Origin: Luteibacter sp. Sphag1AF
GTDB taxonomy: Bacteria; Pseudomonadota; Gammaproteobacteria; Xanthomonadales; Rhodanobacteraceae
Length of the DNA stretch: 64,000 bases
Direction: 5' to 3'
NCBI RefSeq assembly: GCF_014192715.1
Contig: NZ_JACHYH010000011.1
Location: 1-64,000 of the forward strand
Below the pieces are notes generated by a model. It had not been told where the DNA came from. It ran no database searches and saw only the letters and a list, made by a program, of their open reading frames with translations. Below, piece by piece: positions 1-64,000 of the stretch. Made by a program: the position numbers and the translations under genes. Each line of letters begins with the position of its first letter. Position 1 is the stretch's first letter.

Positions 1-144
1 CATCGCTCTCTCGGTGGTCTGTCGCCTATCCGCTATGCCATGGCATCATCAACCACCTCTATTTCCAGATGACTCGAAAGTACGAGGACGCTTCAGGGGG
101 CCTCGCCAGCCTCGGAAACCTATTCCTATGATTCGCTCTACCGA

Positions 145-1293
145 TTGACGTCGGTCAAGAGCGCTGGCGGCAATGCGATCGAGACCTACACCTATAGTCA
201 AGGCGGTGATCGGCTCAGCAAAGCCGCGCCCGGTCTTGCAACCGGCACCTACGGGTATCAATCCGGTACGCACTGGCTAACCAGCATTGGCAATAGCGCG
301 CGCACCTACGATGCAAATGGGTCTATGACCGGCAACGCAAGCGGGGGCATTGCGTGGGGTTTTGGCTACAACGGGCGCGGTCGGCTCGCGATGGCCCAGC
401 AGGGGGAAGGCACGCTAGCGACTTACGCTTACGACGCACTGGGCGAGCGTGTGAGCAAGACTGTGGGTACCTCGCAGACACGCTTCGCTTACGACACGGC
501 CGCCCACCTGCTGAGCGAACTGGGGGATGCTTCGCGTGACTATGTGTGGCTCGACAACATGCCGGTTGCAGCGGTGACTGGGGAGGGAGTGGTGTTCATT
601 CACGTCGATGATTTGAATACTCCGCGGGCGGCCACCGACGCCAGCGGCGCACAGGTGTGGACGTTCCCGCGTCGAGCCAATCCGTTTGGCGAGACGCAGC
701 CGAGCACGACCAACGGCACCACCATTAATCTTCGCTTTCCTGGGCAATACTTTGATGCCGAGAGCGGGCTGAATTACAACGTCCATAGGGACTATGAACC
801 CGCGACGGGGCGGTACATCCAGAGCGATCCGATCGGCTTGCGGGGTGGTGTGAGTACTTATGCCTATGTGGGCAATAACCCGCTCACGTATATTGACCCG
901 TTGGGCTTGTGGTCTTTCTCTTTCGAGGCTTACCTTGGGTTTGGCGGCGGTATCCAGTTTGGCCGTGACCCTACGTCTGGCGAATGGTTCTATGGCGGTC
1001 GCATTGGCGTAGGCGTGTCAGTTGGTGGCTCGCTCGATCCTGTCGGCAAGCGACCCGGTGCAGACGGTAAGGATTGCACCCATGGCTCAACGCTCGGAAT
1101 TTTCAATGAGGGCGGAGCCACTGCTTTCTTTGCATCCTGGAATCCGATACAAAACTCAGTCGGCTTGAATCTAGACAGTTCGGGCAACGGGTACGAGGAA
1201 TATGGGCCGGCCGACTCTCCAACCCTCAATCGAACCCCGAGGAAAGGTTTTGGGATTGGATGGTCCACCGGGATTGAGGTTGTAGGCCACTAG
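145..1293 (+). CDS. RHS repeat-associated core protein, C-terminal fragment with variable tip
   Basis: YD-type repeats (YSYDSLYRL, YAYDALGER) lead into the RHS core hallmark (GQYFDAESGLNYN, GRYIQSDPIGLRGG, DPLGL). RHS proteins form a shell that carries a C-terminal toxin to neighbouring cells, usually by type VI secretion. The core ends near base 909. A glycine-rich tip of about 127 residues follows, which I cannot assign to a known toxin family. The frame has no stop from base 73, and RHS-like sequence begins near base 112, but TGA at 70-72 closes it. The 145 start is a TTG with no clear ribosome binding site. The piece is therefore either an orphan RHS tip or a gene frameshifted at or beyond the window edge. 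The next gene starts 2 bases after the stop. Confidence 0.75.
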   Translation: MTSVKSAGGNAIETYTYSQGGDRLSKAAPGLATGTYGYQSGTHWLTSIGNSARTYDANGSMTGNASGGIAWGFGYNGRGRLAMAQQGEGTLATYAYDALGERVSKTVGTSQTRFAYDTAAHLLSELGDASRDYVWLDNMPVAAVTGEGVVFIHVDDLNTPRAATDASGAQVWTFPRRANPFGETQPSTTNGTTINLRFPGQYFDAESGLNYNVHRDYEPATGRYIQSDPIGLRGGVSTYAYVGNNPLTYIDPLGLWSFSFEAYLGFGGGIQFGRDPTSGEWFYGGRIGVGVSVGGSLDPVGKRPGADGKDCTHGSTLGIFNEGGATAFFASWNPIQNSVGLNLDSSGNGYEEYGPADSPTLNRTPRKGFGIGWSTGIEVVGH

Positions 1294-1295
1294 AC

Positions 1296-1721
1296 ATGAA
1301 TGACCTTGCCACCAATTTTGGAAGAATGCCTGGGCCTCTAAAGGTCATAACATTGTTCTCGTTAACGTCAGTGCTGCTTGTCGTTGGGACGATCGTTCCA
1401 GGCGGGGCTGTTGTCGGTCAGAAGAAGATCGGCTTCGTGGACTGGTGGATCAACGGCAGCGGACTAGTATTCGCCGTAGCTATTTTTCTTTTCTTCAGAG
1501 CGGGGATCTTGCTGCTAAAAACTCGACGGCTTGGTCGACTGGCCTATATATCCGGCGTCGCAGGAATCTACCTTGCAGGCTATTTTATCGAGCGGATCAA
1601 CGGCGTGAGTTACTCTCGCGACGAATATTTTTATGATCTTCTCTTTGCGGCTTTGCAAGTTATAGCTTTGAGCGCTTATTTTTTTCTGAACCGCCGGGTG
1701 AAGGACTTCCTGGTTACGTAG
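1296..1721 (+). CDS. Small integral membrane protein, putative immunity protein for the RHS tip
   Basis: A 141-residue protein with about four hydrophobic segments (roughly residues 15-38, 52-73, 81-98 and 113-132). It belongs to no family I recognise. It starts 2 bases after the RHS stop, so translation is probably coupled. In polymorphic toxin systems the gene directly behind the toxin tip usually encodes its immunity protein, and a membrane immunity protein would suit a tip acting on or from the membrane. That role is inferred from position only. Its base composition looks poorer in GC than the surrounding housekeeping genes, in keeping with transferred DNA. Confidence 0.6.
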   Translation: MNDLATNFGRMPGPLKVITLFSLTSVLLVVGTIVPGGAVVGQKKIGFVDWWINGSGLVFAVAIFLFFRAGILLLKTRRLGRLAYISGVAGIYLAGYFIERINGVSYSRDEYFYDLLFAALQVIALSAYFFLNRRVKDFLVT

Positions 1722-1791
1722 CAAGGCTGCGTAAGCAGATTCGAGCCGCCCGGCTAGTACTTCGCTGCCCGGAGCGGGCTTGCTGCAATGA

Positions 1792-1905
1792 GGACTTGCT
1801 TCAGCGCCAGATACGTCTTATGCCGTTCTCGACAATGGCAAAACCCTGGTTATGCAGAACGCGCAGGTCCTTGCAGCCATAGATGGCTGGCGCTGTTCAA
1901 AGTAG
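1792..1905 (+). pseudogene. Coding-like remnant of an unidentified gene
   Basis: The frame from 1792 to the TAG at 1903-1905 reads as a plausible protein C-terminus of 37 residues (it contains SYAVLDNG, LVMQNAQVLA and AIDGWRCSK). It has no start codon or ribosome binding site, and TGA at 1789-1791 closes the frame upstream. It lies between an RHS/immunity pair and an IS-like palindrome, where displaced toxin or immunity fragments are often found. Otherwise I see no gene between 1722 and 2162. Chance cannot be excluded at this length. Confidence 0.2.
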
Positions 1906-2006
1906 TTTCCGATAGGGCGAGGGCGATAAGAGGTCAGTGCGAAGAAGGTGTCTTCGTCAGCGGCCTTCCGAGCCGGAAGAGGTCATGAGCAACGAAGGGC
2001 GTCGTT

Positions 2007-2060
2007 GTGAACTGCACCCCAGGGATTGGACGGGTGTCCAGCTTCCGGGGTGCAGTTCAC
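2007..2060. repeat. 54-bp palindrome with IS3-family-like terminal repeats
   Basis: Left arm GTGAACTGCACCCC (2007-2020) and right arm GGGGTGCAGTTCAC (2047-2060) form a perfect 14-bp inverted repeat around 26 bases. The interior also contains a small GGAC/GTCC symmetry. Arms starting TGAACTGC followed by a C-run and a GGACACC-like motif resemble ends of IS3-family elements. No transposase reading frame is nearby, so this is a remnant, an internally deleted element or a tiny non-autonomous element. It lies about 100 bases beyond the gcvP stop and could also act as a transcript 3' hairpin. Confidence 0.5.
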
Positions 2061-2162
2061 TTGATTCGCGACGCGGTTTTTCAGGCTACGTGCCCCAGGC
2101 TATCCGCAGAAAGCTTTGGATGGCTTGGGGCATTTGCTACCAGATAGCGATTCACCAACGCA

Positions 2163-5036
<2,874 letters not shown>

Positions 5037-5040
5037 GGGT

Positions 5041-5086
5041 AGGGGCGTCCGGATACAACGTGCCGTGCCGCACGTGGGGCGCCCCT
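5041..5086 (-). promoter_or_regulatory. Expression-platform hairpin between glycine riboswitch and gcvP start
   Basis: On the transcribed strand, AGGGGCG directly behind the second aptamer can pair with CGCCCCT just before the start codon. An inner ACGTGC/GCACGT stem extends the structure. The hairpin ends 4 bases upstream of the gcvP ATG. No strong Shine-Dalgarno is exposed outside it and no U-run follows, which suggests control of translation start rather than a terminator. The switching mechanism is inferred. Confidence 0.5.
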
Positions 5087-5257
5087 CTGTCCTTTTGCCT
5101 GAGAGTTTGGAGGGGCATGAAAGCCGCCTCTTGCACCTTCGGCGCCGGATCTAACCGGTCTCTCCAGAGTGTTTCCGTGCACGGTGGTTTGGGAGCCTGA
5201 GCGATTACGGGCGTTGCGCCTTCGGCAGCGGGTCGGACCCGCTTCTCCCACCGAGCA
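5086..5257 (-). promoter_or_regulatory. Tandem glycine riboswitch
   Basis: The gcvP leader contains two consecutive glycine aptamers. The first runs from GGGAGAAGCGGG through GCCGAAGGCGCAA to CGCTCAGGCTCCC. The second runs from TCTGGAGAGACCGG through CGCCGAAGGTGCAA to CTCTCAGGCAAAAGGACAGA. The repeated GCCGAAGG.GCAA and CAGGC...GGAC cores are the conserved glycine-binding elements. The expected effect, known for this family, is to turn on glycine cleavage when glycine is abundant. Confidence 0.93.
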
Positions 5258-5268
5258 ATATGACGGGG

Positions 5269-5297
5269 ATTATAACCCGGCGCGGTGGGCGTTTGCC
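5269..5297 (-). promoter_or_regulatory. Candidate sigma-70 promoter of gcvP
   Basis: A perfect TATAAT -10 hexamer lies at 5269-5274 on the minus strand, about 12 bases before the first riboswitch aptamer, which is right for a start near 5262. The -35 at 5292-5297 reads GGCAAA and is weak. The 5298-5491 stretch shows no other recognisable element apart from the start of the next gene's leader. Confidence 0.5.
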
Positions 5298-5491
5298 GAC
5301 AGGGCGAGGCGCTGGTCAGGGTCGGGCCAGGCTGTGCTTACCGGGGATGGGGCCATGCCCGGGAGCGCTGGCGTCCCGCGCGCCGGTGATACAGCCACGG
5401 AGGCCGCTCCACGGCGCGATTTTCCGGCTCCCGGACCCCCCGGCGGGCTGGATCTATGATGAGCTTCAGCCCTTTGAGGAGACCCAGGCAG

Positions 5492-5902
5492 ATGGCCAGC
5501 ACCCCCTTTGCACTGCAAGGCATCGACCACGTGGTATTGCGGGTCATCGACAGCGCGGTGATGGAGCGTTTCTACCGGGAGGTGCTTGGCTGTGTGCCGG
5601 AGCGCCGCCAGGACGAGATCGGGCTGGTGCAACTGCGTGCCGGGGCGGCTTTGATCGACCTGGTGGCGGTCGACAGCAAGCTCGGGCGCATGGGTGGGCC
5701 AGCGCCTGGCGAGAGGGCGCATAACGTGGATCACATCTGCCTGCGTATCGACCGTTTTGACGAAGCGGCCATCCGCGCGCACCTGGAAGCGCACGGTGTG
5801 CGTGTGGGTGAGGTGGGATCGCGCTATGGCGCGGGCGGCGAAGGTTTGTCGATCTACCTGTACGACCCGCAGGGCAACATGGTGGAACTCAGGGCCACGT
5901 AA
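5492..5902 (+). CDS. VOC superfamily (glyoxalase/bleomycin-resistance fold) protein
   Basis: A 136-residue single-domain protein with the paired beta-alpha-beta-beta-beta modules of the vicinal oxygen chelate fold. It opens IDHVVLRV, ends with YLYDPQGNMVELR, and has a central NVDHICLRI segment. Likely metal ligands are the histidines in IDHV and VDHI and the glutamate in MVELR. The substrate cannot be read from the sequence. An in-frame ATG at 5456 lacks a ribosome binding site, so the ATG at 5492 behind GAGGAG was chosen, although its spacing is somewhat long. It is divergent from gcvP, and nothing links it functionally to its neighbours. Confidence 0.8.
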   Translation: MASTPFALQGIDHVVLRVIDSAVMERFYREVLGCVPERRQDEIGLVQLRAGAALIDLVAVDSKLGRMGGPAPGERAHNVDHICLRIDRFDEAAIRAHLEAHGVRVGEVGSRYGAGGEGLSIYLYDPQGNMVELRAT

Positions 5903-6156
5903 TCAGGCAATTCCTGCCCGGCCTTCGGGGAGTGTCGTGTTCTGTCCGGTCAGTGGCCCTGTTCGCTGGTCAGGCTTTGTCTGATTGCGTCGTAGGGCGT
6001 GTGCACATGATCGGTCAAGTCAGACTAACGACGTGATCAGCGCAGCATCTTCGCTGATCTTCCAGCGGCTCGTTGCGCGTGCGCCTTGAGGACGCCTAAG
6101 ACTTCTTCCGAAGTATTTCGCCTATGTTCGAACCTCCCCAACGACACGGAGGTTTT

Positions 6157-8172
6157 ATGAAAAGGCGGCTTCTTCTTTCCTCATTTTCAGCTGCAATGTT
6201 TGCGGCTGGCATGAGCATTTCCCTGCTGGCATCTGCGGAGGTTCGCGCGAGTGCCAGTGTGTCAGCGAGCTTCAGCACGCTGGTGGCATTTGGCGGCGTT
6301 GAGGTATCGGCCGATTCGATGCAGGCGGCCGGAGCGTCCCGCGTCATCAAGGGTGCATCGCTTGCAGGCAGTGATCTTCAGCAGCTTTACAGTGCGCCCG
6401 ATGGCGATGTGGTGGCGATGGTTGCGTCGAAGGATCTGCCGCTGTCGCAGCGGGACACCGAGACGCTGCAGCGGTTGATGCTTACGAAGATTCCTGTGTT
6501 CATCCGCATGAATGGGCAGTCGTCCGTCGACCGGCAGAGGGTGGCGATGCTGCTGGGTGTTGCGCCGAAGGGAGAGTCCGCCCTTGTCCATCGCGACACA
6601 TCGGGCGACATGATGGTATTTCTTCCTTCCACCACGGAGGCAGCCAGCGACGGCGCCATCCTGCGCGACCTGCGAGCCGCGCGGGCCATGCAGGTTGAAG
6701 CGGAGGCCGACGCACCTGCGGCCCCCGTGAAGAAGTCAGTCCGTACGGCCAGGTCGATGAGCGCTGTCGCCTCAGTGAATTCGGTCACTACCCCGCCGGA
6801 GATTTCGTTTGCGCCCATTCGCCGCTACAAGCTTTTTCCCGTCAGCAAGGAGAATGGCATCGGCGGAGGTACGACCATCGAGGTGGCGCGTGCGGTCACT
6901 CAGGTCGGCGACCGCAAGATCATCACGGTAACGTCCGACATGGATATCACGCCGCCGTATGTCGGGTACTACCGGACGCCGGAAACGATCTACAACCAGT
7001 TTGCGTTGCCGACAAACTACGGGGCGACCCACCAGGTGTCGTATACGCCGCCGGAAGGGGGCGAGGAACTCCTCCGAAACCTGGACTATCTGCCCAAGTC
7101 CGACGGCCGCACCGATTTCGACTTCAACGACACGAGCACGGTGACTACCACCTTTGGTGGCACCGCCGGTGCAGAGGTCAGCTCGTCGGGCAAACCGGAT
7201 GAGGCGCTTGCGGCGAAGGCGTCCGTGCAGGCTTCAGCCAGTTACACCAAAACGCGTACGCGTGCGTTGAGCATGAAGTTCACCGATTATTCCCTGCAGG
7301 CCTCGTCGGCCGAGTTGGGGCGGGTCAGCTGGAAGGCTCCGATTGCATCGCGTGCTTACCATAATGTGCTCAATGGCAATGGCGGCGGGTTGTGGTGGAG
7401 GCGCTATCACACGTCCCATCATGTGGTAAGTGCGATGACGCCGATGATGCGATCGGCACATCTGGCCGGCGAGTCCACCTGGTCGGTGCCCGGCGCCTCT
7501 GACGGGAATGTCACGGTCACAGTGAAAGTGGCCTTCGAGAGGGCCGAGTACCGTTCGCCAAGCACGAGATTGTTGCGCCACGTCAATAAGGAGGCGGTAG
7601 CCAGCATCGAGATTCCGATGGAGGACCCGTACCTCACGCGCGAAATGACCGTGCTCATCAGTTCCTGGGAGGATGGCCGGTGCCTGGCTGGCGTGGAGGG
7701 CAGGGCCGAACTCCTTGCATGCAACAAGGCTGACCGGCGTCAGATGTGGTCACTGGATACGAACGACCGCTACGTCAACTTCGCATCCAAGACGTGCCTG
7801 ACCGCTACCAGGGGCAACCAGCCGGTGTCGCTCCAGCCATGCGTCCTCAACGGAAACAACCAGCGCTGGCGCTGGCTGGCTGACCGCCTGCATCTGTATC
7901 GCGGCGGCACCCGTGGTGACCGGTTGTTCGTGAAAAACGGCGAGCTTCATTCGTCGGTGCCGAGTCCGGGCATCGAGAGCTTCCCCGTCAACAGTCACCA
8001 CCCCTTGCTGCCGCCGTATCCCAGCTATCCCTCGCCGCCGTTCCCGGGCGAGCTGGTGCCGGCACCGTCACATGTGGCGTCACCCACGCGCGTCGATCCG
8101 TCCGTGGTGAATCTGCCGCCGGTCGATGATCGTCAGCGCTGGGACGTGCAGGTGCTTCGCAGCGGGTTGTAG
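6157..8172 (+). CDS. Secreted leukocidin/VCC-like pore-forming protein with ricin-B-type lectin domain
   Basis: A 671-residue exported protein with a signal peptide to about residue 29 (cleavage after ASA). Residues of about 30-200 look like a pro-domain. Residues of about 205-470 resemble the leukocidin/hemolysin beta-pore fold, with alternating strands, a PETIYNQFALP segment, a serine- and threonine-rich central stretch and a WW-containing rim-like segment. From about residue 498 a beta-trefoil begins, with QMW, QRW and a final QRW motif. A proline-rich insertion of about 30 residues splits its last repeat. The order matches Vibrio cholerae cytolysin-type toxins, but the assignment is by pattern only. 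The start was chosen for the ACGGAGG ribosome binding site. The gene lies beside the 3' end of a tRNA gene. A GATCAGCG/CGCTGATC hairpin lies upstream near 6034. Confidence 0.55.
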   Translation: MKRRLLLSSFSAAMFAAGMSISLLASAEVRASASVSASFSTLVAFGGVEVSADSMQAAGASRVIKGASLAGSDLQQLYSAPDGDVVAMVASKDLPLSQRDTETLQRLMLTKIPVFIRMNGQSSVDRQRVAMLLGVAPKGESALVHRDTSGDMMVFLPSTTEAASDGAILRDLRAARAMQVEAEADAPAAPVKKSVRTARSMSAVASVNSVTTPPEISFAPIRRYKLFPVSKENGIGGGTTIEVARAVTQVGDRKIITVTSDMDITPPYVGYYRTPETIYNQFALPTNYGATHQVSYTPPEGGEELLRNLDYLPKSDGRTDFDFNDTSTVTTTFGGTAGAEVSSSGKPDEALAAKASVQASASYTKTRTRALSMKFTDYSLQASSAELGRVSWKAPIASRAYHNVLNGNGGGLWWRRYHTSHHVVSAMTPMMRSAHLAGESTWSVPGASDGNVTVTVKVAFERAEYRSPSTRLLRHVNKEAVASIEIPMEDPYLTREMTVLISSWEDGRCLAGVEGRAELLACNKADRRQMWSLDTNDRYVNFASKTCLTATRGNQPVSLQPCVLNGNNQRWRWLADRLHLYRGGTRGDRLFVKNGELHSSVPSPGIESFPVNSHHPLLPPYPSYPSPPFPGELVPAPSHVASPTRVDPSVVNLPPVDDRQRWDVQVLRSGL

Positions 8173-8246
8173 CGGTGGGTGGGTGCGCGCGTTCGCCCGA
8201 GGGCGCGCGCACTTCTGCATGAATGGATGCCTTCGGTAGCGAAGGC

Positions 8247-8282
8247 CAAAAAAAACGAAGCCCCGCATCTGCGGGGCTTCGT
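8247..8282 (-). terminator. Rho-independent terminator of tRNA-Leu
   Basis: On the minus strand a perfect 12-bp stem (ACGAAGCCCCGC with its complement, loop of 4) is followed by an uninterrupted run of about nine T residues. It starts 8 bases after the tRNA 3' end and is the natural end of that transcript. Confidence 0.9.
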
Positions 8283-8289
8283 CTATAAT

Positions 8290-8374
<85 letters not shown>

Positions 8375-8410
8375 AGGTGTCCCGAGACGTTTGCGCCTCG
8401 TGAGCCGCGT

Positions 8411-8439
8411 AGATTAGGCATCGACCTCACTCTTGTCAA
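8411..8439 (-). promoter_or_regulatory. Strong sigma-70 promoter of tRNA-Leu
   Basis: On the minus strand, a consensus -35 TTGACA (8434-8439), a 17-base spacer and -10 TAATCT (8411-8416). A GC-rich stretch (ACGCGGC) follows the -10, as expected of a stringently controlled discriminator. The promoter lies about 35 bases upstream of the mature tRNA 5' end. Confidence 0.85.
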
Positions 8440-8496
8440 CAGTCTTTCTACATTTGGATGCGAAAATGATCGCGTCCCCTCATACAAGGTTTATTC

Positions 8497-11148
8497 GTGA
8501 CAAAAAGCAAACAAGGTTCCGGCGGTACGCGTGGGCCCAAGAAACCCCGCGCGACGCGCCCGACCAAGGCGCTGGAACGTTATCGCGACACCATGCCCCC
8601 GCGACCTGTGGACCCGCAGGCCGATCGCGAGGCGCGCCGATACGAGCAGCCCATCCCCAGCCGTGAGGCCATCCTCTCGTTATTGAACGAGCGGGGCGAA
8701 TTGCTCTCCGCCGAAGCCATTGCGCTGGCGCTTGGCCTGTTTACCGAATACGACATCAACGCACTGGGCAAGCGCCTGGCTGCGATGATCCGCGATGGCC
8801 AGCTGCTTCAGAATCGCCGCGGCACCTATGCCCCGGCCCAGAAACTCAGCCTGCTGCCGGGTCGCGTCATTGCCAATGCCGAAGGCTATGGCTTCCTGCG
8901 CCCGGATGAAGGCGGCGAGGATCTTTACCTGTCACCCCAGCAGATGCGCACCGTGATGCACGGCGACCGTGTGCTGGCCAGCGTGGTGGGCATCGACCGT
9001 CGCGGTCGTCGTCAGGGCGCCATCGTCGAAGTGCTGGAGCGCCGCTCGCCCAGGCTGGTGGGGCGCATCGTGGTCGAAAACGGCATGACGCTCGTCGAGC
9101 CGGATGACCGTCGCCTGCATCAGAACATCATGATTCCCGCCGGTCGCGAAGCCGGCGCGCGTCAGGGCCAGATCGTGGTGGTGGAAATCACCGATCCGCC
9201 GTCTGCCCACCGCGGCCCGCTGGGCACCATCCGCGCTGTGCTGGGCGAGCGTCTGCAGCCGTCGCTGGTGGTCGAGATGGCCATCGCCAGCCACGACCTC
9301 CCGCACGAATTCCCGCCCCAGGTCGTCCGTCAGGCTGAAGAGGTTGAGCCGCAGGTCACGGCCGCTGATCGGGCAGGGCGCACGGATATCCGTCACCTTC
9401 CGCTGGTCACCATTGATGGTGAAGATGCGCGCGACTTCGACGACGCTGTTTACGCCGAACCGCTGAAAGACGGCGGCTTCCGCCTGATCGTGGCCATCGC
9501 CGACGTGTCCTATTACGTGCCGGTCGGTACTCCGTTGGATGTGGAAGCGTACGAGCGCAGCACGTCCACGTACTTCCCGGGCTTCGTGGTGCCCATGCTT
9601 CCTGAAACGCTGTCCAATGGCATCTGTTCGTTGATGCCGAAGGTCGAGCGCATGTGCATGGTGTGCGACATGGAGATCGACGAGGAAGGCGAGGTTGTCC
9701 GTTCGAAGTTCTATGACGCCGTGATGCTGTCGCATGCGCGCCTCACCTATAACAAGGTGTGGCAGGCCGTGGGTGAGCGCAACAAGGATGTCCGTCAGGA
9801 AATTTCCGACGTGTTGCCCCAGGTGGAAAACCTTCACCGTCTCTACAAGTCGATGGCCAAGGCACGCAAGCGTCGTGGCGCCATTGATTTTGAAACGCCT
9901 GAAGTCAAGTTCCGCCTCGCGCAGTCCGGTGAAGTGGTGGCCATGGGTGCGCAGCCGCGCAACGATGCGCACAAGCTCATCGAGGAATGCATGATTGCGG
10001 CCAACGTGCAGGCGGCGAAGTTCCTCTCCCGGCGCAAGATCCCCGCGCTGTACCGCGTGCATGCACCGCCGCCGGCCGAGAAGTACGAAGACCTTTTGCA
10101 GTTCCTGCGCGAGTTCAAGCTGAAAATGCCGCCTGCGGACGAAGTCACGCCGGCCGATTTCTCGGCGCTGCTGAAAAAAGTGCACGACCGTCCGGAAGCG
10201 GCACTGATCCAGTCCGTGCTGCTGCGTGCGCAAAGCATGGCCGTGTATCACCCGCAGAATGAAGGCCACTTTGGTCTGGCGCTGGAAGCGTACGCACACT
10301 TCACTTCGCCGATCCGTCGTTACCCCGATCTGCTCGTGCATCGCGCCATCCGCTACGCCATCACGAAGAAGAAGGCGCCCGAATACACCTACACCGACAC
10401 GGAAATGGCCGCCATGGCCATCCATTGCTCGCAGCGCGAGCGCCGTGCGGAAGAGGCCGAGCGCGACGTCGACGAGCGCTTCAAGTGCGCGTGGATGGAA
10501 AAGCACGTGGGCGAGGAATTCGACGGCACGGTTACTGGCGTCACCTCCTTTGGTCTGTTTGTCGAGCTGATCGAGTCGCGCGTGTCCGGTCTGGTGCATG
10601 TGTCCCAGCTGCCGAACGACTACTACAAGTTCGATCCCATCCGTCACCTGCTGGCTGGCGAACGCACGGGCACGCAGTATCGTCTTGGCGATCACGTACG
10701 CGTGCAGGTGCTGCGCGCCAGCCTGGAAGATCGCAAGATCGACTTCCGTCTGGTGGCCCGCATCGAGTTGCCGCTGGCGTCAAAGTCGAAAGAAGCCGTA
10801 ATCAAGCCGGCAGCGAAGTCGGGCATGGGTGCGGCACTGGGTCGCGCCGCGAAAGCTGTGGGTCGTGTGTTTGGCCGGGGCAAGAAGGTCGCCAGCGAGC
10901 CGCAGGCGAGCGATAATCCGCCTCCTGCGCCGAAGTCGCCGTCGCGTCGTCGCGAAGAGCCCGAAGCGGTCGCTTCCCGTCCGCCGCGTCGCAAGGCTGC
11001 TGCCGTTGAGGCGCCGCGTCCGGCGGGTCGTGCCGGTACACCGGCCGCCGCGAAGAGTGGTGGTCGCTCGCGCGCTGCGGCGGAGCCGGCACCGGCGCCC
11101 ACGCGCAGGAAAACACCGAAGAAACCACGGAGCAAGCCCCGGTCATGA
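8497..11148 (+). CDS. rnr: Ribonuclease R
   Basis: An 883-residue 3'-5' exoribonuclease of the RNB family. An N-terminal helix-turn-helix and cold-shock domains lead to the catalytic RNB core (DGEDARDFDDAVYAE supplies the metal-binding aspartates). An S1 domain follows (GVTSFGLFVELIES). The last 130 residues or so are a basic low-complexity tail rich in R, K, A and P, typical of RNase R, which helps unwind structured RNA. The start is a GTG at 8497 behind AAGG. The 4-base overlap (ATGA) with rlmB implies translational coupling, a common pairing in gammaproteobacteria. Confidence 0.95.
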   Translation: MTKSKQGSGGTRGPKKPRATRPTKALERYRDTMPPRPVDPQADREARRYEQPIPSREAILSLLNERGELLSAEAIALALGLFTEYDINALGKRLAAMIRDGQLLQNRRGTYAPAQKLSLLPGRVIANAEGYGFLRPDEGGEDLYLSPQQMRTVMHGDRVLASVVGIDRRGRRQGAIVEVLERRSPRLVGRIVVENGMTLVEPDDRRLHQNIMIPAGREAGARQGQIVVVEITDPPSAHRGPLGTIRAVLGERLQPSLVVEMAIASHDLPHEFPPQVVRQAEEVEPQVTAADRAGRTDIRHLPLVTIDGEDARDFDDAVYAEPLKDGGFRLIVAIADVSYYVPVGTPLDVEAYERSTSTYFPGFVVPMLPETLSNGICSLMPKVERMCMVCDMEIDEEGEVVRSKFYDAVMLSHARLTYNKVWQAVGERNKDVRQEISDVLPQVENLHRLYKSMAKARKRRGAIDFETPEVKFRLAQSGEVVAMGAQPRNDAHKLIEECMIAANVQAAKFLSRRKIPALYRVHAPPPAEKYEDLLQFLREFKLKMPPADEVTPADFSALLKKVHDRPEAALIQSVLLRAQSMAVYHPQNEGHFGLALEAYAHFTSPIRRYPDLLVHRAIRYAITKKKAPEYTYTDTEMAAMAIHCSQRERRAEEAERDVDERFKCAWMEKHVGEEFDGTVTGVTSFGLFVELIESRVSGLVHVSQLPNDYYKFDPIRHLLAGERTGTQYRLGDHVRVQVLRASLEDRKIDFRLVARIELPLASKSKEAVIKPAAKSGMGAALGRAAKAVGRVFGRGKKVASEPQASDNPPPAPKSPSRRREEPEAVASRPPRRKAAAVEAPRPAGRAGTPAAAKSGGRSRAAAEPAPAPTRRKTPKKPRSKPRS

Positions 11149-11888
11149 GTGAAACCTGGATAGTCGGCATCAACCCGGTCGAAGGCGCGCTCGCCAACGA
11201 CCCGGAGCGTGTCCGCGAAGTACTGACCGAGCAGGGCTCGAAAAACGCACGCGTCGGCGAAATCGCCGATGCGGCGCGCAAGTTGAAAATTCCGGTCAAG
11301 CCGGTCGCGCGTGAACAGCTGGAAAAACTGGGCGGCGAAGCGCGTCACCAGGGCGTCATTGCGCGTTACGACGTCCCGCCGATGCGTGGCGAGAACGACC
11401 TCCCGGACCTGCTGGAAGCGGCCGGCGCCAACGCGCTGGTGCTGGTGCTTGATGGCGTGACCGATCCGCACAACCTGGGCGCATGCCTGCGCAGTGCGGC
11501 AGCGGCAAACGTCACCGCCGTGGTCGTGCCCAAAGATCGTGCCGTTGGCATCACGCCTACGGTGCGCCGTGCGTCGGCAGGTGGAGCGGACCTCGTTCCG
11601 GTCATTGCCGCCACCAACCTGGCGCGCGCCATGCGCATGCTGAAAGATGCCGGTGTGTGGATCACCGGCCTGGATGGCGACACCCAGCAGTCGATCTATG
11701 GCATCGACCTGAAGGGCCCCATCGCGCTGGTGATGGGCAGCGAAGGCGACGGCATGCGCCGGCTGACGCGGGACACCTGTGATTTCGTGGCCAAGATCCC
11801 GATGCCCGGTGGCATGGAGAGCCTCAACGTCTCCGTGGCCACGGGTATCGTTCTGTTCGAGGCACTGCGGCAGCGCGGAGGCAAGTGA
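11145..11888 (+). CDS. rlmB: 23S rRNA (guanosine-2'-O-)-methyltransferase RlmB
   Basis: A 247-residue SpoU-class (SPOUT) methyltransferase that methylates the 2'-OH of G2251 in the 23S rRNA P loop. The N-terminal substrate-binding domain starts with GINPVEGAL. The C-terminal catalytic domain shows the three SpoU motifs: TDPHNLGACLRSA, MGSEGDGMR, and SLNVSVATGIVLFE in the trefoil knot. It overlaps rnr by 4 bases and is followed immediately by a small membrane protein gene, so the three probably form one operon. Confidence 0.95.
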   Translation: MSETWIVGINPVEGALANDPERVREVLTEQGSKNARVGEIADAARKLKIPVKPVAREQLEKLGGEARHQGVIARYDVPPMRGENDLPDLLEAAGANALVLVLDGVTDPHNLGACLRSAAAANVTAVVVPKDRAVGITPTVRRASAGGADLVPVIAATNLARAMRMLKDAGVWITGLDGDTQQSIYGIDLKGPIALVMGSEGDGMRRLTRDTCDFVAKIPMPGGMESLNVSVATGIVLFEALRQRGGK

Positions 11889-12166
11889 TGGAAACGCACT
11901 TCTTGTGGCATGACTGGGTAGGTCTGGCAGGTGTCGGCCTGGTCCTCATCGCGTTCTTCATGCTTCAGGCACGCCAGCTCAGCGGCCAGTCGTATGTGTA
12001 CCAGTCGATGAACCTGCTGGGTGCGTTGGGAATCCTGCTGTCGCTGATCTTTGGCGAGTTCAACCTGTCCGCATTCCTGCAGGAACTGGCCTGGTTTCTC
12101 ATCAGCGGTTACGGCATCGCGCGTGGCGTGCGTGAGCGTCGCGCGGCGAAATTTACCGCCCCGTAG
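11888..12166 (+). CDS. CBU_0592-like small membrane protein
   Basis: A 92-residue protein with three hydrophobic helices and the pattern LIAFFMLQARQLSGQSYVYQ followed by NLLGALGI, characteristic of the CBU_0592-like family of unknown function. The start shares its first base with the rlmB stop codon (TGATG). An in-frame GTG 3 bases upstream is an alternative start. It is the last gene of the rnr-rlmB unit, and no biochemical role is known. Confidence 0.75.
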   Translation: METHFLWHDWVGLAGVGLVLIAFFMLQARQLSGQSYVYQSMNLLGALGILLSLIFGEFNLSAFLQELAWFLISGYGIARGVRERRAAKFTAP

Positions 12167-12202
12167 TAGAATGGCGCCGCTCCGACGCAATGTCGGGGCG
12201 GC

Positions 12203-12251
12203 TTCGGGGACGACCCCGAACGCGCATTATCCTCCGCGGGGACGACCCCGC
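12203..12251 (+). promoter_or_regulatory. Guanidine-II (mini-ykkC) riboswitch
   Basis: Two small hairpins carry the diagnostic ACGA tetraloop on a GGGG/CCCC stem. P1 is TTCGGGG-ACGA-CCCCGAA (12203-12220). P2 is GCGGGG-ACGA-CCCCGC (12236-12251). They are separated by 15 bases. The second ends 7 bases before the ribosome binding site (GGAG) of a Gdx-type exporter. In this riboswitch class guanidinium bridges the two loops and frees the ribosome binding site, so guanidine induces its own exporter. Confidence 0.93.
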
Positions 12252-12268
12252 CTTTGCGGAGACACGCC

Positions 12269-12583
12269 ATGTCATGGATCGTGCTTGCTCTTGCTGGTCT
12301 GTTTGAAATCGTCTGGGCTATCGGGCTGAAATACACCGAAGGCTTTACCCGCCTGTGGCCGAGCGTCGGCACGGGTGCCGCCATGGTGGTTAGCATCTGG
12401 CTGCTTTCCACCGCGACCCGAAGCCTTCCCATCGGTACCGCTTATGCCGTGTGGACAGGCATTGGCGCCGTGGGCGCCGTGATTCTGGGTATCGTGCTTT
12501 TTGGCGAATCCGCAGCACCGTTGCGGTTGCTGTGCGTCGGCCTGATCGTGGCCGGCATTCTGGGCCTGAAGCTCACGGCCTGA
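12269..12583 (+). CDS. gdx: Guanidinium exporter, SMR family
   Basis: A 104-residue small multidrug resistance protein with four transmembrane helices. It works as a dual-topology homodimer that exchanges guanidinium for protons. The first helix carries the essential glutamate at position 13 ([13 protein letters not shown]), and the GFTRLWPS segment after it marks the Gdx (SugE) subtype rather than EmrE-type drug pumps. The preceding guanidine-II riboswitch supports the substrate. The start at 12269 was chosen for the GGAG motif and the length matching the family. It converges with phoU, with a palindrome between them. Confidence 0.93.
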
Positions 12584-12600
12584 CCGCAACCGGCTGCCAT

Positions 12601-12622
12601 GTGGGAGCGTGTTCGCTCCCAC
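12601..12622. repeat. REP-like palindrome between gdx and phoU
   Basis: GTGGGAGCG and CGCTCCCAC form a perfect 9-bp stem with a TGTT loop. It lies 18 bases after the gdx stop and 23 before the phoU stop, with no T-run on either strand. A relative with the same GTGGGAGC core occurs near 60799, also just beyond a gene end. Short palindromes of this kind are common between convergent genes in Xanthomonas- and Pseudomonas-type genomes. Confidence 0.5.
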
Positions 12623-12644
12623 AGCAGGCTTGCCCGGGCTGGTA

Positions 12645-13355
12645 TTACTTGGTCTCGAAGTCTGCGCTGGCCGTCAGGTCGCGCTTGGCGCGGGGAGCCA
12701 CCAGCGGCTCGCCGTGCACCACGAACCAGACGTTTTCCGCGATGTTGGTTGCATGATCGCCGATGCGCTCGATGTTCTTGGCCATGAACAGCAGATGCGT
12801 GCACGGAGTGATGTTGCGCGGGTCTTCCATCATGTAGGTCAGCAGCGAGCGGAAGAGGACGGTGTATGCGTCGTCCAGCTCTGCATCGTCTTTCCATACC
12901 TGGTACGCGGCCTCTGCATCGCGGTCGCGGTAGGCGATCAATACCTTGCGCAGCAGTTCATTGGCCAGGTCGGCCAGGTGCGCGAGGCCACCGGCCACGG
13001 CGACGGGCGCCACCAGGTTCAGTGGAATGGAGCGCTTGGCCACGTTGGCCGCGTAGTCGCCGATGCGTTCGATGTCGGCCGCAATACGCAGGGCAGCGAA
13101 CACATTGCGCAGGTCGCCCGCGATGGGAGCGCGCAGCGCCAGCAGGCGGACCACGTCGTGGCTGATTTCCTGCTCCATGACGTCGATGGCGTCGTCGTTG
13201 TCGACCACGCGCTGGGCAGCGCGCTCGTCGCGACGGGCCACCACTTCGATGGCGCCCTCAAGCTGCTTGGCAGCCAGTTCGCCCATGCGCACGATTTCGC
13301 CGGTCAGCCGGGTCAGTTCGTCGTCGTAGCTCTTGATGATGTGTTCGCGGGACAT
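12645..13355 (-). CDS. phoU: Phosphate signalling complex protein PhoU
   Basis: A 236-residue all-helical protein with two PhoU repeats, each a three-helix bundle carrying E/D-rich metal-binding motifs. It links the Pst transporter to the PhoR kinase, keeping the Pho regulon off when phosphate is plentiful. It is the last gene of pstSCAB-phoU, 29 bases behind pstB. The gene order is the classical one and supports the assignment. Confidence 0.95.
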   Translation of the reverse strand: MSREHIIKSYDDELTRLTGEIVRMGELAAKQLEGAIEVVARRDERAAQRVVDNDDAIDVMEQEISHDVVRLLALRAPIAGDLRNVFAALRIAADIERIGDYAANVAKRSIPLNLVAPVAVAGGLAHLADLANELLRKVLIAYRDRDAEAAYQVWKDDAELDDAYTVLFRSLLTYMMEDPRNITPCTHLLFMAKNIERIGDHATNIAENVWFVVHGEPLVAPRAKRDLTASADFETK

Positions 13356-13384
13356 GCGCTTTGCCTTGAAGTAATGGTTAAGGC

Positions 13385-14212
13385 CTAGCCGAAGCGGCCG
13401 GTGATGTAGTCTTCGGTCTGCTTCTTGTTGGGCTTGGTGAAGATCTTTTCAGTGCGGTCGAACTCGATCAGCTCGCCCATGTACATGAACGCGGTGAGGT
13501 CCGAGCAGCGTGCCGCCTGCTGCATGTTATGCGTCACGATGACGATGGTGAAATCGTTTTTCAGTTCTTCCACCAGCTGTTCGATACGGCTGGTGGCGAT
13601 GGGATCAAGCGCCGAGGTCGGCTCGTCCAGCAGCAGGACTTCCGGCTTCAGGGCAATGCCACGGGCGATGCACAGACGCTGCTGCTGACCACCGGAGAGG
13701 CCAAGTGCGCTCTGCTTGAGCTTGTCTTTCACCTCGTCCCACAGCGCAGCGCTGCGAAGCGCCTGCTCCACACGGATTTCCATGTCGGCGCGGGAAAGTT
13801 TCTCGTGGTGGCGGATGCCGTAGGCCACGTTCTCGAAAATGGTCATCGGGAAGGGCACGGGCTTCTGGAACACCATGCCGACCTTGCTGCGCAGGCGGTT
13901 CAGCGAGTACTTCGGATCGAGGATGTTCTCGCCGTCCAGCACGATTTCACCAGAAGCGACCAGCTTCGGATAAATGGCGTAGATGCGGTTGAAGATGCGC
14001 AGCAGGGTGGACTTGCCGCAGCCGGACGGGCCGATGATGGCCGTGACCTTCTTCTCGGGGATGTCCATCGCGATGTTCTTCAGCGCGTGGAATTCACCGT
14101 AGTGGAAATTGAGGTCGCGAACCGTCATTTTCGCAGCGGCCATGGTGCCGTCGGAAGCGCTGGCCTGGGCCGTGGCGGCGAAGCTGGGAGCGGCTTCGTT
14201 CATGTTAGTCAT
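13385..14212 (-). CDS. pstB: Phosphate ABC transporter ATP-binding protein
   Basis: A 275-residue ABC ATPase with Walker [10 protein letters not shown], signature LSGGQQQRL, and Walker [13 protein letters not shown] followed by the switch histidine (VTHNM). It energises phosphate import by PstC/PstA. The first 25 residues are a non-conserved extension, and a second ATG at 14203 would still leave the domain complete. The start overlaps the end of pstA by 8 bases, so the two are translationally coupled. Confidence 0.96.
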
Positions 14213-15077
14213 TGGACACCTTGGAGCGCGAGAACGCGAAGCGGGCAGTGAGGCTGAGCAGCAGGACGAACATGGTCAGGACGAATGCACCGGCCCACGC
14301 AAGCGTGTTGATGTCCGGGCTGGGATCCTTCGTGTATTCGTAGATGACCTGCGGAAGGCTCGGCATCTTGTCCAGCGGATTGAAGGTCATGAAGTTGTTG
14401 CCGAAGGCGGTGAACAGCAGCGGGGCGGTTTCGCCGCTGATGCGCGCCAGGGCAAGCAGCACGCCGGTCACGATACCGGATCGCGCCGAGCGGATCAGGA
14501 TCTGCACCGTGAGCTTCCACTGCGGCACGCCGAGCGACAGCGCAGCTTCTCGCAGCGTGGAGGGCACCAGGCGGAGCATTTCGTCCGTGGTGCGCACGAT
14601 GACGGGCAGGGCGATCAGGGCCAGCGCAATACCGCCGGCAAAGCCGGAGAAGGTGATATCGCCATTGGTAGCCCACTTCATGGGCAGCACGATGATCGTA
14701 TAGGCGAACAGGCCCAGCACGATGGAGGGGGCCGAAAGAAGAATGTCGTTGAGGAAGCGGATCACCGGCCCGAGGCGCGAGCGCAGCGAATATTCCGACA
14801 GCCACGTACCGGCCATCACGCCAATGGGCGTGGCAATAAGGATGCCCAGCGAGTTGAGGATCAGGCTGCCGACCATCGCGTTGGCCAGGCCGCCTTCCTC
14901 ACGATACGCGGTGATCCTGGTGAACAGCTGCGGCTTCAGCGCGGAAATGCCCTGGCTCAGGGTCTCCCACAGAATCCAGGCCAGAAACAGAAGGCCGACG
15001 CCGGTCGCCAGAACGCTGAGCACCATGGCGATGATGTTCTTGAGGCGGCGGCGGGCGTAAATGTGCGAGGTGGCCAT
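14205..15077 (-). CDS. pstA: Phosphate ABC transporter permease PstA
   Basis: A 290-residue inner membrane permease with six predicted helices. The EAA-type cytoplasmic loop ([15 protein letters not shown]) is where permeases dock the ATPase. The ATG shares one base with the pstC stop. With PstC it forms the transmembrane channel for phosphate. Confidence 0.95.
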
Positions 15078-16105
15078 CAGCGGCCCTCCTTGTTGCCAAG
15101 CTGGCGCAGCATCAGGCGCGCAATCAGCAGCACGATGAAGGTGACCACGAACAGCAGGAAGGCCAGCGCCATCAATGCAGACTTCTGCAGGCCCTCTGCC
15201 TCACCGAACTGGTTGGCGATGGTCGAGGCAATGGAGCTGCCGGTTTCCAGAATGGACGGGGTGAACTTGAACGTGTTGCCCAGCACGAAGGCCACGGCCA
15301 TCGTTTCGCCGAGCGCGCGGCCCAGGCCGAGGAACACGCCGCCGATCACGGCCGAGCGTGTGTAGGGCAGCACGATGTCCCACACCACTTCCCATGTGCT
15401 CGAACCCAGCGCATACGCCGACTCCTTCAGGCGCGTGGGCACCGTCTGGAACACTTCGCGCATCACCGAGGAGATGAACGGGATGATCATGATGGCCAGG
15501 ACCATGCCGGCGGTGAGCACACCTGCGCCGAAGAATGGGTATTCGCTGGAGAAGAACTTCGCGATCCACGGCACATGCTGCACCAGCCAGGAAATCTGGC
15601 CATCCGGCGGCGTGTCGCTGAAGTTGTTCATCAGCCACGGCTTGACGTGCGCAGCCACGAAGGGGGCGAAAATGAAAAGGCCCCACATGCCGTAGATGAT
15701 CGAGGGGATGCCGGCCAGAAGTTCGATGGCCGAGCTGACCGGGCCGCGCAACCACGAAGGGGCGATCTCGGTAAGAAACAGGGCGATGCCGAAGCTGATC
15801 GGCACGGCAATAATCAGGGCGATAAGCGCGGTAATCACCGTGCCCATGACTGGCACGAGCGCGCCATAGCGGTCGTTGCCCGGGTCCCAGGCATCACTGG
15901 TGAGGAAGCCCCAGCCAAACGTACCGAAGGCATCACTGCCGCCCCACAGCGTGGAAGCTGCGGCGCCAAGCAGGGCCACAAGCACCAGCAGGGCGCAGCT
16001 TTTGAGCACCCAGCCGAACACCCGGTCGTTGCGTGCATCTCGCGCGTTGCGCGCCGCCTCCGCCTGACGGGCGGGTGAGACGGTGGGATTGACGCTTGCG
16101 TGCAT
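15077..16105 (-). CDS. pstC: Phosphate ABC transporter permease PstC
   Basis: A 342-residue permease with an N-terminal cytoplasmic extension rich in alanine and arginine, six to seven helices and the EAA-like loop (KESAYALGSSTWEVV). The family is usually slightly shorter, and the extra length lies in the N-terminus and a periplasmic loop. It is separated from pstS by 111 bases holding two strong stem-loops, which may set its expression below that of the binding protein. Confidence 0.95.
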   Translation of the reverse strand: MHASVNPTVSPARQAEAARNARDARNDRVFGWVLKSCALLVLVALLGAAASTLWGGSDAFGTFGWGFLTSDAWDPGNDRYGALVPVMGTVITALIALIIAVPISFGIALFLTEIAPSWLRGPVSSAIELLAGIPSIIYGMWGLFIFAPFVAAHVKPWLMNNFSDTPPDGQISWLVQHVPWIAKFFSSEYPFFGAGVLTAGMVLAIMIIPFISSVMREVFQTVPTRLKESAYALGSSTWEVVWDIVLPYTRSAVIGGVFLGLGRALGETMAVAFVLGNTFKFTPSILETGSSIASTIANQFGEAEGLQKSALMALAFLLFVVTFIVLLIARLMLRQLGNKEGR

Positions 16106-16139
16106 GGGGCTTGGCTTTCCTGTGGATCATTACGTCAAT

Positions 16140-16207
16140 GGGTCGCCGTCCCCATTGGTACGGCGACCCGCCTTTTTGCGCAGCTGACCTGATGGAAGGT
16201 CAGCTGC
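16140..16207 (-). other. Two stem-loops between pstS and pstC
   Basis: Directly after the pstS stop lie a perfect 11-bp stem (GCAGCTGACCT at 16180-16190 with 16197-16207) and a second perfect 10-bp stem (GGGTCGCCGT at 16140-16149 with 16160-16169). In the pst direction neither is followed by a proper T-run. They are better candidates for 3' end protection or partial termination than for full terminators. On the plus strand the first is followed by a T-run, but no plus-strand gene ends there. Confidence 0.55.
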
Positions 16208-16216
16208 CTTTTTTGC

Positions 16217-17236
16217 TTAGTTCTTGAACTCAGCCGACCAGTAACCTTCGATCTGCTTGACCAGGGTGTCCGGCAGGGCCACGTAATCGAGCGAAGCGGC
16301 CTGGTCCTGACCATTCTCAAGCGACCACTTGAAGAAGTCGAAAGCAACCTTGGCGTGCGAGGCGTTCTTGGCCTTCTTGTACATGATGACCCAGGTGGTC
16401 GCCGTGATCGGCCATGCCTCGGCGCCCGGCGCGTTGGTCATGATCAGGTTGAAGTCCTTGGAGTTCTTCCAGTCGGCCGTGGCGGCGGCGGCGGCGAACG
16501 TCTTGGCGTTCGGCTGCACGTAAGCGCCCGAAGCGTTCTTCAGCTGTGCGTAGGTGATCTTGTTCTTGACCGCGTAAGCGTACTCGACGTAACCGATCGA
16601 GCCCGGGATCTGGCGGACGTACTGCGACACACCTTCGTTGCCCTTGCCACCCACGCCGGTCGGCCATTCAACGGCCGTGCCGAACTTGACCTGGGTCGCC
16701 CACTCGTTGCTGACCTTGGACAGGTAGTTGGTGAAGTTGAACGACGTGCCCGAACCGTCCGAACGATGCACGACGGTGATCTTCGTATTCGGCAGCGTCA
16801 GGCCCGGGTTCAGCGCGGTGATCTTCGTGTCGTTCCAGGTCTTGATCTTGCCGAGGTAGATGTCAGCGAGGGTCTCGCCGTCCAGCTTCAGCTTGCCGGC
16901 TTCCAGGCCCGAGATGTTGACGACGGGCACGATGCCGCCGACCACGACGGGGAACTGACCGAGGCCGAACTGCTGCAGGTCTTCGGCCTTCATCGGAGCA
17001 TCGGACGCGCCGAAGTCGATGGTGCCTTCCTTGATCTGCGCGACGCCGGCGCCCGAACCCACCGACTGGTAGTTCAGCTTGTTGCCGGTCTTCTCGGCAT
17101 ACGTGGCGGACCACTTGGACAGGACGGGGTAAACGAAGCTCGAACCGGCACCGGTGATGTCGGTGGCCTGGGCGGCCATGCCGAACAGGGAGGCGGCGAC
17201 GATCGTTGCGATGCGGAGTTTGCTTGAGGTCAACAC
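16217..17236 (-). CDS. pstS: Periplasmic phosphate-binding protein
   Basis: A 339-residue periplasmic binding protein with a signal peptide ending in AQA at about residue 24. It has the PstS phosphate-binding signatures: TGAGSSFVYPVLSKW near the mature N-terminus, SVGSGAGV, DFGASDAPM, and RSDGSGTSFNFTNYL. It captures phosphate for PstCAB. As the first gene of the pst cluster behind a Pho-box-like array, it should be strongly induced under phosphate starvation. Confidence 0.96.
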   Translation of the reverse strand: MLTSSKLRIATIVAASLFGMAAQATDITGAGSSFVYPVLSKWSATYAEKTGNKLNYQSVGSGAGVAQIKEGTIDFGASDAPMKAEDLQQFGLGQFPVVVGGIVPVVNISGLEAGKLKLDGETLADIYLGKIKTWNDTKITALNPGLTLPNTKITVVHRSDGSGTSFNFTNYLSKVSNEWATQVKFGTAVEWPTGVGGKGNEGVSQYVRQIPGSIGYVEYAYAVKNKITYAQLKNASGAYVQPNAKTFAAAAATADWKNSKDFNLIMTNAPGAEAWPITATTWVIMYKKAKNASHAKVAFDFFKWSLENGQDQAASLDYVALPDTLVKQIEGYWSAEFKN

Positions 17237-17300
17237 GGAAAGTTCCTCGGATGTAAGGTGTCGGGCGAGGCCCGCCCGCTCTCTATTTCAGGGGTGCCGT

Positions 17301-17340
17301 GTTGCAATGAAATGAGTTAATTGTTTCAGCTGTGTGACAC
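17301..17340 (-). promoter_or_regulatory. Pho-box-like array upstream of pstS
   Basis: On the minus strand four heptamers recur every 11 bases: GTGTCAC, CTGAAAC, AACTCAT and TTGCAAC. The 7+4 layout is that of PhoB sites (CTGTCAT-N4 repeats), but only the first is close to consensus. The array lies about 65-105 bases upstream of the pstS ATG. Position before a pst operon is the stronger argument. The rest of 17237-17512 holds only leader sequence. Confidence 0.4.
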
Positions 17341-17512
17341 GCGTCGCCGGGCTGTCATTTTTGACGCCGGAAACGTGCCTGCAACTGCCGTCCTTCCTCG
17401 CTTTGTGGCGAGATGTCACGGACAACCGGATTTCCCCTGCCGCGATGGTGGGGTTTGATTGTTACAGGTTGATGATTCGGCGACGGGCAGCACGGTGGCT
17501 GCCACGGCCGGG

Positions 17513-18187
17513 TCAGAGCGCGACGGCGCCTGGCAGGTTGTCAGAGGCCAGATCGCGCTCCTGAAGTTCCAGTCGGCGCCAGCGGTTGACGATTTCGCAG
17601 AAAAGTTCAGCGGTGCGCTCAGCATCGTAAATGGCTGAGTGGGCTTCGCGGGCATCGAACTCGATGCCGGCGGCCAGCACCGCCTTGCTCAGCACGGTCT
17701 GCCCGTAGGCCAGGCCGCCGAGGGTGGCGGTGTCGAAGCAGCTGAAAGGGTGGAAGGGATTGCGCTTGTGACCCACGCGGCGCACGGCCGCGTTGAGAAA
17801 GCTGAGATCAAAGGCCGCGTTGTGGCCGACCAGAACCGCCCGCTGGCATTCGGCATCGCGCACGGCCAGACGTACACCGTTGAACACATGGTCCAGTGCG
17901 GCCCGCTCGGACAGCGCGCCTCGGAATGGGTGGTCAGGGTCGATGCCGGTGATCTCCAGCGAGCGCGGATCGATGTTGGCGCCGGGAAAGGGCTCTACAT
18001 TGGCCGCGATGGCAGGCAGGGGAACCATGAGGCCCGCGCCGTCCATCGCAATGGGGACGACCGCGATCTCCAGCAGGGCGTCGCGGTCGGGGTCAAACCC
18101 GCCCGTCTCGACGTCCACGACGACCGGCAGGAACCCCCTGAACCGCTCGGCCATTCGGCTGGCGGTGCTGTTGCTCGTTTTATCCAT
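17513..18187 (-). CDS. rnt: Ribonuclease T
   Basis: A 224-residue DEDD exonuclease. Exo I is VVDVETGGF, Exo II lies in the [11 protein letters not shown] segment, and Exo III is HSAIYDAE with the histidine of the DEDDh subgroup. RNase T trims tRNA 3' ends and matures 5S and 23S rRNA. The LEIAVVPI and [11 protein letters not shown] segments match the RNase T branch rather than the DNA polymerase III epsilon branch. It is divergent from the phosphate porin gene. Confidence 0.92.
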
Positions 18188-18260
18188 GCGCGAAGGATAT
18201 CAGCCCCGGAGCCTGTCGTTCTGCGGCTTGCCGGTCGCAAGTTGTTAAGACGGCGTACTG

Positions 18261-18278
18261 GTGTCGTCGTTTTGTCAC
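18261..18278 (+). promoter_or_regulatory. Pho-box-like site upstream of phosphate porin
   Basis: GTGTCGT-CGTT-TTGTCAC fits the 18-bp PhoB half-site layout (CTGTCAT, 4 bases, CTGTCAT), with the TGTC cores intact in both repeats. It lies about 125 bases upstream of the porin start. The porin class and the adjacent pst operon make PhoB control likely, but this is an inference. Confidence 0.5.
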
Positions 18279-18402
18279 AAAAACAGCACGGAACGGTAAA
18301 CGGGCAGAGCCATGCTGCGCGCCGTCAGACCCCTCCTTGAGAAAATTCGTATGGGGTGACAGGGGATCAGCCATGCCTTATTCATTCAAGCGGAGACATT
18401 CC

Positions 18403-19770
18403 ATGCGTTCCACATTGCTCGCGGTAGCGATCGCCACCGGCTTGGGCTTCACCAGTTTCTCGGCGGTTGCCGCGACTCAGAAAGCACCGGCCAAGGTGAG
18501 CGTCGACGCTGCCACTCTTGAGCAGATGCAGGCCCAGCTGGCCGCACTGCAGGCCAAGGTGGCCGAGCTGGAATCCAAGCAGGACGCGCAGGCTGATGCA
18601 CAGGTCGAAACGGCCAAGGTCATCAACGAAGTGCAGGTTGCCTCGGCCAAGCCGACGGACGATCTGGCCAAGAAGCTCGACAAGATCGACAAGCTGGTCA
18701 GCAACACCAAGATCGGCGGCACGATGTTCTTCGACTTCACCAACGTCGACCACAAAGAATATGCGGCCAACGGCCCGGGCAAGAAGGTGGACGGTCACGG
18801 CGCCGTCAACGGCACCGGCTTTGACGTCAAGCGCTTCTACCTGACCGTTGATCACCAGTTCGACGACATCTGGTCGGCGAACCTGACCACCGACTTCAAC
18901 TACGTGTCGGCCATCTCCCAGACCAGCCTCTTCGTGAAGAAGGCTTACGTGCAGGGCAAGTTCGATCCGCTGTTCACCGTGCGCTTCGGTGCGGCTGACA
19001 TGCCCTGGATTCCGTTCGTTGAAAAGTGGTATGGCTACCGCTTCCTGGAAAACACGATCACCGATCGTTCGTTTGAAGGCGGCCGCGCCGGTTCCACGGC
19101 CAACGCTGGCGGCGTTGGCGCATTCGGCAACTCGTCCGACTGGGGTATCCATGCCCTCGGTGCGACGACGGGCGACAACTCCATCAACTACCAGCTCTCC
19201 GTGGTCAACGGTCGCGGTTTCCGCAACCCGAGCCGTTCGGACAGCGTCGACGCAGAAGGCCGTTTCGCCTACTCGCCGATCGAGCAGATGGTTGTTGCCA
19301 TCGGTGGTTACACCGGCAAGCGCGGTAACGACGTGACCAATGGCCAGCCGACCCGCGATGCATCGCGCGGCGACTTCATGGTGGCGTGGCGTGACAAGAC
19401 CTTCGGCATCGGTGGTGAGTACTTCCACGCCGAAAACTGGGACGACATCCTGAAGTACACCGGTACCGGCACGGCACCGCTGTCCGTCAAGGACAAGGCC
19501 GACGGTTACTCGCTGTGGGCTGACTGGAAGTTCCTGCCGCAGTGGGCTGTCTTCGCCCGCTACGACAGCCTGGACTACAAGTACACCACGCCGACCAACA
19601 TCGACCGCAAGCTGAAAGATACGTACTACAACGCCGGCGTCTCGTACGACGTGCTGAAGAACCTCAAGCTGGCTCTGGCTTACAAGCACAACGATCTGGA
19701 AGGTCCGGCGCTCACGAAGTATGAGTACAAGACCAACGAGATCGGCTTCTGGGGCATGCTGAGCTTCTGA
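18403..19770 (+). CDS. Phosphate-selective porin (OprP/OprO family)
   Basis: A 455-residue outer-membrane porin with a signal peptide ending AVAA at about residue 24. A helical stretch of about 50 residues follows (LEQMQAQLAALQAKVAELE), as in OprP-type porins that trimerise with an N-terminal coiled coil. The rest is alternating beta strands ending in GFWGMLSF with the terminal phenylalanine needed for outer-membrane assembly. Lysine-rich segments could line an anion channel. An in-frame ATG at 18373 is possible, but GGAG sits correctly before 18403. Its position beside pst and behind a Pho-box-like site suggests uptake of phosphate across the outer membrane. Confidence 0.85.
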   Translation: MRSTLLAVAIATGLGFTSFSAVAATQKAPAKVSVDAATLEQMQAQLAALQAKVAELESKQDAQADAQVETAKVINEVQVASAKPTDDLAKKLDKIDKLVSNTKIGGTMFFDFTNVDHKEYAANGPGKKVDGHGAVNGTGFDVKRFYLTVDHQFDDIWSANLTTDFNYVSAISQTSLFVKKAYVQGKFDPLFTVRFGAADMPWIPFVEKWYGYRFLENTITDRSFEGGRAGSTANAGGVGAFGNSSDWGIHALGATTGDNSINYQLSVVNGRGFRNPSRSDSVDAEGRFAYSPIEQMVVAIGGYTGKRGNDVTNGQPTRDASRGDFMVAWRDKTFGIGGEYFHAENWDDILKYTGTGTAPLSVKDKADGYSLWADWKFLPQWAVFARYDSLDYKYTTPTNIDRKLKDTYYNAGVSYDVLKNLKLALAYKHNDLEGPALTKYEYKTNEIGFWGMLSF

Positions 19771-19808
19771 TCGGTTATCGGAAGGGAGTTCGACTCAGGG
19801 ACGACATG

Positions 19809-19838
19809 GCGGCGGGCGAAAGCCCGCCGCTTTCTTTT
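19809..19838 (+). terminator. Terminator of the porin gene
   Basis: A perfect 9-bp stem GCGGCGGGC/GCCCGCCGC with a GAAA loop is followed by TTTCTTTTT. It lies 38 bases after the porin stop. From 19839 to 20140, a somewhat AT-richer stretch of about 300 bases, I see no gene or clear promoter. Confidence 0.9.
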
Positions 19839-20140
19839 TGTCATTTTGACCTGACGAAGTTCGCACTTCAGTTGTGCGCCCGGTCAACTCTCAATCCGAA
19901 AAATCTGAGAAATGTCGTATGCGGCGCGACGGCGAATCGAGCGTTCAGACGTCTGAAACGGCATGAAAAGGCTGCGCATTCGTGGAATGCCGGCTTATTC
20001 ATGAATAGATGCAAGCATATGATTTGTAAGTGAAAAAATGGGCGTCAGCCTGAACGAAAAAGCCTTTCCTGCCCGATTTGCGCACACGTGCTGCGCCGCC
20101 ACACTTGCAACGCCAATCGCCTCTGCGTAGGTTCGGCCCC

Positions 20141-20497
20141 ATGAACCTCCAGGCCCTCCTCACAGCACGCCGTACGCTCCGCACGATTTTCGTGCTGGTC
20201 GCGCTGCTGTTCGTGAGTGTCGGCGTTCATGCCGCATGGCACGATGATGCGGCGGGCAACGGCATTCATGCCACCCCAGTCGAGATGACTCAGGTGCTTG
20301 CCGATGCTCCGGACAGCGATCAACTCCCCGCTGATCTGCCGTCCCTTGAAGATAACGGCGGCGTGGATGACACGTTCGTCGTTCCCCCTTTCAGCCATGT
20401 CAATGTCACGCGCTTTCCCACTGGCGTCGTGATGTCGCCTGTGCCGTCGTTGACTCCGCACCATCCCGCGCTGGATCTGCGTCCTCCGATCGTCTGA
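20141..20497 (+). CDS. Small exported or membrane-anchored protein of unknown function
   Basis: A 118-residue protein with one hydrophobic segment near the N-terminus (residues about 15-31, ending VGVHA), which may be a signal peptide or an anchor. The rest is acidic and then proline-rich. No family is recognised. The ribosome binding site is weak. It lies 118 bases upstream of a carbonic anhydrase and SulP transporter on the same strand, so it may belong to the same unit. Confidence 0.5.
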   Translation: MNLQALLTARRTLRTIFVLVALLFVSVGVHAAWHDDAAGNGIHATPVEMTQVLADAPDSDQLPADLPSLEDNGGVDDTFVVPPFSHVNVTRFPTGVVMSPVPSLTPHHPALDLRPPIV

Positions 20498-20615
20498 TCC
20501 CTCATCGGCCGCGAACCGTTTCCGGCTGATCTCCCCGCTTTCGATCGCACTTCCCCAACGCCATTCAGCGCGCCTTTGCGTGCGCCTTCCCTATTCGATA
20601 AAGAGAGGAATTCCC

Positions 20616-21299
20616 ATGGAAAATCTTATCCAGGGCTTTGCAGATTTCCGTCGTGACATGTCCGCCGAGCACCGCAGCCTGTTTGCAAAACTGGCTTCCG
20701 GGCAGACGCCGCACACCATGTTCATCACCTGCGCCGACTCGCGCATCATGCCGGAACTGATGTTCAACGCTGAGCCGGGCGAGCTTTTCGTGTATCGCAA
20801 CGTGGGCAACATCGTGCCGCCGTATGCGCAGCACGTCAGCGGCGTCGTTGCCGCCATCGAATACGCCGTGCTGGCGCTGAAAGTTCAGCACATCGTCATC
20901 TGCGGCCACTCGGACTGCGGCGCCATGAAGGCTCTGCAGAATCCCGCCGCGCTCAAGGGCATGCCGTCCGTGACGCAGTGGCTGATGCACGCCGATGTTG
21001 CCCGCTACGTCGTGGCAGAAAACCGCCCGACCATCCTCGGTGAGGAAGGTCTGCGTTATCTGACGGAAGAGAACGTCGTGGGCCAGCTTGAGCACATGCG
21101 CACGCTTCCCGTCGTGGCTGCGGCCATGGCCAATGGCAGCCTGCGCATCCACGGCTGGATTTACGACATCGCCCGTACCGAAATCACGGCATTCGACGCC
21201 ATGGAAGGCACCTTCCGTCCGTTGGTCGCCGGCAGCAACAACCTCCCGGACGCCACCCCGCACGCACGGTTCTCCGTGCCGGTGGCCTCCGCCGCTTAA
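20616..21299 (+). CDS. can: Beta-class carbonic anhydrase
   Basis: A 227-residue beta carbonic anhydrase that interconverts CO2 and bicarbonate. Zinc ligands and the catalytic dyad are visible in ITCADSRI (cysteine, aspartate, arginine) and CGHSDCGA (histidine, cysteine). The ATG at 20616 behind AGAGAGGAA was chosen over an upstream alternative. It is followed 11 bases later by a SulP-family transporter, the known pairing for bicarbonate uptake, so CO2 supply for carboxylases is the probable purpose. Confidence 0.93.
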   Translation: MENLIQGFADFRRDMSAEHRSLFAKLASGQTPHTMFITCADSRIMPELMFNAEPGELFVYRNVGNIVPPYAQHVSGVVAAIEYAVLALKVQHIVICGHSDCGAMKALQNPAALKGMPSVTQWLMHADVARYVVAENRPTILGEEGLRYLTEENVVGQLEHMRTLPVVAAAMANGSLRIHGWIYDIARTEITAFDAMEGTFRPLVAGSNNLPDATPHARFSVPVASAA

Positions 21300-21310
21300 G
21301 GATTGTCACC

Positions 21311-22825
21311 ATGCGTGCGTATTTTTCCCAAGGCCTTTTTGGCCGCGACCTGCTGGGATCAGTGGTCGTTTTTCTTGTCGCTCTGCCATTGTGCATGGGC
21401 ATCGCCATTGCGTCGGGCATGCCGCCCTCCGCAGGGTTGATCTCAGGCATCGTTGGCGGTCTGGTGGTGGGTGCCATTGCGGGCTCACCCTTGCAGGTCA
21501 GCGGCCCGGCAGCGGGCCTGGCCGTGCTCGTGTTCGAGCTGGTACGCGCGCATGGTGTGGCAGCGCTGGGTCCGGTGGTGCTGCTTGCCGGTGCCATTCA
21601 GCTGGTAGCCGGCGTCTGTCGCGTCGGCGTCTGGTTCCGCATGACATCGCCGGCCGTCGTGGCCGGCATGTTGTCCGGTATCGGCATCCTGATCGTTGCC
21701 TCGCAGGCACACGTTCTCATGGACGCGGCGCCGAAGGCTCGTGGTCTTGAGAACTTCGCTGCGCTGCCGGGCTCCCTGTATGAAGCGATTACGGGGGAGG
21801 GCGAGTCGCATATCGCCCTGATGATTGGCCTGGGCACCATCGCCATCATGCTTGCGTGGGAAAAGCTGCGTCCGGCGAAGATGAAGTTCCTGCCTGGCGC
21901 GCTCATTGCCGTGGTGACCATGACGGCAGCGGCGCAGTACTTCGCTGTCAACGTCAATCGCGTGGATGTGCCGTCGAATCTGTTCTCGGCCATCAGCCTG
22001 CCGACCATGGGCAGCCTGTTCGGCCTGTTCGATTCGACACTGCTGATCGCCGCCGCAACCTTCGCCTTTATCGCCAGTGCCGAAACGCTGCTCTCCGCGG
22101 CAGCCGTGGATCGCATGCACGACGGTGTGCGCACCAATTACGACCGCGAGCTTGCCGCTCAGGGCGTGGGCAACATGGTGTGCGGTTTTCTCGGTGCGCT
22201 GCCGATGACGGGCGTGATCGTGCGCAGCGCGGCCAATGTGCAGGCAGGTTCTGCCACGCGCATGGCAACGGTGATGCACGGTGCCTGGCTGCTGGTGTTT
22301 GCCCTGCTGCTGCCGTGGCTGATGCGCATGACTCCCGTGTCGTGCCTGGCCGGTATCCTCGTGTTTACCGGTGTGAAGATGGTCAACCTGAAGCAGGTGA
22401 AGGATCTGGCCGTGTTCGGCAAGGGCACGGCAGCGATTTATCTCGCTACCACCCTGGCCATCGTGGCGACCGATCTGCTGACCGGTGTGATCGTGGGCTT
22501 TGGTCTGTCGCTGTTCCGTCTGGCCCTGATGTCCTCGAAGCTGAAGGTCGATCTGGCTCACCATGATGGTGACAAGAAGGGCACCGCATCGCTGACGCTG
22601 CGTGGCTCGGCCACCTTCCTGAAGGTGCCGTCGATGGCACGCACGCTGGAAAGCGTGCCGCCGAACACCCGCGTCAATGTGGTGATGGATGGCCTGCATC
22701 ACGTGGACCAGGCTTCACTGGAGTTGCTGCGCGACTGGGGCCGCAATGCCTCGAAGAAGGGCTGCGAACTGGTGGTGGACTGGAAGGAACTGCATCTGAA
22801 GGTCGAAGGCGCCCGCGCCGCATAG
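21311..22825 (+). CDS. SulP family anion transporter, probable bicarbonate transporter
   Basis: A 504-residue SulP/SLC26 transporter. About 12-14 hydrophobic segments precede a cytosolic STAS-like domain from about residue 420 (NVVMDGLHHVDQASLELL). The conserved early segment reads VALPLCMGIAIASGMPPSAGLISGIVGG. The family moves sulfate, bicarbonate or other anions. Pairing with a carbonic anhydrase 11 bases upstream points to bicarbonate, known for such fused or adjacent pairs. AAGGATTGTCACC precedes the ATG. Confidence 0.88.
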   Translation: MRAYFSQGLFGRDLLGSVVVFLVALPLCMGIAIASGMPPSAGLISGIVGGLVVGAIAGSPLQVSGPAAGLAVLVFELVRAHGVAALGPVVLLAGAIQLVAGVCRVGVWFRMTSPAVVAGMLSGIGILIVASQAHVLMDAAPKARGLENFAALPGSLYEAITGEGESHIALMIGLGTIAIMLAWEKLRPAKMKFLPGALIAVVTMTAAAQYFAVNVNRVDVPSNLFSAISLPTMGSLFGLFDSTLLIAAATFAFIASAETLLSAAAVDRMHDGVRTNYDRELAAQGVGNMVCGFLGALPMTGVIVRSAANVQAGSATRMATVMHGAWLLVFALLLPWLMRMTPVSCLAGILVFTGVKMVNLKQVKDLAVFGKGTAAIYLATTLAIVATDLLTGVIVGFGLSLFRLALMSSKLKVDLAHHDGDKKGTASLTLRGSATFLKVPSMARTLESVPPNTRVNVVMDGLHHVDQASLELLRDWGRNASKKGCELVVDWKELHLKVEGARAA

Positions 22826-22846
22826 CGGACGCCAGGAGGCTTGCTG

Positions 22847-22883
22847 AAAAGAAGACGCCCGGTTAGCCGGGCGTCTTCTTTTT
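22847..22883. terminator. Bidirectional terminator between sulP and nth
   Basis: A perfect 16-bp stem (AAAAGAAGACGCCCGG with its complement, loop TTAG) has a T-rich end on both strands, so it can stop both converging transcripts. The nth stop codon lies inside the structure. Confidence 0.9.
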
Positions 22884-23498
22884 ATAGCGACACAGGTCGA
22901 TGATGACGCATTGCGGACAGTCCGGCTTGCGCGCCTTGCACACGTAGCGGCCGTGGAGGATCAGCCAGTGATGGGCGTCCTGCTTGAATTGGGCCGGAAT
23001 CACTTTTTCGAGTTTGTCTTCCACCTTGCGCACGTCCGCGCCGGGCGCAAGGCCTGTGCGGTTGGCGACGCGAAAAATATGCGTGTCCACGGCGATGGTG
23101 GGTTCGCCGAATGCGGTGTTGAGCACTACGTTGGCGGTTTTGCGCCCGACGCCGGGCAAGGTTTCCAGCGCTTCGCGTGAGCGGGGTACTTCGCCGCCGT
23201 ACTCGTCCACCAGAATGCGCGACATCGCGATGGCGTTTTTTGCCTTGTTGTTGAACAGGCCAATGGTGCTGATGTACGACTTCAGTTTTTCCACGCCCAG
23301 ATCGAGAATGCCTTGAGGCGTGTTGGCCACGGGGAACAGCCGGCGCGTGGCCTTGTTGACGCCCACGTCGGTGGCCTGGGCGGAAAGCGCCACAGCCAGC
23401 AGCAGCTCGAACGGTGTGGTGTACTCCAGCTCGGTCTTCGGGTGCGGATTGAGTTCACGCAAGCGCGTGAACATCTCGACGACGTCGGCCTTCTTCAT
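22863..23498 (-). CDS. nth: Endonuclease III
   Basis: A 211-residue DNA glycosylase/AP lyase that removes oxidised pyrimidines. The helix-hairpin-helix [13 protein letters not shown] contains the catalytic lysine, the aspartate follows in [12 protein letters not shown], and four C-terminal cysteines (C-X6-C-X2-C-X5-C) bind a 4Fe-4S cluster. It overlaps rnfB by 4 bases, an arrangement also known from E. coli where nth ends the rsx operon. Confidence 0.95.
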
Positions 23499-24109
23499 GT
23501 CTCGGGGCCTTGCTTGCGGGCTTTTGCCCGTGCCAGTGCTTCAAGTACGGCGTTACGCGCCGTGGGCGCGGCGACATCCACCTTGCTGGCAGCCAGTTGC
23601 GCTTCGCGACGTTGGCGCTCTGCGGTGAGGCGCGCCTCACGTCGCTGAAAATGCATGCGCGCAGCATCGGCGTGCCGACGATCGTTCGCCTGGCTCAATG
23701 GCATCGGGTCCAGCGTGATGCAATCGACCGGACAGGCCGGGACGCACAGCTCGCAACCGGTGCACAAGTCACTGACGACGGTATGCATCAGTTTGGCCGA
23801 GCCGACAATGGCGTCCACCGGGCATACCTGGATGCACTTGGTGCAACCGATGCATTCGGCTTCCACGACGCGGGCCAGCGTGCGGGGCTTCTCCACGCCG
23901 TGTGCAGGGTCCAGTGGAATCACCGGCTTGCCCAGCAGATGCGCGAGCGCAGCGATGCCCTGCGCGCCGCCGGGAGGGCACAGATTGATGCCGGCTTCGT
24001 CGCGGGCCATGGCGTCGGCATAGGGCCGACAACCATGGAATCCGCATTGCTCGCACTGCGTCTGTGGCAGCAGGGCGTCGATCCGGTCGGCTAGCGTGGG
24101 TGTGTTCAC
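23495..24109 (-). CDS. rnfB: RnfB/RsxB-type iron-sulfur protein
   Basis: A 204-residue protein with the RnfB layout: an N-terminal four-cysteine Fe-S motif (CEQCGFHGC and a later CPPGG), then two ferredoxin-type 4Fe-4S motifs ([12 protein letters not shown] and [12 protein letters not shown]), and a charged helical tail. In Rnf/Rsx complexes this subunit passes electrons towards the SoxR-reducing or NADH-linked chain. Here the N-terminal membrane helix of E. coli RsxB is missing and no other rnf/rsx genes are in the window, so it may be a soluble electron carrier. It is coupled to nth, whose own cluster it may serve. Confidence 0.85.
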
Positions 24110-24137
24110 GTGCCTGGCGCGTGCGGCCGGTAAGGAG

Positions 24138-26231
24138 TTAACGGACGGTGGCGCCGGGCGCGGCGCCCTGGTCGGCGTCCAGCAGGAACAGGTCGCTGCC
24201 GCCTTCGCCGGCCGACAGGATCATGCCCTCGGACAGGCCGAAGCGCATCTTGCGCGGAGCCAGGTTGGCAATGAAGACGACGTTGCGGCCCACCAGTTTT
24301 TCCGGCTCGCCATACGCAGCGCGGATGCCCGAGAAGATCTGGCGCGAACCGAGAGGGCCTGCGTCCAGTTCAAAGCGGAGCAGCTTGTCGGAGCCTTCAA
24401 CGAACTGGCAGGCGACGACCTTGCCGATGCGCAGGTCGAGTTTGGCGAAATCGTCGATGGAAATGGTGCTGGCGGTTTCGCTGGCGGTCTCGGTCATGGC
24501 TTTGGGTGCTTCCTTGGGTTTGCTGGTTTTTGCGGGTGCTTTTTTCGGTGCATCGGGAGCGGCGAGCGAATCTTTCGACGCGTCCACCATTGCTTCGATG
24601 CGTTTGGCATCCAGGCGGGAGAACAGCGGTTCGAAGGTCTTCACCGTGTGGCCGAAGAGTTCGCGACGTGCGTCGGTGAAGTCACCAATGGGTGCATCGA
24701 GGAAGGCTTCGGCTGCCGCCACGGTGACCGGAAGAATGGGCTTGAGCAGGCCGGACAGCAGGCGGAACGCATTGATGGCGAACGTGCACACCTGCAGCAG
24801 TTCGTCGCGTCGCGCTTCATCGCGCGCCAGCACCCACGGCGCGCGCGCGGCGATGTAGCCGTTGACGGTGTCTGCCATGGCCACGAAACGGCGGGTGACT
24901 TCTGCGTAGTCGTCGCTCTCGTAAAGTGCATCCACGCCGTCGTACTGGGCGAGCAGCGACTGCCAGAGCTGGGTGGCTTCGTCGTCGAACCGGTCGCCGA
25001 GCTTGCCGGCAAAGTGGCTGTGCACAAAGCCGGCCGTGCGGCTGGCGATGTTGGCCCATTTGCCAACCAGGTGCGAGTTGACCCGTTCTTCAAAGGCCTT
25101 GAGGTCCAGGTCCACGTCGACCGGCGTCGCGCTCAGCATCGTGGCGAAATAGTAGCGAAGCGCTTCCGGATGCAGGCCCGAGTCCAGATACGTGCGCGCC
25201 TTGATGAAGGTGCCGCGCGACTTGGACATCTTGGCGCCGTTGACGGTCAGGTAACCGTTGACGTGCAGCGCCGTGGGCGTGCGCATCTGCGCGCCATGCA
25301 ACATGGCGGGCCAGAACAGGCCGTGGAAATTGATGATGTCCTTGCCGATGAAGTGGTGCATCTCGGCGGAGCTGCCTTCGGCGAGGAAGTCGTCGAAACG
25401 CGTGCCGGTGCGGTCGCACAGTGCCTTGAACGCTGCCAGATAACCGACCGGCGCATCCAGCCACACGTAGAAGAACTTGCCCGGTGCATCCGGGATGGGG
25501 AAGCCGAAGTAGGGCGCGTCGCGGGAAATGTCCCAGTCGCGCAGGCCCCCATCAAGCCATTCCATCAGTTTGGCCACGACGCCCGAATTGGCGACAGGCA
25601 CGCCGCCCGTGCGTTGGCCACCCAGCCACTCGCGCAGCAGGGTCTCGAATTTGCCCAGTTCGAAGAAGTAGTGCTCCGAATCGCGCAGCACCGGGGTGAC
25701 GCCGGACATCACCGAATACGGGTTGATCAGGTCGGTGGGCGCGTAAGTGGCGCCGCAGTTCTCGCAGTTGTCACCGTACTGGTCGGCCGTGCCGCAGTTC
25801 GGGCACACGCCCTTGATGTAGCGATCCGGCAGGAACATGTCCTTTTCCGGGTCATAAAGCTGCTGGATGTCGCGGCGGGCGATGAAACCGGCATCGCGCA
25901 GGCGCGTATAGATGGCCGTGGCCAGCTCGCGGTTTTCCGGCGAATGGGTGGTGTGGTACTGGTCGTAGCTGAAGTGGAAATCGGTGAAATCCGCTTCGTG
26001 ACCCGCACGGATGTTGTCGATGAACGCTTCGGTTGTGATCCCGGCCTTCTCGGCCGCCAGCATGATGGGCGTGCCGTGGGCGTCTTCGCCCGCCACGAAA
26101 TGCACTTCGTTGCCCCGCATGCGCTGCGCGCGCGCCCAGATGTCGGCCTGGATGTAGCCGAGCAGGTGGCCCAGGTGCAGCGGGCCGTTGGCGTAGGGAA
26201 GGGCGTTGGTAACGAGAATGCGGCGCGGCAT
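24138..26231 (-). CDS. metG: Methionyl-tRNA synthetase
   Basis: A 697-residue class I synthetase. The HIGH-type motif is LHLGH, a zinc knuckle with CPNC and CENC pairs sits in the insert, and KMSKS appears intact. The anticodon-binding helical domain is followed by an alanine- and lysine-rich linker near residues 550-580. The C-terminal EMAP-II/Trbp111-like tRNA-binding domain ([13 protein letters not shown]) dimerises the protein, as in E. coli MetG. Confidence 0.97.
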
Positions 26232-26317
26232 GACGGGCCCGGTCTGCGGAATGACCGAAGATTATGGCATGGGGTCCGCCATCGGGGAGCGGGCGAGGCC
26301 GCTCCCCGGAGGGAAAA

Positions 26318-26764
26318 TCAGTTGATCCGTTCCCAGATCTGGCTGCGGCCCAGCAGCGAGAAGCCGATGTAGCCATGCACGTCGAGCTTTTCGCCGCCAT
26401 CGGTCAGTTCGAGCTTGACCTTGTAGATCTTGCCCTTCTTCGGATCGAGGATCTGGCCGCCGGACCACTGGTCGCCGTCCTTCTTCAGGCCCCACATGAT
26501 CCGCATGCCTTCGATGGGCTTGTTCTTCAGGTCGCCATCGCAGGCCGTGCAGGTGGGGTGCGGGCCCTGGTCGGACTGAAGCACCTCAAGCACTTTTCCT
26601 TCCAGTACGCCGTTGGTCTCGGTGATTTCCACCACCGACTTCGGCTTGTGGGTCGTGTCGTCGATCGTGCGCCATTTGCCAACAGGGCTGTCGGAGGCGG
26701 CGAAAGCCGGCACGGCAGCGAGGACGAGGGCGGCGGCGACAGCGGCGCGGAACAGTTGCTTCAT
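26318..26764 (-). CDS. DUF2147 periplasmic protein
   Basis: A 148-residue exported protein with a signal peptide ending AFAA at about residue 23. The DUF2147 pattern follows (SPVGKWRTIDD at the mature start, GYIGFSLLGRSQIWERI at the end). A CTACDGDLKNKPIEGMRIMWGLK segment provides a CXXC pair. The family is lipocalin-like and of unknown role. The ATG at 26764 was chosen because the signal peptide begins there. Confidence 0.8.
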   Translation of the reverse strand: MKQLFRAAVAAALVLAAVPAFAASDSPVGKWRTIDDTTHKPKSVVEITETNGVLEGKVLEVLQSDQGPHPTCTACDGDLKNKPIEGMRIMWGLKKDGDQWSGGQILDPKKGKIYKVKLELTDGGEKLDVHGYIGFSLLGRSQIWERIN

Positions 26765-26883
26765 GCGTTGGGACTCCCCGTACGGTTCTGTATGGCCCGG
26801 AGACTGACGAGCCTTCGCCGGGTCGTCAAGCTGCATTGCGCCACGGCTGGCATAATGGGCGATCCCTGCATTTGACCTGTCTC

Positions 26884-27969
26884 ATGAGCCACGCCAGCGA
26901 AACCCTCGTACGCAGCCTTCTCGAAGGGGTCATTGACCCGCATTCGGGCCAGCCTCTCGCTCCGTCGATCCGGGCGGTGGGCGTCGACGGCGCCCGCGTG
27001 TCGGTGGATATCCAGCTCGGCTATCCGGCCCGCGGCTATCTGGATGCGGCCGCCGCCGCTGCCAAAGCCGCGCTGGAAGCGGATCCGGTCATTGATGCCG
27101 CCACCGTCTCGGTGACTCACCGCATCCACGCTCACAAGGTACAGGGCCAGCTCGCGCCCTTGCCTGGCGTGAAGAACATCATTGCCGTCGCTTCGGGCAA
27201 GGGTGGCGTGGGCAAGTCCACGGTCTCGGTCAATCTGGCCCTGGCCCTTGCAGCGGAGGGTGCCAATGTCGGCATTCTGGACGCCGACATTTACGGCCCC
27301 AGCCAGCCGCGCATGCTTGGCCTCACGGGCAAGCCCGCGTCGCCGGATGGCAAGAGCATCGTGCCCATGCGGGCTCACGGGCTGCAGGCCATGTCCATCG
27401 GCGTACTGATCGACGAGGACACGCCCATGATCTGGCGCGGTCCCATGGTTACCCAGGCGCTGATGCAACTTCTGACTGACACCCGCTGGGAAGACCTCGA
27501 CTACCTGATCATCGACCTGCCGCCCGGCACGGGCGACATCCAGCTGACGCTGTCGCAGAAGGTGCCGGTGTCCGGTGCGATCATCGTGACCACGCCCCAG
27601 GACATCGCGCTGCTGGATGCCAAGAAGGCGCTGAAGATGTTTGAAAAGGTGGAAGTGCCGGTGCTGGGCGTGGTCGAGAACATGGCCACCCACGTGTGCT
27701 CTAACTGCGGCCATGAGGAACACATCTTCGGCCACGGCGGCGGTGCACGCATGGCCGAACAGTTCGGCATCCCCTTCCTGGGTGAGCTGCCGCTGGACAT
27801 CCGCATCCGTGAGCAGGCAGACGGCGGCACGCCCACCGTGGTCGCCATTCCCGATTCGGACCTGACCGCCCGTTATCGCGCCATTGCCCGTTCGGCAGCC
27901 GCGCGGCTGTCGTTGCAGGCCCGGAACAAGGCGATCACTTTCCCGAAGATCGTCATCCAGAACACCTGA
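26884..27969 (+). CDS. apbC: Iron-sulfur cluster carrier protein ApbC/Mrp
   Basis: A 361-residue P-loop ATPase that carries 4Fe-4S clusters to target enzymes. The N-terminal MIP18 (DUF59) domain spans about residues 1-85. The deviant Walker A is ASGKGGVGKSTV, the DLPPGTGD switch follows, and a CSNCGHEE CXXC motif near residue 278 binds the cluster between two subunits. It is transcribed separately from metG on the other strand. Confidence 0.93.
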   Translation: MSHASETLVRSLLEGVIDPHSGQPLAPSIRAVGVDGARVSVDIQLGYPARGYLDAAAAAAKAALEADPVIDAATVSVTHRIHAHKVQGQLAPLPGVKNIIAVASGKGGVGKSTVSVNLALALAAEGANVGILDADIYGPSQPRMLGLTGKPASPDGKSIVPMRAHGLQAMSIGVLIDEDTPMIWRGPMVTQALMQLLTDTRWEDLDYLIIDLPPGTGDIQLTLSQKVPVSGAIIVTTPQDIALLDAKKALKMFEKVEVPVLGVVENMATHVCSNCGHEEHIFGHGGGARMAEQFGIPFLGELPLDIRIREQADGGTPTVVAIPDSDLTARYRAIARSAAARLSLQARNKAITFPKIVIQNT

Positions 27970-28058
27970 CTGGCGCCCCGGGGCGCAGTTGGCGTACCTT
28001 TCTTTAGTTATACGCACGCGTGGGCAGGTGCCTGCGCGGGCCCTACGGAGATCTGAAG

Positions 28059-28625
28059 TTGAGTATCAAGTCCGACAAGTGGATCCGCCGCATGGCCGAA
28101 GAGCACGGCATGATCGAGCCGTTTGCACCGGGGCAGGTGAAAGAGCGCGATGGCCACCGCCTCGTGTCTTACGGCACCTCCAGCTACGGTTACGACGTGC
28201 GCTGCGCCGCCGAATTCAAGGTGTTCACCAACATCAACTCCACCATCGTTGACCCCAAGGCCTTCGATGAGCGCAGCTTCGTGGACGTGACATCGGACGT
28301 CTGCATTATTCCGCCCAACTCCTTTGCCCTGGCCCGCACGGTCGAATACTTCCGCATTCCGCGCAAAGTGCTCACCATCTGCCTGGGCAAAAGCACCTAC
28401 GCGCGCTGCGGCATCATCGTCAATGTGACGCCGCTTGAGCCGGAGTGGGAAGGCCATGTCACGCTGGAATTTTCCAACACGACGCCGCTTCCCGCAAAAA
28501 TCTACGCCAATGAGGGCGTGGCGCAGATGCTTTTCCTCGAATCAGACGAGGAATGCGAAGTCAGCTACGCCGACCGCGGCGGCAAATATCAGGGCCAGCG
28601 CGGCGTCACGCTGCCCAGCACCTGA
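28059..28625 (+). CDS. dcd: dCTP deaminase
   Basis: A 188-residue trimeric deaminase that converts dCTP to dUTP, feeding dTMP synthesis. The start reads [13 protein letters not shown], the short form typical of this lineage. The active-site region includes SSYGYDVR and the catalytic glutamate in GHVTLEFSN. The start is TTG at 28059, chosen for ACGGAG 9 bases upstream and for family length. A longer upstream frame is not conserved-looking. Confidence 0.92.
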
Positions 28626-28720
28626 ACGAACCGCGCGTCGTCGCATTCACGTATGACCCGGTCGAGCGGTAGACTCGCCCATTCCATGAACCACCCCCAA
28701 ACTTCAGGGAGATTCACCGC

Positions 28721-29224
28721 ATGATCCGTGTTCCCACCTGGCTGGCCCGCGCTGGCGCCGCCGCCATGCTTGCCAGCCTGCTCGTGCTTGCCGGCTGCCA
28801 CAGCGGCAGCTCCAAGGTCGATCATGTGTCGACCGAACAGGGTCAGTTCGACATGACGCTGAAGGCTTACAAGAGTGGCCAGTTCCTCGTGGATGGCGCA
28901 GTGCTGTCCGCCGCCGACACCGGCAGTCACTTCAGCTTCCTGAAAGACACCGGCCACCTGCCCAAGACCGTGCTGCTGCTGCCCAGCGATGAGTCCAAGA
29001 TCCGCGACAACCATCTTGGCTTCATGGCCCGCATGCAGCTCGATTACGGTTTCACCGTGTACTACGACAAGAAGGGCGAACTCATTCGTCTGAATGCCGT
29101 CGAGGCCAAGGCCCGCGCGCTGGAAGACACACCGCAGAAGTCGGAGCTTCCGGATCGCATGCAGGGCAAGGACGCGGCAAGCGGCACCTACGATCCGTCG
29201 AACCGGAACCAGCAGGGTTTCTGA
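28721..29224 (+). CDS. Putative lipoprotein of unknown function
   Basis: A 167-residue protein with a type II signal peptide: charged N-terminus, hydrophobic core and lipobox VLAGC with the lipidated cysteine at position 26, followed by small residues (HSGSSK). The body is mixed alpha/beta with no recognised domain, and the last 20 residues are polar. No outer/inner membrane sorting aspartate follows the cysteine, so outer-membrane localisation is likely. Confidence 0.75.
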   Translation: MIRVPTWLARAGAAAMLASLLVLAGCHSGSSKVDHVSTEQGQFDMTLKAYKSGQFLVDGAVLSAADTGSHFSFLKDTGHLPKTVLLLPSDESKIRDNHLGFMARMQLDYGFTVYYDKKGELIRLNAVEAKARALEDTPQKSELPDRMQGKDAASGTYDPSNRNQQGF

Positions 29225-29287
29225 TCGTGCATCAGGGTCGAAAAAACGACGTTCAGTAGCCGGTCAAAACGCGCTGCGACGGTCAGG

Positions 29288-29322
29288 AAGGCGCCCCTCG
29301 TGAGAGGGGCGCCTTTTTCTTT
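29288..29322 (+). terminator. Terminator after the lipoprotein gene
   Basis: AAGGCGCCCCTC with its complement forms a 12-bp stem with a GTGA loop, followed by TTTTTCTTTT. It lies about 65 bases after the lipoprotein stop. From 29323 to 29527 I see only a small GCGCCAG/CTGGCGC hairpin near 29330 and no gene. Confidence 0.9.
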
Positions 29323-29527
29323 TGGGTGAGCGCCAGGCCATGGGCTGGCGCTGGTCGATCAGGCGGGCATTGCCACCATGGTTCGTGGATGTTGGCTATC
29401 CGTGGGTCAATTCTCGAAATCTGCTTTGGTTGCCGTCAGCGACGACAGGATCGTGCATGCAAGACGTTGGGGCGCTCGCCGTTACGCCGGATCGGTCGTG
29501 GGTGCCTGCGTTGTCGTTCGACTGTCC

Positions 29528-29869
29528 TTACGACGTCTTTTGGACGCCTTCAAAGCTGGTTTTGTAGGCGCCGATCACATAGGCGAGCTGGAACTCCGTG
29601 GCGCCTGTCACCGCGTCAAGGGCATCCTTCTCTAGACCTCCCGTCCGCGCGGTGCGTGCCAGGGCTTGGATCGCGGCGGCCAGTACGTCGGCGGCGTCCT
29701 GAACGGCTTTCATCGTGCCGCCCAGTTCTTTGTAGTCCATGCTGTCGGCCCAGCGATCGGCGTTCTTGCTCAACTTTTCAAATTCGTCCTGCGTTACGGT
29801 TTTGTCCGCGTCGATCTGTTGCAAGTAGTAGCTAACGCCCGGATCGGTAGATGTCAAAGTCAGGCTCAT
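29528..29869 (-). CDS. 113-residue protein of unknown family, paralogue A
   Basis: A 113-residue, probably helical, cytosolic protein without signal peptide or transmembrane helix. It aligns without gaps to the protein at 31513-31854, identical at roughly half of positions by eye. Strongly shared blocks are VT.DEF near residue 25, LSK.ADR near 33, and EFQLAYV near 92. AAGGAG lies 7 bases before the ATG. It faces away from a degraded DLH start, mirroring the intact pair at 30685-31854. A tempting EF-hand-like stretch at residues 17-28 lacks the required glycine. No function can be assigned. Confidence 0.75.
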   Translation of the reverse strand: MSLTLTSTDPGVSYYLQQIDADKTVTQDEFEKLSKNADRWADSMDYKELGGTMKAVQDAADVLAAAIQALARTARTGGLEKDALDAVTGATEFQLAYVIGAYKTSFEGVQKTS

Positions 29870-30021
29870 AACACGCTCCTTATGGGTGGGTGGCTGAACC
29901 TAGACTTCATCGCAGAGTGCGCGCAACTCTCCCCGCCCGCTCACATGGCGCGCGCAGAGGCGGACTCCTACATCCGATGGCCGCTCAATGTTTCCCTGTC
30001 AATCACAATCATCGCGCCCGC

Positions 30022-30204
30022 ATCGGGCGACAGCGTCACGCTTGCACCGGCGCACCCAATGAGGCCATGAACGCCTACATCCTATGGCCGAATAAAACGG
30101 CAATGGCAGGCATCGTCGCGAGTCGGGACATCGGGGGCGTGAACGTCCACGTCCGCAGGATTGCCGACTGTTTTGCCGAAAAAATGTCGGTGGCTATGGC
30201 GCCT
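30022..30204 (+). pseudogene. Decayed 5' end of a dienelactone hydrolase gene
   Basis: Sixty-one codons align without a gap to residues 1-61 of the intact DLH at 30685-31359 on the other strand (shared PNE, IVxxxxIxGVN, ADxFA and VAxAP). About half of the last 46 positions are identical. The start codon aligned to ATG reads ATC, and similarity stops at 30204, shortly before a hairpin and the HIT gene. Upstream, TTTCCCTGTCA and CACAATCA, at 29991-30009, are also shared with the intact gene's leader. The spacing to the neighbouring 113-aa gene (152 bases) nearly equals that of the intact pair (153). Confidence 0.75.
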
Positions 30205-30221
30205 CGTGACCGGAGTGCATG

Positions 30222-30262
30222 CAATGGCCCGACGCGGCATGTACTGCGACGTCGGGCCATTG
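30222..30262. other. Perfect inverted repeat next to the HIT gene end
   Basis: CAATGGCCCGACG (30222-30234) and its exact complement (30250-30262) form a 13-bp stem with a 15-base loop. It begins 4 bases after the HIT gene stop in the transcribed direction. No T-run follows, so it may protect the transcript end or mark the junction where the DLH copy was broken. Confidence 0.5.
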
Positions 30263-30265
30263 CCA

Positions 30266-30688
30266 TCATTGTCCGGGTAACTCCACAGGCAGCTTTTCGC
30301 GGAGGCGACGGATCAGCTCGGCAGAATCCGTTTCATCCCGCGGTAATGGCCGGCCGCTTCCCCATACAGGGCCGGGCCACGCATCGTCGCCCACGCGGCG
30401 GGCAACGACATGCACATGCAGCTGCCGCACGATGTTGCCCAGCGCACCGATGTTGATCTTCTCGCACGGGCCCGTACCGCGCAGGGCCTCCGTTGCCTGG
30501 TTCACTTCGTCCCACAACGCCTGCTGGTCGCTCCTGGAAAGGTCCGTGATCTCGGCCAGGCCGTCATGCCTCGGCACCAGTACCAACCATGGGAAGCGTG
30601 CGTCGTTCATCAGCAGGACACGGCAAAGCGGCAGGTCGCCCACCACAAGCGTGTCGCCCGCGAGGCGGGCATCCAGTTCGAACCTCAC
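30266..30688 (-). CDS. HIT family protein
   Basis: A 140-residue histidine-triad protein. The catalytic segment reads QLHVHVVARR (His91 and His93), with glutamine in place of the first triad histidine, as in several bacterial HIT proteins. Members hydrolyse dinucleoside polyphosphates or nucleotide phosphoramidates, but the substrate here cannot be told. It overlaps the upstream DLH gene by 4 bases, so both are translated from one message. Confidence 0.85.
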   Translation of the reverse strand: MRFELDARLAGDTLVVGDLPLCRVLLMNDARFPWLVLVPRHDGLAEITDLSRSDQQALWDEVNQATEALRGTGPCEKINIGALGNIVRQLHVHVVARRVGDDAWPGPVWGSGRPLPRDETDSAELIRRLREKLPVELPGQ

Positions 30689-31359
30689 GCGTCAGCGGCC
30701 AGATGTTTTGCGAAGAACGCGAGCGTGCGCTCCATCGCCAGCGTCGCACTGGACTCGTCGTAGCTGGAGCGTGCGTCGCAGTTGAAGCCGTGATCCGCCG
30801 GATACACCCAGGTATCCATTTGCGGCATCAATTCGCGATGCTTTTCCACCATGTCTGCCGGGATGGAGTGATCACGTTCCCCGAAATGGAACACCACGGG
30901 CGCCTTGGCTTCCTCGGTGAGAAACGGAACGTTGCGCGAGCCGTAGTAACTGGCCGAGGGCAGGCCAAGCCGGATGGCAGCCATCACCGCGATGGTGCCG
31001 CCCCAGCAATATCCCACCGTGCCAACCTTGCCGGCGTCGGCGATGGCGAGCGCGGCAATGCCTACGTCCTCCATCGGACGACGAAGGCCCAGTTCGGTGA
31101 CCAGTTTCACGCCTTTCTGCGCCGACTCAGGGTCATAACCCATGTCCACGTGCTTCTGCACAGGATCAAACAGGGCGGGCGCTATGGCGACATACCCCTG
31201 GTCGGCAAACCGGTCGGCCACGCTGCGAATATGGGCGTTCACGCCGAAGATTTCCTGGATCACCACGATGCCGCCTTTGGGCGTCCCGGCAGGCCGTGCG
31301 ACGTAGGCGTCCATGGACTCATTGGGTCGGGTGGTGTCGAGAGTGATGAAGCTACCCAT
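30685..31359 (-). CDS. Dienelactone hydrolase family protein
   Basis: A 224-residue alpha/beta hydrolase of the DLH family. The nucleophile is the cysteine in GYCWGG, the acid lies in GERDHSI and the histidine in PADHGF, giving the Cys-Asp-His triad of this family. The substrate may be an ester or lactone other than a dienelactone, since no aromatic degradation genes are near. It is divergent from the 113-aa gene at 31513 and followed, with a 4-base overlap, by the HIT gene. A decayed relative of its first 61 codons lies at 30022-30204. Confidence 0.88.
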   Translation of the reverse strand: MGSFITLDTTRPNESMDAYVARPAGTPKGGIVVIQEIFGVNAHIRSVADRFADQGYVAIAPALFDPVQKHVDMGYDPESAQKGVKLVTELGLRRPMEDVGIAALAIADAGKVGTVGYCWGGTIAVMAAIRLGLPSASYYGSRNVPFLTEEAKAPVVFHFGERDHSIPADMVEKHRELMPQMDTWVYPADHGFNCDARSSYDESSATLAMERTLAFFAKHLAADA

Positions 31360-31410
31360 CGTAAACTCCGTGATTGTGGGTGACAGGGAAACGGTGACTG
31401 GCCATCAGTG

Positions 31411-31426
31411 GTAGGAATACTCCTAC
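31411..31426. promoter_or_regulatory. Palindrome in the DLH/113-aa divergent region
   Basis: GTAGGA-ATAC-TCCTAC has two perfect 6-bp arms. It sits about 50 bases from the DLH start and 86 from the 113-aa gene start, a position that could serve as an operator for both. The duplicated copy keeps one arm (TCCTAC at 29970-29975) followed by the same GATGGCC block. Operator function is inferred. Confidence 0.35.
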
Positions 31427-31512
31427 AAGCGTGCAATCTCCGCGAGAGCAGCGAGTGGATGCGTCTCACGGGCAGGTGCATAGTCCGGCTCCCTGACGAC
31501 GGAAGTAATGCC

Positions 31513-31854
31513 ATGGCGCTGACGATTACATCCACGAATGCGGGCGTTCAGAACTATATTGACCAGACGATGGGAGACGAGGATGTCACGCTGGATGAGT
31601 TTGAGGCCTTGAGCAAGGCAGCTGACAGGCGGGCAGGCAACCTGGACTATCCGGCGTTGACCGATACGATGGCCGCTTTTCAGAAAGCGGCCGACGATCT
31701 GGCGGAAGCGACAAAAGCCCTGGCATCTGCTGCCAGGCGCGGGGAGATCACAGGCTATAAGCTTGACGCGGTGATGGGTGTCGTCGAGTTCCAGCTTGCC
31801 TACGTCGTTGCAGGTTACGAAACCTACTTTGAGCACGAAGAGCCGATGCCCTGA
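31513..31854 (+). CDS. 113-residue protein of unknown family, paralogue B
   Basis: The same length as paralogue A at 29528-29869 and alignable end to end without gaps. The conserved blocks (TSTxxGV, VTLDEFEALSK, EFQLAYV) point to an all-helical fold with a polar N-terminus and amphipathic helices. There is no signal peptide, no membrane segment and no cysteine. The ATG at 31513 follows GGAAG and matches the paralogue's start. It is transcribed away from the intact DLH-HIT operon. I know of no assigned function. Confidence 0.75.
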   Translation: MALTITSTNAGVQNYIDQTMGDEDVTLDEFEALSKAADRRAGNLDYPALTDTMAAFQKAADDLAEATKALASAARRGEITGYKLDAVMGVVEFQLAYVVAGYETYFEHEEPMP

Positions 31855-32046
31855 GGCTTTCCCGCGTGTCGCCGGCCCAGGCTCCCTGCTCGACGAAAGC
31901 TTCGTCTGGCGCAGGTAGCCGGTTGCGCTATAAATGAGTCCATTCCCCGTTGAGACCTGCCCCGATCCCTGGCAAAGGTGTCTTTCGGGCGGGAAGGGAG
32001 GAACCGGGTATAATGGCCGGTTTCCCACCTCCCGGTACCCACGACC

Positions 32047-33366
32047 ATGTCGTCCCAGGCCGCCCCGAAAGTAGGTTTCGTCAGTCTCGGTTGTCCGAAG
32101 GCTTTGGTCGATTCCGAGCGCATCCTTACCCAGCTGAAAGTAGAGGGGTACGAGATCGTGCCGACCTACGGCGCGGCTGACGCCGTGGTGGTCAACACCT
32201 GCGGCTTCATCGACTCGGCCGTGCAGGAGTCGCTGGACGCCATCGGCGAAGCCCTTCACGAGAACGGCAAGGTCATCGTCACCGGCTGCCTGGGCAAGCG
32301 TTCGGAGCTGATCCGCGAGGCTTACCCCGACGTGCTGGCCATCACCGGGCCGCAGGATTACGCCAGTGTCATGAGCGCAGTGCACGCGGCACTGCCGCCC
32401 AAGCGTAATCCGCTGCTGGATCTGGTGCCGGACACGGGCGTGAAGCTCACGCCGAAGCATTACGCGTACCTGAAGATTTCCGAAGGCTGCAACCACCGTT
32501 GCAGCTTCTGCATCATTCCGTCGATGCGCGGTGACCTGGTCAGCCGTCCGGTGGACGAAGTGCTGATCGAGGCCGAAAAGCTGGTGAAGGGCGGCGTTCG
32601 CGAACTGCTGGTCATTTCCCAGGACACCAGTGCATACGGCGTGGACATGCGTTACGCCGAGCGCACCTGGCGCGGTCGCGAGTACCGCACGCGCATGACA
32701 GAGCTGTGCCAGGGCCTGTCCGAACTGGGTGTGTGGACCCGCCTGCACTACGTGTACCCGTACCCGCACGTGGACGAAGTCATGCCGCTGATGGCGGAAG
32801 GCAAGATCCTCCCGTACCTGGACATCCCGTTCCAGCACGCCAGCCCGCGCATCCTGAAACTGATGAAGCGTCCCGGCAACGTCGACAAGACGCTGGAGCG
32901 CATCCAGAACTGGCGCCGCCAGGTGCCGGACCTGACCATCCGCAGCACCTTCATCGTGGGCTTCCCCGGCGAGACCAACGAGGAATTCCAGGAGCTGCTC
33001 AACTTCTTGCGCGAAGCCGAGCTTGACCGCGTGGGCGCGTTTGCCTACTCGCCGGTGGACGGCGCGCTCGCCAACGATCTGCCGAACCCGATCGACGAAG
33101 AGCTGAAGGAAGACCGCCTTGAGCAGTTCATGGCGGTGCAGGCCGAAATCTCGGCAGCGAAGTTGCAGCGCAAGATCGGCCGCACCATGAAAGTGCTTGT
33201 GGATGAAGTGGACGCCGAGGGTGCATGGGGCCGTTCCAGCGCCGATGCGCCCGAAATCGACGGTGCCGTGCGCATCGACGATGGCCAGCTGCTGAAACCG
33301 GGTCAGTTCGTGGACGTGGTGATCGAAGACGCCGACGCGCACGATCTTTACGGTCACCTGGTCTGA
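32047..33366 (+). CDS. rimO: Ribosomal protein S12 methylthiotransferase RimO
   Basis: A 439-residue radical-SAM methylthiotransferase that modifies an aspartate of ribosomal protein S12. The N-terminal UPF0004 domain has the auxiliary-cluster cysteines ([24 protein letters not shown]). The radical-SAM motif is CNHRCSFC, and a C-terminal TRAM domain follows. The opening [15 protein letters not shown] distinguishes RimO from the tRNA enzyme MiaB. It is followed 3 bases later by a DUF3025 gene. The preceding 31855-32046 stretch shows only a leader. Confidence 0.96.
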
Positions 33367-33369
33367 CCC

Positions 33370-34170
33370 ATGCGTTACGTGGCACCCACGAGGGCGGCCT
33401 TCGACCGCCGTCTTCTCGGGGTGCCACCGCTTTCCCGGTGGGCATTCGCCCACGATCTGCTCGGCTCTGATCATTGGCCCGACGTGGCGGCGCTCAATGC
33501 GCTGCCCGGCCGCGATGCCGGGCGCACGTTTGTCACGCAGGATGTGGCGCTGCTGTCCGATGGGCTGCATTACGAAGAGCGCATCGCGAATCACGGTGCC
33601 ATCGCCACGCGTGCAGACAACTGGCACGACCTTCTCAACGCACTCGTCTGGCTTCGCTATCCGGCATTGAAGCGTGCGCTCAATGCGAGGCAGATGGTCG
33701 AGATTGCGCTCATGGGGCGCAAGCAGCGCTCACGCCCGCAGTGTGCGCTTACCCATTTTGATGAGGCCGGTTTGCTGGTGGTGCTGAGTGATCCCGCGAT
33801 GCTGGACGCATGGGATGTCCACGACTGGCACGGGCTCTTCTGGCGTCACCGCGATGCATGGCTGCGTGGCGACGCGCGCGTGGAAGTGTTTGGACACGCG
33901 CTGCTGGAACACGCGCTGACACCGGACACGCTGCTGGTGGGCAAGGCGCTGGTGGTGATGGGCGATGCATCGGTGGATGTCGCGCAGCTGTGCGCCAACG
34001 TTATCAGTGACGGCAGCATTCTTCGAGATCCGCAGGAATTGCGCCCATTGCCGGTGAGCGGCGTGCCGGGCTGGCACACGCGAACGGATGAGGAAGCGTT
34101 CTATCGGGAAGCGGCGTGCTTTCAACCGCTGCGCGCCGGACGGACATATCCGCCGGCGCTGTTGGGCTGA
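33370..34170 (+). CDS. DUF3025 domain-containing protein
   Basis: A 266-residue soluble protein of the DUF3025 family, recognised from the NWHDLLNALVWLRYPALKRALN block, the LTHFDEAG segment and the GHALLEH motif. It is widespread in gammaproteobacteria and of unknown role. The NWHD and HFDE clusters could bind a metal. It starts 3 bases after rimO, so co-expression is likely. It converges with the response regulator gene at 34175. Confidence 0.8.
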   Translation: MRYVAPTRAAFDRRLLGVPPLSRWAFAHDLLGSDHWPDVAALNALPGRDAGRTFVTQDVALLSDGLHYEERIANHGAIATRADNWHDLLNALVWLRYPALKRALNARQMVEIALMGRKQRSRPQCALTHFDEAGLLVVLSDPAMLDAWDVHDWHGLFWRHRDAWLRGDARVEVFGHALLEHALTPDTLLVGKALVVMGDASVDVAQLCANVISDGSILRDPQELRPLPVSGVPGWHTRTDEEAFYREAACFQPLRAGRTYPPALLG

Positions 34171-34174
34171 TCGT

Positions 34175-34810
34175 TCAGATCAGGCCGTGATCGCGGGCGT
34201 ACTGACCCAGCAAGCTGTCGTGATCCACGCCTAACTTGCGCATCGCGTCGCGCTTCTGGCGGCTGATGGTCTTGACGGATTTGCCTTCGCGCTCTGCGAT
34301 TTCGCCCAGCGACAGGCCGCTGACAAACATCCGGATCACATCGCTCTCGCGGGGCGACAAAGGCATGTCGGTGGTGGGCGTGGCCGTTTTTTCTGCCTCG
34401 TTCAGCGCATGGAGCAGGCTTTCGCTGAGGTAGGTTTCACCGGCATCCACGGCGCGCACGGCGTCAGCCAGTTCATCCATCGGCGAGCGCTTGTCCACGA
34501 TGCCCGCCGCGCCGCGCGCCAGCATGGCGTGCAGGGCGCTGGCCCGGTCGATCATGGTCAGCACCAGCAGCGAAACGTCCGGAAATTCGCGGGTAACGTT
34601 CTCGATGAGCGTCAGGCCATCGTTCTGCGATTCGCTGGGCATCAGGAAATCGGTAATCACCACATCGCAGGGATGTTCGCGCAGCAGCTGGACCAGTTCA
34701 TCCGCATTCTTGGCGGTGGCCACCACATTGATGCCCGCGGTACGAAGGGCCAGGGAGCCCCCGATCGCTACCAGCGGGTGGTCGTCGGCTAGGATGACTT
34801 TGAGCGACAT
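34175..34810 (-). CDS. LuxR/FixJ-family response regulator, RcsB/EvgA-like
   Basis: A 211-residue regulator. The receiver domain has acidic residues in LADDHP, the phospho-acceptor Asp54 in VITDFLMP, and T/S and K further on. A C-terminal helix-turn-helix (LSPRESDVIRMFVSG, IAEREGKSVKTIS) follows. The MPSESQNDGLTLI segment and the S-x-K-T-I-S-x-Q-K helix recall RcsB. It is divergent from a BvgS-type hybrid kinase with 93 AT-richer bases between, the usual arrangement of a cognate pair. Targets are unknown. Confidence 0.9.
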   Translation of the reverse strand: MSLKVILADDHPLVAIGGSLALRTAGINVVATAKNADELVQLLREHPCDVVITDFLMPSESQNDGLTLIENVTREFPDVSLLVLTMIDRASALHAMLARGAAGIVDKRSPMDELADAVRAVDAGETYLSESLLHALNEAEKTATPTTDMPLSPRESDVIRMFVSGLSLGEIAEREGKSVKTISRQKRDAMRKLGVDHDSLLGQYARDHGLI

Positions 34811-34903
34811 GCTTTATGGTTCTCGTTTGGGACGGCGCGACAACTTCACGAATCGCTTGCCATTGATTATGCCTAGGAACCATCGTCGCGCGTACGGATC
34901 AGC

Positions 34904-37900
34904 ATGATTTTCCGAATTATCTTAATTTTACTGCTAATTATTCCCGTCTCCGTGCAGGCGCAGACTGACGCTGCGCCGCGTGAGCAAACGTCCTGGTTGC
35001 GTTTGCATCCGGTGCTGGTCGTGGGCGCGTACCGTGAGGGATACCCGCCTTTTGAGGAAATTCGTAGGGGTGAGCTGGAAGGGCTGGGCCCGGACTACCT
35101 TCGTGAGCTCGCCTCGCGACTGGGTGTCACCCTCGAAACCCGAATGTTTCCCACCTGGCCGGATTTGCTGGCTGCGCTCGCGCGCGGTGAGATTGACGTG
35201 GCGACCAGCGTCACCCCGCTGGAGGCAGGCATGCCCGGTGTTCGCGTGGGCGCGACCTATTTCGAGTCGCTGCCGGTGCTTGTGGAGCGCGTGGACGCAC
35301 CCGTGGCCAGCCCTCTGGACGAGTTGCAGGGCAAGATCGTGACGGTACACGCGGGCTATTTCGACGTGGCCGCGTTACGCCGCGAACTGCCCCAAAGCAC
35401 CATTCTTGAGACGGCATCTACCGAGGAGGCCCTGCGCCGGGTGGCCGATGGCCGGGCAGCCGCCTATATCGACAATCCTTACACCGCCCGCGAGTTCATC
35501 GGCCGGCTGGGTATGGAAAGCCAGCTGCGCATAGGCGCCCCGGTGGCGCTGCCCCTGAGCGCGCTGGCGTTCGCCGTGCCGGAAGACCGGGCTGTGCTGG
35601 GTGAGGCGCTTGATCGTGAACTGGCCGGGCTGACGGCAGCGGACCATGGACGCTTGCGCGCGCGTTGGGTCGGGCGCGATGTGGCGCCGCTGCCCCGGGC
35701 CGGCCAGATTCCCCTGAGTGCCAGCGAGCGCGCCTGGCTGCGCGGCCTGCCGGCCCTGCGCCTGGGTGTCGATCCCAGCTACGTACCTTTCAGCCTGTTG
35801 AGTGAGCGGGGCGAGGCCGAAGGTCTGGCGCTGGATTACGTGCGCGAGATCGCCGACGAACTGGGCATCCGCTTCATTCAGGTGCCCAGCGCCAACTGGA
35901 CGGAAACCGTGGGGCGCGTGAAGCGTGGTGAGGTGGACGTGGTAGGCGCGGTCAATCCGCGCAGCGCCACGTTCCCCTGGTTGCAGGCCAGTGTGCCGTA
36001 TCTCGAATTCCCCATCATGATCGTGACGCGCGAGGGCTCGCCCACCGTGGCGTCGCTGGACGATCTGGCCGGGAAGCGCGTCATTGCCAATACGTCGCGC
36101 GAACCGGTGAAGCGCCTCGTTGAGCGCATTGTCGACGTCAAGGCCATGCCGGTGACCACGGAGCAGGAGGGCCTGGAGCGCCTGGTCAACGGCGACGGCG
36201 ATGCCTTCGTCGGCAATCTTGCGTCCGTGGATTACCTCATTCGCGCGCATTACCTCGGTCGCCTGAAAGTGGCAGCGCCCACGGGCGAAAACGAAGCGAT
36301 TGCCATCGGCGTGCGCCGCGAGCTGGCGCCGCTGCTGCCACTGGTCAATCGTGTGCTGGTCAACATGGCACCGCGCAGGCAGCAGGAAATCCGCAATACC
36401 TGGTTCGCCTCGCACTACGTCGTGGGCCCCACGTGGCGTGACATTGCCGGACGGGTCGGCCCGTTTGTCGCGGTGCTGCTCGCATCGCTGGCGGCCATCA
36501 GCTACGCGTATCTGCGCCTGCGTCGTGAAACGCGGCTGCGCGTGCGCAGTGAGCGCCAGCTCGCCGACGTCACCGCGCATGTGCCGGCGGTCGTTTACGA
36601 ATTCATTCGCGACCGCCACGCGCATTATTCGCTGGCCTATGTGGGCGGCAATCCGGAAACCATCGTCGGCGCCACGGCCGACGAGCTTCTGGACGGTGGC
36701 TTGGCGGTACTGGAGCGCGTGGTGCCTGAAGATCGCGTGGCGCTGAAAGACGCCATCGAACGCTCCGCGCGCGAACTCACGCCATTGCATGCCACGATTC
36801 GCTATCGCCTGGAAGGTGCCACCCGGTACCTCAGTTCCGATGCCGTGCCACTGGCGCGTCCGGACGGGGCGGTGCACTGGAATGGTTACTGGATTGATGT
36901 AACCGCGCAGCAGCTGGCGGCACGCAATCTGGCGCGCGCCAAAGAAGAGGCGGAAGCCGCGACGCGGGCGAAAAGTGATTTCCTGGCCACGATCAGCCAT
37001 GAAATCCGCACGCCCATGAATGGCGTGATCGGCCTGCTGGATGTGCTGGAGCAAACCTCGCTGGACGGCGAGCAGCACTCTCTGGTCGCGACCATCGAGC
37101 ATTCGGCGTCTGCGTTGTTGCAGATTCTGGATGATGTGCTGGACTTCTCGAAGATCGAAGCCGGTCATCTTGAGCTGGAGCCGCGTCCGGCCGATCTTCG
37201 CGAACTGGTCGATGGCGCGGTCAGCATCATGGCGGGGCAGGCGCATTCAAAAGGCCTTCGCCTTCGCGTGCAACTGGACCCGCGACTCGCGGCGCTACAT
37301 GCGCTGGACGCCGGCCGCCTGCGTCAGGTGCTACTGAACCTCATCAGCAACGCGATCAAATTTACGGCGTCGGGCGAGGTCGTCGTGGAAGTGATCGTGG
37401 CCGACGATGCCATGGCGCGACAGGGCATGCAGATCCGGGTCACCGACACCGGCATTGGCATCCATGCGGCGAAATTGCGTCATGTGTTCGGGTCGTTCAG
37501 TCAGGCCGAATCGTCCACCACGCGCCGCTTCGGCGGCACGGGCCTGGGCCTTGCGATTTCGCGCCGGCTGGTCGAGCGCATGGGCGGCCATATCGGCATT
37601 GAAAGCGAACTGGGGCAGGGCTCCGCGGTTACCGTGACGCTTGATCTTCCGGTGGTATCGCGCGAACTGGTGCGGCGCGTGGATGGCAGGCACACCGCGT
37701 CCATTGATGGCGTCAGTCCGTCGTTGCATGCGGCGCTAGCGGGCATGCTGGAGACACTGGGCATAGCAACGGTGGAAGATGCGGGTGAGGTCCGCTTCAC
37801 CGGCGATGCAGCGGCCACGGGAGCGCGCGTCGTGCGGCTGGTGGATACCGTGCTGCCGCGCGGCCATGCGCGCGACGGCAGCACGCTGATCCTCAGCACC

Positions 37901-38755
37901 AATCCGCTCAAGTGGCCTGCCGTGGGCACGGTAGCCCGCTGGGCATTGGGGCAGGGCGACGACGCATTGTTCAGCGCCGACGCACGCACCCCCGTGCCCC
38001 GCAAGCACGCGCGCATCCTTCTGGCCGAGGATCATCCGGTCAACCAGCACCTCGTGCGCATTCAACTGGACCTGCGCGGCTACGCCTGCGATGTGGTGGA
38101 GAACGGCGAGGATGCACTACTGGCGCTCTCGCAAATTCAGTACGACCTGCTTCTGGTGGACTGCCACATGCCATTGGTGGACGGTTATGCGGTGGCCCGC
38201 GAGGTGCGCCGTCGTGAAGCTGGAGGGGATCGCCATCTGCCTATCATTGGCATGACGGCCGATGCACGGCCTGATCAGGACGACGCCTGCCGCGAGGCAG
38301 GCATGGACGACCTGTTGCGCAAGCCCGTGCGCCTGGATGCGTTTCACGCGGCCGTGGCGCGCTGGCTCAAGGCCGACGGTGTGGCCGCCGCAAACGAAGA
38401 CGCGCCGGCGGAGGCATTTGATCTGCCGCGCCTGCGCCGCACGTTCGGCGGCGACACGAACGTCGCACTGGTTGCCTCACACGGCGCGCAGGCGACGATG
38501 GATGCGTTGTCCCGATTTGATGACGTGCTGGCGCGCGGCGAGCCGGAGGAACTGGCGGGCTGGGTGCATCACGTGCTGGGTGGCGTGAATGCGTTCGGTA
38601 CATCGCATGTGGCCACCGAGGGCGACGCGCTGGAGCGCAGCCTGCGTGACACGCACGTTGTGGACGCCACCCGGCTGCGTGCCTATGCGCAGGACGTGCA
38701 TGGGTTCGCCGACAAGCTGCGTGCGCTGGCCAGGGAGCTGGGCGGCGAGGCTTAG
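34904..38755 (+). CDS. BvgS/EvgS-type hybrid sensor histidine kinase
   Basis: A 1283-residue sensor. A signal-like N-terminus is followed by two periplasmic SBP_bac_3 (Venus flytrap) domains at about 30-255 and 275-500, a transmembrane helix near 520-540, a PAS-like domain at about 550-670, HisKA with His699 in SHEIRTPMN, and a HATPase ([24 protein letters not shown]). A receiver with Asp1086 in LLVDCHMP and an HPt domain with His1223 in HHVLGG come last. The His-Asp-His order suits a four-step relay to the divergent regulator at 34175. The ligand is unknown. Between the HATPase and receiver domains lies a region of about 80 residues that may be a degenerate receiver. Confidence 0.93.
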
Positions 38756-39252
38756 TCGTATTCCACGGCCGCCACGCAGAAGCGTGTGCGACCACCGGGC
38801 AGTTCCGCATCGAACTCGTCGTCCACGCGCTTCTTCAGCACGGCGCGCGCCATGGGTGAGTCGATGCTGATCCAGCCAAGGCGGGCGTCGGTTTCGTCGG
38901 GGCCGACAATGCGATAGCGCACCATCTCGCCGGTTTCCACGTTTTCGATGTCTATGGTTGCGCCGAAGAACACGGCATCGCGCTGGGTCGGCGCCGCTTC
39001 CACTACTTTGAGCGCAGGGATGCGTTTGCTGAGATAGCGTGCGCGACGGTCGATCTCGCCGAGCTGCTTCTTGCGATAGATGTATTCGGCGTTCTCGGAG
39101 CGGTCGCCTTCGGCGGCTGCGGCGGCCAGTGCCTTGACGACTTCGGGCCGCACGGTGTGCCACAGGTGATCCAGTTCTGCCTTCAGGCGCTCGAAGCCTG
39201 CGCGCGTGATGATCGCGGTGGACGAGGGGGAGGGTGGACGCCAGCGGCTCAT
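38752..39252 (-). CDS. greB: Transcription elongation factor GreB
   Basis: A 166-residue Gre factor with an N-terminal coiled coil that enters the RNA polymerase secondary channel ([16 protein letters not shown] carries the conserved acidic tip) and a C-terminal FKBP-like domain. The MSRWRPP start is typical of GreB, so the ATG at 39252 was chosen over one 24 bases upstream. It rescues backtracked polymerase. Its stop overlaps the kinase gene end by 4 bases on opposite strands, and its start overlaps the stop of the next upstream gene by 4 bases. Confidence 0.93.
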
Positions 39253-40493
39253 GCGCGTGCCTCTTCGTTGCGCCACGTATGCGCCAGTTGTTCCAGATCG
39301 AAACGCAACGGATGGTCGCCGGCTTCGCTCAATATGCGATCAATGAGCGCCAGTGCCTCGCGACGTTCACCCAGCTGATCCAGCATGCGTGCCGCAATCA
39401 TGCCGTAATGCGGTGCGCCGAAATCTTGGGGCCATGCGGTACGGAAGCCTGTGGCCAGGCGCAGCGCAATGCGTGGCATGGCCGCCTGTGCGGCGGTTTC
39501 GGCGAGTGGTCCCGCTGTTTCCGGTGCATCCGGAAGGAAGTCCGGGTCGATGTCCATGCAGTCGATCACCACGGTCAATGCGCGGCGCAGGTCGTTCTGC
39601 GCCACGAGTGCGGCGATCCAGATCTGGCCGTGCACCAGCAATTCCGCGTGACGGTTCTGCTTGCGCAACAGCTGGCGGTAACGCGTATGCACCGCTGGCG
39701 GTGCGGAGTAGCCGCGCAGCCGCTCGGTCAGAAGATCGGTAGCGGCGGCGATGTCGTCCATCGCAACGAAGTCCACGTGCGCCAGCAGGTCGTCGTCGGC
39801 GTTCTGACCCGATTCCGCTGCCAGTGCCTCGGCCTTGGGCGAAAGGCCCAGCTCCGCATGGTGCTGATGAAGCAGCGAGCCCATCAGGTAGAAGTTGAAG
39901 ATCGTCAAGTAGTTCGCCACCAGGTAATACAGCGGGATCGACAGGGGCGTGCCGCGCAGCGCGTGCTCGGCGCCCAGTTGCAGCAAGCTGGTGAGGAAGA
40001 CGAGGCCCACCAGCACGAAGTACGCGCGGCCGAGCCGCGCGATCACCGCAAACCAGTTCAGCGGGTTGAGCGCCGCGCCCAGCCCGTCATAGGCCAGCGA
40101 CATGGTGATGATGGGCATCACGAAGCCGAAACCCAACGACACGAGAAGGCCGGATACGCCAAAGAAGAACGGCGCCAGCACGGAGGCGGCGGCGCCCACC
40201 AGCTGAATGATGATGAGGCTGATGGCCTGGCCCTGTTCGGTCTCCATCACCATTTCCGGCGGGTCGGCAAAGCCGTCGGCCGTGTGGCGAAGGCACTCGA
40301 ACGCGTACATGTACACGGCAGACCACCCCATGAACGCAATGAGCATGCCGATGCCGGGCACCACGCTCAGTACGTTGAACAGCGCCACCGCGATGATGGT
40401 GATGAGGGCGGGACCGCGCAGCGGATAGCGCACGCCATGAGCCAGCCGTTGGGCAAAGGGCGTATCGGCGTCGAACACCGCGTGCCTTGGCAT
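39249..40493 (-). CDS. Multi-pass membrane protein of unknown function
   Basis: A 414-residue protein with about five to six transmembrane segments in residues 25-225 and a cytosolic, helical C-terminal half. The C-terminal half has repeated alanine-rich helices that resemble TPR-type solenoids ([21 protein letters not shown]). The family is not recognised with certainty. The ATG at 40493 shares one base with the HerA-like ATPase stop upstream, and greB follows with a 4-base overlap. The three genes therefore form a tightly coupled unit. Confidence 0.7.
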
Positions 40494-42007
40494 CAGCGCT
40501 TGCCGCCGAAGATGCTGCCGAGAATGCCGCGTACGATTTGCTGGCCGACAGATGATCCGACCTGGCGCGTCACCGACTTGGCCATCGTTTCGATCATGCC
40601 CTGGCGGCGTTTGGTGCCAAGGAGGGCGTCGCGCACCGCGCCGCCCCAACCTGCGTCGGCGTCCTGCTGTGCCCCACCGGTTCCGGCCTTCCGCCCGGTG
40701 ACCGGCGGGGCGTTGTCGTCGTTTTTCGCGCTGGCGCGCGCGGCAAGCATTTCTTCCGCGGACTCGCGATTCACCGCGTTGTCGTACTTCGCGCCAACAG
40801 GCGAGCGCGCGCGGATCGTGGCGCGTTCTTCATCGGTGATCGCGCCAATGCGGCAGGTGGGTGTGCTGACCAGAATCTGCTGCACTGGCGTGGGCACACC
40901 GCCGTCGCCCAGCGTGGATGCCAGCGCTTCGCCGACGCCCAGAGCGCCAATGGCTTCAGTGACGTCGAGTTTGGGATTGCGGGCAAATGTTTCTGCCGCC
41001 GCGCGCACGGCCTTCTGGTCGCGCGGTGTGAAAGCACGAAGTGCGTGCTGCACGCGATTGCCAAGCTGACCCAGGATGTCGCCGGGCACGTCGTCCGGAT
41101 TCTGCGAGCAGAAATACACGCCCACGCCCTTGGACCGGATAAGCCGAACGACCTGTTCCACGCGCTGGCGCAACGCGGGCGGCGCGTCGTCGAACAGCAG
41201 GTGCGCCTCGTCAAAGAAGAACACCATCTTCGGCTGCTCCAGATCGCCGACTTCGGGAAGCTGCTCGAAGAGTTCGGACAGCAGCCACAGCAAGAAGGTG
41301 GAATACAGGCGCGGTTTCAGGATCAGTGTCTGCGCTGCCAGCACGCTGATGACGCCGCGGCCGCTCATGTCCTGGCGCATGAGGTCGGCAAGCTCCAGCG
41401 CGGGCTCGCCAAAGAATGAGTCGGCCCCGTCGGACTCCAGCTTCAGCAGGGAGCGCTGGATGGCGGCGATGCTTTGCGCGCTGATGAGGCCGTATCGGGC
41501 AGAGATGTCTTTCGCGTGCCCGGAAGCAAAGGCGAGCATCGCGCGTAGATCGGGAAGGTCGAGCAGCAGCAGGCCTTCGTCATCCGCCACCTTGAACACG
41601 ACTTCGAGCACGCCTTCCTGGGTGTCGTTCAATTCCATGATGCGGGCGAGCAGCGTCGGCCCCATCTCCGACACGGTGGCGCGCACGGGGTGGCCGAGCT
41701 TGCCGTAGATGTCCCAGAAGACGACCGGGTTCGCTTCCGGCTTCCAGCCGTTCAATCCCAGCCTGGCCAGTCGCGCATTCAGCTTTTCCGAGGGCGCCGC
41801 AGCCGCATGGGACAATCCGGCAAGGTCGCCCTTCGCGTCGGCGAGGAAGCAGGGCACACCCATTCGCGAGAAGCCTTCGGCCAGCACCATCAGCGATACC
41901 GACTTGCCGGTGCCGGTAGCCCCCGCGATCATGCCGTGGCGATTGCCATAGCGGGAATCCAGTTCCACCTGGGCTTCGTCGTTGCGGCCAATGAAGATGC
42001 TGGGCAT
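40493..42007 (-). CDS. HerA-like ATPase (DUF853/helicase family)
   Basis: A 504-residue P-loop ATPase of the HerA/FtsK superfamily (DUF853). Walker A is GATGTGKS, Walker B FFFDEAHLLF, and an arginine-containing SKGVGVYFCSQNP motif follows. The opening reads IFIGRND. HerA-type proteins are hexameric DNA-pumping motors, but the DUF853 branch has no settled role. A GTG at 42022 would add five residues. Neither start has a strong ribosome binding site, and the ATG was preferred. No NurA nuclease is adjacent. Confidence 0.85.
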   Translation of the reverse strand: MPSIFIGRNDEAQVELDSRYGNRHGMIAGATGTGKSVSLMVLAEGFSRMGVPCFLADAKGDLAGLSHAAAAPSEKLNARLARLGLNGWKPEANPVVFWDIYGKLGHPVRATVSEMGPTLLARIMELNDTQEGVLEVVFKVADDEGLLLLDLPDLRAMLAFASGHAKDISARYGLISAQSIAAIQRSLLKLESDGADSFFGEPALELADLMRQDMSGRGVISVLAAQTLILKPRLYSTFLLWLLSELFEQLPEVGDLEQPKMVFFFDEAHLLFDDAPPALRQRVEQVVRLIRSKGVGVYFCSQNPDDVPGDILGQLGNRVQHALRAFTPRDQKAVRAAAETFARNPKLDVTEAIGALGVGEALASTLGDGGVPTPVQQILVSTPTCRIGAITDEERATIRARSPVGAKYDNAVNRESAEEMLAARASAKNDDNAPPVTGRKAGTGGAQQDADAGWGGAVRDALLGTKRRQGMIETMAKSVTRQVGSSVGQQIVRGILGSIFGGKR

Positions 42008-42105
42008 GGCTGAGGTCTTCACTATGAATGAGTCGTCCGGATTGTAGTTGAGTCGTCAGCCGCGCACAGGTAACGTGGCCGGATTGTTCGCCCATCGAGT
42101 AGTCC

Positions 42106-43632
42106 ATGCCGTCCGCTGTCCTGTTGCGTCGCTTCGCGCTTCTTCCTCTGGCTTTGCTTGCCGCGTGTTCGTCCGGCGGCGGCACACGCCCCGGCAGCGG
42201 CAAGGCGACCCCCCAGGTCAACGCGCTGTACGACCGGATGAATCAGGCCAGTAAAGGCTATGAGGCGTCCATAGATCAGGCGCGTCGGGGTGACACGCCG
42301 ACGGCCGCCAAGTCGCGCGCCGTGGCACTGGACCAGTTGAAGGACGCCTCGGCCCGCTGCGGGCTGACTCCCGGCTGCGATCCGCAGCGCTTCTTCTCGG
42401 TGTTCGATCGCCTGCTGCGCCTGAAGGACGGCAGCTTCATCGAGGGCGAAGACGGCGACGACATGGCCGACAGTCCAGAGTCGGGTGCTTCACCGGGCGA
42501 CGCCAGCACGTCGCCGGCGGCCGGCATGGCAGCACTGCCGCAGGCCCAGCGCAGCGTCACCATGCTGCGCGGGCACGAATTCTCCGACCTGATGGTCATG
42601 AATGGCCCGGTGAAGGCGTCGCTGGAGCTGTGGCTGACCCAGCTTCGCCCGAACCTGATGGACGCGTACGTCAATTACCAGTTCATGCGCTACCGCATGT
42701 GGCCCGAGTACAAAGTGGCCGGGCTGCCCGAGGCGCTGCTGTTCGGCATCATGGCCAAGGAGTCCGGAGGCAAGGTGCATGCCGTGTCGCGCTCCGGTGC
42801 TTCGGGCCCGTTGCAGTTCATGTACGCCACCGGCCTGCGTTTTGGCCTGTCCAACACCGATGGCTTCGACCAGCGCTTCGACCCGGGCATGGCAGCGCGC
42901 GCGAATGCGCAGTACATCGACGAACAGCTGGAAGTGTTCAACAACAATCTTGAGCTGACGCTGGCGGCTTACAACGGCGGCGAAGGCCGCATGAAGCGCA
43001 TGGCCGCCGCGAACCCGGGCGTCAGCTTCTACGATCCGCAGATTTACAACCAGATGTCGGCGGAAACCCGCGACTACGTGCCGATGGTGCTGGCTGCCGC
43101 CTGGCTGTTCCTGCATCCGGACAGTTACCACCTGAAGTGGCCGCGCGTGGATGGCGAGCCGGGTGCCATCGTGCTGAAGCGTCCCGCGTCGCTGAGCGAG
43201 CTGACCATTTGCTTGGGTTCCGCCGAGGGCATGACCGATGGCTGGTTCCGCACGCTGCGCAACCTCAACCCGCGTCTGGACCCGATGATCGCGCAGCCGG
43301 TGGGCACGCGCCTGGAAGTGCCCAAGCAACTGGAGCGGGTGTACGCGTCCAGTTGTGCGGATGGCCCGTGGCCCATTCTTGCCAACGATCTGCACACGGC
43401 GGTAAAGATCATTGCGCCCCCACCGCCGCCCTCGTCGTCTGCCCCCACGCCGACGCCCGCGCCCGCAAAATCGCAGGGATCACGCAGCTACACAGTGAAG
43501 CGCGGCGACACGCTGGTCAGCATTGCGCGCAAGGTCGACTGCGCCGATGTCGAAGACATCGCCCGCATGAATGGCCTGAAGGGGCACCAGCTGAAAGTGG
43601 GACAGGTGCTGAAACTGCCGGTCTGCCGCTGA
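42106..43632 (+). CDS. mltD: Membrane-bound lytic murein transglycosylase D-like lipoprotein
   Basis: A 508-residue lipoprotein (lipobox LLAAC, Cys21) that cleaves peptidoglycan. The SLT domain at about residues 195-330 has the catalytic glutamate in MAKESGG, then SGASGPLQFMYATG and the AAYNGGEGRM motif. A single LysM domain follows at the very C-terminus (YTVKRGDTLVSIARK). E. coli MltD carries two LysM modules, so this is a one-LysM variant. Serine and cysteine follow the lipobox, with no retention aspartate. Confidence 0.9.
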   Translation: MPSAVLLRRFALLPLALLAACSSGGGTRPGSGKATPQVNALYDRMNQASKGYEASIDQARRGDTPTAAKSRAVALDQLKDASARCGLTPGCDPQRFFSVFDRLLRLKDGSFIEGEDGDDMADSPESGASPGDASTSPAAGMAALPQAQRSVTMLRGHEFSDLMVMNGPVKASLELWLTQLRPNLMDAYVNYQFMRYRMWPEYKVAGLPEALLFGIMAKESGGKVHAVSRSGASGPLQFMYATGLRFGLSNTDGFDQRFDPGMAARANAQYIDEQLEVFNNNLELTLAAYNGGEGRMKRMAAANPGVSFYDPQIYNQMSAETRDYVPMVLAAAWLFLHPDSYHLKWPRVDGEPGAIVLKRPASLSELTICLGSAEGMTDGWFRTLRNLNPRLDPMIAQPVGTRLEVPKQLERVYASSCADGPWPILANDLHTAVKIIAPPPPPSSSAPTPTPAPAKSQGSRSYTVKRGDTLVSIARKVDCADVEDIARMNGLKGHQLKVGQVLKLPVCR

Positions 43633-43643
43633 GCGGCACCGGA

Positions 43644-43667
43644 GCGCGCCATCAAGCGATGGCGCGC
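43644..43667. other. Palindrome between convergent genes
   Basis: GCGCGCCATC and its exact complement form a 10-bp stem with an AAGC loop, 12 bases after the mltD stop. It covers the stop of the gene at 43652. No T-run follows on either strand, so it may act as a weak terminator or transcript end stabiliser for both. Confidence 0.45.
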
Positions 43668-44092
43668 GGATCCATCCAGTCCGAAACGGCATCGCGACGC
43701 GGTGCCGACAATTCCTTGATCTGACGTATCAGGCGCAGGATCTGGCGGTGGAGGTCTTCCATGCCAGCGCGCTTGGCGTTCAGGGTTTCGTGATAAACCG
43801 CTGCGATCCACAGTGCCACGCCGCGCGTGGCAATCAGGTGGTTGTCCGAGCGCGCCTTGGTCAGCCCGATGTCGGGGCCGAGGCCATAGGTGCTGTAGCG
43901 CTCATCGGCAGGCGTGCCATACAGGTGAGGGAAATCACAGGCCGCAGCCAGCTCCATTTCCCGCTTCACCAGTTGCTGCAGGTCGGCGTGTGCGCGGGCG
44001 GGCAGGGCAAGCACGACGCGTTCAATATCGGCTAGCTGCCTGCGAAGACGGATCTCGCGATTGACAGCAATGAGGTGGCTGACGAGGCGCAT
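43652..44092 (-). CDS. Small protein of unknown function
   Basis: A 146-residue, helix-rich cytosolic protein with several basic N-terminal residues (REIRLRRQLADIE), a central YGLGPDIGLTKARSDN segment and no membrane span. I do not recognise a family. The ATG at 44092 begins a sensible N-terminus, whereas a longer frame upstream lacks one. It lies alone between mltD (convergent) and psd. Confidence 0.6.
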   Translation of the reverse strand: MRLVSHLIAVNREIRLRRQLADIERVVLALPARAHADLQQLVKREMELAAACDFPHLYGTPADERYSTYGLGPDIGLTKARSDNHLIATRGVALWIAAVYHETLNAKRAGMEDLHRQILRLIRQIKELSAPRRDAVSDWMDPRAIA

Positions 44093-44233
44093 TGGATAAT
44101 TCCCCCAGGACGATGCGTTTCGACCCGTACCGTCCCCCCGGTGGTACGCGAAGGCTTGGAGCATACCCCCTTGCCGCGTCCAATGTAAGCCGTTTTGGTC
44201 ACAAGGTGACGCGTCAGGTCACAACCGGACGCA

Positions 44234-45073
44234 TCAGCCCTGCCAGCGGCCCAGCCTCTGTCCTACCGTGACCTGCTGCTGCGGTGCGAGCTCGTCCAGC
44301 TCGTAACCGGGCGGAAGCAGCAGGATCACCGTGGAGCCCATGTTGAAGCGCGCCATTTCGCCGAACTGTTCGATGTGAACGTTGCGGCCGCGGCAGTCGT
44401 TGCGACGGATGGAGGAGGCGTACGGCGGAATGACCAGGCCGTCCCACACCGTGGCCACGCTGGATACCAGGATGGCGCCAACCATCACCGACACGAACGG
44501 GCCGCGCTCGCCATCGAAGTGGCAGACCAGGCGTTCGTTGCGCGCAAAAAGTCGCGGAATGGCGGCCACGGCAAACGGCGCCACGCTGAAGATGCGGCCG
44601 GGCACGTGCGTGGTGTGGGTCAGTTCGCCGGCCAGCGGCATGTGCACGCGGTGATAGTCACGCGGCGAAAGGTAGATGGTGACGAAGCGGCCGTTGCGGA
44701 ACGGCAGCGCGGCAGTCTCGTCGCCCAGCAGCTCGGCAGCGGTGTACTCCTGGCCTTTCGCCTGGAAGATGCGGCCATCGACGATGCGGCCCATCTGGCT
44801 GATGCGTCCATCCGCCGGGCACAGCAGCAGGTCCTGGCCCGGGGCGGCCGTGCGCGCATCGGCACGCAGGCGGCGGGTGAAGAACGCATTGAAGTGCTGG
44901 TAAGACAGCGGGTCCGGCTGAGCGGCCTGGCTCATGTCCACGTTGTAGCGGCGGACGATCTGCGAGATCAGGAAGTTTTTCCACGGCGCGAACGTCCACC
45001 GGGTGGCCCAGTAGATCACGCGCGAGAGGGCCCGATGCGGAAGGATGTATTGCAGGAGGACTTTGGGTGTCAT
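44234..45073 (-). CDS. psd: Phosphatidylserine decarboxylase proenzyme
   Basis: A 279-residue membrane-associated enzyme that makes phosphatidylethanolamine. Self-cleavage at the GS bond of MGST (residues in FNMGSTVILL) gives the pyruvoyl cofactor. The more common motif is LGST, and the Leu-to-Met change is conservative. DGRISQMG, DYHRVHMP and NERLVCHF match conserved blocks. It is divergent from prmB, with 148 bases between. Confidence 0.95.
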   Translation of the reverse strand: MTPKVLLQYILPHRALSRVIYWATRWTFAPWKNFLISQIVRRYNVDMSQAAQPDPLSYQHFNAFFTRRLRADARTAAPGQDLLLCPADGRISQMGRIVDGRIFQAKGQEYTAAELLGDETAALPFRNGRFVTIYLSPRDYHRVHMPLAGELTHTTHVPGRIFSVAPFAVAAIPRLFARNERLVCHFDGERGPFVSVMVGAILVSSVATVWDGLVIPPYASSIRRNDCRGRNVHIEQFGEMARFNMGSTVILLLPPGYELDELAPQQQVTVGQRLGRWQG

Positions 45074-45221
45074 CGAAGGATTATGCGTGAAGTCTTCGGT
45101 TCACCGGAAGTTGTGTCGTCCATGGGGCACGGCGCGCACCCCTGGGCCGGCCGTGCCGTCTTCTTAAGCGGGTCCGTGGTCAGCCAGCTATACTGTTGCG
45201 CCCATCCAGGCACGCCGCCCC

Positions 45222-46142
45222 GTGACGCACGAACTGTCTTCCATCATTGATTTCATCCGTTATGGCGCCAGCCGTTTCTCGGCCGCCGGGCTGACGTTCG
45301 GGCACAGCCACGACAATCCCATTGATGAAGCCACTCATCTCGTGCTGGCCGCGCTGCATCTGCCGCCGGATCTGCCGCCCGCGTACGGCACCGGCCGTCT
45401 GGTGGCCGACGAGCGCGAGCGCGTGCTGGCGCTGATCGAGCGCCGCATTGTCGAGCGCGTGCCGGTAGCGTATCTGGTGGGTGAAACCTGGTTCGCCGGC
45501 CTCAAATTCAAGAGCGACAGCCGCGCGCTGGTGCCGCGTTCGCCCATCGCCGAGCTGATTGAAGGCCGCTTCACCCCGTGGCTGGATGATCGCCACGTGG
45601 AGCGCGCGCTTGATCTGTGCACCGGCTCGGGCTGCATCGGCATCGCCATGGCCGAGTACAACCCCGACTGGCAGGTGGACATCGTCGACATCAGCGACGA
45701 CGCGCTGTCGCTCGCCAATGAAAACATCGCCTACCAGCACGTGGAAGGCCGTGTGCGCGCCATCAAGTCCGACCTCTTCTCGGGCGTGAAGGGCGAGCGC
45801 TACGACCTCATCGTGTCCAACCCGCCTTACGTCACCAACGACGAATACGCGGCGATGCCGGCCGAATATAGCCATGAGCCTGTCCTTGGTCTGACATCCG
45901 GTGATGATGGACTGGACATCACGCTTCGCATCCTTGCCGAGGCCGCCGATCACCTCACCGACGACGGCCTGCTCATCGTGGAAGTGGGTGACAGCGAGCA
46001 TGCGCTGGTCGAGTTGTTGCCCGAGTTGCCTTTTGTCTGGCTGGAGTTCAAGGTCGGTCAGATGGGCATCTTCGCGCTGGAACGTCGCGATCTGGTCGAA
46101 CATGCCAGCGCCATTGCCGCGGTGCGCGCCACACGCCCCTGA
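45222..46142 (+). CDS. prmB: 50S ribosomal protein L3 glutamine methyltransferase
   Basis: A 306-residue S-adenosylmethionine-dependent methyltransferase with the SAM-binding CTGSGCIGIA motif and the NPPY signature (IVSNPPYVTND) that binds the glutamine side chain. It methylates L3 at a conserved glutamine. The N-terminal domain and length separate it from the release-factor enzyme PrmC. The start is a GTG at 45222. aroC follows 18 bases after the stop, a frequent neighbourhood. Confidence 0.93.
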   Translation: MTHELSSIIDFIRYGASRFSAAGLTFGHSHDNPIDEATHLVLAALHLPPDLPPAYGTGRLVADERERVLALIERRIVERVPVAYLVGETWFAGLKFKSDSRALVPRSPIAELIEGRFTPWLDDRHVERALDLCTGSGCIGIAMAEYNPDWQVDIVDISDDALSLANENIAYQHVEGRVRAIKSDLFSGVKGERYDLIVSNPPYVTNDEYAAMPAEYSHEPVLGLTSGDDGLDITLRILAEAADHLTDDGLLIVEVGDSEHALVELLPELPFVWLEFKVGQMGIFALERRDLVEHASAIAAVRATRP

Positions 46143-46160
46143 CCTTTTTCCGGAAGCCCT

Positions 46161-47273
46161 GTGTCCTCCAATACGTTCGGCAAGATCCTGAGTGTCACCA
46201 CCTTCGGCGAAAGCCACGGCCCGGCCATCGGATGCGTCATCGATGGCTGCCCTCCCGGACTGAAGCTGGAGGCGGATGATTTCCGGGCCGATCTGGACCG
46301 TCGCGCGACAGGGCGCTCGCGCCATACGTCGCAGCGGCGCGAGACAGACGACATCGAAATCCTCTCCGGCGTGTACGAGGGCCAGACCACCGGCACGCCC
46401 ATCGCGCTGCTCATCCGCAACATGGATGCGCGCTCGAAGGATTACGGCAACATCGCCGACACCTTCCGTCCCGGCCACGCGGATTACGCATACTGGCAGA
46501 AGTACGGCATCCGCGACCCGCGCGGTGGTGGCCGCTCATCGGCGCGCGAAACCACCATGCGGGTCGCGGCGGGAGTGGTAGCGAAGAAGTGGCTGGCCGA
46601 GCGCCATGGCATCGCCGTCCACGCGCATCTGGCTCAGCTGGGTGCCATCACGCCCCGCGGCTTCGACCCGGCGGCCATCGAGGAAAACCCGTTCTTCTGG
46701 CCGTGGGCCGAGCAGGTGCCGGAGCTGGAAACCTATATGGATGGCCTGCGCAAGTCCGGCGACTCGGTCGGCGCGCGCGTCACCGTCATTGCCCACGGCG
46801 TGCCGCCCGGTTGGGGTGAGCCCATCTACGGCAAGCTCGATGGCGACCTCGCTGCGGCGATGATGTCGATCAATGCGGTCAAGGGTGTGGAAATCGGCGA
46901 CGGCTTCGCCGCCGTGACCCAGAATGGCTCCGTGCACCGCGACGAAATGACCGCAGACGGCTTTACGTCCAACCATGCCGGTGGCGTGCTGGGCGGCATC
47001 AGCACCGGTCAGGCGGTGGTGGCTTCGATGGCGTTCAAGCCCACCTCCAGCATCCTGGTGCCCGGTCACAGCATCGACAAGGCCGGTCAGCCGGTGGATG
47101 TGGTGACCAAGGGCCGCCACGACCCATGCGTCGGCATCCGCGCCATTCCCATCGCCGAGGCGATGATGGCCCTCGTTCTCATGGATCACGCGTTGCGCCA
47201 TCGTGCCCAGTGCGGTGACGTGGGCGACGTGTCGCCGCGCATTCCGGGTGCTGTCGGGCAGGGCAACGCATGA
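46161..47273 (+). CDS. aroC: Chorismate synthase
   Basis: A 370-residue FMN-dependent lyase making chorismate from EPSP, the branch point to aromatic amino acids. Signatures are [14 protein letters not shown] near the N-terminus, [14 protein letters not shown], and [11 protein letters not shown]. The start is GTG at 46161. It overlaps the following dehydrogenase gene by 4 bases (ATGA). The trp genes further along the same strand use its product. Confidence 0.97.
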
Positions 47274-48262
47274 ACGGCAAGCCGAAGCTATGGATTTCCC
47301 GCCCCGTGTTCGAGGACGTGATCGCGCCCCTGCACGATGTGTTCGACGTGCAGATGGAGCCGGTGGAGCGGCCCATCCCGCCCGCCGTGCTCGTGGAGCG
47401 TCTGGCGGATGTGGATGCGGCCATCGTGGGTCTGGCCGACCGCATTGAAGCGTCCGTGCTGGCCCAGGCACCGAAGCTGCGCTTCGTGGCCAACCTTGGC
47501 GTCGGCTACAACAATCTGGATCTGGACGCACTGACCGCCGCCGGAGTGGGGGCGTCCAACACGCCGGACGTCCTCAATGAAACCGTGGCCGACTACGCCT
47601 GGGCGCTGATGCTGGGTGCCGCCCGCAAGGTCAACGCCGCCGAGCGCTGGTTGCGCGATGGTCAATGGAAGTCATCGCGTTTCGACGGCTGGCTGGGCGC
47701 GGATGTGCACGGTCGCACGCTGGGCATCCTGGGCATGGGCCGCATTGGCCAGGCCATCGCGCGTCGTGCTGTCGGCTTCCGCACGAAAGTCATTTATCAC
47801 AATCGCTCGCGGCTGGCCGACGACGTCGAGCGCGAGTGCGCTGCCCGCTACGTCGACAAGGACACGCTGCTGGCCGAGTCGGACCACCTGATCCTGGTGC
47901 TGCCGTTCACGCCGGCCAACCGCCACGCCATTGGCGCGCCCGAACTGGCCCGCATGAAGCCGACGGCCATTCTCATCAACATTGCCCGTGGTGGCATCGT
48001 CGATGACGTGGCGCTGGCCCACGCGCTGGCACAGGGCACCATTGCCGGTGCGGCACTGGATGTCTTCGAGGGCGAGCCGGCGCTGCACCCGTCGCTGCTG
48101 GAAGTCGACAACGTTTTGCTGAGTCCGCATATCGCCAGCGCAAGTCGAGACACGCGTCGCGGTATGGCGGCGCTGGCTGTGGACAATGTGCTGGCTGCGT
48201 TCGGACAAGGTCCGCATGCGGGCCGGCCGCCCAGCCTTTTGAATCCGGGTGTGCTGGCCTGA
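47270..48262 (+). CDS. D-2-hydroxyacid dehydrogenase
   Basis: A 330-residue NAD(P)-dependent dehydrogenase. The Rossmann motif is [13 protein letters not shown], and the catalytic residues are arginine in [10 protein letters not shown], glutamate in DVFEGEP and histidine in [10 protein letters not shown]. The closest type is glyoxylate/hydroxypyruvate reductase, but the substrate is uncertain, and 3-phosphoglycerate dehydrogenase-like members look similar. Translationally coupled to aroC by a 4-base overlap. Confidence 0.88.
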
Positions 48263-48302
48263 GGCCTGCGCACCTTCTTCCGCCCCCAAGACTAAAGAGA
48301 CG

Positions 48303-49334
48303 ATGAGCAAGAAGACGAGTTACAAGGTAGCCATTGTCGGTGCCACCGGCGCCGTTGGCGAAACCCTGCTGTCCGTCCTCGCCGAGCGCGAGTTTCCGAT
48401 CAGTGAGCTTGTGGCCCTGGCGAGCGAGCGCTCCGCTGGCGGCACGATCGACTTCGACGGAAAACCGGTCATCGTCAAGGATCTTGCCACGTATGATTTC
48501 GATGGCGTGGACATCGCGTTCTTCTCGGCAGGCGGTTCGGTCAGCCGCGAGCACGCGCCGCGTGCCGCCAAAGCCGGCGCCGTCGTCATTGATAACACCT
48601 CCGAATTCCGTTACGTGGACGGCATCCCGCTGGTGGTCAGCGAGGTGAATCCCCACGCCATCGCCCAGTACGAGTCCAGCGGCGGCATCATCGCCAACCC
48701 CAATTGCTCCACCATGCAGATGCTGGTGGCGCTGGCGCCCATTCACCGTGCTGTTGGCATCGAGCGCATCAACGTCGCCACCTATCAGTCGGTGTCCGGC
48801 GCAGGTCGTTCGGGCGCGGAAGAACTGGGCAAGCAGACGGCAGCCATGCTGAATTTCCAGGAAGTGGAAACCAGCAAGTTCCCCAGGCAGATCGCTTTCA
48901 ACGTCATCCCCCACATCGACGACTTCCAGCCCAACGGCTACACCAAGGAAGAAATGAAGATGGTGTGGGAGACCCGCAAGATCCTGGAAGACAACACCAT
49001 CCAGGTGAATCCCACGGCGGTGCGTGTGCCGGTGTTCTACGGTCACTCCGAGGCTGTGCACATTGAAACGCGCGAGAAGATCACGGTCGAGCGCGCCCGC
49101 GAACTGCTGGAGCAGGCGCCTGGCGTGGTGGTTCAGGACGAGCGCAAGGCGGGGGGCTACCCCACGCCGGTCACCGACGCGGCGGGCAAGGACGCGGTCT
49201 TCGTCGGCCGCATCCGTGAAGACATCTCCCATGAGCGCGGTCTGGACCTGTGGGTGGTGTCGGACAACATCCGCAAGGGTGCTGCCCTCAACGCCATCCA
49301 GATCGCCGAAATCCTGATCCAGGACTACCTGTAA
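48303..49334 (+). CDS. asd: Aspartate-semialdehyde dehydrogenase
   Basis: A 343-residue enzyme that reduces aspartyl phosphate on the way to lysine, threonine, methionine and diaminopimelate. Features are the NADP-binding VGATGAVGE motif, the catalytic cysteine in NPNCSTMQM and the histidine in FYGHSEAVHIE. The ATG at 48303 was chosen because the conserved domain starts a few residues later. It overlaps the next small gene by one base and precedes fimV, as in Pseudomonas and Xanthomonas. Confidence 0.96.
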   Translation: MSKKTSYKVAIVGATGAVGETLLSVLAEREFPISELVALASERSAGGTIDFDGKPVIVKDLATYDFDGVDIAFFSAGGSVSREHAPRAAKAGAVVIDNTSEFRYVDGIPLVVSEVNPHAIAQYESSGGIIANPNCSTMQMLVALAPIHRAVGIERINVATYQSVSGAGRSGAEELGKQTAAMLNFQEVETSKFPRQIAFNVIPHIDDFQPNGYTKEEMKMVWETRKILEDNTIQVNPTAVRVPVFYGHSEAVHIETREKITVERARELLEQAPGVVVQDERKAGGYPTPVTDAAGKDAVFVGRIREDISHERGLDLWVVSDNIRKGAALNAIQIAEILIQDYL

Positions 49335-49615
49335 TGCGATTGACCGCCGGGTTCGCGCTGCTCCTTCTGGCCCCGCTTTGTGCGGCGGCCGGACAGCGCG
49401 ACGCGGCGGCGCCCGCGTCTGCGTCCTCTGTGGCCAGTGCCAGGGCCACGGCGGCCCGGGAGGCTGCGGCCTCCCAGGCCGCCGAGCTTCAGAAACTACA
49501 AAAGCGTCTCGATGCGCTGGAAAACGACACCCGCAGCGCGCAGGACAAACTGCGCGAGCGGGACCGTATCATTGCCGAGCTGGAGGCCCAGCTGAAGTCG
49601 GCAGGCCACCCGTAA
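49334..49615 (+). CDS. Small exported coiled-coil protein
   Basis: A 93-residue protein with a signal peptide (LLLLAPLCAAAG) and then an alanine-rich stretch. A C-terminal coiled coil of about 45 residues follows (QKLQKRLDALE, RERDRIIAELEAQL). The start overlaps the asd stop by one base (TAATG), so it is translated with asd. The function is unknown. The place between asd and fimV hints at an envelope role. From 49616 to 49794 only the fimV leader is seen. Confidence 0.7.
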   Translation: MRLTAGFALLLLAPLCAAAGQRDAAAPASASSVASARATAAREAAASQAAELQKLQKRLDALENDTRSAQDKLRERDRIIAELEAQLKSAGHP

Positions 49616-49794
49616 GGGCGAGTTCAAGGGGAAGCGCGTACGGAATTCATGACGGCGTTAACGTTGTCGTGTAACTACCCGTATCCGCTATTGTTCATTC
49701 TTGTATGGGTGCACTAAAGTGGCGCCTTTGCGGCCAACTGCCTTTTTTCAAGAGCAGGCCGCCGGCAACCGGTTTAGTTCGGGGGAAGTGATTG

Positions 49795-52236
49795 ATGAAC
49801 CGTTCGTTGAAGCTGTCCATCATGCTGGCGCTTGCCGTCGGTACGGGCCAGGTACTGGCGCAGAACCTGGGCCAGGTCCAGGTCAAGTCGACCGTCGATC
49901 AGCCGTTGCTGGCGGAAATTCCGCTCTCGGGTGTGTCCGGCGACAATATCCACGTCACGCTGGCCTCCGAAGACGCCTTCAGCCAGGCGGGCATCAATCG
50001 CAAGGGCCTGCCGGTCGAACTGCAATTTGTGGTCAGCCGCAATGCGCAGGGTCAGTCGGTCATCCGCGTCACCAGTGCCGAGCCGGTACGTGACACGTAT
50101 CTGGACTTCCTGGTCGAAGTGAATGCGGGCGGCAGCAAGGTCGTGCGCGAAGTGACCATGCTTCTGGACCCGCCGCGCTTTGGCGGTGCTGCGCCGGCCA
50201 GTTCGGCCGCCGGCGTCCCCAGCCGCACCTCTCCGGTGCCGTCGCGTTCGTCGTCGCCGACCACCGAATCCAGCGCGCCTGCACCGTCCCGCACCAGCTC
50301 CTTTGCTGGCGCGCCGACCCAGCCGGTCAGCCACCACACGCCGGCCAGCGGCACCATCGGCCCGGTCCAGCGCGGCCAGACCCTGTCCACCATCGCCCGC
50401 GAAGCGGCCGGCGGCAGCGACATGAATCGCATGCTGGTGGCCTTGCAGAAGGCCAACCCGGACGCGTTCTACCGCGACAACATGAATGCGCTGAAGACGG
50501 GTGTCGTTCTGCGCGTACCCAGTCCGGAAGACGTACAGGCCCTCACCGCTGCGGCGGCGCTGGCTGAAGTGCGTCGTCAGAATGAAGACTGGCGCGGCGG
50601 CAGTGCCCGCGCGCCGTCGGCAGTGGCAGACGCCGCCGCCACCGGTCAGGCCGCTCCGGCCGCATCGGGCAAGAAATCCCCCAGCGACCGTCTGGCGCTC
50701 GCGCCGGCCGCCGAAGGCGGCGACAGTGCTTCCACTCGCGCCGGAACGGCAGGCGGCAAGGGTGATGCCGCCGTGGCTGGCCTCAAACAGCAACTGGCCA
50801 CCACGCAGGAATCGCTCGCTTCCATGAAGCAGCAGGGTGCGGAGCTGAAATCCCGCATCGGCGATCTGGAAGAGATCAACCAGAAAAACACGCGGCTTCT
50901 GAGCCTGAAAGACTCGGAAATCGCTGAATTGCAGCGCAAGCTGGCCGAAGCGCACAAGGCAGCGGGCCAGCCGGCCGAGCCGGTCGCTGCCGCAACGACG
51001 CCCGTGGCTGCCGCACCCGCCGCGGCTGCCACCAGCCCGGCCGCAGCGGCACCTGCCGCCAGCACGCCTGCGGCCAGCGCTTCGGTCGCTGCCGTTCCGG
51101 CACCCGGCGCCACCGTCGCCATCACGCCGATCAAGGATGCTGCGCCCGCAGCCTCCGCGCCGAAGCCGCCCGTGGCCACGCCGTCCACGCCGCACATCAC
51201 GCCCGTGGCGCCCACCGCCGCGCCGGAGTGGTACATGCAGCCGCTGGTCTGGGGTGCCGGCGGCATCGTGATCCTACTGGGTCTGCTGGCCGCCGTTTTT
51301 GGTCGCCGCAAGAAGCCGGTTGCCGCGGTAAGCAACTCGTCGCTGGCCGATCGCTTCGGTGATGAGCAGGCGTTCGACAGCTTTGGCCACACCGACGAGC
51401 TGGACAAGGATCAGCGCGAACTGCTCGACGCGCTGGCCGAACATCCGGACGACGTGGGCCTGCACCTGGAACTGGTCAGCCTCTATTACGGCCGTCGCGA
51501 CGTCGACCACTTTGAAGCCGCTGCCGAAGCCATGTACGCCCACGTGGCCGACCCGGAACAGGCCGAGTGGCAGGAAGTGGTCACGATGGGTGAAGACCTC
51601 GTTCCCAGCCACCCGCTGTTCGGTGGCACGGGCCAGTCGCCCGACGAGGACGAAGACGGTCACCAAGCCGCTGCGCTGGAAGAATTCGACCTTGGCAGTT
51701 ACGTGGTCACCCCGCAGGAGCCTGAGCGCCCCAGCGCCACCACGCCGCTGAAACACAGCGAATACCACTTCAATTTCGACCTGACGCCGCAGCAGCGCGC
51801 CGATGCCGAAACCCACGCCACGGCACCGGACGTGTTCGCTGTGAACGCGGAAGAGTCGCCGTACATCGAGCCGCTTTACGTTGACCCGCAGCCGCATCAC
51901 GACGATGCGCCGCTATCGGCCTTCGACGACGTGCTGCCGCCGGAGACCGTGCACCATCTGCCGGTCAGCGATACGCCGGCACCGGCCGTTGAGCCGGAGC
52001 TGCCGTCCACGTGGAAGTTTGACGAGCCGGAATTCGGTGAGGAGCCGGTTTACGCGGCAGACACCGAGAACGAAGGCTTCAGCGACGACCCGGTGGACAC
52101 CAAGCTGGACCTGGCCCGCGCCTATCTGGACATGGGTGACGCCGATGGCGCCCGCGCCATGCTGGACGAAGTGATCGTGGAAGGCTCGCAGATGCAGAAG
52201 GACACGGCCCGCCGTCTCCTGAGCGACATCGGCTGA
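49795..52236 (+). CDS. fimV: FimV-like motility/polarity protein
   Basis: An 813-residue inner-membrane protein of the FimV/HubP type, which organises the pole and type IV pili. A signal peptide is followed by the FimV N-terminal domain ([13 protein letters not shown]), a periplasmic LysM domain near residues 180-245 ([14 protein letters not shown]), a coiled coil, an alanine/proline-rich linker, and a transmembrane helix at about 480-500 ([15 protein letters not shown]). An acidic cytoplasmic region and the C-terminal FimV domain ([15 protein letters not shown]) end the protein. The ATG at 49795 follows GGGGGAAGTGATTG. Confidence 0.92.
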
Positions 52237-52265
52237 CCGTTTGATCGTAAGAGTTGTCTCGCAAG

Positions 52266-52288
52266 AAGCCGGCGCAAGCCGGCTTTTT
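52266..52288 (+). terminator. Terminator after fimV
   Basis: AAGCCGGC with its complement forms an 8-bp stem with a GCAA loop and is followed by TTTTT. It lies about 30 bases after the fimV stop and separates it from truA. Confidence 0.85.
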
Positions 52289-52336
52289 GCGTTGGGTGGT
52301 ACTCTTGCCCATTCCTCCGGTTACCCTTCTGGCTCC

Positions 52337-53104
52337 ATGCGTATCGCTCTAGGCGTCGAATACGACGGCACCGACTTCTTTGGCTGGCAGCGTCTCAGCC
52401 ACGCCTCGACCGTGCAGGGCGCGCTTGAGTCGGCCCTGACCCGCGTTGCCAATCATCCTGTGGAAGTGACCGCATCCGGCCGTACGGATGCGGGCGTGCA
52501 CGGTCGCTGCCAGGTGGTCCATTTCGACACTGATGTCGTGCGTGACATGCGCGGATGGATTCTGGGTGCATGCTCCAACCTGCCGCATACCGTGGCGGTG
52601 ACCTGGGCGCAGCCGGTGGCCGACGACTTCCACGCACGCTTCTCGGCCCGCGCACGCCAGTACCGTTATCGCATCCTGCCGCGCATGGTCCGCCCTGCGC
52701 TGGACGCCCGCTTCGTGGCGTGGGAGCGTCGCGCGCTGGATACCGACGCGATGCATGAAGCGGCCCAGGCTCTCATCGGCGAACACGACTTTTCCGCGTT
52801 CCGCGCCATCCAGTGCCAGGCCGCGCATGCGCGCCGCAATGTGCACTCGATTCGCGTGCTGCGAGAAGACCGCCACGTGGTCGTGGAGATTCAGGCCAAT
52901 GCCTTCCTGCACCACATGGTCCGCAACATTGTGGGGTCGCTGCTGGTCATCGGTCGTGGCGAGCAGTCGCTTGGCTGGATGGGCGAACTGCTGGAAGGGC
53001 GCAATCGCGAAGTCGCGGGCGCAACCGCACCGGCCGAGGGTCTGACTTTCCTTGGTCCGCGTTACGAGGCGCACTGGGGCCTTCCGGCCGAGGTCACGCT
53101 ATGA
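52337..53104 (+). CDS. truA: tRNA pseudouridine(38-40) synthase TruA
   Basis: A 255-residue pseudouridine synthase acting on the tRNA anticodon arm. The catalytic aspartate lies in [10 protein letters not shown], and FAWxR-like [12 protein letters not shown] and [13 protein letters not shown] are further TruA blocks. The ATG at 52337 starts the conserved GVEYDGT fold directly. It overlaps trpF by 4 bases (ATGA), a conserved linkage in this group. Confidence 0.96.
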
Positions 53105-53730
53105 GAACCCGCATTAAGTGCTGTGGCATCACCCGTGCTGAAGACGCGCAACGCGCCGCTGAGCTCGGCGCCGATGCCATCGGCTTTGTGTTCACCCGCC
53201 GCAGCAAGCGTTTCATCGAACCGGCCGCTGCCGCGCGTATCCGCGCGATGGTGCCCCCGTTTGTGAGCGTGGTCGCGCTGATGATGGATGACGATGAGGC
53301 CTGGGTGCGCGAGGTCATCGAGGTCGTGAAGCCGGACATGCTCCAGTTCCATGGCGAAGAAACCGACGAGGCGTGCGCGGCGTTTGGCCTGCGCTACCTC
53401 AAGGCCATCGCCATGGGCGAGGGCGAGCCGGCGCTGGCGCGCCTGCATCAGTATCCGGGCGCATCCGGCCTGCTGCTGGACGGGCATGGCCTGGGGCAGA
53501 TGGGTGGCAGTGGCCATCGTTTCGACTGGTCGCTGATGCCCGCCGGCCTGACCCAGCCGCTGCTGCTGGCCGGAGGCCTTACCGAACACAACGTTGCAGA
53601 GGCGATTGCCATCGCCAGGCCTTATGCCGTGGACGTCTCAAGCGGGATCGAGACATCGCCGGGCATCAAGGATGAGGCTAAGATGGAACGCTTCATTTCC
53701 GCCGTACACCAGGCGTCCGCCCACCGCTGA
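53101..53730 (+). CDS. trpF: Phosphoribosylanthranilate isomerase
   Basis: A 209-residue TIM barrel that converts phosphoribosylanthranilate to the carboxyphenylamino form in tryptophan synthesis. The opening [11 protein letters not shown] supplies the catalytic cysteine, QFHGEE is the mid-barrel motif and VDVSSGIE supplies the aspartate and phosphate-binding end. Separate from trpC, which is not in the window. trpB follows 30 bases later. Confidence 0.96.
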
Positions 53731-53760
53731 CGCCCAAAGCCACCACAGGTAACGCAAGGC

Positions 53761-54968
<1,208 letters not shown>

Positions 54969-54972
<4 letters not shown>

Positions 54973-55778
54973 AGACCCGTTTTGAACGTCGATTTGCCGA
55001 GCTGAAAGCAGCCGGCCGTACGGGCCTCATTCCGTTTGTGACGGCAGGCGATCCGCTGCCCGAAGCTGTGGTGCCGATGCTGCATGCGCTGGTCGCAGGC
55101 GGTGCAGATGTCATCGAACTGGGGGTGCCGTTTTCCGATCCCATGGCCGACGGCCCGGTGATCCAGCACGCCAGCGAACGCGCCATTGCGCGCGGTGTGG
55201 GCTTGAAGACCGTGCTTGGATGGGTGGCCGAATTCCGGCAGACCGATGCGGATACGCCCATCGTGCTGATGGGCTATCTCAACCCGCTGGAAATGTACGG
55301 TTACGAACGCTTCGCCACCGACGCCGTAGCTGCGGGCGTGGACGGCGTGCTGCTCGTGGATTGCCCCATCGAAGAGGCTCATGTGCTTGAGCCGCTGCGT
55401 GCTGCGGGCCTCGATCAGATCCTTCTCGCATCGCCCACCACCGCACCCGCGCGTATGGAGCGGCTCTGCAAGGCATCATCAGGATTCCTGTACTATGTGT
55501 CCTTTGCCGGCATTACCGGCAGTGCCCAGCTCAGCACCGACGACATCGCAGCCCGCGTGGCCGCCATTCGCACGGCATCGAGCGCTCCGGTCGCTGTCGG
55601 TTTCGGCGTTCGCAATGCGGGCAGCGCCGTGGCAATCGCCGCGTTCGCCGACGCGGTGGTTATCGGAAGCGCGTTGGTCGAGCGCCTTGCCGAGGCCACT
55701 TCGGTCGACGATGCCGCCACGCGTGCACACGACTTTCTCGCGCCGATCCGGGCCGCGCTCGATGCGCGCAAGGGTTGA
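54969..55778 (+). CDS. trpA: Tryptophan synthase alpha subunit
   Basis: A 269-residue TIM barrel that splits indole-3-glycerol phosphate. Catalytic residues are visible as glutamate in [10 protein letters not shown] and aspartate in the [12 protein letters not shown] segment. The phosphate-binding GFGVRN loop is near the end. GTG start at 54969 in the overlap with trpB. accD follows 25 bases after the stop. Confidence 0.97.
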
Positions 55779-55803
55779 GCCGGGTTAATACTGGAGGGAT
55801 GGT

Positions 55804-56673
55804 ATGAATTGGTTGCAGAAAATCATGACGCCGAAGACCCGCGCGCAAAGCGCGACCGGCGGCAAGGGCAAGGTGCCCGAAGGTGTCTGGGAAAAGTGCG
55901 CGGGTTGCGGCACCGTGCTGTATCGCCCGGAACTCGAAAAGTCGTTGATGGTGTGCCCGAAGTGCGGTCATCACCACGCCATTGGCGCGCGTGCGCGCCT
56001 GTCGGCCTTCTTTGACGAAGGCAGCACCACCGAACTCTGGCCGAAGCTTGAGCCGGTGGATGCGCTGAAGTTCAAGGATCAGAAAAAGTACAAGGACCGC
56101 ATCATCGCGGCGCAGAAGTCCACGGGCGAAAAAGACGCGCTGCTGGCCATGTCCGGCAAGCTGCTTGATCGTCCGCTCGTGGCGGTCGCGTTTGAATATG
56201 CCTTCATGGGTGGTTCCATGGGGTCGGTGGTGGGCGAGAAGTTTGCCCGTGCGGCCGAACTGGCGCTGGCTGAGCGCAGCGGCCTGGTGTGCTTCGCAGC
56301 CACGGGTGGCGCGCGCATGCAGGAAGGCCTGTTCTCGCTGATGCAGATGGCCAAGACGTCGGCAGCACTTGCACGCATGCGTGATGCTGGCGTTCCGTAC
56401 ATCTCGGTGCTTACGTATCCGACCACGGGCGGCGTGTCGGCAAGCCTTGGCATGCTGGGCGACGTCAATGTTGCGGAGCCGAAGGCGCTGATAGGTTTTG
56501 CCGGTCCCCGCGTCATCGAGCAGACCGTGCGCGAAACGCTGCCCGAAGGCTTCCAGCGTTCGGAGTTCCTGGTGGACCACGGTGCCGTGGACGTCATCGT
56601 GGACCGTCGCGAAATGCGCGACAAGCTGGGCGCCATGCTCGGCGTGCTGTCGAAGGCACCGCGCGCGGCGTGA
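55804..56673 (+). CDS. accD: Acetyl-CoA carboxylase carboxyltransferase beta subunit
   Basis: A 289-residue subunit of the first committed enzyme of fatty acid synthesis, partner of AccA. It has an N-terminal zinc ribbon with CAGC and CPKC pairs, then the crotonase-like fold with GARMQEG and [14 protein letters not shown] motifs that bind acetyl-CoA. GGAGGGATGGT precedes the ATG. Linkage to trpFBA is common in this order. Confidence 0.97.
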
Positions 56674-56688
56674 TGCCGCGCGTATGAA

Positions 56689-57231
56689 TCAGGCGATGGT
56701 GTGGCCCAGCCACACCGACGCGCTGCCCAGACCGCAACCGATGGCAATGGCCGCGAGCACGTCGCTGGGGTAGTGCAGGCCCAGCACTACACGTGACGCG
56801 GCCACCAGCGCCGTGAAGCCGATCAGCAGCGGTGCCAGCATCGGAAAGTACGCCAGCGCCACCACGGTGAACGACACCGCCTGCAACGTGTGACCCGACG
56901 GGAAGCTGAATTCATCCAGCGGCGGCACATGCGCGATCACGCCCGGACAGGTGCGGAACGGACGCGGGCGACGCGTCCAGCGCTTCAGCAGGCGATAAAG
57001 CATCAGTGCCGTGAGCCCGGTCAGAGCCATGTGCGCTGCGGCGATGGCGCCATGCCAGCCGCCCACGATGGCGATCACGCTCATCAGTGCATACCAGAAC
57101 ACGCCATCACCCAGGCGGCTGACGATACCGAAGAACAGGCCAACCGCGCGGCGTGCGCCCCAGCGATTGGCAGCGACGCACATGCGGCGGTCGAGCGTGA
57201 TTTTAGGCGACGATGGCGGCAGGACGTTCAT
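56689..57231 (-). CDS. PAP2 family membrane phosphatase
   Basis: A 180-residue PAP2 protein with about five membrane helices and the three acid-phosphatase motifs: KWTRRPRPF, FPSGHTLQA and SRVVLGLHYPSD. It dephosphorylates a lipid phosphate such as undecaprenyl or phosphatidylglycerol phosphate. The start at 57231 overlaps the end of the upstream glycosyltransferase gene by 29 bases, so coupling is likely. It converges with accD. Confidence 0.85.
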   Translation of the reverse strand: MNVLPPSSPKITLDRRMCVAANRWGARRAVGLFFGIVSRLGDGVFWYALMSVIAIVGGWHGAIAAAHMALTGLTALMLYRLLKRWTRRPRPFRTCPGVIAHVPPLDEFSFPSGHTLQAVSFTVVALAYFPMLAPLLIGFTALVAASRVVLGLHYPSDVLAAIAIGCGLGSASVWLGHTIA

Positions 57232-58363
57232 GGCGTGTTTCCTCGGCAAGCGAGCGCAGGAGACCTTCAAAGTCGGCGATCACGACGTCGGGCGAAAGCG
57301 ATGACACGCTGATGCACGCGGCGGTTCCCATGGTGCGTCGGGTCGGAATGTCGGCACCCAAAGCCGCGCTTCGTTCAATGAATCCGGCCTCGTTTCCCGG
57401 CACCACGCGGATGCCGTTCTGGCCGTTGTGGATGTGTTCTCGCGCCGCGCCCTCGCTGTATGCCACCACCGGCAAACCGGAAGCCATGGCTTCCAGCAGC
57501 ACGTTGCCGAAGGTTTCGCTCAGGCTGGGAAAAACGAAGAGGTCGGCGCTTGCATAGGTGGCGGCCAGCACGTCACCGCGCTGCACACCGGTAAAGATGA
57601 AATCGGGATTGGCCTCGGCCAGTGCGGCACGCGCCGGGCCGTCACCCACCCACACGTAGCGTGCGTCGGGCACGCGACGCTGCAGGGCGCGGAATGCAGC
57701 CACGGCCAGCGGCAGATTCTTTTCAGGCGCGATGCGTCCGACGTACAGCACGACCGGCGTGTCCTCGTCCACGCCCCATTGCGCGCGCAGCGAGGCATCC
57801 CGTCGCGACGGATGAAACTGGCGCGTGTCCACGGCACGACGCAGCAGGCGCACGTTGTGCACGCCCATGCTCGCCAGTTCGTCGGCCAGTGCGTTGGTTG
57901 GCACCAGGGTCGATCCGCTACGACGGTGAAAGCGGGCCAGGTAGCCACGCACCAGCGGCGTCAGCAGGCCGATGCCGTAGTGGTCGGCGTAGGTGTCAAA
58001 GCGCGTGTGGAAGCCGGTGGAGACCGGAATGCCCAGGCGCCGGGCGGCACTGACCGCGCTCCAGCCGAGCGGGCCTTCGGTGGCCACATAGATCGCGTCG
58101 GGGCGAACCTCGCGCCAGCGGCGTTCCAGCGTGAAGCGGGCGGGAAGGCCGAAACGCAGGCCCGAATAGCGGGGCAGGCTGACGCCCGTGGCATCCAGGG
58201 TTTCGATGGAAGCCTCCGGGGCCGTATCGCGCTCGGCGCGATAAGGGCGGACCAGGTCGACGGTATGTCCACGACGGGCCATGCCCTGAGCCAGTGCCCG
58301 AACGGTCAGCGCCACGCCGTTGACCTCCGGCGGGTAGGTTTCACTGACGATGCCGATGCGCAT
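57203..58363 (-). CDS. Glycosyltransferase family 4 protein
   Basis: A 386-residue GT-B fold enzyme. The N-terminal acceptor half starts with GIVSETYPPEVNGVA. The C-terminal donor half has VLYVGRIAPEKNL and the EX7E motif (SETFGNVLLEAMASGLPVVA). The opening resembles lipid-linked alpha-mannosyl- or glucosyltransferases of the MgtA type. Paired with a lipid phosphatase, it may build a glycolipid, but donor and acceptor are not known. The ATG at 58363 was chosen because the conserved fold begins there. Confidence 0.85.
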   Translation of the reverse strand: MRIGIVSETYPPEVNGVALTVRALAQGMARRGHTVDLVRPYRAERDTAPEASIETLDATGVSLPRYSGLRFGLPARFTLERRWREVRPDAIYVATEGPLGWSAVSAARRLGIPVSTGFHTRFDTYADHYGIGLLTPLVRGYLARFHRRSGSTLVPTNALADELASMGVHNVRLLRRAVDTRQFHPSRRDASLRAQWGVDEDTPVVLYVGRIAPEKNLPLAVAAFRALQRRVPDARYVWVGDGPARAALAEANPDFIFTGVQRGDVLAATYASADLFVFPSLSETFGNVLLEAMASGLPVVAYSEGAAREHIHNGQNGIRVVPGNEAGFIERSAALGADIPTRRTMGTAACISVSSLSPDVVIADFEGLLRSLAEETRHERPAAIVA

Positions 58364-58516
58364 GGCGGTGCCTGTTGGCGGGGGCTCAGGAGCATGCTGA
58401 GCCCGGCCCATGTCGCCCGGGTGATCGGCGCATGACGGCAAGATGACGGTTGCGGCTGGGGTTCATCCCTCCGCTTCGGGTAAAATCGCGCTTTCGTCTG
58501 TGCCAGATACCTTCCG

Positions 58517-59920
58517 ATGACCGTCCGTACCCGCTTTGCCCCCAGTCCCACCGGCTACCTCCATATTGGCGGTGCCCGTACCGCGCTGTACTGCTGGCTG
58601 GAGGCCCGTCGCCGTGGCGGCACCTTCGTGCTGCGCATCGAGGACACGGATCAGGAGCGCTCCACCCAGGAAGCCGTGCAGGCGATTCTGGATGGCATGA
58701 ACTGGCTCGGCCTGCGTCACGACGAAGGCCCGTTCTACCAGACGCTGCGCATGGATCGTTACCGCGAGGTGGCGGATCGTCTGCTGCGCGAAGGCAAGGC
58801 GTATTACGCCTACGAGAGCAAGGAAGAGATCGAGGCCATGCGCAACGACGCCATGGCCAGGGGTGTAAAGCCGCGCTACAACGGCTACTACCGCGATCGC
58901 AACGAGCCGTACCGCGACGACCCCAACCGCGTGATCCGCTTCAAGAACCCGGTGGGCGGAAGTGTCGTGTTCGACGACAAGGTGAAGGGTCGCATCGAGT
59001 GGTCCAACGAAGAGCTGGACGACCTGGTGATCTTCCGCTCCGATGGCTTCCCCACCTACAACTTCGCCGTTGTGGTGGACGACATCGACATGGGCATCAC
59101 CGAAGTGATCCGTGGCGATGACCACGTCAACAACACGCCGCGCCAGATCAACATCTACCACGCACTTGGCGCACCCGTGCCCGAGTTCGCGCACCTGCCG
59201 ATGATCCTGGGTCCCGATGGCCAGAAGCTGTCCAAGCGCCACGGCGCGGTCAGCGTCATGCAGTATCGCGACGACGGCTTCCTGCCGCACGCGCTGCTCA
59301 ATTATCTGGTTCGCCTGGGCTGGTCGCACGGCGACCAGGAGATCTTCTCCGTCGCTGAAATGAACACGCTGTTCGACGTCAGCGACGTGAACAAGGCGGC
59401 ATCGCGCTTTGATGTGGCCAAGCTCTCGTGGCTCAACCAGCATTACCTCAAGAACGACGATCCGCTGGAACTGGCCGCCGAATTTGAATGGCACCTGCGT
59501 CGCATCGGCATCGACCCGGACCAGGGCCCGGCCCCGGCTGATGTCATCGTCGCGCTGCGTGACCGCGTGCAGACGCTGAAGGAAATGGCCGAGCGTGCCC
59601 GCACGTGGTACGCCCCCATCAGCGAGTGGGACGAGAAGGCCATCGAGAAGCACCTGAAGACCGACACCGCCCCGGCGGCGCTGGAGGATGCGAAGACGCG
59701 TCTGGCCGCACTGGCCGAGTGGACGCCGGTGGCGATTCACGGCGTGGTGGAGCAGGTGGCTGCGGCGCTGGAACTGGGCATGGGCAAGGTCGCGGCGCCG
59801 CTGCGCGTGGCGATGACGGGCACCCAGATTTCGCCCTCCATCGAACACACCATTTACCTGGCTGGCCGTGACGGTGCGCTTGCGCGCATCGACGACGCGC
59901 TGGCCCGCGCCCGCGGCTGA
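58517..59920 (+). CDS. gltX: Glutamyl-tRNA synthetase
   Basis: A 467-residue class I synthetase. The HIGH-type motif lies in [13 protein letters not shown] and the KMSKS-type motif is KLSKRHG. The full-length C-terminal anticodon-binding domain separates it from the short Glu-Q-tRNA synthetase. It is divergent from the glycosyltransferase gene, with 153 bases between. Confidence 0.97.
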
Positions 59921-59949
59921 TTCGCCGGGAATGCGCCGGCCCGGAGTCC

Positions 59950-60252
59950 ATGTCCTTGGGTGACCTTCTCGACAAGGTCATGCAGGGCGTGGACCCCGCC
60001 GATCCGGCCGCCTTCGGCATCATGTTCGGGCGCCTGATGGCGCTGGTGCCGTGGGGCGCCCTCGTGGCCTGGTCGGTGTTCTTCATCGTGGTGGGGGCAT
60101 TGCTGGGCTGGTGGCGGGGGCGTCTCATGACTGGCGTCGTCTGGGCCATCATCCTCGGGCCGTTCGGCTGGATCATGCCGTTCCTTCCCGCGCGGCGAAA
60201 ACCCGCGTTGCCCCCTCCTTTGCCACCGGCAGGGCCCTCGAAAAAGCGCTGA
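59950..60252 (+). CDS. Small membrane protein of unknown function
   Basis: A 100-residue protein with two hydrophobic helices (residues about 30-52 and 58-78) and a basic, proline-rich tail (ARRKPALPPPLPP). No family recognised. GGAG lies a few bases before the ATG. It sits between gltX and zur on the same strand, 29 bases after gltX. Confidence 0.65.
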   Translation: MSLGDLLDKVMQGVDPADPAAFGIMFGRLMALVPWGALVAWSVFFIVVGALLGWWRGRLMTGVVWAIILGPFGWIMPFLPARRKPALPPPLPPAGPSKKR

Positions 60253-60295
60253 CGCGCCCCGATGGTATGCTCGAGGCCTCCCCGAGGTATTGCCC

Positions 60296-60778
60296 GTGAC
60301 CACCCAGTCCAACCCGCCAGCGCATTCCCATCATCACCATGACGACGCCCGCAGCTTCGTTCGTGCGGTGGAGCATGCCAGTACCGAGCGTGGTCTCCGC
60401 CTGACGCCGTTGCGTCGCGAGGTGTTGCAACTGGTGGCCGCCGCCGGCAAGCCGGTCAAGGCGTACGATCTGCTGGACCGCCTGCGCGAAACGCACGGCA
60501 ATGCGGCGCCGCCCACGGTGTATCGGGCGCTGGATTTCCTGCTGGAGAATGGCTTCATCCACAAGCTGGAATCCATCAACTCCTATGTGTCCTGCCATCA
60601 CCCGGCAGAATCCCATCAGGTGCCGTTCCTCATCTGCGACGTGTGTTCGTGCGCCCAGGAAGTGTGCGACGAGCGCGTGGCTGAACTGATCGAAGCCCAG
60701 GCCAAGGCCTTTGGCTTCCGCCCGCAGGCCCAGACGCTGGAAGTTCACGGCGTGTGCAAGAACTGCCGCGAAGCCTGA
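60296..60778 (+). CDS. zur: Zinc uptake regulator Zur (Fur family)
   Basis: A 160-residue Fur-family repressor. An N-terminal histidine-rich run (HSHHHHDD) precedes the winged helix (RLTPLRREVLQLVAAAGKPVKAYDLL, PPTVYRALDFLLENG). The C-terminal dimerisation domain has CDVCSCAQEVC and a closing CKNC for the structural zinc. The pairing with a ZnuD-like receptor, a CDF exporter and a Zur-box palindrome supports Zur rather than Fur or PerR. The start is a GTG at 60296 behind GAGG. An upstream TTG is less likely. Confidence 0.93.
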   Translation: MTTQSNPPAHSHHHHDDARSFVRAVEHASTERGLRLTPLRREVLQLVAAAGKPVKAYDLLDRLRETHGNAAPPTVYRALDFLLENGFIHKLESINSYVSCHHPAESHQVPFLICDVCSCAQEVCDERVAELIEAQAKAFGFRPQAQTLEVHGVCKNCREA

Positions 60779-60798
60779 TCGCCGTTCCTGGCGTTCCG

Positions 60799-60822
60799 GT
60801 GGGAGCAAGCTCGCTTTCCACC
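60799..60822. repeat. REP-like palindrome after zur
   Basis: GTGGGAGCAAGCTCGCTTTCCAC is an imperfect palindrome that shares the GTGGGAGC core with the perfect one at 12601-12622. It lies about 20 bases after the zur stop and just before the TonB receptor terminator. Confidence 0.4.
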
Positions 60823-60828
60823 CAGGCG

Positions 60829-60876
60829 AAAAAAAACCGCCACTCACCCCGGGGGAAGTCGGGATGAGTGACGGCT
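60829..60876 (-). terminator. Terminator of the TonB-dependent receptor gene
   Basis: On the minus strand a stem of about 15 bp with one mismatch (GCCGTCACTCATCCC pairing with its counterpart, loop about 10) is followed by eight T residues. It begins about 15 bases after the receptor stop. The convergent zur gene ends about 50 bases away and may use the same structure. Confidence 0.85.
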
Positions 60877-60890
60877 CCGTGGATGCGCGG

Positions 60891-62891
60891 TCAGAAGAAC
60901 GCGCGCACACCAACAGACACATTGCGGCCCGGGAGGGGGGCTACGTCTTTGAACAGGGACGTGGCCGGGCGCGCTGTCTGGTTGGTGAGGTTGTTGCCAT
61001 CCACGAAGGCTTCCCATTGCGTGCGATCGTTGTTGACGAACGTCCACGCCACATGGGCATTGACCAGGGTGTATCCGGCCGTGTCGGTTTCAAACGCGGC
61101 GACCTTGTCCTGTTTGAAGTAGCGCACGGCACCGATGCTGGCGCGCACATCGGAATTGTTCCAGCGCAATTGTGCGCCCACGCGGCCTGACGGAATGCGC
61201 GGCACGTTGCCGCCGCCGTTGTCCAGCGTGGCACGCACGGTGTCGCCAAAAGCACGCAAGTCCCAATGGCCGCTGTTGCCCCTGGCCAGATGGAAGGTGG
61301 CTTCCGCTTCCGCACCGCGGAACGTTGCATCGTTCCGCGCCCAGTTGCGCACTGGCAGGTTGTCTTCCATCGTGCCGGTGTCGGCGAGGTAGATGAAATC
61401 CTTGTACCGGTTGTAGTAAATCGCCACCTTGCCTTCCACGATGTCGCCATGGAAATGCAAGCCAAGCTCCGCCTGATTGGAGCTTTCCTTGCCCAGTTTC
61501 GCGTCGCCGATTTCGTACGTGGCCGACGCGGCATGCGGGCCATTGGAGAACAGTTCCTCTTCCGACGGTGCGCGTTCGGCGTGATCGAGGTTGAGGCTCA
61601 GATGCCAGTTGTCGGTGAAACGCCACGACACGCCACCGGAAAGGCTGTTCGGGTTGAAGGTACGCTTCGCGCCGTCAATGGGCTGCACGGTCTGCTTGTC
61701 GCGACGCAGGCCCCACTCGATTTTCACCGGACCAAAATTCTGCTGCTCGGTCAGGAAAATGCCGGCACTCCTGGTGGTGGTCGGCGGCACAAATGTCTCG
61801 TCACCAACGGCAGCAAACTGACGATGCTGGGTCTGAATGCCGAACGCGCCTTCCCATCCGGCGACAGGGGCGTGCGTGGCAATGATGCGCGCCTGATTGC
61901 TGTTGGTCTTGAACGTGGTGCCCGGCTCATCGCCTTCGTATTCCACGTGCTGGTAGCTGTTGTGGCCGAGGTTGAACTCGATCTTCTCGATGCCTGCGAA
62001 GGGCTGAAGCAAACCGCCTTTGAGGTTGTAGTTGGTCTGCGCCATCTTGATATGCACGGGGGCTTCGCCTTCGTCAGCGTCACCGGGTTCCGCCGGGCTG
62101 CCGTAAAGATCCATGAAGCGCGCGATGGACAAGCCCACATAGCCCCAGTCGCCCAGCACTGACGCGCCGAGCGAACCAGCCGTTGTCTTCACCGCGCTGT
62201 TGGCCAGCGTGCCGCCAGGAATGTCGTAGTCGCCATTGTCGCGGTGCATGCCGTCGGCGTGGATCGCGAACTGGTCGTTGCCCGCATCCACGCGGAACAG
62301 GCCTGTCTGGCCATCGGATACGCTGTCGTTGCGCAATTCGGCGCGGCCGGCAAACCCATTGGCGGGCGCCTTTTCGGGCACGCGGCCGTCGACCACGTTC
62401 ACCACGCCACCGATGGCGCCCGAGCCGTAGAGCAGGGTGGACGGACCCTTCAGCACTTCAATCTGGTCAGCCAGAAATGGTTCCAGCGTGACGGCGTGGT
62501 CCTGGCTCACATTCGATACGTCCTGCGACGACAGGCCGTTCTCAAGCACCGACACGCGCGGGCCGTCCAGGCCGCGAATGATGGGGCGACCCACCGCCGT
62601 GCCAAGCGCGCTGGACTGAACACCGGGAATGCTGGAGACCGTTTCGCCGAGCGATACGCCTTTCACGTCATCCAGCTGTGACCCACTGAGCACGGCCACG
62701 GGCGCTACGATCTGGTCAGCGTTCTGGCCCAGCGGCACAGCAGTGACCACCACGGCATCGAGGTGACGGGCGTGTTTGCGGCCGGTTTCGGGCGAGGTGT
62801 CCTGTACGGCGTCGTCGGTGGTATCGGTGGCCAGCGCCGGGAGCGGGGCGAAGGTGGCGGCGAGGGTCAGGGCTAGCAGGGTCTTGCGCAT
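60891..62891 (-). CDS. znuD: TonB-dependent receptor, ZnuD-like zinc receptor
   Basis: A 666-residue outer-membrane receptor with a signal peptide ending ALAT near residue 22. The plug domain (LSGSQLDDVKG, RPIIRGLDGPRVSVLENG, LLYGSGAIGGVVNVVDGR) is followed by a beta barrel with the terminal phenylalanine (RNVSVGVRAFF). The RGLDGPRVxVLENG plug segment is typical of ZnuD-type zinc receptors. The ATG at 62891 starts the signal peptide. A Zur box lies 29 bases upstream, so expression should rise when zinc is scarce. Confidence 0.9.
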   Translation of the reverse strand: MRKTLLALTLAATFAPLPALATDTTDDAVQDTSPETGRKHARHLDAVVVTAVPLGQNADQIVAPVAVLSGSQLDDVKGVSLGETVSSIPGVQSSALGTAVGRPIIRGLDGPRVSVLENGLSSQDVSNVSQDHAVTLEPFLADQIEVLKGPSTLLYGSGAIGGVVNVVDGRVPEKAPANGFAGRAELRNDSVSDGQTGLFRVDAGNDQFAIHADGMHRDNGDYDIPGGTLANSAVKTTAGSLGASVLGDWGYVGLSIARFMDLYGSPAEPGDADEGEAPVHIKMAQTNYNLKGGLLQPFAGIEKIEFNLGHNSYQHVEYEGDEPGTTFKTNSNQARIIATHAPVAGWEGAFGIQTQHRQFAAVGDETFVPPTTTRSAGIFLTEQQNFGPVKIEWGLRRDKQTVQPIDGAKRTFNPNSLSGGVSWRFTDNWHLSLNLDHAERAPSEEELFSNGPHAASATYEIGDAKLGKESSNQAELGLHFHGDIVEGKVAIYYNRYKDFIYLADTGTMEDNLPVRNWARNDATFRGAEAEATFHLARGNSGHWDLRAFGDTVRATLDNGGGNVPRIPSGRVGAQLRWNNSDVRASIGAVRYFKQDKVAAFETDTAGYTLVNAHVAWTFVNNDRTQWEAFVDGNNLTNQTARPATSLFKDVAPLPGRNVSVGVRAFF

Positions 62892-62919
62892 CGGGGGCGG
62901 TGCTCCATGGTTCAGTTTT

Positions 62920-62942
62920 GCAATGTTATAAAGTAACATTGC
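62920..62942. promoter_or_regulatory. Zur box in divergent znuD/MerC promoter region
   Basis: GCAATGTTA and TAACATTGC form a perfect 9-bp inverted repeat with a 5-base spacer. This matches the gammaproteobacterial Zur consensus (an AATGTTATA...TATAACATT-type palindrome). It lies 29 bases upstream of the receptor and 40 upstream of the MerC-domain gene, so one site can control both. The zur gene is about 2.1 kb away. Confidence 0.9.
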
Positions 62943-62981
62943 TTGCCACCGCCTGTGCAACTAGTCACCCTATCGACCTCT

Positions 62982-63428
62982 ATGACGCCCGAATCCGACG
63001 ATATCCAAGCTCCGCGCCGCTGGTGGCATGCTGCCGACCGGCTGGGCGCCACCGCTTCGTTCCTCTGCGCGATTCATTGCGCCGCTCTGCCGTTCGCACT
63101 GGCGCTGTTGCCCGTGCTGGGCCTGGAATTCCTGTCGTCGCATCGCTTTGAGGCCACGTTCGTGGGCTTCGCGTGCACGCTGGCCACCTTCGCGCTGGTA
63201 TCCGGATATCGCCGTCATCGCCGTCGTCTTCCGCTGATGCTGGCCGTGCCGGGGCTGGTGCTGCTGGTGCTGGGCGTCACGTTCCTGCATGGCGGCTCGC
63301 TCTTCGTGCACAGCGCGCTGGTGACCTGTGGCGGGCTGCTGGTGGCCAGCGCGCATTTCGTCAATCTGAAAGTGGATCGCAGCGGGCACGCAGGCCACCT
63401 GCACGGCCCGCATTGCGCGCACCCGTGA
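62982..63428 (+). CDS. MerC domain-containing membrane protein
   Basis: A 148-residue inner membrane protein with four helices of the MerC fold. A cysteine-containing first segment (FLCAIHCAALPFALALLPVLG) resembles the metal-binding helix of mercuric transporters. The C-terminal tail has repeated histidines (HAGHLHGPHCAHP). The Zur box and zinc neighbours suggest a role in zinc handling rather than mercury, but this is inferred. Transcribed towards the CDF gene 37 bases downstream. Confidence 0.8.
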   Translation: MTPESDDIQAPRRWWHAADRLGATASFLCAIHCAALPFALALLPVLGLEFLSSHRFEATFVGFACTLATFALVSGYRRHRRRLPLMLAVPGLVLLVLGVTFLHGGSLFVHSALVTCGGLLVASAHFVNLKVDRSGHAGHLHGPHCAHP

Positions 63429-63465
63429 TTGTGTAACCGCGGCCTCAGTCCCTAGCATTCCGCGC

Positions 63466-64000
63466 ATGGCTCACTCTCATTCTCACGACCACGCGTCGCA
63501 CAAACACGACCACGGGCACGATCACGCCCATGGCCATTCGCACGGCGATGCGCCCTCCAGCGAACGCAAGCTGCTTTTTGCCTTTGCGCTGACCACGCTG
63601 ATGATGGTGGTGGAAGCGGGCGGCGGCTTCGTTTCCGGCTCGCTGGCGCTGATTGCGGATGCAGGCCACATGCTGGTCGATTCGCTGGCGCTGCTTCTTG
63701 CCTTCTTTGGCGCCCGTTTTGCCGCACGTCCGGCAGACGCGCGGCGCACCTACGGCTACGGCCGCATCGAGGTGCTGGCGGGCTTCGTCAACGCGCTGAC
63801 CCAGTTCGCACTGGTCGCATTCATCATTTACGAGGCGGTGCAGCGCCTGTTCGATCCGCAGCCGATCCTCTCAGGCATCATGCTGATCGTTGCCGTGGTG
63901 GGTCTTGCGGTAAACGTGGTGGTGCTGCGTTCGCTGCATCATCACGATCCGGACGACGTGAACATCGCCGGGGCCAGCCTTCATGTGCTGGGCGACCTTC
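63466..64000 (+). CDS. Cation diffusion facilitator, zinc exporter (partial)
   Basis: The frame runs off the window edge, so only the first 178 residues are present. A histidine-rich N-terminus (repeated HSH, HDH and HGH) leads into CDF helices with LIADAGHMLVDSLAL, whose DxxxD forms half of the transport zinc site, then RRTYGYGRIEVLAGFVNA, and later a second set near the edge (GASLHVLGDL). It belongs to the ZitB/CzcD type that exports zinc. With the Zur-controlled importer upstream it completes a zinc balance cluster. Confidence 0.93.
   Translation, partial: MAHSHSHDHASHKHDHGHDHAHGHSHGDAPSSERKLLFAFALTTLMMVVEAGGGFVSGSLALIADAGHMLVDSLALLLAFFGARFAARPADARRTYGYGRIEVLAGFVNALTQFALVAFIIYEAVQRLFDPQPILSGIMLIVAVVGLAVNVVVLRSLHHHDPDDVNIAGASLHVLGDL

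Follow-up and report, generated by a model that had tools for sequence, protein, structure and literature searches.

The window analysed here is a 64,000-nucleotide stretch of contig NZ_JACHYH010000011.1 of Luteibacter sp. Sphag1AF, and all positions refer to it. Between positions 28721 and 33366 it carries, in this order, a lipoprotein-like gene, a small gene encoding a protein of 113 residues (copy A), a spacer, a fragment of a dienelactone hydrolase (DLH) family gene, a gene for a HIT-domain protein, an intact DLH gene, a second spacer, a second small gene (copy B) and, on the plus strand, rimO (Table 1). The positions and lengths of these open reading frames, and the ATC with which the fragment begins, agree with a preliminary description of the locus. 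The intact DLH gene is a plain member of its family; the encoded protein matches the PF01738 profile over residues 16–219 with 144.7 bits against a cut-off of 21, and a string search located the motifs at Cys118, Asp163 and His190, which we take to be the Cys-Asp-His catalytic triad of the family.

Table 1. Features of the locus, in window positions
Feature	Positions	Strand	Remarks
Lipoprotein-like gene	28721–29224	+	
Small gene copy A, 113 aa	29528–29869	-	Open reading frame; AAGGAG upstream; omega = 1 rejected
Spacer A	29870–30021		54 bases nearest the DLH fragment match spacer B (duplicated DLH leader, GGAG lost)
Truncated DLH 5' fragment	30022–30204	+	Codons 1–61; first codon ATC (Ile); catalytic residues absent
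Inverted repeat I4	30221–30263		Between DLH fragment and HIT gene; 19-nt arms, 89% complementary
HIT-domain protein gene (core)	30266–30688	-	PF01230, E = 2.1e-14
Intact DLH family gene, 224 aa (core)	30685–31359	-	PF01738, E = 4.1e-42; codons 1–61 at 31177–31359
Spacer B	31360–31512		Divergent region between DLH and small gene copy B
Small gene copy B, 113 aa	31513–31854	+	In the DLH–rimO gap; open reading frame; omega = 1 rejected

The segment comprising the small gene, the spacer and the first 61 DLH codons is present twice in inverted orientation, at 29528–30204 and at 31177–31854. Local nucleotide alignment of the two whole units gave a score of 136 (mean 23 and maximum 36 over 500 dinucleotide shuffles), and the parts aligned separately scored 48 for the spacer (shuffle maximum 27), 76 for the DLH 5' end (maximum 28) and 84 for the 113-residue gene (maximum 34), with none of the 500 shuffles reaching any of these four scores. 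A repeat finder returned inverted arms at 29550–29620/31762–31832, 30045–30089/31292–31336 and 30109–30203/31178–31272. At the protein level 59 of the 113 residues are the same in copies A and B, and the DLH fragment aligns with the intact DLH without gaps over 53 codons. The inverted duplication proposed in the preliminary description is thereby confirmed, and its spacer and DLH 5' end are alike beyond chance. The likeness claimed there for the spacers holds for the 54 bases next to DLH, that is, for the DLH leader (score 48, reached by 0 of 1000 shuffles), but not for the 88 bases on the small-gene side (score reached by 727 of 1000 shuffles). Beyond the small-gene stop codon the 3' flanks show no similarity above chance (54 of 500 shuffles reach the score), nor do the sequences past DLH codon 61 (100 of 500). 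Since the similarity ends near the small-gene stop and after codon 61, what remains of the copy is a truncated piece. Among repeats of at least 14 bases, no direct repeat of the target-site duplication type was seen flanking the copy. Partial inverted gene duplication that takes a passenger fragment along is a familiar kind of event, and the locus is like it in that inverted arms enclose a single-copy core and one of the two is cut inside a gene; the only difference is that the gene retained here is accessory. The duplication event itself is ordinary.

The surroundings of the locus were compared across 23 Luteibacter genomes, the relatives including L. rhizovicinus LP_13_YM, L. jiangsuensis and L. 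anthropi. DLH is present in 22 of the 23 and HIT likewise in 22, and the single genome lacking both is 80% complete. In all 21 relatives whose loci were compared, DLH and HIT are neighbours; dcd and the lipoprotein gene flank the pair in 19 of them and rimO flanks it on the opposite side in 20, and the core synteny is dcd–lipoprotein–HIT–DLH–rimO. The gap between DLH and rimO is plain, with 127–196 bases, in eight of 22 genomes, while the other 14 have extra sequence in it, namely the small gene in two and other sequence, from 0.7 kb up to 5.6 kb or more, in 12 (in genome G019 rimO lies beyond the stretch examined and the gap size is a lower bound). Ten cargo proteins from this gap were searched against domain models, and acyltransferase, serine-hydrolase (PF00144), glyoxalase, IS110 transposase, AraC-type and AIPR domains were found among them, with one protein having none. 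Such varied cargo marks the gap as an insertion hotspot in which the small gene is one cargo among others, and makes it worth searching for accessory genes.

A search with profile A1 recovered 12 intact small genes in nine of the 23 Luteibacter genomes, as well as a fragment in G010. The small gene adjoins DLH in only two of the 22 genomes with DLH, the present one and L. rhizovicinus (G016), which has a single copy in the DLH–rimO gap, divergent from DLH. Seven genomes (G001, G005, G009, G013, G018, G019 and G021) carry it between an RDD-type gene and xerD, in a gap of 468–556 bases, and G005 has two further copies between xerD and dsbC, making three around xerD in all; the names RDD, xerD and dsbC were assigned by eye. 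The RDD–xerD gap measures 135 bases in G010, where it contains a 24-codon remnant of the small gene, and is empty (8–96 bases) in 14 genomes, those of the present strain and L. rhizovicinus among them; in G012 xerD falls outside the flank examined. There are thus two intergenic slots for the small gene, each with its own neighbours, and several losses are suggested by its patchy distribution over the species tree. Under midpoint rooting either slot may be ancestral. An intact small gene is missing from thirteen of the 22 genomes that have DLH. The preliminary description treated the small gene and DLH as a module; in the search of related genomes for the divergent pair, the two were found together in two of the nine genomes with intact small genes, the small gene lying elsewhere in the other seven. 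This comes near to what that description named as refuting it, and the pairing looks like a chance neighbourhood.

The duplication was dated by comparison with L. rhizovicinus, which nine concatenated proteins join to the present genome with a bootstrap of 100. The tree of the small protein pairs copy A with copy B (bootstrap 91), and trees joining A or B with L. rhizovicinus are rejected (AU p = 0.0015 and 0.0017). The copy was therefore most likely made after the split from L. rhizovicinus, as judged from these sequence trees and unless gene conversion between A and B, which would give an older duplication a young look, has blurred the signal. The 61 DLH codons allow all topologies and yield no date. 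An older origin, in which both copies predate the split, copy A disappeared from L. rhizovicinus and conversion preserved the likeness of A and B here, is unlikely. It would account for the DLH fragment being equally far from the DLH of both species (10 versus 9 shared sites where these differ) and for the HIT–lipoprotein gap of L. rhizovicinus, which at 714 bases is the longest of the 19 seen; that gap, however, holds no trace of the unit, four comparisons giving scores of 20–27 that 21 to 274 of 300 shuffles reach, and the small-protein tree rejects the older origin if there was no conversion.

The reach of the small-protein family was followed beyond the genus. Profile A1 detected it in 10 of 233 family-level and 10 of 398 order-level genomes, all of them Luteibacter, and one peptide pattern scanned over genome contigs gave three loci from 33 candidates, again all in Luteibacter. 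Relatives outside Luteibacter came with the later profiles A3 and A5, so the zeros obtained with A1 depend on its sensitivity. The class and phylum genome samples are thin, and the phylum sample, of 398 genomes, added a single convincing one (G1191, E = 7.8e-16). The genus of G1191, which we take from its gene content to be Pseudomonas-like, has the gene in eight of 38 genomes (G1191 included) at nine places: after an atoE-like gene in three, upstream of two alpha/beta-hydrolase-like genes in five, and as one Luteibacter-like copy, with gene names assigned by eye. When profiles were compared, the Luteibacter alignment matched the two larger Pseudomonas-like groups with probabilities of 97.4 and 98.1, and column-shuffled controls (60 each) reached at most 1.1. 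A tblastn search of 72,556 plasmid records found the family in one, the conjugative plasmid p1-159 of Serratia liquefaciens FG3, with 52% identity over 109 residues to the L. rhizovicinus protein; no relatives were found on the other plasmids, nor among phages and viral contigs. The plasmid gene has a G+C content of 40% and lies among insertion sequences; about 1.5 kb from it, on the far side of transposase genes, is a ParE/ParD toxin-antitoxin pair. A neighbour gene from this plasmid matched in 0 of 369 genomes. On sequence similarity, the small protein is a member of an undescribed, patchy family spread over Luteibacter, a Pseudomonas-like genus and one Serratia plasmid.

Several further matches were set aside as probable chance, since they lie inside long frames (G726, 767 residues; G1156, 1325 residues; G096, 311 residues; G081, 319 residues; and the second match in G019, 942 residues) or are doubtful in themselves (G015, E = 0.058). 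From its gene place, PA1620 of P. aeruginosa was presumed to be a possible relative. This candidate was dropped, since it is said in PMC8637051 to resemble transmembrane translocators. The literature consulted, PMC6884506 and PMC8637051 among it and these in part, yielded no description of the 113-residue protein.

No neighbour common to all the settings of the small gene was seen, and by eye no toxin or defence gene was recognised beside the chromosomal small genes. A general service of the small protein to alpha/beta-hydrolases is improbable: its gene does stand beside DLH here and upstream of two hydrolase-like genes at the five Pseudomonas-like loci, but no alpha/beta-hydrolase was recognised by eye at the RDD–xerD or atoE-like slots and none is annotated in the Serratia plasmid stretch, hydrolases are among the commonest bacterial proteins, and at the DLH slot of Luteibacter the small gene is divergent from DLH and outside its operon. 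There is likewise only a slim chance that the small proteins are an undescribed gammaproteobacterial single-gene cargo which travels by itself, both among intergenic slots next to divergent genes and to conjugative plasmids, and guards the host from a toxin or phage, the duplication here then providing a pair with two specificities.

The preliminary description held that the small protein, and not DLH, is the constrained part of the locus. The reverse was observed, DLH being the more constrained of the two genes: it is kept in nearly all genomes of the genus, as stated above, and its dN/dS between the sister species is about 0.12 (0.126/1.066), compared with about 0.31 (0.426/1.357) for the two small genes. 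The small genes also change faster, as the identity of copies A and B given above compares with 80% of DLH shared between the present genome and L. rhizovicinus. That both small proteins were kept is borne out by a codon model in which omega = 1 is rejected for A (p = 0.002) and B (p = 9e-5), on saturated branches with lengths at their bounds. Polarised changes, with a saturated outgroup, fall nearly evenly over the three codon positions in the small genes (13/12/17 and 18/14/14), a pattern that argues against strong constraint. The other ten members have 17 conserved columns, of which copy A retains 13 and copy B 12; when conservation in eight of those ten is taken as enough, the columns number 33, and A and B retain 21 and 18, respectively. 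Purine-rich stretches were seen by eye before the starts of all 12 Luteibacter small genes.

The DLH fragment differs from other members of its family in being a 61-codon front end that has neither start codon nor ribosome-binding site nor catalytic residues, Cys118, Asp163 and His190 all lying past codon 61. In an alignment of the leaders of 22 DLH genes and the fragment, GGAG is present in 22 of 22 DLH leaders and absent before the fragment. This copy is dead, as had been proposed. The accompanying claim that it held its frame for a long time before being lost is not supported, as polarisation against L. rhizovicinus gave 11/13/13 fragment-only changes over codon positions 1/2/3 (2/0/7 for changes found only in the intact DLH), omega in the fragment is 0.46 with omega = 1 not rejected (p = 0.22), and a frame free of stops is expected without selection with a probability of 0.43–0.52, indels being outside the model. 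Two results count on the other side: the lack of indels in 53 codons is some evidence against drift, and at the 0.05 level the omega of the fragment does not differ from that of the intact genes (p = 0.077). It is very improbable that a whole divergent module of small protein and DLH, its halves long at work together, was duplicated and then lost one DLH, because the divergent arrangement in both sister species and twice here, the gapless fragment and the omega comparison just given are outweighed by the seven Luteibacter genomes with the small gene away from DLH, the DLH genomes without an intact small gene, the even codon-position pattern of the fragment and the lack of any DLH sequence seen past codon 61.

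Neither 113-residue protein of the window reaches a Pfam or NCBIfam cut-off, and over the family alignments these libraries gave only matches to one to three members (best E = 0.0011) that are not credible. The best PHROGs match (2.5e-4, two of 12 members, to a family without function) was not taken as credible either, nor were designed coiled coils in the PDB (8.7e-7), beyond which nothing better than 0.013 was found there; a match of one of 12 members to the ZorA model of PADLOC (3.3e-5) was taken as helix noise. The aligned members are 105–137 residues long, some lengths resting on chosen start codons, and among 22 of them Ala37 and Gln94 are invariant and Tyr97 is present in 21. Among the 12 Luteibacter members the pI is 4.2–5.9. 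Two structure models, of low confidence (pLDDT about 52, pTM about 0.3), predict the same four helices at approximately residues 10–21, 27–43, 47–75 and 82–108. A canonical EF-hand has a 12-residue loop with acids at positions 1, 3, 5 and 12. The family resembles such a loop (EF-hand_5) in having acids at loop positions 5 (17 of 22) and 12 (21 of 22) between two predicted helices, but 0 of 22 members have acids at all four positions and the Pfam match concerns one of 12 members (E = 0.07), and the small protein is not counted as an EF-hand protein. Lineage-restricted accessory small genes, for example orphan immunity genes, are a known kind that the small gene resembles in patchiness, fast change, local paralogues, a decay remnant, carriage on a plasmid and presence as a single gene in intergenic gaps; it differs in that no toxin or defence gene was seen by eye adjacent to it on chromosomes.

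The explanation that we favour, and consider probable when taken as a whole, starts from an accessory small gene in the DLH–rimO gap, divergent from DLH, in the present genome and L. rhizovicinus. The segment from about the small-gene stop codon to DLH codon 61 would have been copied in inverted orientation to a place just downstream of the HIT gene, perhaps by a fold-back or template-switch event. Along with a complete small gene, which selection would then have kept, the copy would have taken in the front end of a hydrolase, devoid of catalytic residues, and this passenger has presumably drifted since. These evolutionary steps have a good probability. Copying of a small accessory gene together with part of the adjoining gene explains the duplication, and hence no function of DLH is needed for it. 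The biochemical part is more tentative and perhaps doubtful, no named family or common neighbour having been found and the models being of low confidence. Size, acidity, predicted helices, fast change, paralogues and patchiness are consistent with a partner-binding accessory protein; it may be cytosolic, acidic and four-helical, with its conserved second helix and its C-terminal helix (Ala37, Gln94, Tyr97) binding a partner, and might act as an adaptor, inhibitor or immunity-type protein whose gene strains gain, duplicate, move and lose. What is noteworthy is this undescribed small-protein family and not the duplication. The family has no model in the libraries searched and is apparently often lost, yet is under selection in the tested pair, and the diverged copies of this genome, two in number, and the three copies of G005 form natural sets for testing binding.

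A sigma-70 promoter scan found 0 promoters, and an Rfam search of 29200–32060 gave a single match, under the gathering score, on the lipoprotein terminator. The inverted repeat between the DLH fragment and the HIT gene is possibly a 3' hairpin of the HIT–DLH transcript.

The gap between the intact dienelactone hydrolase (DLH) gene and rimO is an insertion hotspot in Luteibacter. It is plain, at 127–196 bases, in 8 of the 22 Luteibacter genomes, is filled with varied sequence of 0.7 to at least 5.6 kb in 12, and holds the small gene, a 113-aa ORF, in the remaining 2/22.

The other slot of the small gene in Luteibacter lies between the genes named by eye as RDD and xerD, and the remnant found there in one relative (G010) is a small-gene loss caught midway. 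A single genome, G005, carries three diverged copies around xerD. The Serratia liquefaciens plasmid that bears a relative of the small gene is conjugative, and this relative, with a G+C content of 40%, is flanked by an IS6-like remnant and transposase genes.

Within the window, the intact DLH differs from the DLH fragment (codons 1–61) at the 20-base direct repeat, and the repeat is therefore a product of local conversion or of chance. Among the 21 loci of relatives, 19 keep the lipoprotein-like gene, for which there was no Pfam match, beside dcd; the hairpin 3' of this gene matches Rfam ctRNA_p42d weakly, scoring below the gathering score.

Coordinates of the features in the window and in fetched loci (L numbers; own coordinates)
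Feature	Source	Position	Remark
Lipoprotein-like gene	window	28721-29224	
Terminator-like hairpin	window	29285-29325	3' of lipoprotein-like gene
Direct repeat, 20 bases, 90% alike	window	29964-29983 and 30071-30090	spacer A (between small-gene copy A and DLH fragment) and DLH fragment
DLH-rimO gap	window	31360-32046	counterparts in relatives' loci L078-L097
Small-gene remnant, 24 codons	G010 (L113)	near 1357-1428	between RDD and xerD
Small-gene copies, three	G005 (L074)	8211-8561, 8587-8937, 10120-10470	around xerD
Small-gene relative	L137	15001-15330	Serratia liquefaciens plasmid
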